Position numbers and translations under genes: made by a program | In this document: piece by piece, positions 1-64,000 of the stretch | Position numbering within the stretch: position 1 is the stretch's first letter | Layout of the letters: the number at the start of each line of letters is the position of its first letter | Notes under the pieces: generated by a model | What the model saw: the letters and a program-made list of their open reading frames with translations, nothing else | What the model was told of the DNA's origin: nothing | Databases searched by the model: none | NCBI GenBank assembly: GCA_015680905.1 | Contig: CM027381.1 | Span: forward strand, 89,243,501-89,307,500 | Direction of reading: 5' to 3' | Origin: Coptis chinensis | Lineage: Eukaryota; Streptophyta; Magnoliopsida; Ranunculales; Ranunculaceae | Length of the DNA: 64,000 bases

Positions 1-182
1 TGCGTATGAACATTGAATGTTCATAGTCCTTTTGGTATGAACATTCAATGTTCATAGTCCTTTGGGTATGAACATTCAATGTGAACATACATCAATATAT
101 TTTATAAGGTACATTCACCTATTTGGATATGAACAATTATTGTTCATACACCAGCAGAAGGTATGAACACTCATTGTTCATA
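1..182. repeat. Cluster of five 21-bp palindromes
   Basis: Five copies of a near-perfect inverted repeat of the form TATGAACAnnnnnTGTTCATA lie at 5-25, 36-56, 67-85 (partial), 128-148 and 162-182. The first three are spaced 31 bp apart with a shared GTCCTTTGGG linker, so they form a short tandem array of hairpin units that may begin before the window. No gene is associated. Confidence 0.75.
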
Positions 183-445
183 GTAAAATGACAGAAAGGG
201 TAAAAATCGAAAAATATTTATTTTAAATTCGGGCCAATTGTCCTTGAGGGTTATTTTCACAGAAGGGTATAATTGGCATTTTAAAACATGTAAAAAGGCG
301 GGGCCAACTTATTTTGTCCTTGAGGGTTACTAATTTTGAAATAGTGGGTTCGTGAGTTACTTTTCTCCAAAATTTGTCCTTGTGAGTTACTCACAAAAAA
401 TCGTGTCCTCTAGACTTCATTTTCCCCAAAATTGGGCCTTGGGAC
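183..445. other. Gene-free stretch with degenerate direct repeats
   Basis: No gene is seen. The phrase GTCCTTGAGGGTTA occurs twice (near 240 and 318) and similar GTCCTTGTGAGTTAC text follows at 377. This suggests an old low-copy repeat or the tail of a DNA transposon that continues the palindromic block. Confidence 0.4.
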
Positions 446-1000
446 CAATTTCTTACAATTATAATTGCAAACAGGCTTTTGAAACTTTAAAAACCGCTTT
501 AACATCTGCATCGATTATACAGCATCCCGATTGGTCTAAACCTTTCGAGCTTATGTGTGACGCTAGCGATTATGTTGTTGGTGTCGTGTTAGGCCAGAAA
601 CTAGATGATAAGTCCATTGTTATTTATTATGCTAGTAAGACTTTAAATGATGCTAAAAGAAATTACACTACTATTGAAAATGAATTTTTAGCTGTGGTTT
701 ATGCTTTAGATAAGTTTCGTCCTTATTTGGTTGGTTCAAAAACCTTAGTCTATACTAACCATGCAACTCTTAGGTACCTTCTCGTCAATAAGGATGCTAA
801 ACAGAGGTTGATCCAATAGATTCTTCTCCTGCAAGAGTTTACCCTAGAAATTAAGGATAAACGAGGGGTTGAAAATGTAGTTGCCTATCACTTATCTAAA
901 CTAACTAATGACAGTGATAGTGATTTTGAGTCCATACCTGATTCTTTTCCTGATGAGTATCTTTATTCTATTTTTTCTGCACTTTGGTATGTCGACATTG
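446..1000 (+). pseudogene. Retroelement RT/RNase H remnant (copy A)
   Basis: Fossil pol segment. Its translation shows the gypsy RNase H signature: FELMCDASDY, then VIYYASKTLN, then an FLAVVYALDKFRPYL stretch and TNHATLRYLL. These are the RT-RNase H junction, active-site strand and substrate-binding helices of Ty3/gypsy elements. The same block recurs at 54160-54500 in the younger element. It is part of copy A and is not expected to be functional. Confidence 0.85.
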
Positions 1001-1212
1001 TCAATTATTTAGCTTCTGATATTATTCCTGATGTTTGGTCAAAAAATAAACGTAAACATTTTTTGGCTAGAGTTAAGCTATACTACTGGGATGAGCCCTA
1101 CCTTTTTAAATATTGTGCGGATCAGATTATTCGTCGTTGTATTCTCCAGTGGTAATATAATGAAGTTTTATCTTTCTACCATGACAAATAGTGTGGTGGC
1201 CATTTTAGTTGT

Positions 1213-1874
1213 ATGAAAACGGCAGTTAAAGTTCTTCAATGTTGTTTTTATTGGCCTACCCTTTTTAAAGATGCCCAAGTTCACTGCAAGATGTGTGTTC
1301 GTTGCCAACAACTTGGGCGTATCACTAAACATAATATGATGTCTTTGAATCCCATTATGGTAGTAGAAATTTTTGATGTATGGGGCATTGATTTCATGGG
1401 TCCTTTTCCTGTTTCCTACGGTTTTATTTATATTCTTGTTGCCGTAGACTACGTTTCCAAATGGATAGAGGCTATGGCTTACCGTAGCAATGACCATAAG
1501 ACAGTATCGGTTTTTTGTTAAGGAATACATTTTTTGTCGTTTTGGCATCCCTAAAGCCATCATCAGTGATGACAGAACGCATTTTTGCAATAAAGTTGTT
1601 GCTTCTTTAGTTAAGAAGTACGGAGTTACCCATAAGGTGGCTACTCCTTATCATCCACAAACTATTGGCCAAGTAGAAGTCTTTAATAGGGAAATTAAAA
1701 AAATATTAGAAACAACAGTCAATCCTGATCAGAAAGATTGGTCTAAGCGTCTAACAGATGCCTTATGGGCGCATTGGACAGTTTTTAAAACACATATAGG
1801 AATGTCTCCCTTTAGACTTGTGTTTAGAAAACCTTGTCACTTGCCCGTTGAATTGGAGCACCGTGCTATGTGGG
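1213..1874 (+). pseudogene. Integrase remnant, N-terminal and core part (copy A)
   Basis: Fossil integrase. The zinc-binding half shows [11 protein letters not shown]. The catalytic core shows [34 protein letters not shown] and the NREIKKILE segment after YHPQT, the usual DDE-core landmarks of gypsy integrases. The segment stops where a solo LTR has been inserted, and the C-terminal part resumes at 3499. Confidence 0.85.
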
Positions 1875-3493
1875 TGCTAAGTGCTCAAAAAGTGCAATTT
1901 AACCTTCGATTATGCCTCTTGTTTAGCCATCTTAGTGGACTAATAGTGTTTGTAAGTTATGTTTTATTATTCTACAGGTGAAAAAGAGAGTTTTGTGGAA
2001 TATTAGAGAAAAAGCGGTAAAACGGAGCAATTCGGAGCATTAAAGATCACATGAGAAGCCCATGGACAATCACGGAGAAGGCCAAGGAATTGAAGCTATT
2101 AAAGATGCGACTTGGACCTATTTTAAAGCCTATTTGGAAGCCCAAGGCCAAAAGATTCGCTGCTTGGACCAAAGCCCGCAAAAGAGGATAAAAGGATAGA
2201 GCAAAAGAGGGTAAATAGACTTCCACGCCCGGGGCCGCAAGGATCGTGTGTCCAGACGCAATGCTCGCATCCGAGATGCAAGGATCATGTGTCCGACGCA
2301 TGAAACGACACTGTAGCTACTTCCTTCTTAGTTTTAGAGACGAAGTAGGACTCTGAAAGAAGTTGATTTGTATTAGGAAACAAATGACGGTTTGGAATGC
2401 TTCTAGAACTCATTGTAACCCCTATAAATAGAAGACCTAAATGCCTCATGTAATTTGCCAATTCACTTATACTATGGTCTCTAGAACTTGAGGCAGAGAG
2501 AGATTAATAATAAAATATTCAGTTTTAACTAGTCGAGTCTTAATAAATTAGTCTTTCTAGTCTTATGTTCTTCGACTATTTTTCTTCTCGTTCTTCGTGT
2601 TCTTCCTTCTATATGGAAGACTAATCTTCTTCTTCAAGGGAGGAGATGAAGCCGATGCTTAAGGTTTAATGATTCTTCTGGTTCATGGTGTTCTTCAATC
2701 AGGTTAGTTCTTTATGTTTTTTAGTTATTAGTTCCATTGCCCACACCAGGGGATGGAAGTATAGAATAGGTTTTATGTTTTGCAATATTAATATCATGCT
2801 AGTGTTCTTTACTTTTCTTCTAGTAGTATAGTTCTTTAGAGTTAAGGAAGTATTCTTTGTGTTGCCTTAGAAGGGGTAGCTCAGGGAGTGGCTGCCTAGG
2901 GGAAGTATTCTTTGTGTTTGCCTTAAGTGGTGATTCATTGAATGGCCACCCTATTAGGAAGTACTCCTTGATGTTGCTCTCGGTAATACATTGAATGGCT
3001 GCCCGAGCTTTACATAAAAGGAAAGAAGATATTAATAACATAAACTTAGGAACAATCTTAAGTAGAGTTAATTGTTAATGATGTTTCATCCAAGAGGGCA
3101 TCGACACTCGCTTGATTGCCTAATTGTAGTCTACTTGTAAGAACAACCATGGAGCAGAAAGTCATAGGTCAAAAGTATTGGTGGATTCTAATCTCTTAAA
3201 TTCCCTCTCTTATAAATTCTCAATAGTTTAGATAGTTTAATTAGTTTAGCATTAGAATTTAAAATCTCTACAATCATAGTTTTTAATCCCTCAAACCCCC
3301 TTTCCAGTCCTGTCCTTCACATAACATAACTTAAAAGTGGAACGATACCCTACTAATCCTTTACTTATTGAGGGATAATTAGGTTTTGATATGCTTCTAT
3401 TTTGTTCAACGACCATGATCCATCTACATCATCTATCTACATAATCTACATACCATCTCATATACTATCTAAACACAAAAGGAGTGAGTGTCA
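1875..3493 (+). mobile_element. Solo LTR (Athila-like) nested in integrase of copy A
   Basis: A 1,619-bp LTR beginning TGCTAAGTGCTC and ending GTGAGTGTCA, flanked by a perfect 5-bp target duplication GTGGG (1870-1874 and 3494-3498). The undisturbed relative at about 9985-9998 reads straight across the insertion point. It is the same LTR family as 50517-52125 and 58160-58857, including the ATAAATAGAAGACCTAA segment and the TTCAAGGGAGGAGATGAAGC block. No internal region is left, so it is a solo LTR. Confidence 0.9.
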
Positions 3494-3498
3494 GTGGG

Positions 3499-3902
3499 CT
3501 ATAAAAAGCCTGAACTTCAATATTGATGAGGCAGGTTTCAAGCGCAAATTGTAATTAAATGAGTTTGAAGAAATCCGTAGTGATTCTTATGATCTCGCGA
3601 AGGATTATAAAGCTAAGATGAAACGTGTTCATGATAAACAGATTTTGCGTAAAGAGTTTGTGGTTGGTCAAAAGGTTTTTCTTTACAACTCCTGTTTGCA
3701 TATTTTCCCAGGAAAATTAAAAACCCGTTGGTCTGGTCCCTTTCTGGTTACTGAAGTCACCCCTTATAGGGCAATCACCTTGGCCAATCCTAAGGACAAC
3801 AGTACCTTTCAAGTTAATGACCAACGTTTAAAACATTTTCACGAGTTAATGTCCCCATATGTGGAGGATGTCCTTTTACAGGACCCTGTCTATGAGGACT
3901 GA
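3499..3902 (+). pseudogene. Integrase C-terminal remnant (copy A)
   Basis: Continuation of the copy A integrase past the solo LTR. It shows the KRVHDKQILRKEF helix, QKVFLYNS, LKTRWSGPFLVTEVTPYRAI and TFQVNDQRLKHF, the standard C-terminal DNA-binding (SH3-like) region of Ty3/gypsy integrases. It is followed by non-coding element sequence that also follows the integrase in copy B. Confidence 0.8.
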
Positions 3903-5065
3903 CCTTTGATGTTTGATGTACTTTCTTTTATTTCCATATATTGATAAGTGCACCATTATGGTAACCGGGCCTTCCCTTTGGAGTGTGTGGCTGTAAGTAC
4001 CAGATCCTAAGTCCACGTTTAACGTAATTCACGCTTTCCACTATTGCATGTTTTCTCGGTTTTTAAGCCATGTTTCTCTATGGAGTGATTTATTTTTTTA
4101 TTATTTTCTTTTATATTAAACTTTATTCATAAAAAACAAAAAAATATTAAAACCCTATAAACAGTAATCTAATAAGTCTCGGGAATCTGACTTTAAAAGA
4201 CTTATGTTTTAAAACAAATTTTCTAAACATTGTTTTCAAAAATTTGTTTGGTGGTGGGGTGTTTGGTCTTTTCATTCTTGATGACTCAACTTCCTATTCT
4301 TATCCCTTCCTCATCTCGTGGCTAGTTCTTTTAGTTGTATTATGTTTAGGAAATTTCCCTATTTTTAGTAGAATTTGATTCCTAGTTATTTAGTTAAGTA
4401 GTTAATATTGGATTATGTATTTGGTTGTTATTTAAATTTCAAGTTAGTTTAATTTTTGTCCGAGCATGCTATCTATTTTTCATGAATCCCACCTTCCTGA
4501 CTTGTTTGGGGGTGGCGTTATTTGTTTAGCATTGTATTTTACCATATCCACTTGTTTTTGGAAATTAATATTGCAAGGTTTTTTAAATATGGTTTATGTG
4601 AGCATGTTGCTAATGTGGCGTAGCTAGAATTAGCTATTGTTGTTTGGTGTAACCTAAAAGAATAAAGGAATTGAGATTGCTATTTTGATAGGTTGTTAAA
4701 ACCATCTAGAATTGCTACTGAGCATGTGCTCTCAGTTGTTTCTATTTTGGTTTTTATAAGCCTTTTCTTATTCTATCTCTTTCCTTATCAATTAGGGAAC
4801 CTTGAGGACCTTTGTTTGAGAAACTAATGCTCTATAAATACATGGCACACCATATACTTCACACCACACCTCTCAATTTCACCTCTCAATTCATACTAAC
4901 AAACAGTACTCGGAGCGCGCATGCCCTCTCTCTTGCCTTATAACAGAGCGCTCCCGTGTCCAAGGTCCTGGATCGCAGTGTCAGAGTTGAGCACGCACGC
5001 GCCCTTCCATAGGCAATTATGAGCGCGCCCGTTCCCTGACCTCAACACACCTCTAGTTATATTTT

Positions 5066-5815
5066 TTGGGGTTTTCCGCACTCACTTCCAGGAGTTTAGT
5101 AGTGTCTTTGGTTGCTATAAAATCTCCTCAAATTAAACCGGGGCAGTCCTTTAAAGAATTGCTCATGAGTGACACTTATGGGTATTGGTTTCGCGACAGG
5201 ATTGTGCAGTCAAGATGGCAGATTCTACTGGTAAGTGCTGATGACTCTTATTCTCTTGCACTTACTTCTTATTTCTATAATCATTGTAAGTTCTTTTATT
5301 GACCAGATGGGGAACAAGTGTTCTCTGTCGACATTAATGGTAACACAATGGATTTAAACAAGTTTTTGGTAGCCTTTGCGGTTGGGATGGCTATGCCTGC
5401 TTCCCGAAACTCATGGGGCTATATGTTTGATAATATATACCTCTATAACTATGAGTATTTCCAAAAGACTTATGGGGCGGGGATTTTTCGTGTAAAGGAC
5501 CAAGGACAAGATAATGTATCCCTTGGTAGTCTGTCCCTTAACGTAGGCACTATCATGTTCTTTATCATGCTGAATTTCTTAGGGGAATGGCGATTTTCCT
5601 CTGCGGATAACGCCGCTGGTGACGTTTTTCTTGCATTAGTTGAGGGACGTATGCTATATGACATTCCCCAGACCTTAGTGTTCAATTTAGCACAAGCTCA
5701 TAGTATGAATCATAAGTACCTTCTTATGCTTGTCTTGGTTTGCCGCATCATAGTATGTTTCTTTCATTATTTCGCATTCTGTTATATGGATTGGGTTGGG
5801 GTTGACATTATGTGA
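5066..5815 (+). pseudogene. Post-integrase ORF remnant (copy A)
   Basis: Two open stretches encode a protein-like sequence downstream of integrase. They contain YSLALTSYFYNHCKFFY, then DLNKFLVAFAVGMAMPASR, NSWGYMFDNIYLYNYEYF, TIMFFIMLNFL and GRMLYDIPQTLV. The pattern of an aromatic FY pair, a DL-K-LL helix and a later VFLALxEGRMLYDIP block recalls the domain annotated in plants as 'putative plant transposon protein', found in the third ORF of Athila-like elements. That assignment is inferred from memory. A homologue sits at 13354-13941. A TATAAATA at about 4834 lies upstream in both copies. Confidence 0.55.
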
Positions 5816-7838
5816 CCCACAAATTGCATTGTACGTTCTTTTCGTGCTATGACTTGGCCGGGGTGGAGGCTATAACCTCATTGGGTTGCCACTTACCCAT
5901 CAGACCGAGTAACGCTTAACATGTTAGCACGGGTTGATGATAAAGGGCGTGAGGCCTAGCAAATTATCATGGCTTGGTATGATGCAAATGAACCTCATTT
6001 CTTTATAGAAAAGGAGGACAACGCTTAAATTATGGATATGAGGTCAGTTTTACTTTTTGTTAGTGTCTGCTTATGTCCCAAACAATTTAATTTTTTGTTT
6101 TTCCCATAACGGGTGGAACTCATACAGAGTTGTGTATGTTTTTCTTTACCTATATTAGTATGTTCTAAATTTGTTTTGCAGGTGTTCTAAAATTTTTACG
6201 CATTTCCATGGTATTTCTTATTCTTCTTATTTCTATACTTTGAGGGCAAAACATATTTTTGTTTAGGGGTGGCATGAAACATGCATAATTTAAGGCACCT
6301 ATTAGGATATATATATAATATGCACTTTCTTTCTAGTAAAAAAAAAAAAAAAATAATATGTATTTATACTATGCACTTAGGAATATTGGTATTGTTTCTC
6401 CTTTTGTGATGATAGTAGTTTAGAAGTTTCACGTTAGCTCTTAAATTAGAATAATTTTTAGAAATTTAATATGTAGGTAATAGTCATTGCATCTTTCCAT
6501 AAATATATTGCATGAGCATCTATTTTTATATTGGCAGTAAGTTCCTGAAATCTAGGCTAGTATACTTATTTTACAAATCCTGTGAGAATATAGCCTAAAA
6601 GCCTTATGAGTGAAATATATGAGTAATGAAACAAGGGAGAAGTAAATTCCGAATAGAGAAATCACATGTCGACTTGCTTGATCACTATACTATATCCTAA
6701 GTGAGAATTTAGGCCCTTTTTGGATCGATATAGCCAGAAATTCAAACATATATGAAATTATTTTTGCTAGTTGTCTTTCTGAGCCTTTCTTTAGCCTTTT
6801 CATAAACCACAAATCCTTTAGTCTTTTATAATAAACAAAACAAAATAAAAATAAGCTTATCCACTTTTGAATGAGTCTGAAAATAGAGAAGAAATGAAGA
6901 AAAGAAAAGAGAAAGACCTGTGGAAAACCAAGAATTTGTTAGTTGCTTCAAATAAGAAAAGAAAAGAAAGTTTCCATCCAAAGAAAAGAAAATAAATAAA
7001 TAAATAAAATAAAAAGTTAGAATTCCAAAAACAAAATCAAATGAGTCAAAAGCCAAAAGAAAAAGAAAAAGAAAAATCTAAGGATGGAAACAAAATGTAA
7101 AAGCAAAGTAAAACAAGGTTTTCTCTAGTTACATATTTTGAAGACTCTATTATCTCAGACTTGTCCTTTTGAATATTCATTTCCTTCTTTCTTAACCCAT
7201 CACCTAATCCCCACAACACCTAATAAAGACCTCTAACTCAATTAGGAATATGTTAGTGTGATAGTAAGTGGCAGATGTGTTTGATCGACTTCGACTTCCT
7301 TGTACGTCATTGAGTTTGTAAGGTAAAGTGTGCCCACTGCATGCGCACTGGAGTGAGCGAAACTTGAGTGGAAAATCGAGTGTTTTTGTCTTGACATATT
7401 TGTGAAGACCTAGTTAAGGACGCTATTCCAAAGTTTCAAAAACGGACTTGTTATTGTATTTCATAGCATATAGTTCATTATATATATGTTTATCCGTAGA
7501 TGATTAATTATTATGCACGTATTAGCTTAGATTTCGAATTGATTATTTTGTATTCATTGCTAGTGAGATGTATAGATATCTAAGAATAAATAAAGAAACA
7601 GTAATTTTATTTCTTAATTGTTGTAGTATAGATGAAGTTTGTGAGTACCTTCTCTAGAAAACTCTCACGAGGCTATACCTCGTCCACTAGGGAATTCCTA
7701 GTGGTTTAAGGCCTTATTGCATATGGTCAATACAATCGCACTCGGCGAAACGAGATTAGTTAGATATCCATTTTTGGTTACGTATTTTAATTTCTCATAT
7801 TTACTTGAGGACAAGCAAAATGTTGTTTGGGGGTGGTT

Positions 7839-8953
7839 TGATAAAAGCCCAAAATTGTAGTTTTAACCCCTCAATAACATTATATATAGACCAATTATGT
7901 TTGTAATAAATAAGAGTTAGTACTGTTTACGTGTTTTTGTGTATTTCAGGTGTTGGAGTCATATATGTGAAGAAATATGTCATTTTGCAAGAGAAAGGAG
8001 CAAAGGTTGGTTGCTAAGAAGTTCTATGATTAAAGCCCAAGTTTCTAGGAGAAAAAACATTTTTAAAGCCCAATCAAAGATGAAAAGTCAAAGTCAACGT
8101 AGGTAGAAATAGAGCATAAAAGTCAATAGAACTTTCGCAAGCCGTATCTTTGGACTTAGACCTCAGAATTGGGCCTACTATATGTCAAAATGACCGGCTC
8201 AGAAAGAGATTTCTAATGGTTTAGGCCTTAATCCAATCGGAGGAGTAAAAATGGATGAAAAGGCTGTTGCAATAATTTCTAGCAGAGAAATCTTTTTTGG
8301 ACTTAAGTAATTAGGTTTTGGGCTTGATTTAATGGCCCAAAACATAGCTCCAAAGCCCATGCACGAAATTGTAAACCCAGCCCTCTCCAATATAAAGAGG
8401 ACTAATGCACTACTCTAGATATAACCATAGGTAGTAATTCGCCGAATTATTCGCAAATTATAAGGTTTGGCGAATAAAACGAATAATTCGGCGAATTTTT
8501 GAATGATACGGTTTAATTCGCTTAATTGGTTGGAGTCGGGCTTATAATTCGAATTATTCACTTAATTATAAGGTTTGGCTTAATAAAATGACATTTGTAT
8601 TATTTTTTCATGAATAAAATTGTAAAAATAAAAATAAAAACGTTATATACTTATATATCAAAATTTTAAATGTAAAATATATAGCCGAATTTTAAAGAAA
8701 TATATTCGTATTATACCCGTTTAAAACACATATATCGTATTTTTACCGTTAGCGTTTTATTGGACCGAATATTTAAAAGTATTATTGTTGAAAATTTCAA
8801 ATCTTAGGCGAATAATTGACGTATCAACTTTTGCCGTCCACGAATTTACTAGCTATGGATATAACCCATTAGATAATAAATTAGTTTTTCTTCTTTAGTT
8901 TTAAACCCTAGTTATTGTTTTATTAGCCTAGCCACCATTAGGAACAAAGTACA
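7839..8953 (+). repeat. 3' LTR of copy A, interrupted by a MITE
   Basis: It begins TGATAAAAGCCC directly after the polypurine tract GTTTGGGGGTGG and ends near AAAGTACA at 8953. Without the 432-bp MITE and its 8-bp duplication it is about 675 bp. The right boundary is the least certain. No partner 5' LTR is seen upstream. Confidence 0.6.
8426..8857. mobile_element. hAT-type MITE with 8-bp target duplication
   Basis: A 432-bp insertion with terminal inverted repeats CATAGGTAGTAATTCG (left) and CATAGCTAGTAAATTCG (right, reverse complement). It is flanked by the 8-bp duplication GATATAAC (8418-8425 and 8858-8865). The interior is AT-rich with many AATTCG words and has no coding capacity. An 8-bp duplication and CA-starting TIRs fit a non-autonomous hAT element. 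It lies inside the copy A 3' LTR and so is younger than it. Confidence 0.9.
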
Positions 8954-8993
8954 GGTACCATTTACGAAAAAAAATGAAAGCACGTGGTACCTC

Positions 8994-9779
8994 GTTGTAG
9001 TATAAATGAAGTTTGTGAGTATCTTCTCTGGAAAACTTTCACGAGGCTATAACTCGTCCACTAGGGAATTTCTAGTGTTTTAAAGCCTTATTTCATACGG
9101 TCAACACAACCGCACTCTGTGAAATGAGACTTAGTTTAGGACAACACATTTTTGGCCACTTATCGTTTTAATGTCTCTTCTAATTGCTTGAGGACAAACA
9201 AAGTGTTGTTTGGGAGTGGTGTGATAAGCACCCAAAACTATAATACTAGACCCCGTAGAGACATAACATTTTGGTTAATTATGTGTTTAATAATCATGAA
9301 ATAATTATATTTTCGCATTTTTGTAGGTTTTCGCATTTAACGTGAATATGATGATAAAACTTGCATCAAAGCACGAGAATACTGTGCATATTTGAAGTCT
9401 TCCCACTCAGCCCCAGTGAAGCCCAACAAAGCTTGACTAAAGCCAAGATTCCAACATGACAGAACCAGTGTAGAACCGGATCACGTGCAAAGAAACAGCA
9501 AACTTCCTAAACTTATATCTTCCAAACCTGGACTCCGATTTCAGCAAGTGCACTGCCAGAACAACTAGGGCGACGAGTTCTATTCAAAGGCAGGAAGTTG
9601 TAAAAATGCCAACATCCTGGGCTGCCACTGGACACAGCACGTGGACCCTCTCTGCAGGCCGGACCCTCTCTGCAGGCCCATAAAAAGTGTTAAGTCATCA
9701 CGCATGGACAAGTAGCAAGTTATTGACACTTTTGTGACACCTTACAAGAAAAGACAAGACAAAACAATAAATGTTTAAC
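8994..9779 (+). mobile_element. 3' end fragment of another Athila-like element
   Basis: 8994-9221 repeats, with many substitutions, the last 220 bp of copy A (7620-7838), including ACGAGGCTATAACTCGTCC and the polypurine tract GTTTGGGAGTGG. A different LTR then starts at 9222 (TGATAAGCACCC) and runs to about 9779, where copy B integrase sequence begins abruptly. An 18-bp tandem duplication (GGACCCTCTCTGCAGGCC, about 9644-9679) lies in the LTR. It is a broken fossil. Confidence 0.65.
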
Positions 9780-9781
9780 TA

Positions 9782-10340
9782 GTGGCCAAGTAGAACTCTC
9801 TAATAGGGAAATTAAAAATATATTAGAAACGACAGTCAATCCTGATCGGAAAGATTGGTCTAAACGTCTAACAGATGCCTTATGGGCGTATCAGATAGCT
9901 TTTAAAACTCCTATAGGAATGTCTCCCTTTAGACTTGTGTTTGAAAAATCTTTTCACATGCCCGTTGAATTGGAGCACCGTGCTTTGTGGGCTGTAAAAA
10001 GCCTGAACTTCAATATTGATGAGGCTAGTATTAGCGAAGGATTATAAAGCTAACATGAAATGTGTTCATGATAAATAGATTTTGCGTAAAGAGTTTGTAG
10101 TTGGTAAAAAGGTTTTGCTTTACAACTCATGTTTGCATATTTTCCCAGAGAAATTAAAAACCCGTTGGTCTTGTCCTTTTAAGTTACTGAAGTTACCCCT
10201 CACGGGGCAATCACCTTGGTAAATCCCAAGGACAACAGGTACTTTTCAAGTCAATGACCAACGTTTAAAACCTTTTCATGAGTTAAGGTCTCCAGCTATG
10301 GAAAATGTCCTTTTACAGGACCCTGTTTATGAGGATTGAC
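9782..10340 (+). pseudogene. Integrase remnant (copy B)
   Basis: Fossil of the integrase core end and C-terminal region. It has a [17 protein letters not shown]-like segment, the [11 protein letters not shown] block and the ARTRWS/VNDQRLKPF-type C-terminus, all closely matching 1660-1874 plus 3499-3902 of copy A. It shows the uninterrupted sequence where copy A has its solo LTR. Confidence 0.8.
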
Positions 10341-11065
10341 CTTTGATGTTTGATGTACTTCCTTTCATTTCCATATATATTGGTAGTGCACCATTAAGAT
10401 AACTGGGCCCTCCATTTGGAGTGTGTGTGTGGCTGTAAGTATCGAATCCTAAGTCCATGTTTAACGTAATTTACGTTTTCCACTCTTGTATGTTTTCTCA
10501 TTTTTGAGTTGTGTTTATCTATGGAGTGATTTACATTCTTATTGCTGTATTGTTTCTTTTATATTAAACCTTATTCATAAAAAGTAAAAAATATTAAATT
10601 TCGATAAACATTAGTTTAGTAAGTCTTGGGAATCTGACTTTAAAAGACCCACGTTTTAAAACAAATTTTCTAAACCCTGTTTTCAAAATTTTGTTTGGGG
10701 GTGAGGTGTTTGGTCTTTCCATTCTTGATCACACAACTTCCTATTCTTGTTCCTTCTGCCATTTAATCGTACTTTGATTCGTGTTGACACAATCTATGAA
10801 ATTAGATTTCTTTCGATCACATAACTTATGCCATTCACACATTTTGAAACGTTATCCATCTCCTTATGTGTAAACCACAGTTAAATTTGAGTATTTTTAT
10901 AGATCATTGGATTGTATTTTCTCTGCTGATCATTTTCGTAGCTCATTCGCCAAAATAAAACCGTTAACGAATCAAGAATTTTAGTTTTAAGTTATACGAG
11001 ACATAAAAAAGGATGGGTATTATGAAATTGTTTTGGGCTTGGACCCAAAATATTAAAACCCTACT

Positions 11066-12518
11066 ATGGCACGTGCCACGCACATGCCTCCCTATTTAAA
11101 GACACCACGCGTGTTTCCCCTTCTTCTTCCTCGCCTCCACTTGAGAACACCTCCTGAACCTAACAAAATCGACTGCGCCCATGCCTTTTGCTCAGGCCAT
11201 ATTAAGCACGCCCGCACCCTTACCTCCACACATCGACCTTTCCAATTTCAATCGAGTTATTCTTCACTCTCCCACACCTTAGCCATCACCACGATTTCCG
11301 ATTCCAGGTCACCATGACTCATAAACCCGCAAAAAGTCTTCTAGAATAAGTTTTTTCAAGTGCACAGTTTCATCCTTTTTCAATACCGAAATACATATTA
11401 GAAAGTGTGAAGGGTTGTGGTATTCTGTTGAGGATTTTTATCACCCTAATTTGGTGTTCTCTTTTTACAAGAAGAGGGAGGTTAATAATCGTAAGATTGA
11501 ACTGGATGTGAATGGTAGTCGTAGGGAGTTGACTACAGTAGTGTTGGCTGAGATTACTGACATTGAGGAAAGAGACATTGTAGTCACCATGCAGGAATCT
11601 CAGCTTGGGGGTATCTGTAGTTTGATAACGGAGATGGTGTTGGAAGGACGTTACAATTATGGGTCACATTGTGTTCGTCAGTCGTCTCTGAGAAGAAACC
11701 AACCGGTGGCTCAGTGGATTGGAAGGAATGTTATTTCCACCACGAAAGCTAGTGACATAAATTTGAGTTGTGTCCACATTCTCTGGATCCTTCAAAATTG
11801 AAGGTATGGGTTTTGCATCCTGGAATTTTTATTAAATGAGATTATAGCAGTTGGTCAATTTACCGCACCCTTCCCTGTGTTGATCACAAAGATTATGTTG
11901 TATTGGGGATGTGTTCAAGAATCTAGTAAGATTAACTTGAAGTTGCATGAGAATGCACGTATTTATCGAGAGTGTATTCAGAAGGAGTGAAATGTGCCGG
12001 AAGTTTTGGCTGCTGAGATAGAATCAGAAGAGGAAGAGGAAGATGCAGCCTGTTTTGATGCAGAAGCCCTGGAAAAGGCTACTACGGATGTAGCCCGTTT
12101 TTTATTACTTCATCGTGGCCTGCGATCTCTACATACCCAGTATGAGACGATTCAAACAGGCCAATGTTCTCTTAAGAAACTCTGTGAGACCATCCAGACT
12201 AGGCAAACTACCATTATCCGTAACCAGGCTGGTCTTCAACAAAATATTCAGTTGCTCAGTGATAGTCACCAGGATCTCCATGCTGACATGGAAGCTATCT
12301 CTCAGAGTGTGAGCGTTGGGAAGCAATGGATATTTTATGGGAACAACAACGAAATTTTCAGGAAGAAGTTCTATGACGTCTGCCACCTCAAGGTGGATCA
12401 TCCTCTGCTGACTCCGGAAGGTGTGAGCGTCGTTGACATAGGACGGATGGCTTTGGCCTTTCCTCCTCTCGTGGGTAGCTCTTTAGTATTGTATTTAAGA
12501 ACAATTTCCATGTTATGA
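11066..12518 (+). pseudogene. First post-integrase ORF block, found only in copy B
   Basis: Open stretches at 11066-11317, 11415-11801 and 11994-12518. The second begins with an EDFYHPNLVFSFYKK segment followed by RKIELDVNGSRRELT and VVLAEITDI. This resembles the start of the plant 'putative transposon protein' domain (FY...RGxxIxL...I..IL). The third is acidic at first (EIESEEEEEDAA) and then Gln/Thr-rich with helical heptad character (QTGQCSLKKLCETIQTRQT), as in the coiled-coil C-termini of such proteins. It is a fossil; the function of the family is unknown. Confidence 0.45.
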
Positions 12519-13353
12519 AGTTTAAGTATTTCTAGTTGTTAGTTTAAGTAAGTAGTTAATATGGGATTATGTAAGTTTGTTTGTTATTCATTTCAATTGC
12601 AAGTTAATTAATTTTTGTCTACGCATGCTATCTATTTTTCATGAATCCCCCACCCTTCTGACCTATTTGGGGGTATCCACATGTTTTTAGAATTATTATT
12701 GCCTGCTTAAAGAATATAGTTTATATTAGCATCATGCTAATAGGGTGTAGCTAGAATTAGCTACTCTTGTTTTGTGCAACATCAAGGGTTAGAAACTTTA
12801 TGATTGTTATTTTGATTCCAGCTTAAAAACCTATAGGTTTGATGCTCAAGTCTGCTTCTCGTCTGTTTCTATTTTGGTTTTAGAATTCTTTTTCTTATTC
12901 CATCACTTCCCTTAACAATTTGGGAACCTTGGGGACCTTTGTTTAAGAAACTTGTGTTATATAAATACATGGCACGCCATGTACTTCACTCTGCACCATT
13001 CAAATTCATCTCACAAGTCTTGCTCAGGGCACGCACGCCCCTATATTGCACTAACACAGAGCGCGCCCGCGCTGTAATCTAGTATCGCAAAAATTTTCTT
13101 TTGTCAAAAGAGAGCACACCGGCCCTCTGACATAGGCTATTCCAAGCGTATCCGCGCCCGTACTTCAACATACATCCAGTTCTTTTTTCTGGGGTTTTCT
13201 GCAGTAAATTCTAGGAATCCAGTAGTGTGTTTATTTGCTATGAAATCTCCGCAAATCATACCAGAGTAGTCCTTTGAAGAATTGCTCGAGAGTGACACAT
13301 ATGGGTTCTTGTTCCATGACATGATTGTGTAGTTAGGATGGTAGCGGCCTCTA

Positions 13354-13941
13354 ATGGTAAGTGCTGATGAATCTTATTTTCCTGCACTTACTACTTATTT
13401 CTATGATAATTGTAGGTTTTTTTATCGACCAGATGGGGAACAAATGTTCTATGTCACAATTAATTATGAAATAATAGATTTAAGCAAGTTTTTGTTAGCC
13501 TATGTTATTGGACATTCTATGCCTGCCGCCCAAGACTCATGGGGATATATGTATGATAATGTGTACATCTACAATTATGAGAATTTCCATGAGACCTATA
13601 GGGCGGGGATTTTTCATGTAGAGGACCAAGGGCAATATAATGTAGCCTTTGGTAGCCTGTCCCTCAACTTAAGCACTATTATGTTCTTTATTATGTTGAA
13701 TATTTTAGAGGAATGACGTTTTTCTTCTGTGAATAACGCCACTTGTGACGTCTTCCTTGCTCTAGCTGAGGGACGTATGTTGTATGACCTTCCCCAGACC
13801 TTAGTGTCGAGTTTAGCACGACCCCATAGTTTGAAGCATAAGTACCTTCTTATGCCTTTCATGGTTTGCTGCATAATACTATGTTTCTTTCCTGAGTTTT
13901 GTACCCGTTTCATGGATTGGGTTGGGGTTGACATTATGTGA
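13354..13941 (+). pseudogene. Second post-integrase ORF (copy B)
   Basis: Homologue of 5066-5815. It shows YFPALTTYFYDNCRFFYRP, IDLSKFLLAYVIGHSMPA, DSWGYMYDNVYIYNYENF, TIMFFIMLNIL, VFLALAEGRMLYDLPQTL and a final FMDWVGVDIM. Preservation of the same residues in two diverged copies indicates it was once under protein-level selection. A TATAAATA at about 12960 lies upstream, as in copy A. Confidence 0.55.
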
Positions 13942-14130
13942 CCCATTAATTGCATTGTATGCTCTTTACGTGCTATGAATTGGTCAGGGCATTGTCGATC
14001 TACAACCTCATAAGGTTTTACCTTACACCCCGTCAGACCAAGTAGCGTTTAACATGTTAGAAAAGGTAGATGATAAATGGCGTGAGGCCTGACAGATTAT
14101 CATAGCTTGGCAGGATGCAAAGGAACCTCC

Positions 14131-14434
14131 CTAATTCTTTCTTCATATTCACAAGTTAAGATTTAATTACCATAGTTTAATTTAGAATATATTCATTATT
14201 AGTTTTCACCATATTAGTTATATTTAGAATCATTACTCTTATATTGTTTAATTGTTCATCATTAGTGGAATTAGTTAATATCTAAGCAATTAGGAGTGGA
14301 ACAAATTCTTACTCTAGTTTTATTACATGATAATTTGAGAGTAGAACTTTGATATAAAAAGATAGAAATTATAGTTGACTTCTTCCTTGTTTTTTTAGCT
14401 TAAGTAGGAGTAAAAGCTAATTTTGCATCTTATC
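14131..14434. other. Gene-free AT-rich stretch
   Basis: AT-rich DNA between the end of copy B homology and the start of copia homology. No ORF, TIR or LTR boundary can be recognised. The upstream half of the PPR gene found at 15605 is not here. Confidence 0.5.
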
Positions 14435-15604
14435 AGATATCATTGTTACTGGGAACAATGTTCATGCTATTGCAAAACTTAAGTCTTTCCTTCAACATCA
14501 ATTTCACATCAAAGATCTTGGCCACTTGAAGTATTTTTTAGGCATCAAAGTTGGTCGGTCAGATAAAGGTATATGTTTATCACAAATTAAAGAAAATATA
14601 CACTTGACATTTTACAAGATTATGGTCTACTTGGATCTAAACCCGCATCCACTCTTATGGAACAAAATGTTAAACTTGATTCCACTCACGGTGAACTCCT
14701 CTCTGATCCGACAAAATACTAGCGACAGTTAGACGTCTTATTTTCCTCACCATCACAAGACCAGATATTGGTTTTTCAGTGAACTAGCTTGCTAAGCCAA
14801 TTCATGAGAAACCCAAGAAGACCGCATTATGAGGCAGCTCTACGGGTTCTTCACTATCTTAAATGATCTCCTAGTCAAGGCATTTTTTACCGGCCTCTAA
14901 TAGCAGCTTGCAACTCCGAACTTATTGTGATTTTGATTGGGATAGTTGTCCCGATACACGCCGCTCCACTACAGGTTATTGCACTTTTCTTGGTACTTCT
15001 CCCATTTCTTGGAAGACCAAGAAACAAGTGACTATCTCTCGCTCATCTGCCGAAGCTGAATATAAAGCTATGGTATTCGCTTCATGCAAAGTCACTTGGC
15101 TTTGCTTCTTACTTCGGGACCTGAATGTTAATCTATCACAATCAGCACTACTCTACTGTGATAACCAAACAGCCTTACACATTGCAGCAAACCCTGTGTC
15201 CCACGAAAAAAGCAAACATATTGAGATAGACTACGACTTTGTTCGGGATAAAATCTAATATGGGACTCTACAAACATCATACATCCCAACTACACACCAA
15301 TTGGCATATCTTTTCACCAAGGCTTTGGGGCATCGTCAATTCCACTTTCTCATAGGCAAGTTGGGTGTACTCGATATACACTCGCCAACTTGAGGGGGAG
15401 TGAAAAGATATGGATATATGCTAAATATATTTAGCATCTTCTAAGTCAGAAAAATGTATATCCTTGTTTAAATTAGGCAACATGTATATACTCCTAAGTA
15501 AGATAGGAAACTAGATCCCTTGATTTGTACGCACCATTCTATTTATAGAGAACCATCCTTAATGAAAACACACAAAGCATTTCCTCCTCTTGTCATTCTT
15601 TACA
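14435..15604 (+). mobile_element. Copia retrotransposon fossil, 3' part
   Basis: Broken 3' end of a Ty1/copia element. It starts in the RT (DIIVTGNN, then HIKDLGHLKYFLGIKV), continues through the RNase H ([67 protein letters not shown]) and ends with polypurine tract ACTTGAGGGGGAG and a 204-bp 3' LTR (15401-15604). The 5' part and 5' LTR are absent from the window. Confidence 0.85.
15401..15604 (+). repeat. Copia 3' LTR
   Basis: It begins TGAAAAGATATGG immediately after the polypurine tract and ends TCATTCTTTACA. It includes a TATTTATAG motif (about 15540) and the usual short (about 200 bp) copia LTR length. The host PPR reading frame starts at the next base. Confidence 0.8.
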
Positions 15605-16355
15605 GTACGCATGCATAGATGCTGGATTGGTTAAGGATGGTCGTAGAATCTTTAACACCATGAAGGATGAATATGTGATTGAGCCGAAACTCAAGCATTA
15701 TGGTTGCCTCGTTGACTTTTTAGGTCGAGTAGGGAAACTTGAGGAGGCGAAAGAAACGATTCGGGACATGCCTATGGAGCCTAATGCAGTGGTATGGAGG
15801 TCTTTGCTAGGGGCATCCAGGGTGCATGGGAATTTAGAGTTAAGACAACTTGCTCTTAAAAACTTGATAGATCTAGAGCCAGAGACAAGTGGGAACTATG
15901 TTCTATTATCGAACATGTATGCCAACGTTAATAAATGGGATGATATGAAAAAAGAAAAAAGTAAGGGAAGTGATGAAAGATCAAGGGGTTAGCAAAGCAC
16001 CAGGTTCACAAAACACATCCACATTCAAAAGAGATTTACATGAAGCTTGAAGAAATGAATAGGAAGTTACACACATATGGCCAAGTATAAAAGAAGTGTT
16101 GTTTGACATAGAAGAGGAAGAGAAAGAGGATGCCCTCACTTATCACAGTGAAAGGCTTGCAATTGCCTTTGCTCTTATTGCATCCAATTCAAGTGTTCAT
16201 ACTAGAATTATAACGAACCTTCATGTATATGTTATGATTGTCATGCAAGTACTAAGCTTATTTCTAAGATATATGAAAGGGAAATAATTGTTAGAGATCG
16301 AAATAGGTTCCATCATTTTAGGGATGGAAAATGTTATTGTTTAGATTATTGGTAA
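15605..16355 (+). pseudogene. DYW-class PPR protein pseudogene, 3' end
   Basis: Translation matches the end of an organelle RNA-editing PPR protein. The last PPR motif ends in AGLVKDGRRIFN. The E region follows (HYGCLVDFLGRVGKLEEA, MPMEPNAVVWRSLLGA, GNYVLLSNMYANVNKWDDM), then the DYW deaminase domain with the HSE zinc/active-site motif (YHSERLAIAF), the CYDCH zinc motif and the terminal ..CLDYW before the stop at 16353-16355. The reading frame is broken: it shifts in the A-rich run near 15948, again near 16015, and once more in the CYDCH area near 16230. The upstream half was lost or separated when the copia element landed, since the LTR abuts codon YAC. Family role: C-to-U editing of organellar transcripts. 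This copy cannot make a full protein. Confidence 0.85.
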
Positions 16356-16417
16356 CAAATATCGTATTAATGCTTCTATGTTTTTTTTTTCTTATTACCC
16401 TCCAAGATTCCTATTAA

Positions 16418-16877
16418 GGGCATCTCCAATGGAAAATTACACCTCCACATAGGCTCCACCTAGGTGCCATTAGGATTTTACAACTCCAATTACAAATTAT
16501 TGTATAGCCCATAAATATCCACTCTCTATTGTTTCCAATGGAGAAGTGTAAAAAAATTTGATTTTAAACTCAGACGACACTTGAAGTGTTGATTTTAAAG
16601 AGGGACGTCACTTCAAGTGTTGTCTGAGTTTAGAATTTTCAAATTGTGATTTTAGAAATAGATAGTGACGTCACTACCAAACGTTTTTTTTGTTCAAACG
16701 TGTGTTCAAGTGTCACCCAGGCTATTTATCAACTGATAGCAAGATTGGGAATTCCCCACCCCTCTATCAAGTAATAGTCTATTACTTACGGTTTAACACC
16801 CTATTGGATAGAGTTTTTTGACACTTGGGTATAAATTTTCCACTCTATATGGTTTACACCCTCCATTGAAAATGCTC
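16418..16877. mobile_element. Tourist-like (PIF/Harbinger) MITE
   Basis: A 460-bp element with terminal inverted repeats GGGCATCTCCAATGG / GAGCATTTTCAATGG and a 3-bp duplication TAA (16415-16417 and 16878-16880), as expected for PIF/Harbinger MITEs. It contains a near-perfect internal inverted repeat (arms of about 23 bp at about 16565-16588 and 16606-16631, core ACACTTGAAGTG / CACTTCAAGTGT) and has no coding sequence. It lies about 1.2 kb upstream of the ATP sulfurylase start. Confidence 0.85.
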
Positions 16878-16880
16878 TAA

Positions 16881-18054
16881 GTTGTGACTCGTGAGTGTAG
16901 GTTAAGGACTAGAGATTACTGTTAACCATTTTTCAGAAATCCTTAGAAATCCATACTGTTCTGAGTTTTTGTGGCCTCAAATTTCATTTTTCATTAACAT
17001 AGAAAGGCAAAGCCGAATGGTAGAAACACATTCAACTCACTCAGTTTTTTCATTGAAAAGTTTACGAGCAAAACAAGCACAATAATATATATACAATATT
17101 TCCTTACATTCTAACTAAAGTTTTCATTGAAAATTTTAGGAGCAAAACAAGCACAACACTATTTTATTTTGTAAAGGCAACACTATTTTCTATTGTAACG
17201 TTCGAACGTGATTACCAAATAATATTGACTATATTTCCTATATTTTTTTTTGTTTACTAACTACTGTGCACGTGGTACCCATGTGCGATCTACAGATTTT
17301 TTTTTTAAGTTTATAAACATTAAATTACTATTTTACCTCTTAAAAATTAAAAAAATAATAAAAAAATATAAAATGACTAAAATATCCCTACGTCCACACA
17401 CATTCACTATTCACTTGACCCCTCGTTTTTCTATATTATTAAAGATGAGAATATTTCCTATCTTTGACCCAATAATACGCAAACAAACACTTTTATTCGA
17501 ATCCAACACATATCCATGGAGCTTTATCAAAAAAAAAAAAAAAAATATATCCTTAGAGCTATGTGCCTATGTCATCCTCCACCTTTTTACACAAAAGCCA
17601 ATACCTCATCCCACCATATGGCAACAAACAACGTGTGCCAAAATACTTAAAATGAATGGATGTTAGAATCTAGACATAAAAGGGGGCAAGTTCAATTCAA
17701 TTAGGTAACCCCACCACGCCACCAAGCCCAAGAAATGATACCTTTGCCTCCACAAACTCACAAAACATCTTTGGTGCATCTTTGAATTCAAAGCATAGGA
17801 AGATTCATAGGAAAAAGAGTCCTAATAAATGATTAGAAAATCAGTTTCCAACCAAAAAGTATAGAAACAAAGCAACACTGTCTAGGTTCATTCTCTCAAT
17901 TATTTCCATAACCTATAAATAATGGGTGGACCATTTAAAATCAATATAATCTCTAATTAAGACAAGTAATTTTTTTTTCTATAATCCCCAAAATACCCTT
18001 TTCTTCTCATTTCTTTATTTCAGGTTTCAGCTCAAAGCTTGCTTTCAGGCTTCA
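16881..18054. other. Upstream region of the ATP sulfurylase gene
   Basis: No gene is seen. A 37-bp segment is repeated with few changes (about 17045-17081 and 17119-17157, sharing GAGCAAAACAAGCACAA). A G-box CACGTG lies at 17269-17274. Poly-A and poly-T runs are common. Open stretches here are low-complexity and unlike proteins. The last 140 bp should hold the promoter and 5' UTR of the downstream gene. Confidence 0.5.
17914..17921 (+). promoter_or_regulatory. Probable TATA box of ATP sulfurylase
   Basis: TATAAATA lies 134 bp upstream of the ATG at 18055, giving a predicted start of transcription near 17945 and a 5' UTR of about 110 nt. It is the best-placed TATA motif in this AT-rich region, but others exist. 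Confidence 0.5.
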
Positions 18055-21000
18055 ATGGCGTCAATGGCAACTCTTTTCATGCAAACTCCAAACCCAACGC
18101 ACTCATTTCCCAAATACCCAAAATCCCATTTTGGGTCTGGTCTCAAATTCTCCATTTCTGTGAGCAAAAAAAGTAGTAAAAACTATCCAAAAGCTCGTAT
18201 TTTTAATGGTTTGATTGAACCAGATGGTGGGAAATTAGTTGAGTTATTTGTGAAAGAGTCGCAAAGAGATGTAAAAAAGAAAGAAGCTTTAACAATTCCT
18301 AGAATTAAGCTTTCTAGGATTGATCTTCAATGGGTACATGTACTCAGTGAAGGTTGGGCAAGCCCCCTTCGTGGATTCATGAGAGAATCTGAGCTCCTCC
18401 AAACCCTTCATTTTGCCTCACTTAAACTTGAGGATGGTTCTGTTGTTAATATGTCAGTGCCAATTGTATTAGCTATTGATGATGCCCAGAAACAGCAAAT
18501 TGGCGAGTCGGATAAAATAGCGCTTTTTGATTCAGATGATAATCTTGTGGCTATCTTGAGCAAGTAAGACCTTTTTTTTGGTTCAGTTTTTATTATGAGA
18601 TTGTTTTAGTCTTTATGCAATTGATTGACTCAAAAACTTTGTTTATGGAATAAGATTACACTCTATGGTACATGGTAGATGAAATGCATTAGATAATACA
18701 GTAAATGGAATTGTCATTTGTCTGGAAACTGTTCTTGTTGTATCCTTTCATATTAACTGTATATAACTTATATTGTGTTCTTGTTCACAATTCACATATA
18801 AGTGTCTGGAAACTGTTCGATGTGCATGGTCTCATGTACCTTAGATAGTGTACATTTTCCATCTAGCTTATGTGTTAGAGCTTCTTTTTTATTTACATTC
18901 TTACAGTAATGATTGCTTGGATACGGCGTAGAAACTATTTTAATTGATTACTCATTGTTGCTGACATTTTATTTTATCATGGCTGACATTTGTGTGTATT
19001 TTAGCATATTTTGGTCAATAGCAACGTAAAACATTGAAAGATACCCGATAGGATTAGCAAGGTCAAAGCAATTTTTTAAACTACTTTTTCTGGGGTTAAA
19101 TGAAGAGTGTCGTGTGACCAATCCATGGACATGCAAATGAAGTGACTTTAGGTTTCTGCCTATCTGTTGATTATTTGAGTGAAAACTCAAGTCAACACAT
19201 TGGTACGGTTATTTTGTCGTGTCCGTATGTCAACACAATCCCTATACATGTTTGACATGTCTTTTTTTATTTCAAAAAGAATCATTGTTGAAGCAAACTA
19301 TCAACTTCCTTTTGGTACAGAGTGTTGAACAAGGATTATTAGGTGTAATATAGAAACTTATGAAAACAAACAAGTGAAATCATCTGCAACTCAACTGTAT
19401 TGTAATTGGTTTCATTAGTGCGTTTATTATATAGCATGGTATGAAAAGGACACAAGTGATTAGTGCGTTTACTACATTGCGTTTTAAACATATATAATGA
19501 TACTTGTGTTTGATGGGGCGTTTTATATATTATAATGCCTATGGTACACATTTATATAATGTATAATAATCTCTATACATCCGTGACTGATTCTCCAAGT
19601 ACCAGTTACTTCTCGGATACCTATATGCTGTATTTAAGTTGTTAGGAATGCCGAGTGTCTGTTTTAGTGGCATGGAAATAATAGGTTATGATCTTAGAGT
19701 AGGGATTGTTTGTATAAATTATAAGAATGAAGCTTGAATGACCCGGTTTTTCGTACCTTACTTGTAATGAAGCACAGTTACGGTAATCTTAGCAAATTGC
19801 TCTCCATATTTTAAGAAACTTGTAAGCTATGTGATTCTGTAGTAGTTGAAACAACACGTTAGTACAGTTTGCAATTGATGGTTGGTTTACAATCCGGTCT
19901 TCTGCCAAATTGAGCAGATATCTCAATAAGTGCTTTTGTAATATTTTTCAATCTTTTCTTCTTGATAATTAGGTGTGCTTAATCATAACCTTCAATAATG
20001 TAAATATCTTAATATGTCCTTACATGTGTTTTGCATGCAGCATGTTGTGAAGAATATCGTTGACGTATTGTTTATAATTTTCAAATTTATGATCTGAATA
20101 TTTTTGGCCGACCTTGAATGTGTTGTTGGAAGACAATGTATGGATTCATGCTGACAAAAGTTTTGGGAAAAGAGATGCAATAGCTGAAATGATGACCTTC
20201 ATTTGAGTTTTGTTGAGCAACTAAGTTACCCATATATGCTAATGGTTTTGTGATATTTTCTATGATTTTTAAGGATTGAGATCTACAAGCACCATAAAGA
20301 AGAGCGGATAGCTAGAACTTGGGGAACCACTGCTTCTGGTCTGCCATATGTTGAAGAAGCTATCTCCCATACTGGAAACTGGCTCATTGGTGGTGATTTG
20401 GAGGTTATAGAACCAATCAAGTACAGTGATGGTCTCGATCGGTTCCGATTGTCTCCTGCAGAACTGCGTGAGGAATTTACAAAGAGAGGTGCTGACGCCG
20501 TGTTTGCTTTCCAGCTCCGCAATCCTGTACATAATGGCCATGCTCTGCTCATGACTGACACCCGCCGTCGGCTTCTGGAGATGGGTTACAAAAATCCTGT
20601 TCTATTGCTTCATCCATTAGGCGGCTACACAAAAGCAGATGATGTACCTCTTGATTGGCGAATGAGGCAACATGAGAAGGTTGTTAGTCTATTCTTACTT
20701 TTTATCAATCTGTAGTTTATGACAGTATGATATGAATCTGCTCCATTACATGATCTACTTTGGGGAAACTTCCTTCAATGTACAATTAGACGAGCTTAAT
20801 AAAATAAACAAAATGTTTCTTCAGGTGCTTGAAGATGGTGTGCTTGATCCAGAGACAACAGTGGTTTCTATCTTCCCATCCCCCATGCATTATGCAGGTC
20901 CAACTGAGGTGCAGTGGCATGCAAAGGCTAGGATCAATGCTGGGGCAAACTTTTACATAGTGGGTCGAGACCCAGCGGGTATGAGCCACCCAGTGGAGAA

Positions 21001-21513
21001 GAGGGATCTCTATGATGCTGATCATGGGAAGAAGGTACTTAGTATGGCTCCAGGGCTTGAACGGCTAAACATTCTCCCATTCAAGGTGTGATAAATTTCC
21101 ATGTCCTTCGTAACTATAATGGATGTAGTTGGTTTAGGTTACAAATATTAAGATTTTTCACAATTCAACTACTTCTACAGGTAGCTGCCTATGACAAAAC
21201 TCAGAGCAAAATGGTTTTCTTTGATCCATCAAGACCTCAAGATTTTGTATTCATATCAGGGACCAAGGTAATTTCTAATCTGCCAATTTTGGTATGTAAT
21301 GAGATATCATCATAACCCTTTTAAGTGAATTGAATGCTGCAAATATTTGCTAACAGTTATCTGTTCATTCTACAGATGCGAACACTAGCAAAGAACAAAG
21401 AAAATCCACCAGATGGTTTCATGTGTCCTGGTGGGTGGAAGGTCTTGGTGGAATACTATGACAGTTTGGTTCCCTCTGGAAATGGCAGACTGCCTGAAGC
21501 TGTTCCAGCTTAG
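18055..21513 (+). CDS. APS: ATP sulfurylase (sulfate adenylyltransferase), plastid type, 5 exons
   Basis: Catalyses ATP + sulfate to adenosine 5'-phosphosulfate + PPi, the first step of sulfate assimilation. Exons read from splice sites and family alignment: 18055-18563, 20274-20679, 20825-21085, 21181-21267, 21376-21513 (1,401 nt, 466 residues plus stop), all with GT/AG ends and phase-consistent. The length matches plant enzymes (about 460-480). The first 45-50 residues are Ser/Lys/Pro-rich and poor in acidic residues, as in a chloroplast transit peptide. Catalytic motifs are intact: QLRN (250-253), HNGH (256-259) and GRDPAG (352-357); the protein ends ..PEAVPA. A miR395-like site lies in exon 1. 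Intron 1 is long (1,710 bp). An AATAAA follows at 21626. The ATG chosen is the first in frame and precedes the transit peptide. The coding sequence looks intact; the paralogue cannot be assigned. Confidence 0.96.
18391..18411 (+). promoter_or_regulatory. Probable miR395 target site in exon 1
   Basis: The 21 nt here contain GAGCTCC and CCAAACCCTTCA. Against the complement of plant miR395 (recalled from memory) there are three mismatches and one G:U pair. The site encodes ELLQTLH in the N-terminal domain, the position where plant ATP sulfurylase mRNAs are known to be cut by miR395 under sulfate limitation. Confidence 0.65.
18564..20273 (+). other. Intron 1 of ATP sulfurylase
   Basis: A 1,710-bp intron with a GTAAGA donor and a TTTTTAAG acceptor, much longer than the other three (145, 95 and 108 bp). 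No transposon ends, TIRs or coding similarity were recognised in it. Small open stretches on the minus strand look random. Confidence 0.8.
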
Positions 21514-22273
21514 GGACACTAGTGTGAAGAACTTATTTATCTGTGTGGGAGAAACATTAAACTTATCTATCTCCTGTGTGTTCTTGATTTGAAGCTGTAA
21601 CCATTGTAACATCAGTCCAGCTTTTAATAAAGCATTCAAGGCAGTGGTGCAGAGACACAGGTATTTTATGGTTTACAACTGTAAATAGTTTTCCGTCCAT
21701 CCTGCCTTGTAATGCCACACTTTGTATAATATGTCGTCACATATATCTCATATGCTTCACAAAAGACAGGTTATGGTATCTGCTTTCAGATTATTATGTT
21801 AGATTATTGTGTTCTATATGTCTGTATACACTACGTACATTCTGGTCATGCGTGTCTACAAAAATACTCAGCGAGATGAGGAATTTTTTTTGAAGTCCAT
21901 CTGAGTGCTATTGAACAATGCAACACATTATTTATCAGTATGTTTGACTACGTGCATGGCTGGTCAGGAGATGATCATAGCGCTATAGCAGTCTTTGGGG
22001 AAATTGGGCTCTCAACCCAATTACTTCATTTTCAAACAAAACAGGCACTCTATTTTAAACGTCATAATGCATGTTATCAAGGGCAATAACAAAGAAAAGA
22101 AAAGATAAAAAAACAAAGATATTCCTGACATGATAATTTAATTAAAGACATGTACGTTAGACGTATAAAAGGATTTACAATAGTGAAACTTGTGCTACTG
22201 TCACAACTTCAAGAACTTCTTTTCTTGAAACCCCCCCTTCCAAGATTAGCCAATTAGGATATCCTCCAATGGC
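21514..22273. other. Convergent 3' intergenic region
   Basis: Shared 3' flank of the two host genes, which face each other. It must hold both 3' UTRs. A plus-strand AATAAA at 21626-21631 serves ATP sulfurylase. No clear polyadenylation hexamer for the minus-strand calcium pump was found. No other gene is seen. Confidence 0.6.
21626..21631 (+). terminator. Polyadenylation signal of ATP sulfurylase
   Basis: AATAAA 113 bp after the stop codon, in the context CTTTTAATAAAGC, a normal plant near-upstream element. Confidence 0.6.
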
Positions 22274-25200
22274 TCATCTAAATGGGGGAAGAAGACTGAC
22301 AAAGGGTCTATCCGGGACTGGTATGCACTTCACGAACCAAGCAAGTGGCCAAGAAACAGCTGCAATACCAATACATACGGCCCATTGCCCCCAACTCAAC
22401 CTCACTGTATCTGCAAACTTCTTCAGAAACTCGACCATCACCACCTGAAGAACAATAGTGATTCCAACGATTCCTATAAACAACTTGTTCTTATGTATTC
22501 CTTCGAACACGTTTTTCTTCTCCATCTTCCTTGCGTTGAACTCATTAAACACTTGGCAAAGAACGAAAGTGTTAAAAATGAGCGTGTTCCTCACCATTTC
22601 ATTCACACCGAATATAGATTGTCCCTTAAACTGTAGGATCAAGAGGACTGATATCTGATATAGCGCCTGAGCAAGTAAGTTCCTCCACATAATATTAGTT
22701 ATAAGTGGTTCAGTATGCCCAACTGGTTTCTTATCCATGAGATCATCAGTAGGCCTATCAGTGGCCAGAGCCAGCGCACCCAAAGAGTCCATGATCAAGT
22801 TCACCCACAACAACTGGACAGCAGTAAGTGGCACATCGCCTGCTGAAACTGCCGCTATGAAATTGATCACAAGAGCAGCAACATTAACAGTAAGCTGAAA
22901 CTGGATGAATTTTTGGATGTTGGTATACACACACCTTCCCCATCTTAAAACAATTACAACAGTTGCGAAGTTGTCGTCCAAAATGACTATATCTGAGCTT
23001 TCTTTTGCTACTTCGGTACCTTGGATCCCCATTGAAAGACCAATATCAGCTTCTTTAAGTGCTGGTGCATCGTTTGTACCGTCACCTGTTACTGCTACGA
23101 CCTCACCTTTTTGTTTCAAACATTGAACCATTAGAAGCTTGTCAAAGGGAGAGGACCTAGCCATCACTAAGATTTTATCAACCTTTTCCATCCTCTCTTC
23201 GAGCGTGTAATTCCTGAACTCTACTCCTTCCACCACCTCTCCATTGCTCAAGTCTTGATCAGGCTTTAGTATCCCACATTCAATCGCTATGGCTCTTGCT
23301 GTGAAAACATTATCTCCAGTGATCATTTTGATGCGTACTCCAGCTTTTATGCAAGCTTCCACAGCGGATTTCACTCCTGGGCGACATGGATCCTTTATTC
23401 CAACTATTCCCAATAAGGTTAGTCCGTCTTCTTTAAGCTTTTTGTGGATATTCTCATTATTACTATCAATCGGAATTTTTCCATGGGCAAGAGCAATGCA
23501 ACGAAGACTTTTAGCTGCCATACCCTCGATTATTTGCTTAAACTTTGTTCTTTCATTCTCATCTAGCACCTTTTCGACTCCAGTACTTTCATAGTAACTC
23601 GAGCACATTTGTACGATCATTTCAGCAGCTCCTTTCCAATGCATGTGAATTGTCCTGTTGTCCTTTGTCATTGAAATCCCACTTCGCTTCTTCTGGGAAT
23701 TGAATGTTTCGACATGAAGAATTTTACAACTTTGCTTCAATTCATCCATGTTCATTCCCAAATCCAAGACAGCCCATTGAAGTATGGCTTTCTCAGTTGG
23801 GCTACCGGAGAACTCAGGCACCCATCCTGAAGTGGGTTTATAAACACTCCCCGTTGTGTTCAGGCCAACTCCTTCGTGAAGCAATTCAAGAATCTCTGGG
23901 GAAATTCTAGACTTAACATCGTCCCACATTGTTTCTTGTCCAATCCAAAATTCTGTCACCTTCATCTGATTTAGTGTTAAAGTTCCTGTTTTATCTGTGC
24001 AGATGATGGTGGCTTCACCCATTGTTTCACATGCAGAGAGTTTTCGGACCATTGCCTGATCAGCCATCATTCTTTTCATCGAATAAGCAAGAGTAAGCGT
24101 TACAGCCAATGGCAAACCTTCTGGAATCGCCACAACCACAATAGTAATTGCATCAGAGACAATACGAACCATGGCATTCATCACATCATTAAACTTGGTC
24201 TTGCCACCAAAAAACTCCCGTTTTCCATTTGCATCTACTGTGTGCCCTGTGAAGTAACGTACTAATAGCACTACAAGAACAAGGAATGCTACTGATAAAC
24301 CAACTTTCCCTATGTAAGAAGTCAATTGATCAAGTCTAACTTGTAATGGTGTTCTGTCATTAGTATCACGGTTTATTGAGCTCATCATCTCACCCCAGGC
24401 AGTGTTCATGCCCACAGATGTGACGAGCATGCGGCCATAGCCATCTACCACCTTGGCACCAGAAAGCAGGAATGGACGCCTACTGCTATCAACCTCCACA
24501 GGTTCACTCTCTCCTGTCATACTTGACTCGTCTATTTGCAATGAATGCCCATCTAAGAACAAGCCATCTGCTGGAACCTGATCACCAATCTTTAGACACA
24601 CAACATCCCCTACGACAATATCAAATATGGAAATATGGTGTCGCCGTCCATTTCTCACAACATCAACCTGAATATTACTACTTATACTAGACAGCTTATC
24701 AAATTGCCTCGATTGCCTGAAATTACTTGCACAAGATACAGAAACGACCACAAAAACAGCAATAAATATACTTCCACCATCATACCACCCCTCTTTCCAC
24801 CCATGCTCTTTTATTCCAAACACAATAGAAAGAGTAGCACAGACAAGAAGTATAATTATTATTGTATCCTTGAATGCTTCAAACACAAAATGGAAGAAGC
24901 CTTTAGGCTTTGGCTTCTGATATGTGTTTGCGCCAAATGCATTGCTCCTAAAACCCATATCTTTATCATCGCCGCAGATTCCATTGTCAATATCGGTCTC
25001 GAGTGCTGCTGCAACTTGGTGGACACCTCCAAACTGGCGCAGACCTTCCAGGTTCTTCTCTTTTACAAAATGTATTATATTTTGGTAACCTACATTGGAG
25101 AGAATCACCTGATTATTAGCATCATTGTTGAGTTGAATATCAATGGCCGCATAAGACCTCGTACGTAACAATCCAGTGAAGGATTGGTTCTTCATAGCAA

Positions 25201-25342
25201 CAATCTCTTTATTTAGAGACAGTAATACTCTCACTGCATATATTGCTGTGCAAGCCAAACGCCATCTTTTGTGCGGTTTGTTAAGGCTTCGCACGTTAAG
25301 GAGAAACGCACCGTGGCCTGTCTGTGCATGTCTGTCAGACAT
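22274..25342 (-). CDS. ACA12/ACA13-like: Autoinhibited P-type Ca2+-ATPase (P2B), ACA12/ACA13-like
   Basis: An uninterrupted 1,022-residue frame encoding a calcium pump that uses ATP to export Ca2+ from the cytosol, in this subgroup typically at the plasma membrane. The N-terminus carries a basic amphipathic calmodulin-binding segment around W27 (KPHKRWRLACTAIYAVRVLL), which autoinhibits the pump until Ca2+/calmodulin binds. Further landmarks are MTGES of the actuator domain, PEGLP in TM4 (407-411), the phosphorylated aspartate in DKTGT (D450), KGAAEM in the nucleotide domain, and TGDGTNDAP (752-760). About ten membrane segments are expected, in the usual 2+2+6 arrangement. Lack of introns fits the ACA12/ACA13 subgroup, whereas most other ACA genes have several. 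All catalytic residues checked are present, so it looks functional. The start is the first ATG of the frame and gives the expected N-terminal length. Confidence 0.95.
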   Translation of the reverse strand: MSDRHAQTGHGAFLLNVRSLNKPHKRWRLACTAIYAVRVLLSLNKEIVAMKNQSFTGLLRTRSYAAIDIQLNNDANNQVILSNVGYQNIIHFVKEKNLEGLRQFGGVHQVAAALETDIDNGICGDDKDMGFRSNAFGANTYQKPKPKGFFHFVFEAFKDTIIIILLVCATLSIVFGIKEHGWKEGWYDGGSIFIAVFVVVSVSCASNFRQSRQFDKLSSISSNIQVDVVRNGRRHHISIFDIVVGDVVCLKIGDQVPADGLFLDGHSLQIDESSMTGESEPVEVDSSRRPFLLSGAKVVDGYGRMLVTSVGMNTAWGEMMSSINRDTNDRTPLQVRLDQLTSYIGKVGLSVAFLVLVVLLVRYFTGHTVDANGKREFFGGKTKFNDVMNAMVRIVSDAITIVVVAIPEGLPLAVTLTLAYSMKRMMADQAMVRKLSACETMGEATIICTDKTGTLTLNQMKVTEFWIGQETMWDDVKSRISPEILELLHEGVGLNTTGSVYKPTSGWVPEFSGSPTEKAILQWAVLDLGMNMDELKQSCKILHVETFNSQKKRSGISMTKDNRTIHMHWKGAAEMIVQMCSSYYESTGVEKVLDENERTKFKQIIEGMAAKSLRCIALAHGKIPIDSNNENIHKKLKEDGLTLLGIVGIKDPCRPGVKSAVEACIKAGVRIKMITGDNVFTARAIAIECGILKPDQDLSNGEVVEGVEFRNYTLEERMEKVDKILVMARSSPFDKLLMVQCLKQKGEVVAVTGDGTNDAPALKEADIGLSMGIQGTEVAKESSDIVILDDNFATVVIVLRWGRCVYTNIQKFIQFQLTVNVAALVINFIAAVSAGDVPLTAVQLLWVNLIMDSLGALALATDRPTDDLMDKKPVGHTEPLITNIMWRNLLAQALYQISVLLILQFKGQSIFGVNEMVRNTLIFNTFVLCQVFNEFNARKMEKKNVFEGIHKNKLFIGIVGITIVLQVVMVEFLKKFADTVRLSWGQWAVCIGIAAVSWPLAWFVKCIPVPDRPFVSLLPPFR

Positions 25343-26302
25343 GATATCTGATAGATAAAAATGATAGTTAAATTAGCGAGTCTGAATTCGATTCATAAAC
25401 AGAGTCTCATTCGTAAGTTCGCAATAAAACTTAAGACAATTGTAGCAACAAATTTGAATTTATAAGGAATTAATTCAAGAACTCCCTTCTTCCACCAAAC
25501 CTTTTATTCTTAGATCACATTATATACCCACAAGTATTAAATTCAAGTTTATCATATAATAAACTTACTATTGGTTATTCAGTATAAGGCCTTTCCTGGA
25601 ATACCATGCTGAAGCACACTTCGAAAAGGATATGATATGCAAACATAGGCACATAGCAACCAAGAAAATCATGCCAAAGTTATATATAATATGCTTAATT
25701 GGTAAGTTCAAGTGTACAGCGACTAATTGTAACTATTTAATTCAAAAGAAAAAAATTGCGTGAAGAAAAAAAAGTGCTTGACTTGGGCGCTTCATATACT
25801 AAACTGGAAGTTCATCCCGAAAACTAATTTAAGTCCTCCCTCCTTTTTTATTTGTATGAGCTCCGTGCAACTCTTCAAAGTTGCATTTCAGATACACTCA
25901 AATAGAGACAGTGAGAAGTGAACATTCATAGATAGCCTAGAAGCAAAAGCATATAGAAATTAGAAATATATAACAAAAGAAAAAGCATTCCCTTCATCTT
26001 TTTCTTTCTAACTAAATATCTGTAGCGCGTTAGGAAAAAAGGTCTTGTCAGTTTTGTTTTGGAGGGGTGGTTATACAAAAGTTAAGAATTTCCAACCTCC
26101 GTGTTGTGGATTCTCCTCTGCAACTCTTAACATCTTCAAAATTTCTCGAGTATGTATGTTTTTCTAAGAGAGAAAGAGATGATTAGATTGGCGTTCACAT
26201 GTAGTAGTCTCTGTTGACAGAGTTGCAGAGTTGACGGTTCCCTCCAAGCAGAGTTTCTTTTCAGTTGGTTCAAACTTCAAACTAGATAGTTGCTTTTATA
26301 TT
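25343..26302. other. Upstream region of the calcium pump gene
   Basis: No gene is seen. Two TTGAC (W-box core) words lie close together near 26212 and 26230 on the plus strand. A TATA motif (minus strand) is at 25520-25526. The ACA12/13 subgroup is known to be stress-induced, so WRKY control is conceivable but not shown. Confidence 0.4.
25520..25526 (-). promoter_or_regulatory. Possible TATA box of the calcium pump gene
   Basis: On the minus strand the sequence reads GGGTATATAATGTG, 178 bp upstream of the ATG at 25342. The position is plausible for a plant core promoter, but the region is AT-rich. Confidence 0.35.
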
Positions 26303-27132
26303 GGGTTAATTAGAATAAACCCCCTATACGGGCTATACCCGTTTAGATTAAACCCTATTGTTTAAATCATTAGACTTAAATACTTATTCTAGTTGTTATT
26401 TTATTTAATTCCAGAACTACCCCGTATTATATTATATTTGACCCTTCCATCGTCTTTTCCGATCACTCGTCCCATAGCCCCAATGTCAGGCCAATGAGAT
26501 ACCCAACCTTAAATAAATCCAATAATATTCAATTTTAACCTCCAAATATTCAATTATATTCTTTTAATTCTTATTCCAAAACAAATTGGATTGCGTGAGT
26601 TTTGATTAAAAATTAAATCTTCCGTTCTAAAAAAGCTCACTTCTATTTTTGTTCATTAAAACCTTCCCACCAGCTTTTTGAATAAATTTTCCGCTCAAAA
26701 TACTTAAACTCAATAATCACACATTTTGAATTTCCTCTTCACCCCACCAATTATTCTTTCTCACTCTTAATCCATTTCCAACTTCTTTAAACCCATTTCT
26801 AGCAAAATTGGTCTTCTTAATAGCTTTAAATGCTTCTATCAATATATATGTATTCTCTTATTTTTTAATTAGGTAAGTTAGATTTGAGTCCTAATGATGT
26901 AGAGCTGTTTTGAATTGGAAGAGAGATAGTGCAAGAAATTTTGTAATTTTGTATAAATATGGTGGTAATGTTAGCAAAAATGTAGAAAAGTGATCGAGGA
27001 CAAAAATAATAGGAGCAGTTATGGAATTAAGTGAAATATAAACCAGAATGAATATTTAAGTCTAAAGATTTAAACAATAGAAGATTTAATCTAAATTAGT
27101 ATATACTTTGGGGTGTTTAGTATAATTAACCC
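26303..27132. mobile_element. Non-autonomous TIR element (MITE family 1, full copy)
   Basis: An 830-bp element with inverted ends: left GGGTTAATTAGAATAAACCC, right (reverse complement) GGGTTAATTATACTAAACAC. Inner end similarity continues (CCCGTTTAGATTAAACCC against the complement of AGTTTAATCTAAAT-like text). The related copy at 35261-36516 confirms the limits. A TTTTATA word stands on both sides, but the exact target duplication is unclear. No transposase is encoded and the superfamily is unassigned. Confidence 0.7.
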
Positions 27133-27897
27133 TTTTTATACCGTAATATAAGACCCAATCAAACCCGAGAAAGAGATTGGGTCCTGATCTTACTCTCAGG
27201 TTATGGACTTTTTATATGGTTGGTTTCTCACTTCGCCAAAAAGCCTAAAAGAGAATGTCAACAGTTAAAAACTAACTAAAATGTTTCATGTTATGATCAA
27301 GATGAAACACATGATTTTCACTGAAAAAAGAAGAGGCAAATTTTCAATTCCTACGAAAACGAATTTTCCCAGCCGTATAAGGAAACTAGTTTCCGTGTAA
27401 AATGGCATCGTGAGAGCTTTTGCCAAAAACAACTGTAAGTAGTTTTCTGCGTCTACCATATTAAGATTTATTGATATGAACTAGAGTAGAACACATACGT
27501 TATGACGTATTGACGCCGCGATGCTGGAAACAATTATGTACTGCAGTGTACGCGTTGAAGTTGCAGCTAGATTTTTTGGAAAAGAACCTAGAACATATTG
27601 CTCAGGTAGTGGTTATTACATGCCTGTATTTGTCTCAGAAATAGATAACAAGGTTGAAGCTAGCAGGCTAGGAGTGGTTTCATGCCTTTCATACCAAGAG
27701 TCAATACCAAGCTAAGTATAAACTCAGAGAGTCTTTATATAGACATAAATTTGAGTTTAAGGAAAGTATATTAAGAAGGTTCACTGAAGTTTCCTTGTGG
27801 TGTATCCTGAAAGCTTTTCCAACAGTAATAATTAAGAGAGATAATATCACGAGGTTGATTCTGTTGACAGTGTGAGGTTACTGTTAATGGAACAAAT
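27133..27897. other. Gene-free intergenic DNA
   Basis: No gene is seen. One 64-codon open stretch (27521-27715) has no recognisable family and no promoter or splice context, so it is not called. Confidence 0.5.
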
Positions 27898-27911
27898 ATG
27901 TTAATGACATT

Positions 27912-27974
27912 GCAGGTGTCGACTAGCAAAGTCGGTAAAATCTTTGGGTGATGATATCAGAGGTCTGGGGCTCG
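27912..27974 (+). mobile_element. Short tRNA-like insertion with 14-bp direct repeats (SINE-head-like)
   Basis: A 63-bp segment flanked by the exact 14-bp direct repeat ATGTTAATGACATT (27898-27911 and 27975-27988). It contains TAGCAAAGTCGGTAAAATC, similar to a Pol III A box, and ends GGGGCTCG, similar to the start of a B box, with tRNA-like spacing. The repeats look like a target duplication from a retroposition event. The tail expected of a SINE is missing. Confidence 0.5.
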
Positions 27975-28002
27975 ATGTTAATGACATTAGTTGTACCATT
28001 TA

Positions 28003-28216
28003 GGGTTAACGAATATTATCCCCACTAGATGAGCCAATTAGGATTTACTCCCTCCCTACTAGATGGCCAATTATGGTCTTTTCCCTAAATACAAAAAAAA
28101 AATCAAATTGATCGTGTTTTTTTTGTGTATTTAAGGGGGAGACCCTAATTGGCCATCTAGTGGGTGGGGGGGATCCTAATTGGCTCATCTAGCGGGAGGG
28201 TAATACTCGTTAACCC
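28003..28216. mobile_element. Foldback MITE with 9-bp target duplication (MULE type)
   Basis: A 214-bp element that is nearly one long hairpin. Both arms carry CTAGATGAGCCAATTAGGAT and CTAGATGGCCAATTA, separated by an A-rich/T-rich loop. Ends are GGGTTAACGA on both sides. The 9-bp duplication TACCATTTA (27994-28002 and 28217-28225) is perfect, which fits Mutator-type integration. Confidence 0.9.
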
Positions 28217-28890
28217 TACCATTTAAGCATACGAAGTTGAAGCTCACACCAATAACACAGTGACACCAAACTAAGGAAAAATGCAAACTTGAAGACTTGA
28301 AATCTTCCCAAAGTCAAGGACACAGTAGTAGATTAGTAGTAGTCATATACAAAAGGTGTACGATCTCATGTGCATACTATTGGGTGGTCCCTCACCATGT
28401 GAATTGGGTAAGAACTGTTGAGACTACACAAGGAGTGCACACCCCCTCATGGGGTGAGTATGCCTAGATATGATGCGAGTACGCCAAGACATCAGTGTTG
28501 ACTAATTGTTCACAAGGGGCGGACGCCTGGGGGGGATCCTAATTGGCTCATCTAGCGGGAGGGTAATACTCGTTAACCCTACCATTTAAGCATACGAAGT
28601 TGAAGCTCACACCAATAACACAGTGACACCAGACTAAGGAAAAATGCAAACTTGAAGACTTGAAGTCTTCCCAAAGTCAAGCACACAGTAGTAGATTAGT
28701 AGTAGTCATATACAAAAGGTGTACGATCTCATGCATACTATTGGGTGGTCCCTCACCATGTGAATTGGGTAAGAATTGTTGAGACTACACAAGGGGGTGC
28801 ACGCCCCCTCATGGGGTGAGTATGCCTAGATATGAGGCGAGTACGCCAAGACATCAGTGTTGACTAATTGTTCACAAGGGGCGGACGCCC
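28167..28890. repeat. Tandem duplication of about 362 bp
   Basis: 28167-28528 and 28529-28890 are almost identical (a few substitutions and 1-2 bp indels). The unit runs from GGGGGATCCTAATTGG inside the right arm of the foldback MITE, through the flank, and into the first about 150 bp of the copia 5' LTR, ending CAAGGGGCGGACGCC. It therefore formed after both insertions. Confidence 0.9.
28378..28528 (+). repeat. Partial extra copy of the copia LTR start
   Basis: The first tandem unit carries only the first 150 bp of the copia LTR (TATTGGGTGGTCCC...), preceded by the same CATAC target sequence as the real 5' LTR. It is a by-product of the tandem duplication and not an independent insertion. 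Confidence 0.8.
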
Positions 28891-29429
28891 TCGAATATGC
28901 CTTGTGAGAGGATGCACGCCCCTATGCTTTTGAACAAATAGAGTTCCAATTTTTCGTAGATAAACCGAGATGGTTTGGAATTTCGTTTTACACCAAAATT
29001 TCAAAATGCTATATATAAGAAGTTATGATTTTGATCCATAACAAACAAGAACACAAGAGAGATAAACAAATTTTGAGAGCAGCCAAAATTGAGAGAAAAC
29101 TCTTACAAAGATATAAAGTTTGTAAGGAGAGAAATTATAGAAGAAAGATCTAATAAGTGTTGAGAGAGACTTAAGATGAGTGATTGTAATCTTCATTCCC
29201 ATACTTATAAAAGGACTCTTGTGGAAGTAGACAACATTGACCAAACCACAATAAATCATTGTGTTATGTTTTTACTTTACATTGTTATTGCTTGTTGGTG
29301 ATAGTTAATTCCATAATTTAGGTTTGTGGTTGTTGGTTGTAGTGAAAACTTAGATTTTTCGATTGGAATTTAGAGTATTTATATACAAGCTATCTTAGTG
29401 GGGATTGATTGGTATCGCTTTTCCCAACA
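28739..29429 (+). repeat. Copia 5' LTR
   Basis: 691 bp, ending CTTTTCCCAACA immediately before the primer-binding site. It aligns with the 594-bp 3' LTR over its length with several indels. Confidence 0.85.
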
Positions 29430-29430
29430 A

Positions 29431-29444
29431 GTGGTATCAGAGCC
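29431..29444 (+). other. Copia primer-binding site
   Basis: GTGGTATCAGAGCC immediately follows the 5' LTR. TGGTATCAGAGC is the classic plant copia primer site complementary to the 3' end of initiator methionine tRNA. Confidence 0.9.
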
Positions 29445-29543
29445 GTGATTAGATCAATCACAAAAGTTGTTGTTCCAAACTTCACTCGAAAGGTGTTTGA
29501 TTAAATTCCTAAGAGAAGGTTTGAGTTGAAATAACTTGTTGAG

Positions 29544-30023
29544 ATGAATCATTCTATAAACACTCGCATGACTAGTCTAAATAGAAGTACCTACACCATT
29601 TGGAAAACCAAGATAGAAAACTTGTTTTATTGCAAGGACTTAGCACAACCCATTGAGAATGGAAGAGTAAAACCGGATATAGTATCCGTAGCCGAGTGGA
29701 GCAAGCTTGGTAGAAAAGTTATTGGGTACATTAGACAATATATTGACGACAATGTAATCCACCTTATATCCCAAGAGACTACCGCTTTTAGCTTATGGAA
29801 GAAATTGGAAGACCTCAATAAGGAGGCAAAAAGGGGCACACAATATAGCTCTTCTCACTCAGAGATCCCTGTCATAGAAAAGTGGGAGAAAGGTAAAAGT
29901 GGAAATCCATCTCATTCTAGAGATGATGATCGAAGTAATTCTAGGAGCATGAGTAGACCTCCTAAAAAGACTTGTCATGTTACTATTGCGGTATCTATGA
30001 CCACTTTAAGTATGAATGCATAG
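29544..30023 (+). pseudogene. Copia gag remnant
   Basis: Fossil gag of about 159 residues with the UBN2-type start: NYTIWKTK-like YTIWKTKIENLF, an AEWSKLGRKVIGYIRQYI segment and TAFSLWKKLEDLN. It then has a Ser/Arg/Asp-rich region (SRDDDRSNSRSMSRPPKKT) leading into a zinc-knuckle region that is no longer clear. Confidence 0.75.
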
Positions 30024-30221
30024 AATTGAAGAGGGATGAGAAGACTATAGTACCGTACCTAAGACAAGTTAGAGATGAAAGAAAACACCACCGGGCGAGA
30101 CTCTACTGTTATAGCTTCAGAGTATAAAGTAGGGATTGTGTCAGAGTATGTACTATCAAGAGGCTCTTGAAGGTACAGACGGAGAGAAATGGTTGAAGGC
30201 CATGCAAGATGAGATGGGTTC

Positions 30222-31204
30222 TGTTGTAGTTAGTGGTTGAGTGTTGAAGTTTCTATCCTAAATTTTAAGTTGGGAGGAATGAGTGATGAGTGAAAATAAC
30301 AACTTTTTAGTTCTTCATATTCATCTTTTTCATTCTAAATCTAATGAGTATTGAAAGACTAGTGTTGAGAGATTAAAATTATTGAAAATATAAAGTTGTA
30401 GGATTAAAACATGAAAGAATGTGAAGGAAAGGTGATGACTTTATCACCAAGTTACACTCATTAATGACTTCAATGAGTGCAACTTGTGTTCTTGATATTG
30501 AATGACAATGATGTAAAGACAAGTGCTTGAAATGAAAAGATTGAAAACAACAAGTATTGGAAACAAAATTGAATGTAATGGAATCAAATGAAAATAAGAA
30601 CATAAAACAAGAAAACAAGATAGATTGAAATAAGGAAATAACAATACAAGAAAATAAATGCAATAAATGTAAATCTACCTAAGAAAGCATGATAAAATTG
30701 ATCTCAATTTTTGGGTTGTCAAACCAAAAATTGGATAATGCTTTCACTCCATACTTTTTGTTTTTATATTCTTACTTTTACAATGACTGATTTGCCCTCT
30801 CCCTTTACAATCAAGACACCTCACTATGTTGCTTTTTATTTTTCCTTTATACTTTTGGTTTTGGTTTTTCTCTATCTTCTTAATCAAGCTAGGTTTTGAG
30901 TAAGTCTTCTTTTGTGACAAGGTCATCCATCTCCAGTCTTCTGAGTTAAAGACATGACTTTCAGTTCTCTGGGTTTAAGTCCTTGACCTTTGACTTTGAC
31001 TGTTTCATAGCAGCTTGAGTCTTCATAAGAAGTGTTAATAAAACTCTTTTTGTTGCTAAAATGCATCTTTTATTAATAGTGGTCTGAAATGGCCTGTAAC
31101 CTGCAAAATAAAGTAAAAGCTATGAGTTGTCTTTTTATTAAGCGTAAGAAGGGTTGTAATGCAGTAATGTAAATGTAATAAAACGCACATTTGGGAGCTG
31201 ATCA
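30222..31204. mobile_element. Solo LTR nested in the copia RT
   Basis: A 983-bp insertion starting TGTTGTAGTTAG and ending GAGCTGATCA, flanked by the perfect 5-bp duplication GGTTC (30217-30221 and 31205-31209). The copia coding text resumes in register across it (..DEMGS then LHKNHIYDLV-like). TG/CA ends plus a 5-bp duplication and no coding content indicate a solo LTR from an unidentified family. Its orientation is not known. Confidence 0.75.
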
Positions 31205-31960
31205 GGTTCTTTGCATAAGAATCACATCTATGACTTGGTTGAGAATCCGGAAGGAAGAATAGTTTTTAAGAACAAATGGGTGTTCAAAGTCAAGCATGAA
31301 GATAGTAATCCACATCCAAGGCACAAAGTTTGCATTGTTATGAAGGGATTCAGTTAGAGGAAAGATATTGACTTTGATGAAATTTTCTCTCCGGTGGTTA
31401 AGATGACTTCTATCAGGGTGGTATTGGGTTTGGCCGCAAGTATAAACCTAGAGGTTAAACAACTAGATGTCAAGACATGTTTTATTCATGGTGATCTTGA
31501 GGAAGATGTCTATATGGACCAACCAAAGGAGGTCAAAGGCAAGGAGCACATCGTATATATGTAAGCTAAGAAAGAGTTTGTATGGGTTGAAGCAGACACT
31601 TAGACAGTGGTATACACTAGAAGTTTGAATCTTTTATGGTGAAGCATTGCTACAAGAAGTTTACTTCCGATCACTGTGTGTTTGTTCAGAAGTTTCCAAA
31701 TGGAGATTTCATAGTGCTCTTGTTGTATGTAGATTATATGTTGATAGTTGGCCAAAATATCAACAATATATCCAAGTTGAAGAAAAACTTGAGTAAGTCA
31801 TTTGAGATAAAGAATTTGGGTTGAACAAAATAGATTGTGTATCCATTTGAGCAAGAATCTGAGTTTTCATTCTAAATCCAAGTACATACATGTGCATTAT
31901 CTTTGGATTAGAGAAGTTCTCGAAGAGAAGTGACTGTGTATTGAGAAGATCCATATCGAC
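31205..31960 (+). pseudogene. Copia reverse transcriptase remnant
   Basis: Fossil RT with NPEGRIVFKNKWVFKVKH, the FDEIFSPVVKMTSIR block, VKQLDVKTCFIHGDLEEDVYM and, later, VLLLYVDYMLIVGQN (the YVDD region). It is degraded, and no integrase is recognised upstream. Confidence 0.8.
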
Positions 31961-32107
31961 AAAAATAGGTCGGATATGATGACCAAAGTTTTGTCGAATG
32001 GCAAGTTTAATGTCTGTTGTGCTGTATCACTGGATTGGTGGCACACTCCTCCTGTTGATTTGAGAATGTATGAGAGTATCCCCCCTCATGGCTCAGGAGG
32101 GGGAGAT

Positions 32108-32701
32108 TATTGGGTGGTCCCTCACCATGTGAATTGGGTAAGAATTGTTGAGACTACACAAAGGGTGGCCTTTGGATTTGTCTAGACATGAGGCGAGTAC
32201 GCCAAAACATCAGTGCCGACTAATTGTTCACAAAGGGTGGACCCCTCGAATATGCCTTGTGAGAAGAGCGCACACCCCCATGCCTTTGAAAAGATAGAGT
32301 TCTGATTTTTTGCAGATAAACCGAGATGGTTTGGAATTTCGTTTTACACCAAAATTTTGAAATATTATATATATGAACTTTTGCAAAGAGATAAAACTAT
32401 TATAGAAGATAGATCTAGTAAGTGTTAGTTGGAGAGATTTGAGAAAAATGCTTGATATCTTTCTTTCCATATTTATAAAAAGATTGACTCTTCTGAAAGT
32501 AGGCATCATTGGCCGAACCACAATAAATTATTGTATTATGCTTCTACTTTACATTGTTATTGCTTGTCTGTGATAGTTAATTTCATAGCTTAGGTTTGTG
32601 GTTATTGATTATAGTGAAAGCTTAGATTTTTCGATTGGAATTTAGAATGTCCATATACAAACTATCTTAGTGGGAATCGATTCGTATCGTTTTCCCCATC
32701 A
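32108..32701 (+). repeat. Copia 3' LTR
   Basis: 594 bp, from TATTGGGTGG after the polypurine tract to CCCCATCA, followed by the target duplication CATAC. Confidence 0.85.
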
Positions 32702-32706
32702 CATAC

Positions 32707-35260
32707 GTCTTTTATTTTGCTCTGGTCATTTTCTTTAAGAGTTGCCTCTGGCAACCCACCGTAGAGCTGGTTTTAGCAAATCGATCGTCATAGATACGTG
32801 GTCATCTTTCCATAGATCAACATATTGAAAAATAAAACATTTACTTAATTCCTCGCAATTGTTTGATACTTGATCCATGTATTCTGTTGCTGCCATGCAT
32901 CCACAAAGAAATGTTTAATGTATGTGTGCTAGATTGCTAGCATTAGTCTTTATCTTATGTTATATGTCTGGTTTATGCAAGGAGTTCCTCCCCCCCCCCC
33001 TCCCCTCCCGCGGATGGAACTAACAATACGGAATATAAATGAATAGTACTATCTAGTTTAAAAGGCCGCGTCTTCCTGAAAAATAATATTGCCCCGCCTG
33101 GGTGTGGTTGCATCGTACAACGCTTTAAGAGAAACTTCATGGAGGCATGATGTTTCTCTCACTTAAGAATCTTGAGATAGAAACTGGAATGGGGATGCTT
33201 GTTAACTTCCCCAAGCCATGCCAACTATACCAATACTTTACTCTTAGAATACTTTATGCATGATTACCAACTTTTAGATCAATTCCTAGCATAAGCAAAG
33301 AGATTCTAGTTTCATTTGTTGAAGTAAAGCCAAATTCAGTCATTTTGTCCGCATAGCACTGATTTTATATCTTCAAGCTTTGGTTTTGAAAGAAAATTTC
33401 GTAAATCATTTAAAGAAAAACATTTGCATCAAATTTTCGAGCTTTCCGACTAAGAAATAAAGAAGCCTTAGAGTTTTGTCCTATAGTAGTCCACCAGCCT
33501 AGATTTTTGTCCTATAGTTCATAAGGGATACCATATAAAAATTTCTGTCCTATACTATGGTTATGAAAGTATGAACGCATTTTCCTTCTCTTAACAATCT
33601 AATGTCAGCAATTCAGCATGTAGCATGAGGGTAGGAGTATGAAAAGAACTGTGATGTGGAAAGTATCAAGTTGTAGTAATAAAAGGAGCTGATTAGTAAA
33701 GTCTTTTGTTTAAAAATGGATACAACCGCGTAGGAAAAATGCAAAGCTAACACTGAAGTCAAGTTCGATCATAAATAACAGAATAGAAAGACGGTTCATC
33801 GTTCATGCTTTCCATAGAAAAATGTATTTAAATGTTTTATCTCAATTGAAATTCTATTCAGATTGCACTTAGTACACCAGTGAAAGTTCGTTGGGAAAAC
33901 GATGGATTAGAATTTAGAAATGAGTTTTGAGGAAAAAGTTTGTTATATGACTCAGTCTTTCACTACAAAATTTTGATCAAATTTGCGCTCCCAGCTGCCA
34001 CGACTTTAATTAAAAGAGATTCACAGCTAGTAATTTTTTTCGTTACACGAAAACATAACACTTTTGCGGCTGGCGTAATCTATGTGCGTGTGCTTGCTTT
34101 CGTCAGTTTCTTTACCTATGCTTGGGTTTGCTAACACACTGGTAACCTTCTTCGTTCATTGAGGTGGGTTGGACTTGGATTAGTCTTGTTCTGGTTTCTG
34201 GATACAGGTTTCAGTTTCCAGTATTCTCTTATCTATCCGTAGTTCGAGATTTCGAAATTCCGAAAATCTGAAAAAACGAAATTAACTATATTTCGACCCT
34301 ATGTTGTATTTTCTAATTTTTTCAAAAAACGAAATATTCAGCAGAATTTTGATATTTCGTTCGAAACATGAACACTGCATCTATCAACTGTGTCTAATAT
34401 TTTGGAAAAAACGACTCAACCACCCAGTCTTTACTCGAGGATAGTACGAAGAATTTCAATATCACTATCGTTGTTTATCTGGATCATAGTTCACGATTTC
34501 AAAATTCATGGAATTTCGTTTTCCTCAAAAACCGGAATTCCAATCTGAATTCTGCTGTCTGTATCGGAATATACAAGTTTCTGGAAAGCAGGAAATCTGT
34601 CTGAAACTAATCTCCACCGTTAATTGCCAAATATTACATTTGAACTGTCGCTTCCAGATTTCAATTAATATATTGTTATAATATATTATAACAATATATT
34701 TGAAAATTAAGAATATATTAAAGTGGAATTTATAGTATATTTTCGAAAATTAAGAATTACCCTGTTTGGCAAACTTTTCTATACTGGAATAGAAACCTCA
34801 CTCAAATCCCAAAATCAAGGAATTATAAGTTTCTATAGGGGGTAGAAACTTGAAATTTCATATATTAATGAATTATTTTAATTACTTGAAATTATAAATT
34901 TTGGAATTATATTTTCAATTCCAATTCCATAGGAAAACTTCCAAACAAATCTGAAGTGTAATCGATATACATGCAATTACTACCCCAATTAACTCATCGT
35001 CTTCGTCTCCATAAGCCAAATCTCCATTGAAATTCAAACAAGAAGTAATTGTATCGTGAAAATCAAATCCGTCTATTACATCGTGTAACATCTTGTGATG
35101 AAGAATGATTCATGGGAAAGAGTTCAGAACTAGGCTACAAATTTTCTTAATGTGTTCTTCAAGTTCAGTAACAAAATTGAATGAAGTTTCCAATTTGATC
35201 AATCTTGTTACTTAATCTTGTTACTTGTTAATCAATAAATTGTCCCCACAAAATATATAT
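32707..35260. other. Gene-free intergenic DNA
   Basis: No gene is seen. It contains a run of ten C followed by TCCCCTCCC (about 32990-33009), a GTCCTATAGT phrase repeated near 33478, 33510 and 33567, and a block of TTCG/AATTTCG-rich sequence (34230-34560) that repeats itself imperfectly. Open stretches are short and lack family resemblance. Confidence 0.5.
34667..34700. repeat. Perfect 34-bp AT palindrome
   Basis: The 34 bases equal their own reverse complement, centred between 34683 and 34684 with half-site AATATATTGTTATAATA. All but two base pairs are A/T. It is a cruciform-prone site and may be a double TIR remnant. Confidence 0.85.
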
Positions 35261-36516
35261 GTACCCGTTTAGATTAAACCCCATATTGTTTAAATCATTA
35301 GACTTAAATACTCATTTTAGTTGTTATTTCACTTAATTCCATAACTTCCTCTAATATATTTGACCCTTCCATCTTCTTCCCCGATCATTTGTCCTCTCCA
35401 GCGGCCCAACCGCAACTTGATTCCACAATTAATACAATCAATCACGGCCCAAATCCCATAACCCCAATGCCAAACCAATAACGTACCCAATCTTAAGTAA
35501 ACCCAATGATACTCAATTTTAACCTCCAAATACTCAATTCATTTGATTCTTAGTCCAAAACAAATTAGATTGCATGAGTTTCGATTAAAAATTAAAATCT
35601 TTCGTTCCAAGAGAGCTCACTTCTATTTTTGTTCATTAAACCCTTCCCACCAATTTTTTGAATAGATTCCCCATTCAAAATACTTAAACTCAATAATCAC
35701 ACATTTTGAATTCATCCTCACCCCCACAAATCATTATTTCTCACTCTTAATCCATTTCCAACTTCTTTAAACCCATTTCTAGTAAAATTGGCCTTCTTTA
35801 ATGGCTTTTAATGGCCTTCCTATATATATATATATATTAGGAGCAAGTTCCGTTTACCATAGTTTATACCACACCCCCCTACAAAATGAGTTAAGGGCTA
35901 ATAATTTGTGGATATGATACACTAATCATAGATAGCATCTACTCAAAAATCCATCTCATTTGGAAATCTCTAACCTAGTTAAAAATCATTATCAACTTTG
36001 ATTTTTTTTTTTAACGACTCAGATTATTCGATTTTGCAATCATCTTTTGACATAGTTAAACATTATCAAATGAGTTGAAATTTTATAGAGGTGATCTTCA
36101 TGGTTAGTTGAACACATCCACAAAAAACTAGGTTATAATTCGTGTTGTAGGTGAAGTTGTGGGGCATGGTATAAACTATAGTATAAAAAGTATGGTAAAC
36201 GGAACCTACTCGATATATATATATATATCTTCTCTCATTTTTGAATTAGGTAACTTAGATTTGAGTCCTAACGATGTGGGGATGTTTTGAATTGGAAGAG
36301 AGATAGTGCAAGAAGTTTTGTAATTTTGTATCGATATGGTTGTAATGTTAGCAAAAACAGAGTAGGAGAGTGATCGAGGAAAAAAATAATAGGAGTAGTT
36401 CTGGAATTAAGTAAATCATAAACCAGAATAGGTATTTAAGTCTAATGACGATTTAAACAATAGGGGGTTTAATCTAAATGGGTACATACTTTGGCGGGGT
36501 TTAGTCTAATTAACCC
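35261..36516. mobile_element. Second copy of MITE family 1, carrying a nested MITE
   Basis: Homologous to 26303-27132 from TACCCGTTTAGATTAAACCC to GGTTTAGTCTAATTAACCC. It lacks the outermost left end. After removal of the nested insertion (35841-36211) it is about the same length as the full copy. Confidence 0.75.
35841..36211. mobile_element. MITE nested in a TA microsatellite of MITE family 1
   Basis: Ends GAGCAAGTTCCGTTTACCAT (left) and, as reverse complement, GAGTAGGTTCCGTTTACCAT (right). TIR similarity continues inward through GTTTATACCA, with a 15-bp gap. It sits inside a TATATA run that is short and uninterrupted at the matching place (about 26842) of the other family 1 copy. The superfamily is unassigned, and a TA duplication cannot be told from the microsatellite. 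Confidence 0.8.
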
Positions 36517-38385
36517 ATAAATTGTACGTTGATGATTCTTTTGATCTATCGGTTTTTTTATCATAATCTTCTTCTTCTTCTTACATTCATTCAATTGCAT
36601 TCAAAATTAAAGTTGGCCGGGTTAGATCTATAAACTTTGGGTTTTAATATTAAATTATTAGTTTTTTGTGTAATTACTATAATATCCATGGCAGTTTATC
36701 ATACTGGATATGCCGATTCCGACACCGTTTCAGTTTTTTAGGAAACTTAAATATCCAACGGAATTTTTTGCAATCACGAACACTAATTTGGATACACCAT
36801 CTAGGATGAATCACGAGTGCCGATGTGCCCACATGTTTTTCTGTGGATCAGTGGATGTACTCTCACAGTACAGTCTGTCTGACATTATTTGATTTTACTG
36901 TTATGGAAGAATGGAGGAGTTTCCTTCTCCAACTAGATTCTAACTATTGTTAGAGTGTATTGTAGGAGGAAATTAATTAAAGTATGACGTTAACTCATGA
37001 AATATCTACCAGCAGTGAAGTGAGTGTGTGAGTCTGATAGAGTGAGGCCATAAAAATCAAAGCACAAGAAGCATAGGTGATTGTGTATACATTTTTTGTA
37101 AATTCATATGTGACACATGATAACATCTTCTTATTGCTCGAATATGGTCTTAAGTGTGGGTAGGAAGTACCAAAACATGTTTCAAGTCCAAGTCTTGAAT
37201 AACTCACTTCCTAGGTTTGGAAGTGAAATAAGAAGAGGTGGTTCAGAACTCTAGTCGGAGTATAGTAGTAGGTTCATAACTGGTTGGAGCAGTAGGTTTA
37301 GAGAACGAGGTTCGGAACGTACTGGATGGAGTAGTAGGGTCGGAGAACCACTTCATGACTAGGAACTCCAATTCCAGAGTTCAAATACTCAAGTTAAGAA
37401 CTCCAACTCTTACTCTGAACTTAAACATGCATGTTTCCTTATTGTTTAAGTCAATAGAAGAGGCCTATTGGCTTGTGAAACATTAATTAGCTTCTAGAAG
37501 AGTCTAGATATGGCTTACTAAGAAATTGTTTCCTATTTAAACTTTAATTACTTAACTCACAAGTAATTATGGAAACCTAATTTATTTTTTTAATTAAATA
37601 GAATAGTTGAACTACGTTTTGAGTTTGATTTTTCTTCACAGGTTACATAGACAGCCATTAAAGAATGTGGTTCAACTCATCATCTTCTACATACATCTTT
37701 TCTTGATTCAATATTTCTATTTGTTCTTTGATCATCAACAAAATACTTGTGTTTTTAGATTAGAAAAAATCATCACACAGTAATATACGCCAGTATCTTA
37801 AAAAGTAATATTTTTTATCTATAAAATATATATATTTAGGTAATTTATCTTTTGGTCACCAATTGATCGTTTATTTGCATTTGGGCCAAAATTGACAGTT
37901 TACTACGTTAACTTTGCGTTGACCATCTTGTTCCATCTATATTTTCCAGGAAAAGGCTAAAATACCCTGCACATGTCTTACACGTGACTTACTTGTGGAC
38001 CAAACACTTTTTTTTGCTAGGTAAGCTGTATTATATTATATTAATAGGTAGATTACATGAATATATATAAAAGGAGGGATGGAACATACAAAACACAAAT
38101 ATTGCTATTAACAGTATGACCAAATACAAAAAATTCCAAATAATAGTCAAACACTTGAAAAGATCTAAAATTTGATTCAATGGCCATATAAGAATCTATT
38201 TGCAACCACCTATTTAACCAACTTACTTCCTGCACCTAAGCCAAGCTAATTAACACACACAATTACAACACAAAAGTGATGGGTGGAAGCAAAACAATTA
38301 ATGCATATTATTAATTTTTGCATAATTGTATGAATTAATAAATAGTCTCGATTCATTACACCGATTTTTTTGTGGTAGGTGTAAA
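36517..38385. other. Gene-free intergenic DNA
   Basis: No gene is seen. A CTTCTTCTTCTTC run lies near 36569 and a GGAGTAGTAGG-type repeat near 37240-37340. Short open stretches show no recognisable domain. Confidence 0.45.
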
Positions 38386-38924
38386 TGTTAGATTTGGATT
38401 AACCTTACAATCGTAGGCAATCAGGGATTGATGGTTTGGATTTGACTGAGTTTGTGTGGACGAACTGCCTACATATCAAGTTCTCTCTACTGAGGGGAGA
38501 CTTGAATCAGGTCAGACATAGTTCCTCCTCTTCTTTATATAGGTGAGGGTGTTTGTGCCTCCTCCTCTCTCGCGTCCGGTCAAGTTCTGGACTTGATGGC
38601 ATTAAAGAGCCATAAAGGCATCTTGTGGTGAAGTAATGGCGTGCGCACCTACAACTCCGATCTTTAAGGTGACAGTCAGGCCATACGTTACTAGCCATTG
38701 GGGTGCTGGCTAATGTGAGCGTTCTGGCCGGATGCTTAACGTTCTGGACGTGGATGTTTTGGGAGCAGAGCGTTCAGGGTGCTGATGAGGTCGCTTAACC
38801 TGTATGAACTTATCATCAGCGACCTGAACGTGTGGATAAGTGTGATCATCCTGGTGTGCTAGACACGTGCTTAATATTCACTGGAAGTGTATATTACTCC
38901 CTCACGCACAGTAGGAGCATAACA
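38386..38924 (-). mobile_element. Possible solo LTR, minus orientation
   Basis: Ends are TGTTAGATTTGG and GAGCATAACA, giving TGTTA/TAACA inverted tips. Read on the minus strand it has a TATATAAAG motif (about 38537) followed by CAAGTCTCCCC and TGTAGGCAGTTCGTCC. This resembles the R/U5 of the Tat LTR at about 59401-59480 (TATATAAATA, then GTACGTAGGCAGCC). No matching target duplication, primer site or polypurine tract was found, so the limits are tentative. Confidence 0.4.
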
Positions 38925-41900
38925 AAGTTTAATGAATATTATGAACACTTGTGAAGTTGTTATCATTCAATTCTTATACTTTGAGGTTATAGGGTGTTTG
39001 CTTTTTCATTAGCTTTTATACTAAAATAATTGTGTGGTATTGTTCAAATTGAAATATCTCAAGCCTAAATTAATCTAAACAAGATTCTTATATTCATTAT
39101 AAAGATGGCCGATTGTAGAACACCTAAGACGATTTATTACCAGTGTTAGTCATAGGGTTGAACAATCTATTGTTGATTCAATCACTATCATTAACTATAA
39201 GCTAGAATATAGTATATGTTGGTAAAAGAGAGTGACTATTTGAGTGGCCAATTTATCCAATTAGAGAGTTTTAACTTTCAAGGAGGTGGTGAGCTAATGC
39301 TAATGGGGGAGGTGGAAGAATAGATGGGTATAATTAATAGGTAATAATATAGCTTTTTAAGAGTGAGTTTATAGTTGTAACAAGGAGAGAATATAATATT
39401 ACCACCGTACCCTAAAATTATTGTTTAATGGTACCAAGAACATAAAATTATACACCCGAATTAGCAACTAATTTGATGTCATTTTAGAGTTGGTCATTAC
39501 ATTTAGGAACTACGAATACATGAAAGATGTAATCTAATTAGAGCATACAATAACAATTAGAACAAGTTTACGCCTTTATTAAATGCCCAAGTCTTATCTC
39601 AAAATTAGGGCTTTAACTATAAATTAGAGTTTGGTCATAAGGGTAAATGTGTCAATATATAAAATATGGATAGGCAACCAATAATTTTGGACCAATCACT
39701 AATAAACGAATAATTGTAAACCAAACACAGATATTGCTATTAAAACTAGGACTAAAAGCTAATTAAATCACCCTATTTTTTTATCTTACATTTCCTCAAA
39801 GTTCATTTAGTCTAGTTCACAAGCACCTAAGAGCAGCTTCAACACCAGCTTGTTATCTTATATATAAAACATATACTGGATTTTCCAATTAGTTTCCGTA
39901 TTCCCGGTTTTAGGCCAAAGTTTTTAATAAAAGGTACCGGAAAGTTGGACAGCTACTTTCTTTTTGCTCTTCACTGAAAGGGTAAATTGGTAAATTTACT
40001 ACTCTATTGGGTTTTGCTTACTAAAATGAAAACTGCCTCGCCAAACAGACACACCGTTTCGGCCTATTTTCCAAATTAAAAAGAGTTACGGTCTTCTCCA
40101 TTTCCACAATTCTCCCACATCTGCAACAGCTTCTCCCATATTGCACATTGATTCACCATGGAATAGGTCACATTACTTTTAAGTTTTTCGTTAACTCATA
40201 TTCGTCATAATCCATTCTATAATTTCGCATATTTTTGATAAAATTTTTGTTTTACTTTTAGTTTGGATTTCGAATTACTATTCCTCTTTCTGCCTCCCCC
40301 TTCAATTCATTACTGTTAACGTTAACGTTAACCTTTCTTCTTAACAGAATCATATCGATCATAGCCTGGCAAAGTGGCAATGCGACTCACTCAGCAAGAA
40401 TTCTCGCCTTTTGCCACTGAAGGTAATGATCTAACCTCAAACTATAACATTAATATTCTTTATATTTTTTTCATTTTTGGTGCCCACTCTATATTAGCAC
40501 GAGATTCTCGCTTAAATTTTTTTCAGTGCATTTTGATGGTATAATTATACTCTCTTCCTAATTTTCCGTTACGAGGAATTAAGACTGAGCGTATACTGCA
40601 CTTTTATTGTTAGTGAAATTGTTGAATCCAGTAAGTCTGATGCATAAGTTCATACTTCAACAATCCAGTTAGTGAAATTGTTGAATCCAGTAAGTCTAAT
40701 TGATCATTCCAAAGGTGTAAAGGTAGATACGTACATTCATATAGAAAAGACAAACTCATGATGCGATGACTGTTTGAGGTTACAAGCAACAGACAAAGTC
40801 TATTTTACTAGAATCATCAGTGGCAATTAGACCTAATATAAATATACACACAAAAGGAAAGAAAATCAAATTCGAATCACTATGGTCCCATCCAGGCTTA
40901 CCCAATTTGCTAATGATCTGCTTATCATAAACTATTCAATAGTAGGTGTATCAGCACAAGTAAATGATACTTGAACTTTCTCTATGTCAAGGATTCTGTG
41001 TTGAAGTGTGGACTCTTCGTCTTCTTTTTCAGACAGCTGACATGTAAGTTATCAAGTTTGGTCCATTTTTTTCATATATTTTTTACTTTTAGTTTCATTG
41101 ATACATGTTGATTGCTAAGCCTTTTTTCAACTATTATTGTGATTGGTAACATGTGTGAACCTATTATATCATAATCTATAAATTAGTTCAATACTGTTCC
41201 AACTTACAGTGTGCCCTTATCAAGTTTCTAATGTGGTGTGGAGCCTTTCCTTATTGTACATTCTCTGGATATCGAATTTTTTTTTACAGAAGGTGTTCAA
41301 TGATTTGGGGTGTTGATGGTTTACTCTCTTCCTAAATCATGTTGTCATTATCGGAGACAGCCATTTATCAATAGTTTTGGTACCAATCAATTTTAAATAG
41401 TGGTTACCGTCATATGAACATCTTTTTCTAAGGTTTGACACAATTATGGCGACCCTATTATTGCTTCATATACTTGACTGTTTCATAATAACTCTTCCTT
41501 TAATTATTTATTTCTTTGGCTTTTTTTGTCTCTCCATTTTCTTGGTCAAATGGAGATTCTTCATTGTATCTCACGACTTTTCTATGTCGTCTTTGATGTT
41601 TTTATTATTACTTTGTGAGTGTAATGACTTTGTCATACATAGGCTGCTTAGAGAAATACTATGTCGCAATGTAAGACAGTGATCAAGTGGTGTCAACGTG
41701 TCTTGCTCCGTACATATTGTATAACAGCTGCATCGCAAAATGGCAAAATGCTTAGGTGTTTTATTGTCATTTTCATCTCACATTTTAGTCTTAATAAGTA
41801 TTTTCCCTTTCCATATTTTTGTTATCCAGTCCCAAGTAGGGATTATTCTCCACGAATAAACTCCATAAAGCAGTGGAGTTATTTGCTTCCTTATTAATGC

Positions 41901-43279
41901 ACGCGAATAAAACTCTTCAATACTATTCTCTGCTTTTAATTTCTAGGCAAATGCCAAAATGGTCTTCTTCGTCTTCAGATTCAGGTTTTACTCCCTTTTA
42001 AATTTTATTCCTTTTTCCCCATTTATTTGTTGCTAATTAATGCTGCCCGCAACAGTAAATGTATTTACTCCAAGGCGACTACATTGTGGGTTTCGCATAA
42101 TTTCTATTTGGTACTGTTTTCTTGCCTTTTGCAATACTTATTTCTGTTTTGATTATTCATTTGAATTGGATTGTAAAATTCCATAATAGTTCACCTCAAT
42201 CAAGGCTTTCAACAGACAGTTTCCGCTCAAACTCGCTGGTATGTTATATTGTCCCTTCTACATAGAAGAACTTCTATAGTATTTCTATACTATATAAATA
42301 CCCTTTCGTTTTTCCTCAACTTTGGATATAATCAATATTATGGTTCCTTTCTAAACAATCCATGAATCTCTTTTTGGGTTTTCCACTATCCATCATTGGA
42401 CGCAACTTTCCTCCTAGAGTGTGCGAATAATGGAGTATAGCACTCTGTTGCTATAAATCATTTTATATTGTAATACAATCCCCTTTTACCCAATAATATT
42501 GTAAGTGTTCGCCTAAATTGGTGTCTCTTCATTTGTAGGTTTCAAAGAGGAAATATTTTGTTTGCCTAAATCTTGAGCAAGACGCACGCAAACAAGAGAG
42601 GTGAAAAAGGCTTTAATTTACAGGTCTCAAAAGCTTTTCGTTGTACAATGCTTACAAGTAAATCTCGATTTAAGTTTAAATTTACAGTTTTTTGTGATAC
42701 AATACTTCAAAATTGTTGATAACTTCACTAATCTACAACATTTACATCAATTTAGATGCCATGTTATACAATTGTGGTAGAAGATAGTTCTGGAATTTAA
42801 TTATGTATAATTCACATTTGGTTGTTGTCAAACCAAAAAACAACGGTTTTAAATTCATTATAGTATTTTGCACTTAAGTTATGTTCTCACTTATTTAATC
42901 CTAAGTGCATCCTTTGGGCAATCAAGGCTTCATTGTGTAAAAAATTAGAAATAAACCAACAATACACCCTCTTTCAGTGAGGCCAAGTAATTCTTAGGCA
43001 ATTCCTGATGGGTCAGATCAATAGTAGCATCATCGGTTTTCCATTTAATTTAATTTTAGATCATAATATTTACTTAGTAGATTAGACTACAAAACCTCCT
43101 TTGATGGTTGATGTTCTTTAAGTACGTATTATCTGTGCTGTGGTACCATTTGGATGGATAACAAAAAAGTTACTGTTGTATTATTGTTGTATGTCAATTC
43201 TATTAATAAAAGTGGTTCAATGGTTCATTTGATTTAATACTGACCCTTTTCATTTGTTGCACAACTTATCAATACATAG
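38925..43279. other. Intergenic DNA with a few exon-like words
   Basis: No gene could be established. Short segments bounded by plausible splice signals occur at about 40381-40422, 41946-41983, 42192-42238 and 42541-42610, after a pyrimidine-rich region near 40090-40150 that looks like a 5' UTR. Their translations match no family known to me in any phase. A 28-bp sequence, TTAGTGAAATTGTTGAATCC plus AGTAAGTC, is repeated directly (40610 and 40668). Confidence 0.3.
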
Positions 43280-44060
43280 ACATAGGAATACAAACAAGTA
43301 CTTGAATGTTACCTGGGGGACATTGGAAGCTAGGTGGCAAATGTCATTGATATCTAAAACCCCGCCACTTGAAGAGGAGTTTAGCGAATGGGTACAGGCA
43401 ATGAAGCATGCTGGGGTACGGATGCCAACCCACAAACAGTTACTGGGATTTTATTTATTCATCTGCAACTGTGAACGCCTCAGGAGGGAGATGGATGTGG
43501 CAGAAGCGAGCTGAATAGGGAAGAAGTGGAGAGAATCAAGGCAAGGCTCCAGGAACTAGAGCTTCTAGGCAGACAAAGGGAAAAGACCTTAAGGCTGTGA
43601 GATTAGTAGAGATGAACAAGAAAAACAGGGACGAAAACTTCAAGAATGCCTCTGAAAAGAAACCAGTTAACACAAGTTTTAAAGCTGGTGAAGAAGGATA
43701 TGATCCATTCTCCAGAAGATGGACAAAGTCAAGAAATTATTTTGTATCAAACTCTGTCACAGGAGATTCCAAAAATGGGCATGTTGCTATTGAATCATTA
43801 GAATCAGGTGGAGGCAATGGGGCAGCAGGAGTAGCGGGGACAACTAATGTGGTTGTCTTCCCATCAACAGCAATAGCAACTGGTGCTCGAAGGTTGGTAG
43901 ATACAAAGGCCCATGTTGATCAAGGTACAATGTCAAACTCATTGCACAACTTTAATCTGCCAATCTCACTTGCAGTGTTGAAGGATTTTGGAAGACCCGA
44001 TGGATTCCATTTGGGATTTATGGCAAGGAAACAAAGTATAGAGGCATCAATTGGATGCAA
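43280..44060 (+). pseudogene. RTF1/VIP5 (Paf1 complex) gene fragment
   Basis: The translation matches the middle and late part of plant RTF1 (VIP5), a transcription-elongation factor of the Paf1 complex. The end of the Plus-3 domain is seen as KYLNVTWG, ARWQMSLISKTPPLEEEF and EWVQAMKHAGVRMP. A remnant of the FxYSSATV helix follows, then ERLRREMDVAEA, EEVERIKARLQELE, VRLVEMNKKNRDENFKNASE, PVNTSFKAGEEGYDPFSRRW, an Ala/Gly-rich linker and NLPISLAVLKDFG..GFMARKQSIEASIGC. At least three frame changes and a deletion in the helical region (about 43440-43470) break it. Both ends of the gene are missing. There is no poly(A), so it is not a simple processed copy. Confidence 0.85.
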
Positions 44061-44104
44061 TATTAGAATTTTTTATACCAGACCAACAATTTTGTTTTTT
44101 TATT

Positions 44105-44403
44105 AAGAACACACTAGAATTTTCCCAGTACATCAGTCTGTATTTTGCCCTTATTGAAGTTGTCATTGCACCTGACTTGAAGTCATCTAATAGTGAAGAT
44201 AAATATCTTGGTTTGACAAATTCTGCCACTTATGGAAATGTTACTAATCATTTATTTTCCATTGAATTAGACACCGCAAAGCAAGAGTTTGACCCAGACA
44301 ATAACCATATATATATAATTCCTCTTTCAAACTCTCTGTCAAACAATACTGCTCTTCCCACTAATCAAATAATGAGGGAGTTGAGTAGCCTAACTAGCTA
44401 ATT
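44105..44403 (+). pseudogene. Legume-lectin-domain fragment (L-type lectin kinase-like)
   Basis: It starts about 45 bp after the RTF1 fragment. The translation shows FSQYISLYFALI, VVIAPDLKSS, KYLGLTNSATYGNVTNHLFS, IELDTAKQEFDPDNNHI and LSNSLSNN. These are the beta-strands and the metal-binding region (E-D-T ... D-x-N-x-H) of plant L-type lectin domains, as in lectin receptor kinases. The GHG loop between FALI and VVIAPDL is absent. No signal peptide, transmembrane segment or kinase follows. It is a gene fragment and not a working gene. Confidence 0.8.
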
Positions 44404-46104
44404 AAAGTGTGCGTCGCTTAACATGCATATTCTTTAAGCAAAAATTATTAATATGGACTCAGTATATAAGCATTGAATGAGTATTTGATTAAAATAGACT
44501 AAGGTCACTAACCTACACATCCTAAGAAAGTAGTGGAGTCATTCCAAAAATTAAAGTTGTTGCCACTTGACAAACTGTTTCTATAATCATTTAGGCATAG
44601 CATAATGAGTATGCACAATGGATCACAATTTTAATACCTCTGCACTCCTTCACTAAGCACCCATTGCTAACTACTCATTACACTTAATTTGACTCTCAAA
44701 GAACCAATATTCCATTGCATTATGTTAATCAAGTGGAAGCCCGAAACCAATGCATGTGGAGTTGGGTGCTAATAACATTTTCAGATTGGGGGCGAGTAAC
44801 CAATGCAAGAAATGATTAAAGGACTATGTGACTAATGACAAGGTGAAACAGATGTAATTCAACGATGCGACTAGCATCCATAATTTCTTCCTTTTGTCAC
44901 CTCCATACAGATGATTTGAAAAAATCATCACTCCATCACTCTATCATTTGAATCATTCAATCTCCATACACATGAAATAAGATCCACATTATATTGAAAG
45001 CTTTTAACTGGTAATCTTGCGACATATATGTCTTCCGAAAATCTTTTATTTACACATTCAATTCACTCCACATATTATTTCCGACTTAATAGATCTATAG
45101 AACAAAATATTAACAGTGTCCAATGTATTTTTTTCTAATTGTTTATCAATGTGATCGTTTCTAAATATAAAAAAAAATGGCATTTCTTAGCTAGTTTACA
45201 ATTTCTTTCTCTGTCCAAAGTCCAAACTATCTGTTTATATAAGCCGACTAAAAAAGAGAGCGAATGGATTCGCTAGATCATATTGAAGGCAATGATAAAA
45301 AAAAAAAAGGTTATTCTGCTTACATTTTTTTAAAGATATTTTATTCTCCATTGTAGAATAGCAATTATGTTGCACACTATGATATAATATTCTTATATCT
45401 TACAGGCGGTACACTCATATGAATCCAACAATGTTTCTCAATCACATATAAATGCTTGACAAGATAATTACACAACTAGCAACACAAATGTTAACTTCAT
45501 CAACATATATAATAGCTATTTTTTTGGTAAATTAGTTTGTGGCATATGCACTAATAATTATATATTGACTAAATTACAGACGGTTAAATACCTCTTTGAA
45601 TATATTTATTCACAACATGGAAGAGCAACAAAAATCAAATTGAACGACGAACACAACTAACGTATTGAAGTGTTTTTTTTTTTATATTTTTCTTTAAAAG
45701 AAAAACCTAATATGAGTTTTGTCAGACCTCAACCTGTATTAATCTAAAACATGTTACATAATCCATTCAAACAAATGTAATATGTTACTATTCTAATTTA
45801 CATACATTTGTTCCTTTAATTTTCTCCACCCCCATTTTCTTTCCTAGCACGTGCAACACACATTTCCGTTTACTAATATCTTTTAGTATGATGATATGAT
45901 ATACACCACCTATGAAACTGAGAATGTACAATTGCTAAATGGACCTTTTTTCTCAAATGATAGCTAGGCCCAACCACTTGCACCCGTAAGGCAGTAATCC
46001 CTACAAAAAAAAAAAAAAATCAGTCATCACATGCCACACCCAAAAGTAAGTGGGTGAGCAACATCTCCTTAAATTCTTGGTTAGTCATGCCCTCTTTGTT
46101 AATT
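44404..46104. other. Gene-free AT-rich intergenic DNA
   Basis: No gene is seen. There are several poly-A/T runs, and no clear transposon ends were recognised up to the presumed left end of the MULE near 46105. Confidence 0.45.
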
Positions 46105-46408
46105 CTTGGGTTTATTAGTGAAAACCCCCCATTTTATGACATGCATTTGTGTTTACCCCCTAAATTTTAAATCATCACAAAAGTCCCCCCATTCCATCCT
46201 GGCCCCGTTCAAAAATCATCCATATTTACTCTATTGCCTAAAATACCCCTAAAAAAGAGCCGTTGGGTTAAGTTGACTCTAACAAGTTTAACTATACGTG
46301 AAATACCAATTTTACCCTTCGTGATGTAACCACTATAAATTGGGATCATTAGTCTCCAATTTTCTTGTTTTCACCTCCAATCTCGTTTCTTTTATGTTTT
46401 CGGAGAAG

Positions 46409-47064
46409 ATGGGTGGTGGTGGTTCTGGAAGTGCCTCATCAAGTCAGGTTAGTAATTTTTGAACTTGTTTTGCATCTGTTATAACTTATAACAGACTTCC
46501 TCATTTTCCTCATCTCCTTTTGTGGATGAAGTCTGCCTCTGCAAATTTAGGAGTCAAAACAAATGAAATGAAAGTTAAAAAAAATGGGGTGGTTATACAA
46601 ATTAAGTTTTTGTTTGTTTTTCTGTGTTAATATCAGGGAGGAATAGCATTAGGTGACAAATAATGAAGGTTTTAGAGGTTGTTTTAACTATGGAGAATCG
46701 GATCATTGGAAGTACCAGTGCAAATGGCTAGATTATCCATGTGTCTACCCTGGTTGCAAGCTAACCAGGGTAGTTAGGAAGAGTTGCCCGGAACACAGCA
46801 TGGGAAAAAGGTTTCTTAGGTGTAAGGGATCACCAATATGCAGTGGCTTTAAGTGGTTTGATGAACTGGAGAAGGAACTGGAGAAGCAAAAAGAAGAAAA
46901 TGGTAAACTAAAGAAGCCAACAGAAGAAGAGGGTAAATTGAAGAAGCCAACATAAGAAGAGGGTAAACTGAAGCTATGTATTGATGGTCTTGTTAAGATG
47001 CAAATAGAGGGTAATGTAACTGATGTATCAGAACTTGTCAAGGAGTTATCAGTTCCAAAATAAT
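46409..47064 (+). CDS. CCHC-GRF zinc-finger protein, probably MULE-borne
   Basis: Two exons: 46409-46447 (MGGGGSGSASSSQ) and 46653-47064, joined in phase by a GT/AG intron. The protein begins Gly/Ser-rich. It then has a zinc knuckle (CFNYGESDHWKYQC, with Tyr where the second Cys of CX2CX4HX4C should be) and a GRF-type finger (CVYPGCK, then MGKRFLRC, then SPICSGFKWFDE). It ends with a short helical tail with three EEGKLK-type repeats and VSELVKELSVPK. An in-frame stop at 46953-46955 within the third repeat, where the repeat pattern expects GAA, probably truncates it. GRF fingers bind single-stranded nucleic acid in other proteins. Similar small plant proteins are often transposon-linked. The function here is unknown. 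Confidence 0.55.
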
Positions 47065-47420
47065 GTATCTGAATGTTCCCTAAATTAATGGATGACATTT
47101 CATATTTGGAGACATGTCTACAACATTATTAACCACATCCAAAATCTAAGAAACACACATTCATTACTGACAACATACATAAGTACATAAGTCCCCAAAA
47201 CAACCATAGTATTGCAGACATAGCACTGCAACCATAGCACTGCAACACAATTACTGACAGCATAACCAAACACCAATAACCAATATGACAATAACCAACT
47301 GTCTAACAAACAACATGTTTCCAAAATACCAAGCATAATATTATGTCATCATTGTTGTGAAGCTGGCTGTGAAACACCTCCAGTGCAAGATGCTTGACTT
47401 AATATATCATTCAAGGAAGC

Positions 47421-50400
47421 TTATTTCCTTCTTCTCTTTGGTGGAGGCATGGGTGCTATGACAGTTGTAGTCTGTGATTGAGCTGGTGGTTGAGTCTGTC
47501 CATCACCATAAGATACTTCAGTTTGGTTTTCTGCATTTGCCCTACCCCTTCCTCTTCCCCTACCACCCCTTTCTCTACTCCTCACAGGTACATCACCCTC
47601 ATTGCTTGTGTTAGATTCAATCACTTAACCACTAACTCTTCCTCTTCCCCTTCCCCTTCCCCTAGTGCCCCTTCCTCTCATAGCCTCAGCACCTTCAACA
47701 CTTTCATTGACTTGATTAGTTTCATTGCCTCTCACAGCTTGAGTAGCCTCCTCAGTACCTTTAGGAACTTGATTAGTTTGACTGGCTTTTGCTCCTCTTT
47801 CTCTTCCCCTAGTGCCCCTTCCTCTACCTCTTACAGGTTCAGTACCTTCAGGAACTTGTAACCCAGTTCCAGGGTCAAGTGGTCTAGTCAGGTATGGGTT
47901 TGGAAGTGATCTAGTTCTAGGCCTCCCACCTCTTCCCTTTGGTTTTGAAGGTGGATTTGAACCCACCTTACCACCTTGGCACCCCCTTACATTATGCCCA
48001 ATCACTCCACACCTTGAACACCTAGTTGAGTTCACATTTTCATCATCAGCTCTCCTTCTGTTGACTCTAGGCCTCCCTGGTTATCTTTGTCTCACTGGGG
48101 GATAAGTGTACTCAACTGGTTGAGGCTATAAGTAAGTAACTAGCAATAAGTAAGTATAAAACCAGCAACAAGTAAGTACAACAAATAAGCATTTATAATA
48201 AGCATCTATAACCAGCAACAAGTAAGTATAAAACAATTAGCCATAAACTAACCAACTCCCACTCATCCTCATGCAAGTAAGGTGTGATATGACCACTACA
48301 TGCAGCTTTGTAAGCTTTGGCAGTTAAGTAAGGGCTACAGTACCTTCAAAACCCTCAGCAACAAATAAAACAATATGTAAATCAGTAAAAATGAGTAAAA
48401 CACATTTAATAATTATAAAAACAAAACAGAACTACTCACTCAACATATTGAAACCTCCTTGGTTTTAACACAGCTACAACATGAATGCAATGAATCCCTG
48501 TAACTTTCCATTCATTGTACTCACATGTCCTGTTCACCAAACTAATAACCCACCACTTTCCATAAGTATTTCTCACAAGAAAATTGTTGTCATCCGTTGG
48601 AGCAACACCGAATTCCCCAATTAAATTTTCCCTTTTGCGGATTATCTCCTTAACCCTAGGCACCAGCTCATCATCAGTCCAATCTTTAATTTTCTCCTTC
48701 CTATCATACAACAACTTCATTTATAAAATCATGATACAGGACACCATCTTCACAATTGATTTGTCCCTAGCTTCCAATATGAAACTATTCCATGCTTCTG
48801 TAAAATTGTTAGAAAGATGGTCTGATTTGGTTGTTTGATCAAAATATGATCTTACCCAAAGAGTAATATCTTCCGTCAACAAATATTGCTTTGCATTATC
48901 CTCTTTCTTCCCAAGCACATCCATGAGTTTCACAAATTCTGTTGGGGAGAAAGTCTTTGCAGCATTCCAAGCTTCAAGCTCCAAGCCCCTCCATATGGTC
49001 TTCATGTTCTTTACCATGTGCCTGAAGCAAAATATGTGATTGCAGTTGGGGAAATAGTTTCCAACAGCATTCACTAAACTTTTCTACCTATCAGATATAA
49101 TGGTTAGCTTCTCAGGGTGATTAAGCAGATGTGGTGCTATAATATCTAAAAAAGTGTTCTAGGTCTCAGTGTTCTCTGCAACACAGACATAAAATGCAAG
49201 GGGAAACATCCCATTATTACCATCTAAAGAAATGATTGAGAGGCAAACTCCCCCATGCTTCCCTTTCAGAAAACATCCATCAAGTCCAAGAAGAGGTTTG
49301 CACCCTTTGATGAAACCATCTATGCAAGCTTTGAAAGATACACAACAACTTGTGAAACTCATATAGCTTGCATCCTTACTACATCTAACAATACTACCAG
49401 GATTAGAAATTAGCAGTTGCCTACACATCTCAGCCACTTTAGCATATGACAAATCATAATTTCCATGTATCCTCTCTATGGCTAGGTTCCTAGCATTCCA
49501 AACTTGCCAATACTTAATTCTAACTTGGAACCTATGCATGACTATTTTTTTTATGTCAGTAGGCTTAAAAGTTTTGTAATGTAACCTCATGTCCTTCTCA
49601 ACTTGTTCTACAATTCATGTAGCATTAGCCTTTGAATTTCTATCTTCAGCATCAGCCTCACAAGTATGCTCATTTTTAAGCTTTCTAAGTTTCATGGTAT
49701 GTTTATATGTCATTACCTTTATGTAACACCTCCAATTACAAGGCTCCTTGCCCTTATTCTTACAAATACCTTCTATCTTCTCATTATCATTCCTCTTAAA
49801 CCATATTACAAACTTATTCTTAATAGCAAACAATCTTACATACTTTCTACATTCATATCTATCACTCCACCTCTGCCCAACAAAATGTTTTAACCCTGTT
49901 TCCTCACCAGTCACACCTTCATCAGTTGGTATCTGAAATGTGTTATGTATCACACTGTCTACAAGATCATCATCTACATCAATTTAGTTCTGAACATTCC
50001 TAGTTTGATGCACCTCAGTCTCATCTACAAAACCCCCCAACAGTTTCATCACTATCAGACTCACCCTCAATAGGCACATAATCCTCATCTGATGAAGTAT
50101 CACTATGATATCTCTCTTCTTCATCAATTTGATCAAAATTGATCTCTACCCTCACAAGGACATCTATAAATGAATATAAACAAATCAACAAATTTTAAAA
50201 AAATAAATGGAAACACAAACCTTTCAAACCTTTCAAACACAAACACAAACCCCATATGTAAATCAGTAAACATTTCAAACCTTTTGAAGCATTGACATTA
50301 ACTGCAACATCCTCTGCAATATTGTGAGAAGAAAAGTTTAGAAATCAAATGTAACAAAAATGACTTATGAAAATAGTAGTGTGAGAAGAAAAATACCTTC

Positions 50401-50517
50401 AGTCTGAATAGTCTTTCCCTTTTGGTTGGTCGAACTAGCAGATCCTCTTTTACTCTTATTTATTGGTCTTTCAACAGAGTGGTCCCCTCCATTTGGTTCA
50501 TGCCCCCTAACCCCACT
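47421..50517 (-). pseudogene. MULE transposase, main part
   Basis: Minus-strand pieces in order: an acidic leader with EDYVPIEGESDSDE (about 50090); the MuDR DNA-binding domain (FVGQRWSDRYECRKYVRLFA and CNWRCYIKV..HTCEAD, 49615-49900); the MULE core with GLDGCFLKGKHGG and SIISLDGNNGMFPLAF (49159-49590); TIISDR; HIFCFRHMVKNM; NNFTEAWNSF (48721-49120); a SWIM finger (CEYNEWKVTGIHCIH, with Tyr at the second Cys, 48436-48720); ACSGHITPYLHEDEWELV; a CCHC knuckle (CSRCGVIGHNVRGC, about 48010); and a long RG-repeat tail ending PPPKRRRK (47421). In-frame stops occur near 49080, 48720 and 47625. The DDE residues appear to survive, but the protein cannot be made whole. Confidence 0.85.
50160..50400 (-). 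other. Probable intron of the MULE transposase
   Basis: On the minus strand the open text KGKTIQTE ends at GAAG followed by GTATTTTTC, a good donor, and coding text resumes with VRVEINFDQID near 50155. The intervening sequence is AT-rich with a partial repeat CCTTTCAAACC (50221 and 50277). MULE transposase genes commonly have introns. Confidence 0.45.
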
Positions 50518-52125
50518 GATAAGTGCTCAAAAAGTGCTATTCAACCCTCGATTATGCCTCTTGTTTAGCCATCTTAGTGGACTAATAGTGTTTATAAGTT
50601 GTGTTTTAAGATTCTACAGGTGAAAAAGAGAGTTTTGTAGAATATTAGAGAAAATGGGGTAAAACGAAGCAATTCGGAGCATTAAGGATCACATGAGAGG
50701 CCCGTGGACAATCATGGAGAAGGCCAAGGAATTGGAGCTGTTAAAGATGCGACTTGGACCTATTTTAAAGTCTATTTGGAAGCCCAAGGCCAAAGGATTC
50801 GTTGTTTGGACCAAAGCCCGCAAAAGAGGATAGAAGGATAGAAGCGTAAGAGAGAAAATCGGCTTATCGTGCGGGGACGGATGTATCGAAAGGCCCGTGA
50901 CGCATTGATTGCATCTGGGGCCGATAAATCGAAAGGCCCGACGATTGATTAATTAGTCCGACGCATGAATAATGCGTCGAGAGGCATGAATCGACACAGA
51001 GCCAATTCCTTCTCAGTTTTGAAGATGAAGTCGGACTCTGGAAGAAGTCTATTTGTATTAGGAAACAAATGACGGTTTGGAATGCTTCTAGAGCTTATTG
51101 TAACCCCTATAAATAGAGGACCTAAGTGCCTCATGTAATGGGCCAATTCATCGATATTTCTTGTCTCCATAACTTAAGGCAGAGAGAGATTAATAATAAA
51201 AGATCGGTTTTAACTAGCTGAGTCTTAATAAATTAGTCTTTCTAGTCTTATGTTCTTCAACTCTTCTTCTTCTTGTTCTTCCTTCTTTATGGAAGGCTAA
51301 TCTTCTCCTTCAAGGGAGGAGATGAAGCCGATCTTAAGGTTTAATGATTCTTCCGGTTCATGGTGTTCTTCAATCGGGGTTAGTTCTTTATGTTTGTAGT
51401 TATTAGTTCCATTGCCCACACCAGGGGATGGAAGTATAGAATAGGGTTTATGTTTTGCAATATTAATATCATGCTAGTGTTCTTTACTTTTCTTCTAGTA
51501 GTGTAATTCTTTAGAGTTAGGGAAGTATTCTTTGTGTTGCCTTAGAATGGGTAGCTCGGGGAGTGGTCACCTTGGGGAAGTATTCTTTGTGTTTGCCTTA
51601 AGTGGTGATTCATTGAATGGCTGCCCTATTAGGAAGTACTCCTTGATGTTGCTCTTGGTAATACATTGAATGGCTGCCCGAGCTTACATAAAAGGAAAGA
51701 AGATATTAATAGCATAAACATAGGAACAACCTTAAGTAGAATTAACTGTTAACGATGTTTCGTCCAAGAGGGCATCGGCACTCGCTCGATTGCCTAATTG
51801 TAGTCTACTTGTAAGAACAACCATGAAGCAGAAGGTCATAGATTAAAAGTATTGGTGGATTCTAATCTCTTGAATTCTCTCTCTTATAAATTCTCAATAG
51901 TTTAGTTAGTTTAGCTTAGTTTAGCATTAGAATCTACAATCTCTACTATATTAGTTTTTAATCCCTCAAACCCCCTTTCCAGTCCTGTTCTTCACATAAC
52001 ATACACTTAAAAGTGGAACGATACCCTACTCATCCTTTACTTATTGAGGGATAATTAGGTTTTGATACGCTTCTATTTGTTCAACAATCATCATCTATCT
52101 ACATCATCCATACACCATCAAAACA
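50517..52125 (+). repeat. 5' LTR of the younger Athila-like element
   Basis: It starts TGATAAGTGCTCAAAAAGTG after MULE coding text and aligns with the solo LTR at 1875-3493 throughout. Its last about 30 bp are hard to place because retroelement coding sequence of the opposite strand adjoins. A TATAAATAGAGGACC motif near 51109 may be the U3 TATA box. Confidence 0.85.
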
Positions 52126-52745
52126 CACAAAACTGATCTTTCGACAACATGCTTACTTCCTGTAGACATTTTCGCTCGATCTACTAGAATTCCTTCCAGC
52201 AGTATCCCTTCCTTTACCATGAAGTGACACTTTTCCCAGTTCAGAACTAAGTTGGTATCGCAACAACGTTTAAGGACTAAGGAGAGATGATGCAGACAAT
52301 CCTCAAAAAGACATGTGAATGTCTTTTCTTGGTCCTCAGGGTGAATATGGATCTGAAAGTATCCTGAGTAACCATCAAGAAAGCAGTAGTAAGCTTGTCC
52401 AGCTAATCTTTCTAATATCTTATCAATGAAAGGCAATGGAAAATGATCTTTCCTCGATGCGCTATTCAACTTCTTGTAATCGATGCAAACTCTCCATCCA
52501 GTCTGAATCCTGGTTGGAATTAACTCATTGTTTTCATTCTCGATTACTATGGTTCCAGACTTCTTTGGCACATCTTGAACTGGACTAACCCATTGACTAT
52601 CAGAAATAGGGTAGATAATGCTGGCATCAAGGAGTTTGACGTCCTCTTCTCGAACTACTTCCTTCATCTTCGGATTAAGCCTCCTCTGTGGTTGCTTAGA
52701 AGTATTGGAATCCTCTTCCAAATGAATCCTATGTTGAACTATCAT
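52104..52745 (-). pseudogene. Reverse transcriptase remnant (minus orientation)
   Basis: Fossil RT of Ty3/gypsy type. It has HRIHLEEDSNTSKQPQRRLNP, WVSPVQDVPKKSG, GWRVCIDYKKLNSASRKDHF, LPFIDKILERLAGQAYYCFL, DGYSGYFQIHIHPEDQEKT and LVLNWEKCHFMVKEGILL. It reads opposite to the LTRs and to the RNase H-integrase part. Confidence 0.85.
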
Positions 52746-52767
52746 AGGGCTGATCCCCTTGATATCA

Positions 52768-54167
52768 TCAATTGTCCAACCTATAGCTGACTTGTGTTCC
52801 TTTAAAAGTGCTACTAACCCTCGATTCCCTCCTCCTCACCAAATCTGATGCAATGACTACTGGGTAGGCTCCCAAATCTCCCAAGAAAACATACTTGAGT
52901 GTAGACGGCAAAGGCTTCAATTCTAGCTTAGGCGGCTCCTTCTTAAACTCTTTATATGGTCCATTAGGCATTGCCTCAACACTAAGTTCCTCACAGTCTG
53001 AGTCTGTCAGAGCTTTCAACACTTCGTCAGCAGGATATGAATGAGTCTGATAATCCTGTGCTAACGCTTCAATCATACAAACCTCGTTCACAGCACACAC
53101 CTCCTGTGGTTGCTGTAACGTATGGAAAATATTGGTTTCGACTCTCATATTACCAAAGGATAACGTCATATTACCGTTTCGACAGTTGATGAGTGCATTT
53201 GCAGTGGCCAAGAATGGTCTGCCTAGAATGATTGGTATCTGCCTACCAGATGTAGGTTCTGTGTCTAGTACTATGAAATCAACCGGATAATAGAAGTCTT
53301 CGATCTTGACTATGACGTCTTCAATGAGTCCTCTAGGTATCTTCATTGATCTATCTGCCAACTGTAAAGTAACATCAGTCGGTTTTAGATCCTTCAAGCC
53401 CAACTTCAGACGAAATATGGTAGAAGATTCACACTGGCACCCAAATCTAATAAAGCTTGTTCCTCCAAAGAATCTCCATTCTGCGATGTAATAGTTGGAC
53501 TTCCGGGATCTTTCGGTTTCACAACCGATAGATTCTCGTAGGGTAATGATGAACATCTTTGAAGATAAAAAGCTTCTTTCGAATGTTGGTCTTCTTCTTT
53601 ACTAGATCTTTCGGGAACTTGGCATATGAGGGAACTTGCTTGATGGCAAATTTAAATGGATATTAATCTATAAATTCTGAAATACATCGCAAATCTCCTT
53701 TGTCTTGGTCATCTTTTCTCGGTATTCACTAGTTTCAAGGAAACCGGTCTTTGGCGGATTCTTCAATATTGGTTCTCTTCTTTCGGCCGGTTGGCTTGGT
53801 AACAAATAGTGGAATGATGCCGGTTGAGTCACTCGTGATGGCTTCTTCTTACTTACTTTCCGCGAGTTCCTTCACTTCTCTCTCAATAGTTACTTCCGAT
53901 GGGTGGCACAACACTAGATATATCCGGAATGTTAGAACTCAAAGGGATGGTGGGGACATAAGTTACCTTAGGTTCCACAGAATCTTTTCCTGGTTCATAG
54001 ACAATCTTGTTATCAACTTTCTTGCCTGACCTCAGAGTGGTGACAACATTAACTTGTTCATGAGTAATCTCCAGGTTATCTACTTGCAAGACACCTCTTC
54101 CTTTCGGATTTGGCTCCGGTTGGCTTGGTAATGTTCCTTTTGATCTCTCTGTCAAGGCGCCAGCCAT
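52768..54167 (-). pseudogene. Gag end and protease remnant (minus orientation)
   Basis: Fossil upstream pol. A VDNLEITHEQVNVVTTLRSGK segment typical of Athila-like gag-pro linkers (53883-54167) is followed by the retropepsin-like region with LKPTDVTLQLADRSMKIPRG, EDVIVKIEDFYYPVDFIVLD and IPIILGRPFLATANALINC. Most of gag itself is missing. Confidence 0.75.
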
Positions 54168-54808
54168 TTGAGATCATGTGTGATGCATCTGATTATGTTA
54201 TAGGAGCCGTTCTAGGACAAAGAGACAAGAAAGTGCCATACGCAATCTATTATGCTAGCAAGACTCTAAATGGAGCACAAATTAATTATTCTACCACTGA
54301 GAAGGAACTCTTAGCCGTCGTCTATTCTCTTGACAAATTTTGACAATATTTAATTGGTTCAAAGGTGATTGTCTATACTAACCATGCTGCTTTGCGTCAT
54401 TTACTCACTAAGCAGGATGCCAAGCCAAGATTGATCCGATGGATACTACTTTTACAAGAATTTGATTTGGAGATACGTGATAAGAAAGGAACAGAGAATG
54501 TCGTTGCTAATCACCTTTCTAGATTGCTAGTGGAGAATACGGAAGACAATTTACAAATCTGTGAGACTTTTCCTGATGAACAGTTGTTCAATATATCAGA
54601 AGTGCCATGGTACAGCCACATTGCAAATTATCTTGTGACCGACAAGGTACCATCACATTGGAGCAAGCAAGAAAAAGATTTATTCTACTCAAAGACCAGA
54701 TATTATTTTTGGGATGATCCATACTTATTCAAGAAGTGTTCGGATCAAATTATTCGAAGATGCATCCCAGAATTGGAACAGGAATCCATTCTATCATTCT
54801 CATCATGA
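54160..54808 (+). pseudogene. RNase H remnant (plus orientation)
   Basis: Fossil RNase H with [69 protein letters not shown] and an [21 protein letters not shown] tail. It is homologous to 446-1000. Confidence 0.85.
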
Positions 54809-55900
54809 TCAAATTTCTCGGAGGACATTTTGGCCCGCAACGTCTCGAACAAGGTATTACAAGCTGGATTCTATTGGCCTACTCTTTTAAAGATGCAAAT
54901 ATTTATTGCAAAGCATGTCCAAGATGCCAATTTTTGGGTAAGACCTCGAAAATGTTCGAGTGGCCTTAACAACCGATCCTTATCTCGAAAATTTTGATGT
55001 ATGGGGTATAGATTTCATGGGACCATTTCCTCCTTCTTTTGGTTACACCTACATTCTACTTGCTGTGGACTATGTTTCAAAATGGATTGAAGCAGTTCTA
55101 CGAAGACCACCGATCATAAAGTCGTCGTGGACTTTCTGAAGAAAAACATTCTACCAAGATTTGGAACACCGAGAGCCATCATCAGTGATAATGGTTCTCA
55201 CTTCTGTAACCGTGTATTTGGGAAAATCTTATGGCAAAGTATGGAGTAATTCACAAGCTAGCTTTACCATATCATCCTCAGACTAATGGTCAAGCAGAAG
55301 TTTCGAATAGGGAAATCAAGAGTATTCTGGAGAAGACAGTAAATCCATCTAGGAAAGACTGGTCTCTTAGACTCCAAGATACACTATGGGCATACAGAAC
55401 AACATTCAAAACACCCATAGGGATGTCACCCTATCGCTTGGTATATGGAAAAGCGTGTCATCTACATTGTCGAAGTTAGAACATAAAGCCTATTAAGGCA
55501 GTGAAAGAGATGAATTTCAACCTAGATCAAGCAGAGAAAGGAGGAAGCTTCGGATCGTGAATTAGAGGAATTGAGAAGTGATGCTTATGATAAGTCAAGG
55601 ATTTACAAGGATAAGACTAAAGCATTACATGACGAAAGAATTCTGAGAGAGAATTTGAACCCAGACGTAGAAGGTTCTGGTCTACAACTCGCTAGAAATT
55701 TTCCCTGAAAATTGAGATCTAGATGGATTCGGACCGTTTATAGTAAGACATGTCACACCTTTTGGAGCTATTGAAGTATAAGACATCAAGAGAAGGACTC
55801 GTTTCAAAGTCAATGCTCATCGACTAAAGCCTTTTCTGGAGTTACCCATCGGAGACGGAGGCCATTTTTCTCAAGGATCCGGTTTATCAGACCACTGTTG
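54809..55900 (+). pseudogene. Integrase remnant (plus orientation)
   Basis: Fossil integrase with [13 protein letters not shown], a [15 protein letters not shown] core start, [50 protein letters not shown] and a C-terminal FKVNAHRLKPF segment. It is homologous to both integrases at the left end of the window. Confidence 0.85.
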
Positions 55901-57235
55901 AAGCGGAAAATTGGGGTAAGTTACCTACACACCTTAAAGATTACATTTTATGTCTTCTTTGAACCTGTTACTCTGTCTAGTTTAAGTTTTTGCATGAAGA
56001 ATCCAAGCATCGTAAGTTTGACTCCTTAGGATCTCATTAGTATAAGTGCTACTTGATAGCCGGCCCCCGATTTTCATAACTTTATCATTTATCTTGAGGA
56101 GGAGTTGCAAAGCGGAGTCAATGTCTCATAACTCTAGTAGACCGAGTATAAAATGTCTATGGGAAGTAAGCATGTTGTTGAGATATCAGTTTTGGAGTAG
56201 GAATTCTAGTCTTGAGGATCTGACTTTAAAAGACTCACATTACGTCTTAGGGATCTGACGTAAAAAGACCTAAAAATTTGTTTCTTGAACTAATTCTGAT
56301 ATTCGGCATCAATGGTAATATCCTACCTTTTTTCTCATCCATTTCATTTACTTCTTTATACATTGAGGTCAATGCATGCATAAGTAGGGGGAGGGTGTAC
56401 TTGAGGAATGAATTTCGAAAATTAGTTTTCAAAAACAAAAATATTTTTGTTTCTATATCAGTAGCATGAGAAAAATGAATTTTAATGATGAGTCTGGGAT
56501 ACAGATTCTATACTGCTTAATGTGAGTTTGATAGATAGTTGATATTATTGATTTCATTACCGCTTAGACTATTTATTATGCTCGGACATAGTTCTTATTG
56601 ATAGAATTCTTTATCAAGGCACCACCATAATACTTGGTCAGTTTTGTGTACTTTTGCTAGAAGAGAGATTTAAACCCCTAGTAAACTGGAAGTAGAATTT
56701 TTAGACTTAGCCCGTGAGACTTGAGCTTTATACTCATTCTTTGGAGAGTTCTTACGAAAAATCTGAGTCTTAGTGACTCATCATCTTTTAGTTCTTTTTG
56801 TCGTTGTAATATAGTCTCATTATTCGTTGATTTGGTTAATCACGAAGTGACATCAACTGGGGAGATAGCCATTAGGTCTTGTAGTCTATTCAAAACAGAG
56901 TATCATACTAATAAGTCAAGTAGTGAACCCATTCAGCCTTTATCCCACCTAGTAGGACCATCATGTTAAACCCTTTTGAGCCTTACAATAAGCCATTTTC
57001 TTTCATAAAACCCTTTACCCATCACCCAACTCCAGACAAGGAGTATAGCCAAAATCTTTATCAGCCATACCCATATGTTTCGAGAATCGAGGGGGGCAAG
57101 GAGGAAGAAAGACCACAAAAGGAAGATTACAAGGAAATATCAGAGAGATACAATGAAGTCCATCATTCTGTTCAAAGTGAAAGAAGCTAGTGTAAAACAA
57201 GCATATCCAGTACTAATCAAGGATATACCACTGAG

Positions 57236-57270
<35 letters not shown>

Positions 57271-58159
57271 GAACAGAAGAACAAAATGAATGGAAAAGCT
57301 AAGAGAAAGGAATAATTTTCTTTGCAATACAGAATTTGAAGAAATCTTCCAAAGAAAGAAGCAAAACCCTTAGTGTTTTCAGAAACAACCTTAGAATCCT
57401 TTTTACCTTTCCTTCATAAACCAATACCCAAGCCAAGTTACAACCCATGACTTATCACTACAGTATGGTACGAAGTCTAGAATAGGTGAGAGGATGCTAA
57501 AGTGAAGGACCCGACACTTCATATGTGATTGACATTCTTTCCATGAGACTACTTTTATTCAGAAGTCTGTTTTTCAAGGTAGTATGTGGGATGTTCATAT
57601 GCATTATTCTTTTCCCTACATACATGAGGAAAAATAGTAGACCATCTTCTGAGAGATTCTTTGTTGAGAGTATGACTAGTGAGGATTGAAAGTCGAGATT
57701 ATCTACCTATAGTAAACTAGGGATTCCGTTTCTTGGATAGGAGAGTATAGGAGATTGACTAAGTACACACATAAGCCTTGATTGAGAATTTTGTCAATTT
57801 TTACTATCTCTCATCATAATCTATGAGTCTTTGCAGCAATGTGGTTAGCAATGGAGATTGTCTATTGGAGTAAGCACTAAGTGGGTAAGGAATTTCTCTC
57901 TCTGAAAAATACTATCATTCTTGAACATGCTATTGATTGATTTTGTGGGTATATCACCTGAAAACCCTCACGAGACTATAACTCGTCCTTTTTGGATAAC
58001 TTAAAGGTTTAAAGCCTTGTTGCATATGGTAAATGCAATCGCGATGCCTGCGAAAATGAGTTAGGATTTTTATTTTTGTTATTAGGATGTGATTTTGATC
58101 ACTTATCTATTTTTTTATCTTATTTGCTAAGAGACTAGCAAAAGGCTAGTTGGGAGTTG
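55901..58159 (+). other. Post-integrase non-coding region of the younger element
   Basis: No protein similarity is recognised; the post-integrase ORF seen in copies A and B is not detected. It contains a run of 27 A near 57240-57266 and, at 57955-58159, the conserved Athila 3' block (ACGAGACTATAACTCGTCC) with polypurine text GGCTAGTTGGGAGTTG just before the 3' LTR. Confidence 0.6.
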
Positions 58160-58857
58160 TGATAAGTGCTCAAAAAGTGCTATTCAACCCTCAATTATGC
58201 CTCTTGTTTAGCCATCTTAGTGGACTAATAGTGTTTATAAGTTGTGTTTTAAGATTCTACAGGTGAAAAAGAGAGTTTTGTAGAATATTAGAGAAAATGG
58301 GGTAAAACGAAGCAATTCGGAGCATTAAGGATCACATGAGAGGCCCGTGGACAATCATGGAGAAGGCCAAGGAATTGGAGCTGTTAAAGATGCGACTTGG
58401 ACCTATTTTAAAGTCTATTTGGAAGCCCAAGGCCAAAGGATTCGTTGTTTTGACCAAAGCCCGCAAAAGAGGATAGAAGGATAGAAGCGAGAGAGAGAAA
58501 AAATCGGCTTATCGTGCCGGGGCGATGTATCGAGCGTCCAGACGCATTGATTGCGTCTGGGACGCATAAATCGAGCGTCCAGACGCATTGATTAAGTCTG
58601 GGACGCATGAATAATGCGTCCAGAGGCATGAATCGACACTGTAGCCAATTTCTTCTCAGTTTTGAAGACGAAGTCGGACTCTGGAAGAAGTCTATTTGTA
58701 TTAGGAAACAAATGATGGTTTGGAATGCTTCTAGAGCTCATTGTAACCCCTATAAATAGAGGACCTAAGTGCCTCATGTAATTTGCCAATTCACTGATAT
58801 TCTTATCTCCAGAACTTGAGGCAGAGAGAGATTAATAATAAAAGATCGGTTTTAACT
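58160..58857 (+). repeat. 3' LTR of the younger element (shorter than the 5' LTR)
   Basis: It begins TGATAAGTGCTC right after the polypurine tract and matches the first about 700 bp of the 5' LTR, up to ATCGGTTTTAACTA. The TA microsatellite follows. Confidence 0.85.
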
Positions 58858-58858
58858 A

Positions 58859-58862
<4 letters not shown>

Positions 58863-58899
<37 letters not shown>
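58863..58899. repeat. TA microsatellite at the LTR/MULE junction
   Basis: About 18 TA dinucleotides lie exactly between the 3' LTR and MULE N-terminal sequence. It may be expanded junction DNA. Confidence 0.9.
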
Positions 58900-58901
<2 letters not shown>

Positions 58902-59146
58902 CAACAATTACCAATATTATATTCCAACAATTTGTGTTTCATTTGGAACCTTTCTTTTGTCAAGTTGTCCAGCTTGTCATATACTTCAATATCAGGCCAC
59001 TCAGCTAAGTCAAACACCATCCCCACCTTATATTTTCTTCTACCAGTATATCTTCCAAACTCATGCACACTATCATCATCACTGTAAGGGCAACAATCAC
59101 CTGAATCGCTACTGTTTAGACCCCCACCTACGTGACAAACGTCCAT
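58900..59146 (-). pseudogene. MULE transposase N-terminal part
   Basis: The minus-strand text contains GGGLNSSDSGDCCPYSDDDS, then YKVGMVFDLAEWPDIEVYD and KERFQMKHKLLEYNIGN. Acidic/Ser-rich leaders of this kind are usual in MULE transposases. It faces the same way as 47421-50517, and the Athila-like insertion separates them. The start codon at 59146 is uncertain because a Tat LTR begins close by. Confidence 0.55.
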
Positions 59147-59149
59147 TAG

Positions 59150-59588
59150 TAGGGGTCTCTATTTTATTCATTTAATCAACAGGGCTAAAGCCCAATTCGC
59201 AATATCATGGATTAATGTACATGCCCATTAACTCATGTGTCTAAGGCTGAACCTTAGCCACATGGCTTGCCACTAATGTACATTGATTTATGTCCAGATT
59301 CATTTCTTATTAAAACGATAATTATCAGTTGATAGTTATATTCTATCACAATTACTCAAACAACAAGATTACTTGAGTTACAAAGATTCTCTACTCTACC
59401 TATATAAATACCAAACTATTTTTCATAAGGAACTACATGGAAACTTGATCCCTAGAGAATAGATCTTGGGTACGTAGGCAGCCATTATCTTGGTTCAGTT
59501 TCGTCTCCCCCAACATCAAATTCCTCTGTTTTTTAGTGTGTTCTTTACCATTGCTCTCGTTGTGTTGAAGCAGTTTACTGCTGAAACA
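59150..59588 (+). repeat. 5' LTR of the Tat-lineage element (start approximate)
   Basis: It ends CTGCTGAAACA two bases before the primer-binding region. TATA motif at 59401-59410, then GTACGTAGGCAGCC in the presumed R/U5. The left end could lie anywhere from about 59130 to 59220. Confidence 0.6.
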
Positions 59589-59592
59589 TAAT

Positions 59593-59609
59593 TGGCGCCG
59601 TCTGTGGGG
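59593..59609 (+). other. Primer-binding site of the Tat-lineage element
   Basis: TGGCGCCGTCTGTGGGG immediately after the LTR. The TGGCGCCGT start is typical of plant gypsy primer sites. The priming tRNA is not assigned with certainty. Confidence 0.75.
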
Positions 59610-59643
59610 AATTTAGAATTTATTATCACGTGAAACAATCAAG

Positions 59644-60950
59644 ATGGTAAGCACAAGAAGCAGACCAAATAGTCAACATATTCCTCCTGCTAATAGGAAT
59701 TGCAACCCTCGAAATTCAAATCGGCCAATGCAAGAACCGTTGAACAATCAAGTTGCTCCTAGTGGTAAGATCAATTCTCAACATCCAACCGTAGCAGCGC
59801 CACCGCCACAACCACCGCCTCCACTACCGCCACTCCTAATACGATTGAGCATGAGTTACGACGAGTCAAGAATTTAAAATAGGAACTTGAGAAGGAAGCT
59901 GGCAAAGAGGCAAAGGCCGGTGGACGAGGCTGGAAATTCAACAACATCGGGTGACCACGAAGGGACGCAGGCCATTCCAGTGTATGGGACCGTCTTGAAG
60001 ATCCACTTCATCGTCGTCAACAACGTGTTATTTCTCAAACACAATCAACCAGTGCACACTCTAAGAGTAATGACCCTATTACCCGTACTTATGGGGAGAA
60101 TCGGATTGGCAAGGATAACTACTACCCTAGACATGTCCGATCTCAAATGGAAGATTTGCCTCTGAGAAGCAATTTCAGGGAAGACCGCCATCCGAGATAT
60201 GTCCGACATGACTAGGAAGGCGGGCATCCCAGACAAGAGCAACAAAACATGGAGAAGTGGTATAATTATACCGAGCACCCGGCCAAGGGTGACTACCGGC
60301 CTAGACAGGATGGTTACAGGGATAGACAAAGACAAAGACAATCATCGGTCGGAGCTGATCGTGCTTACCGCCAAAGATCTCTAACTCCAATAAGAGATAA
60401 TGGAAGGTATCCTTCTCCACATGGGCACGACCGGGGGCGTCCAGTTGTTCGAGCCAATACTTTAACTCTAACAGAACAACAGTTGAAAGAGTTGATTGCA
60501 AAAGAACTTAACGATAGAGAGTCAAGGGATGTAAGAATGAAAAACTTGATACCAATGATGGCGTGCTTGATAAGTTTTAAACCGACATTCAGGAAGCTTA
60601 CCACCATCCCGACTTCAAACAACCCGATTTTGAACTTTATGATGAGTCGGAAGGAGATCCTGGCTTGCATGTTCTATCGTTCAAAAATAAGTTGGTGTTA
60701 TGGGGTGGAGATGATCCACTCATGTGTAAGCTCTTTCCATCAACTCTAAAGGGAGAAGCATTACGCTGGTTTAGTGAGTTGCCTTCAAGATCAATTCACC
60801 AATACAATGAACTAGAAAATCAGTTTGTTAATCGTTTCCGCCACAATTGCAAGATGCCAAAGGATGTCGACTCACTTTTTGAACATCAAGCAACAACGCG
60901 TGATGAAAAGTTACGTACTTTTTGTTACTAGGTTCCGAAAGCAAGAAGAT
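59644..60950 (+). pseudogene. Gag remnant of the Tat-lineage element
   Basis: Fossil gag that opens MVSTRSRPNSQHIPPANRN, is Pro-rich, then Arg/Asp/Tyr-rich (GDYRPRQDGYRDRQRQRQSS). It contains the retrotransposon gag core (CKLFPSTLKGEALRWFSELP, RSIHQYNELENQFVNRFRHN), the fold that assembles the capsid-like particle. Confidence 0.8.
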
Positions 60951-60998
60951 CGCCGCCGCCCTACCACCACAAACGGCGGTACAAACGCCCGAAAAGAA

Positions 60999-61500
60999 GG
61001 CGTCGCGGAAGAAAGTATAAGGAAAAACTTCATCCCAGATTGGACCGACCTGACAGGGAAGGCCGACCTCGCAGATTTGCGGAAAATCGCCATCCTAGAC
61101 AGGTCCGTCCAGATAGGGAAAAAAGGCGTCACGGAAGAAAGTATAAGGAAAAACTTCATCCCAGATTGGACCGACCTCGCAGATTTGCAAAAAATCGCCA
61201 TCCTAGACAGGTCCGTCCAGACAGGGAAAAAAGGCGTCACGGAAGAAAGTATAAGGAAAAACTTCATCCCAGACTGGACCGACCTGACAGGGAAGGCCGA
61301 CCTCGCAGATTTGCGGAAAATTGTCATCTTAGACAGGTCCGTCCAGACAGGGAAAAAAGGCATCACGGAAGAAAGTATAAGGAAAACCTTCATCCTAGAC
61401 TGGACCGACCTGACAGGGAAGGCCGACCTCCCAGATTTGAGAAAAACTGCCATCCCAGACAGGTCCGACCAGGCAGGGATGGAAGGTGTCACAGAAGTAA
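60999..61500 (+). repeat. 126-bp tandem repeat in the gag region
   Basis: Units start at 60999, 61125, 61233 and 61359, and a degenerate one ends at about 61485-61500. Spacings are 126, 108, 126 and 126 bp, so all changes are multiples of three. Each unit encodes, in one frame, GRKYKEKLHPRLDRPDREGR plus RRFAENRHPRQVRPDREKRR-like text, strongly basic. Two other frames (one on each strand) also stay open over the array. Confidence 0.9.
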
Positions 61501-61682
61501 CTAGAAGGAAGACCACAATCCAAGACAAACTACCGACTTAGATAGGTTGGTTACACGCAAAGAAAAAGACAATCTCCAGTCGGACCCAAAAGTGTGTATC
61601 GCCTAAAATCTCTAACTCTTGTAAGAGGTAATGGCAAGTGTCATCTTCCACATAGGCTCGACCGGGCGTGCATGCATTTTAA

Positions 61683-62195
61683 ATCTTAAGGGTGAAATGG
61701 ATTTCACTCTTCAATACAATTTTTTCCGATCTGCTGGGAAAAATAATGGAGGCTTATATCGATGATATAGTCGTTAAATCGAACAATACGGGTGATCATC
61801 TTTCCGATCTTTAACTTGTTTTTGATAGGCTTAACAAGTATAACATGAGACTCAATCCCGCCAAATGTTCTTTTGGGCCTCTCTTCTGGAAAATTTCTGG
61901 GATACCTCATGACTCGTAGAGGTATTGAGGCTAATCCTGATCAGATACGCGCCGTTATTGATATGCCATCACCCAAAAATAAGAGGAAAATTCAACGACT
62001 TACTGGTCGGCTTGCCGCTTTTCATAGATTTATTTCTAAATATTCCGATCGTTGTCATCCCTTCTTCCAGACTTTAAAGAGGGTGGCAACTTGGAACATT
62101 GATTGTGAGATGGCATTGCAACAACTGAAGAAATACTTGGTCAGTCATCCTATATTAACAAGTCCTTCAACGGGTCAACCTAGTGGCATATAGCT
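61683..62195 (+). pseudogene. RT end / connection remnant (Tat lineage)
   Basis: Fossil text with SSGKFLGYLMTRRGIEANPD, IRAVIDMPSPKNKRKIQRLT, GRLAAFHRFISKYSDRCHPF and FQTLKRVATWNIDCEMALQQ. The GIEANPDQI..GR.AA..RFIS pattern is that of Tat-lineage reverse transcriptases. The first part of RT is missing. Confidence 0.85.
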
Positions 62196-62205
62196 GGCAG
62201 CTACA

Positions 62206-62530
62206 TTGATGGAAAAATCTATAGAAGACATTCTGCCGCCGCTAATTGGGGGCGACGAAGACCAACATGAAAATGCAATTCCTAATCCCATTGAGATATG
62301 GATTGTTTACTCAGATGGCTCCCATAGTAAATCTGGGTCTGGAATTGGATGTGTTTTTGTTAAACCCGGCGGAGAAAAGATTGGGAAATCAATGCGACTT
62401 GGCTTCACCGCTTCAAATAACGGCCGAGTATGAGGCGCCATTTTGTGCCTTGAGAACGGCTTTGATGACGGGGCGAAAAACTCGCTTATACACGTTCTCG
62501 CCTTATTGCAAATCAATTTGGTGAGTCTTT
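62206..62530 (+). pseudogene. Second (plant-type) RNase H remnant
   Basis: Fossil with IWIVYSDGSHSKSGSGIGCV, FVKPGGEKIGKSMRLGF and TASNN followed by an EYEA-like segment. This archaeal/plant-type RNase H downstream of the normal one is a hallmark of the Tat clade. Confidence 0.75.
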
Positions 62531-62721
62531 TGAAGCAAGAGATGGCGTATGGCGGCTTATCTTAGTTTGATACATAGTCTTGCTCGACAATTTGATAGCA
62601 TCTCTATCACTCAAAGACCCCGAAATGACTTACGTCATGCGATTCATTGGCTTATCTCTCCGCGCCGTTAGAAGCGAAGGTCAAGACACATCACTTTTGC
62701 GGTCGGCTTTTAAATCGATCT

Positions 62722-63190
62722 AAGTTTGAACGTTTTACGCTCGCTTAGTTCGTTACTCTCAATAAAAAAATCTGACGAAGTTACCACATTTAGCTTCGTC
62801 AGTTTAAGTTTGAACGCTTTTTACGCTCGCTTAGTTCATTACTATCATTACGAAAAAATCTGACGAAGTTACCACATTTAGCTTTGTCAGTCTAAGTTTG
62901 AACGTTTTTTACACTCGCTTAGTCATTACTATCGCTACGACAAAATCTGACGAAGTTACTACGTTTAATTTTGTCAATCTAAGTTTGAACGTTTTTACGC
63001 TCGCTTAGTTCATTACTATCATTACGAAAAAATCTGACGAAATTACCACATTTAGCTTCGTCAGTCTAAGTTTGAACGCTTTTACGCTCGCTTAATCCGT
63101 TACTATCACTACGACAATATCCGACTAAGTCACCGCTTCTTTTCGTCGATCCTAAGTTTGAACGCGTTTTCGCCGCTTAGTCTACTTTTG
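62722..63190 (+). repeat. Tandem array of about 86-bp units
   Basis: Unit starts (AAGTTTGAACG) at 62722, 62806, 62894, 62981, 63068 and 63153 (spacings 84-88 bp). Each unit holds TTTACGCTCGCTTAGT and, later, ATCTGACGAAGTTACCAC. No coding capacity. It lies directly after Tat sequence and may be its untranslated region. Confidence 0.9.
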
Positions 63191-63619
63191 CCAAGTTAAG
63201 TCGACATTGGGGCGTTTTTTTTACATGGGGGGGCGTATCGTTCTATTTCATTTCAACTACATAAATCAACAATATTGTTAATTTTCCGCAGGTATGTTAT
63301 CTGACATCACAACGATATTCAATTACCAACACATACTTTATTTTTATTTTCATCAAAAGAATTTTTGGTTTTATGGTATTACATTCACACAATCACATAA
63401 TAATTGGTTTGGGAAAATCCAATGGTTCCTTACCAATTTTCCGCTTATACAACTTATACAAATCTTTGTAATTCATCTTTTCACATTCTAGTTGATCTCC
63501 CGTGTCTGGTAACGTCTCTGTCAATTATCTTACGGTCGCTCGATTAAATCTTCGTTTTCTTCTTCGAAATCTGCGTTCGCTTCGCTTAGCGCTTTCGGGT
63601 TAACTATTTTCCGCAGTCA
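63191..63619. other. Gene-free spacer between two tandem arrays
   Basis: No gene is seen. It includes a GGGGCGTTTTTTTTACATGGGG segment (about 63210-63232) and AT-rich text without recognisable similarity. Confidence 0.45.
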
Positions 63620-64000
63620 TTATTTTTTCTAAGGCATTGTGTCGATCTTTCTACGAAAAATTTTCCGAGCAAAAATTTTCGTCAACTTCATTATTTTTTC
63701 TAAGGCATTGTGCCGATCTTTCTACGAAAAATTTTCCGAGCGAAAAGTTTTGTCAACTTCATTATTTTTTCTAAGGCATTGTGCCGATCTTTCTACGAAA
63801 AATTTTCCGAGTTAAACTTTTCGTCAACTTCATTATTTTTTCTAAGGCATTGTGCCGACCTTTCTACGAAAAAATTTCCGAGCGAAAATTTTCATCAACT
63901 TCATTATTTTTTCTAAGGCATTGTGCCGATCTTTCTACGAAAAATTTTCCGAGCAAAAATTTTCGTCAATGTCGTTATTTTTTCTAAGGCATTCTGCAGA
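63620..64000 (+). repeat. Tandem array of about 71-bp units, running off the window
   Basis: CTAAGGCATTGTG recurs at 63630, 63700, 63771, 63842, 63913 and 63984 (spacing 70-71 bp). Units contain GATCTTTCTACGAAAAATTT and TCCGAGCGAAAA text and are over 90 percent alike by eye. Because 71 is not a multiple of three, successive units give the same peptide in shifting frames, so no gene is implied. Confidence 0.9.

Follow-up and report, generated by a model that had tools for sequence, protein, structure and literature searches.

Introduction

Plant transposons that carry fragments of host genes include Pack-MULEs, which have long terminal inverted repeats and 9-bp target duplications, and Helitrons. 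The established features of Helitrons are TC and CTRR ends, a 3′ palindrome and insertion between A and T (PMC3288121, PMC4778049), and for maize it has been reported that a single element can capture several gene fragments in a stepwise manner (Dong et al. 2011, PMC3288121). As regards the 3′ hairpin, the report on the bat element Helraiser describes that removal of the hairpin left movement at 8.8% of the normal rate (Grabundzija et al. 2016, PMC4778049), and a comparison of maize and rice presents little evidence that the hairpin matters for capture (PMC2575219). We found no paper on the capture of RTF1/VIP5 in the literature searched.

Here we describe a locus of Coptis chinensis at which pieces of two host genes, RTF1 (VIP5) and a lectin receptor kinase, lie close together. 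In our assessment, to which we assign a probability of roughly 0.93, both form the inside of an old, decayed, non-autonomous Helitron that occupies positions 39856-45876 of the window (the whole 64,000-nucleotide stretch of DNA that was analysed) and that gained them by capture.

Results

The genome searched comprises 935.6 Mb in 116 contigs, with the window on contig C5, and all features of the Helitron described below are on the + strand. An initial annotation of this DNA had recognised internal fragments of RTF1/VIP5 and of a lectin domain in the region 43280-44403, and both are real far beyond chance. The RTF1 piece (43286-44060), which covers the end of the Plus-3 domain and most of the C-terminal part, was delimited by alignment to an intact, intronless RTF1 gene on C1 (C1:20440893-20441953; stop-to-stop frame of 653 codons), with which it shares 93.7% identity over 590 alignment columns and 91.9% over 161. 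In a Pfam scan of the open pieces of the region with curated cut-offs, its first part matched Plus-3 (PF03126; window 43233-43511, E 1.1e-7), although only over the last 42 of the 109 profile positions. The longer frame at 43519-44103 gave no Pfam match over the curated cut-off, and its identity as RTF1 is given by the DNA match to the parent gene. The piece corresponds to positions 4442-5308 of the parent locus, where the frame runs from an ATG at 3450 to a stop ending at 5396, and is thus internal and without the gene ends, as annotated. The C1 gene is likely to be the parent of the captured piece: it shares 95.0% identity with the window across a core of about 360 bases, compared to 78.0% for a second, more distant RTF1-like gene on C2. 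At five positions (4756, 4757, 4929, 4952 and 4955) the majority base of all five lineages of RTF1-carrying elements (see below) is that of the second RTF1 gene and not that of the C1 parent, and since the majority bases agree with the second gene the C1 parent was probably altered after the piece or pieces had left it.

Relative to the parent, the window RTF1 piece has a 29-bp deletion and a 64-bp deletion, which together remove 93 bp, and two 1-bp deletions, so that it contains four frame-breaking indels but no stop in the parent's frame. The coding sequence was broken in all 20 RTF1 fragments that were compared with the parent frame: in 19 by at least one indel whose length is not divisible by three, and in L026 by two in-frame stops. 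The longest stop-to-stop frame in the window Helitron, of 195 amino acids, is derived from RTF1. Overall, both the RTF1 and the lectin piece appear to be decayed passengers that have no role in coding.

The second piece (44160-44310) comes from an L-type lectin receptor kinase gene, where it corresponds to about 50 codons of the lectin domain, and was identified by DNA match and by Pfam (Lectin_legB, PF00139; window 44042-44398, E 8.6e-12). Its best match, 89% over 151 bp (E 1.5e-49), was to C9:79762937-79763090, which lies in an L-type lectin receptor kinase locus (L039). A genome search with 44140-44403 returned seven matches, namely the three copies of the lineage of the window, this one receptor kinase locus and three that reach only the last 31 bases. 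The lectin and kinase parts of L039 are read in two frames and the locus may itself be damaged, and for this reason we regard it as the closest relative found, a likely rather than a proven donor. Likely parents of both pieces were found in the same genome, the RTF1 gene on C1 and the lectin locus on C9.

The two pieces had been annotated as 45 bp apart; this distance has to be corrected to 99 bp (44061-44159, between 44060 and 44160), and the spacer consists mostly of Helitron sequence. From 44061 to at least 44147 it is Helitron backbone, which in many elements without a listed neighbouring RTF1 piece, for example L048, adjoins the 3′ half of the Helitron, and window 44045-44147 lies beside the 3′ half in elements such as L048 with 81% identity. 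Positions 44148-44159 are also present in L047, an element on C114. Beyond the lectin piece, the segment 44373-44571 aligned at 93% to elements on C114 and C4 that are devoid of nearly all of the lectin piece; in L047, however, 34 bases at the place of the lectin piece may include a remnant of it, which would indicate loss instead of primary absence.

As the initial annotation had allowed, the carrier is larger than the region with the gene fragments, extending beyond it by 3.4 kb on the upstream side and by 1.5 kb on the downstream side. It measures 6,021 bp (39856-45876), is delimited by family boundaries at both ends and lies between an A (39855) and a T (45877). The 5′ terminus (39856-39876), TCTTATATATAAAACATATAC, is preceded by A, and L043 and L028 begin in a similar way; in the window, TTA is followed by TCTTATATATAAAAC, with the TC of a Helitron 5′ end. 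An upstream search had placed the beginning of relatives near 39853-39858. The boundaries were assessed with 220-base queries that included 80 bases of flank. For the 5′ boundary (best 40 of 355 first-look candidates scored), all 39 scored non-self matches started at query positions 69-80 (window 39855 being query position 80), and 33 of these starts fell within 78-80. For the 3′ boundary (best 40 of 392 first-look candidates scored), 36 of 40 scored non-self matches stopped at query positions 137-149, where 140 is window 45876; the remaining four stopped early, at 116-125, and none later. The Helitron family is large, and these counts describe its best-scoring part only.

At the 3′ end, 14 of 20 loci aligned downstream end together with the window near 45876, and most aligned ends consist of the hairpin, CCCGTTTACTAG, a T and then differing sequence. 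L021 and L027 have flanks that are alike, which probably reflects a duplicated place. The CTRR terminus is CTAA in the window (45873-45876, followed by T), CTAG in 13 of the 15 aligned ends and CTGG in L012, and the next base is T in all 15; four shorter relatives (L049-L052) likewise all end in CTAG followed by T. The hairpin of the family, at the distance of 10-12 bp from the 3′ end that is typical of Helitrons and as folded from the sequence of L011 and L013, has an 8-bp stem and a 3-base loop (AAC) with a free energy of -9.8 kcal/mol (z -3.8). Folding and the family alignment indicate that the window retains a decayed version of it at 45847-45865 (-1.2 kcal/mol, z -0.3), and it is missing in L009 and L010. 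Alignment of the copies thus revealed the shared ends that had been anticipated for a Helitron, namely TC...CTRR and a family hairpin, together with an A/T target.

The 5′ half of an insertion site is illustrated by L028, which reads ATTA/TCTTATATA (the slash marks the point of insertion), and the uninterrupted L023, which reads ATTATAAATA, i.e. ATTA/T; the 3′ half of this site was not seen. In the absence of the element the site in the window would read TTGTTA/TATCTTTT. When the joined flanks of the window were searched against the same genome no whole empty site was found: apart from the window there were 28 matches, all within query positions 1-88, and the repeat behind them stops 62 bases short of the boundary. 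The flanking sequence immediately beside the ends of the window element is thus not shared. A repeat of about 860 bp, with at least 23 other scored copies, lies just outside the 5′ side of the Helitron (window 38910-39765). No terminal inverted repeats were detected around the Helitron at E 1e-3 or better. Both termini were also found on one strand and less than 20 kb apart at, for example, C2:86957825-86964052, C2:91324134-91331736, C8:83465184-83472090 and C4:21100902-21118257, and the element on C8, of which L019 is a part, carries RTF1. Two candidate 5′ ends were rejected. One, at 42284 (TCTATACTATATAAA), had no counterpart at up to 2 substitutions in any of the 20 loci that were scanned together with the window, and the sequence of the C2 copy runs on past this point; the other, the apparent start of lineage B at L018:1165, is not a Helitron end. 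The L019 element, of lineage B, has its 5′-end match further up, at C8:83472090.

Within the carrier, a stretch of about 650 bp (40612-41260) is missing from several relatives, which jump from 40611 to 41261, and is probably a nested insert; C3:21310426-21311982 passes from one position to the other with 16 bases between. A repeat of about this length in the Helitron (40606-41266) also matches alone at C5:87285784-87286465 and C3:111778684. The following part (41261-42429) is Helitron sequence, and in the four shorter relatives its last position, 42429, is joined directly to 45163, so that the whole cargo region is skipped. The first part of these relatives differs from that of the window. Upstream of about position 510 they contain an exon-like stretch in place of the first 255 bp of the window element, which is perhaps another captured gene piece. 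The 3′ half of the backbone (44549-45876) is common to many elements for which no adjacent RTF1 match was listed (best 40 of 588 first-look candidates scored). The window Helitron shows no transposase frame, and no RepHel protein could be linked to precisely these termini; Helitron_like_N is abundant genome-wide (best 150 of 2000 first-look candidates scored), and sources of the enzyme therefore exist.

A genome search with 43280-44403 (best 40 of 177 first-look candidates scored) yielded 52 matches, the window's own among them. The full 1,124-bp RTF1-lectin stretch was recovered at C2:91949659-91950790 (92%) and C3:81288810-81289932 (89%). Twenty stretches of 9.9 kb each around copies were taken for comparison, and five lineages were distinguished: W (the window, L009 at C2:91945700-91955600 and L010 at C3:81284000-81293900), A (L011-L014), B (L018-L022, L025 and L027), C (L023, L024, L026 and L028) and D (L016 and L017). 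A tree of the shared core resolved each of A, B, C and D as one group with support of at least 100/98, with W supported at 86/88 and C and D together at 100/99. The left parts of the lineages differ, and the elements are therefore mosaics. The 5′ end of the window element was not seen in the DNA compared for the other two lectin copies, of which the one on C2 could be traced to window position 40311 and that on C3 only to 42689. An interval of about 12.5 kb (C2:91951173-91963665) interrupts the C2 copy, with a 5-base overlap (window 42906-42910), as insertion of an LTR retrotransposon with a 5-bp duplication would give.

The distribution of deletions and passengers among the lineages bears on the history of the two pieces. 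The 29-bp deletion (parent position 4605) was present in all 14 compared copies of lineages W, A and B, and the 64-bp deletion (parent position 4658) in 13 of them, whereas in L010 it lies inside an 82-bp deletion. Given these common deletions, W, A and B most likely descend from one RTF1 capture that was inherited. The lectin piece was found in only two of the 20 compared loci (L009 and L010). It was present in none of the 11 copies of lineages A and B, all of which carry the RTF1 piece with the same two deletions, and the pieces therefore arrived separately. The simplest reading of the distribution, though not a proof, is that lectin arrived after RTF1.

At the 3′ junction of the RTF1 piece, L048 reads ATTGGAAGCAATATTA where RTF1 reads ATTGGATGCAA; this short likeness may have helped capture, or it may be a remnant of RTF1. 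L009 and L010 are without exactly the same 3′ hairpin (CTAG is joined to CCCGTTTACTAG) and their flanks differ, so that either an element that had already lost its hairpin moved, or loss of the palindrome occurred on two occasions. In the former case an element without a hairpin may have transposed and yet ended exactly at CTAG, and the two copies fit either view of the role of the hairpin.

The initial annotation had named both Helitrons and Pack-MULEs as possible agents of the capture, and the results separate the two: the Helitron is borne out by both of its ends, and the Pack-MULE is not, as no inverted repeats at E 1e-3 or better enclose the pieces and the boundaries are those of a Helitron. 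A Pack-MULE with terminal inverted repeats, perhaps the putative MULE that had been placed nearby, would be a natural carrier in so far as such elements are described as capturing gene pieces in plants (PMC13317346). However, the putative MULE starts at about 46.1 kb, outside the Helitron, and the best inverted matches to the 60 bases from 46114 were only 19-24 columns long. No inverted-repeat pair that encloses the RTF1 and lectin pieces was found in 37000-64000 at E 1e-3; the only pair in this interval at E 1e-3 or better, 52128-52191 with 56130-56194, lies downstream. We consequently regard a Pack-MULE as very improbable. That pair (65 bp, 85% alike, 4 kb apart) could represent the ends of another transposon. 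Still less probable, to the point of being almost negligible, is that two neighbouring host genes decayed separately and that the region was later duplicated. Both pieces are indeed pseudogene-like and on one strand, as decayed neighbours might be, but RTF1 pieces with identical deletions lie at many unrelated places with Helitron sequence after them, and the copies share sharp ends and not flanks (with the exception of L021 and L027). Moreover, the same RTF1-lectin junction at C2 and C3 goes against the annotation's own alternative, in which no other copy would have it.

Capture by a Helitron leaves room for a refinement, in which RTF1 was captured more than once and lineages C and D represent an independent capture of the same gene; we rate its chances as slightly below even. 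Lineages C and D group together in a single clade that is separate from W, A and B, contain a shorter RTF1 piece with a common left junction (near parent position 4744) and do not have the base that is common to W, A and B (by majority) at parent position 4931. However, the pieces in C and D fall outside the region of the shared deletions, so that a single capture followed by truncation fits too, and in L023, alone among the six C and D loci, the RTF1 piece is followed after 1.6 kb by the same 3′ half and 3′ end in the same orientation, so that lineage C may belong to the same element family. The 3′ half of the Helitron was not found in the other five C and D loci.

Discussion

The history that best accounts for this locus begins with a Helitron of this family that, long ago, copied an internal stretch of the intronless RTF1 (VIP5) gene into its body. 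The passenger then lost 29 and 64 bp, and descendants with both deletions spread to many places and became several subfamilies. In the lineage of the window, a second and separate event added the 150-bp piece of a lectin receptor kinase 99 bp further on, and this RTF1-lectin version is present at three places; we infer this order of the two events. Transposition would have occurred in trans, by RepHel proteins of other elements, and the capture step would have been copying or template switching within the element while it transposed or was repaired. Both passengers are followed on their 3′ side by common backbone, over more than 1.3 kb, whereas simple read-through would place the cargo at the 3′ end, and from this we infer internal capture, in which a gene would be copied into the element at a break or replication gap. 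It is conceivable but unlikely that Helitrons took the same RTF1 stretch at least twice and that it was kept through five lineages with its RNA feeding back on the parent VIP5 gene, by small RNAs or antisense.

The capture of gene fragments by Helitrons in plants is already well known, and the general picture of Helitrons is unchanged by our results. The analysis demonstrates the termini and the A/T target of the element, the loci that are the likely parents, junctions and deletions that are shared among copies, and the separate distributions of the two pieces; new for this case are both ends of the carrier, the likely parents, the sister copies and a probable order of events. Importantly, related elements with and without each passenger provide a test set for internal capture versus 3′ read-through and for the need for a 3′ hairpin.

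Like Pack-MULEs as described (PMC13317346), the element is a plant transposon that carries fragments of host genes, but unlike in Pack-MULEs no inverted repeats enclose the pieces. With Helraiser/Helibat of bats, in the account of Grabundzija et al. (2016, PMC4778049), it has in common the hairpin near the 3′ end, insertion at A/T and the spread of captured pieces; however, the capture demonstrated for Helraiser in that account is 3′ read-through, whereas here the pieces are internal with backbone after them. In comparison to the maize Helitrons described by Dong et al. (PMC3288121) the parents differ, being RTF1 and a lectin receptor kinase here, and the likeness is one of features, and the element described here is known from its DNA. 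In these features, namely TC/CTRR ends, a 3′ palindrome, an A/T target and several successively gained fragments of host genes, the element resembles those maize Helitrons.
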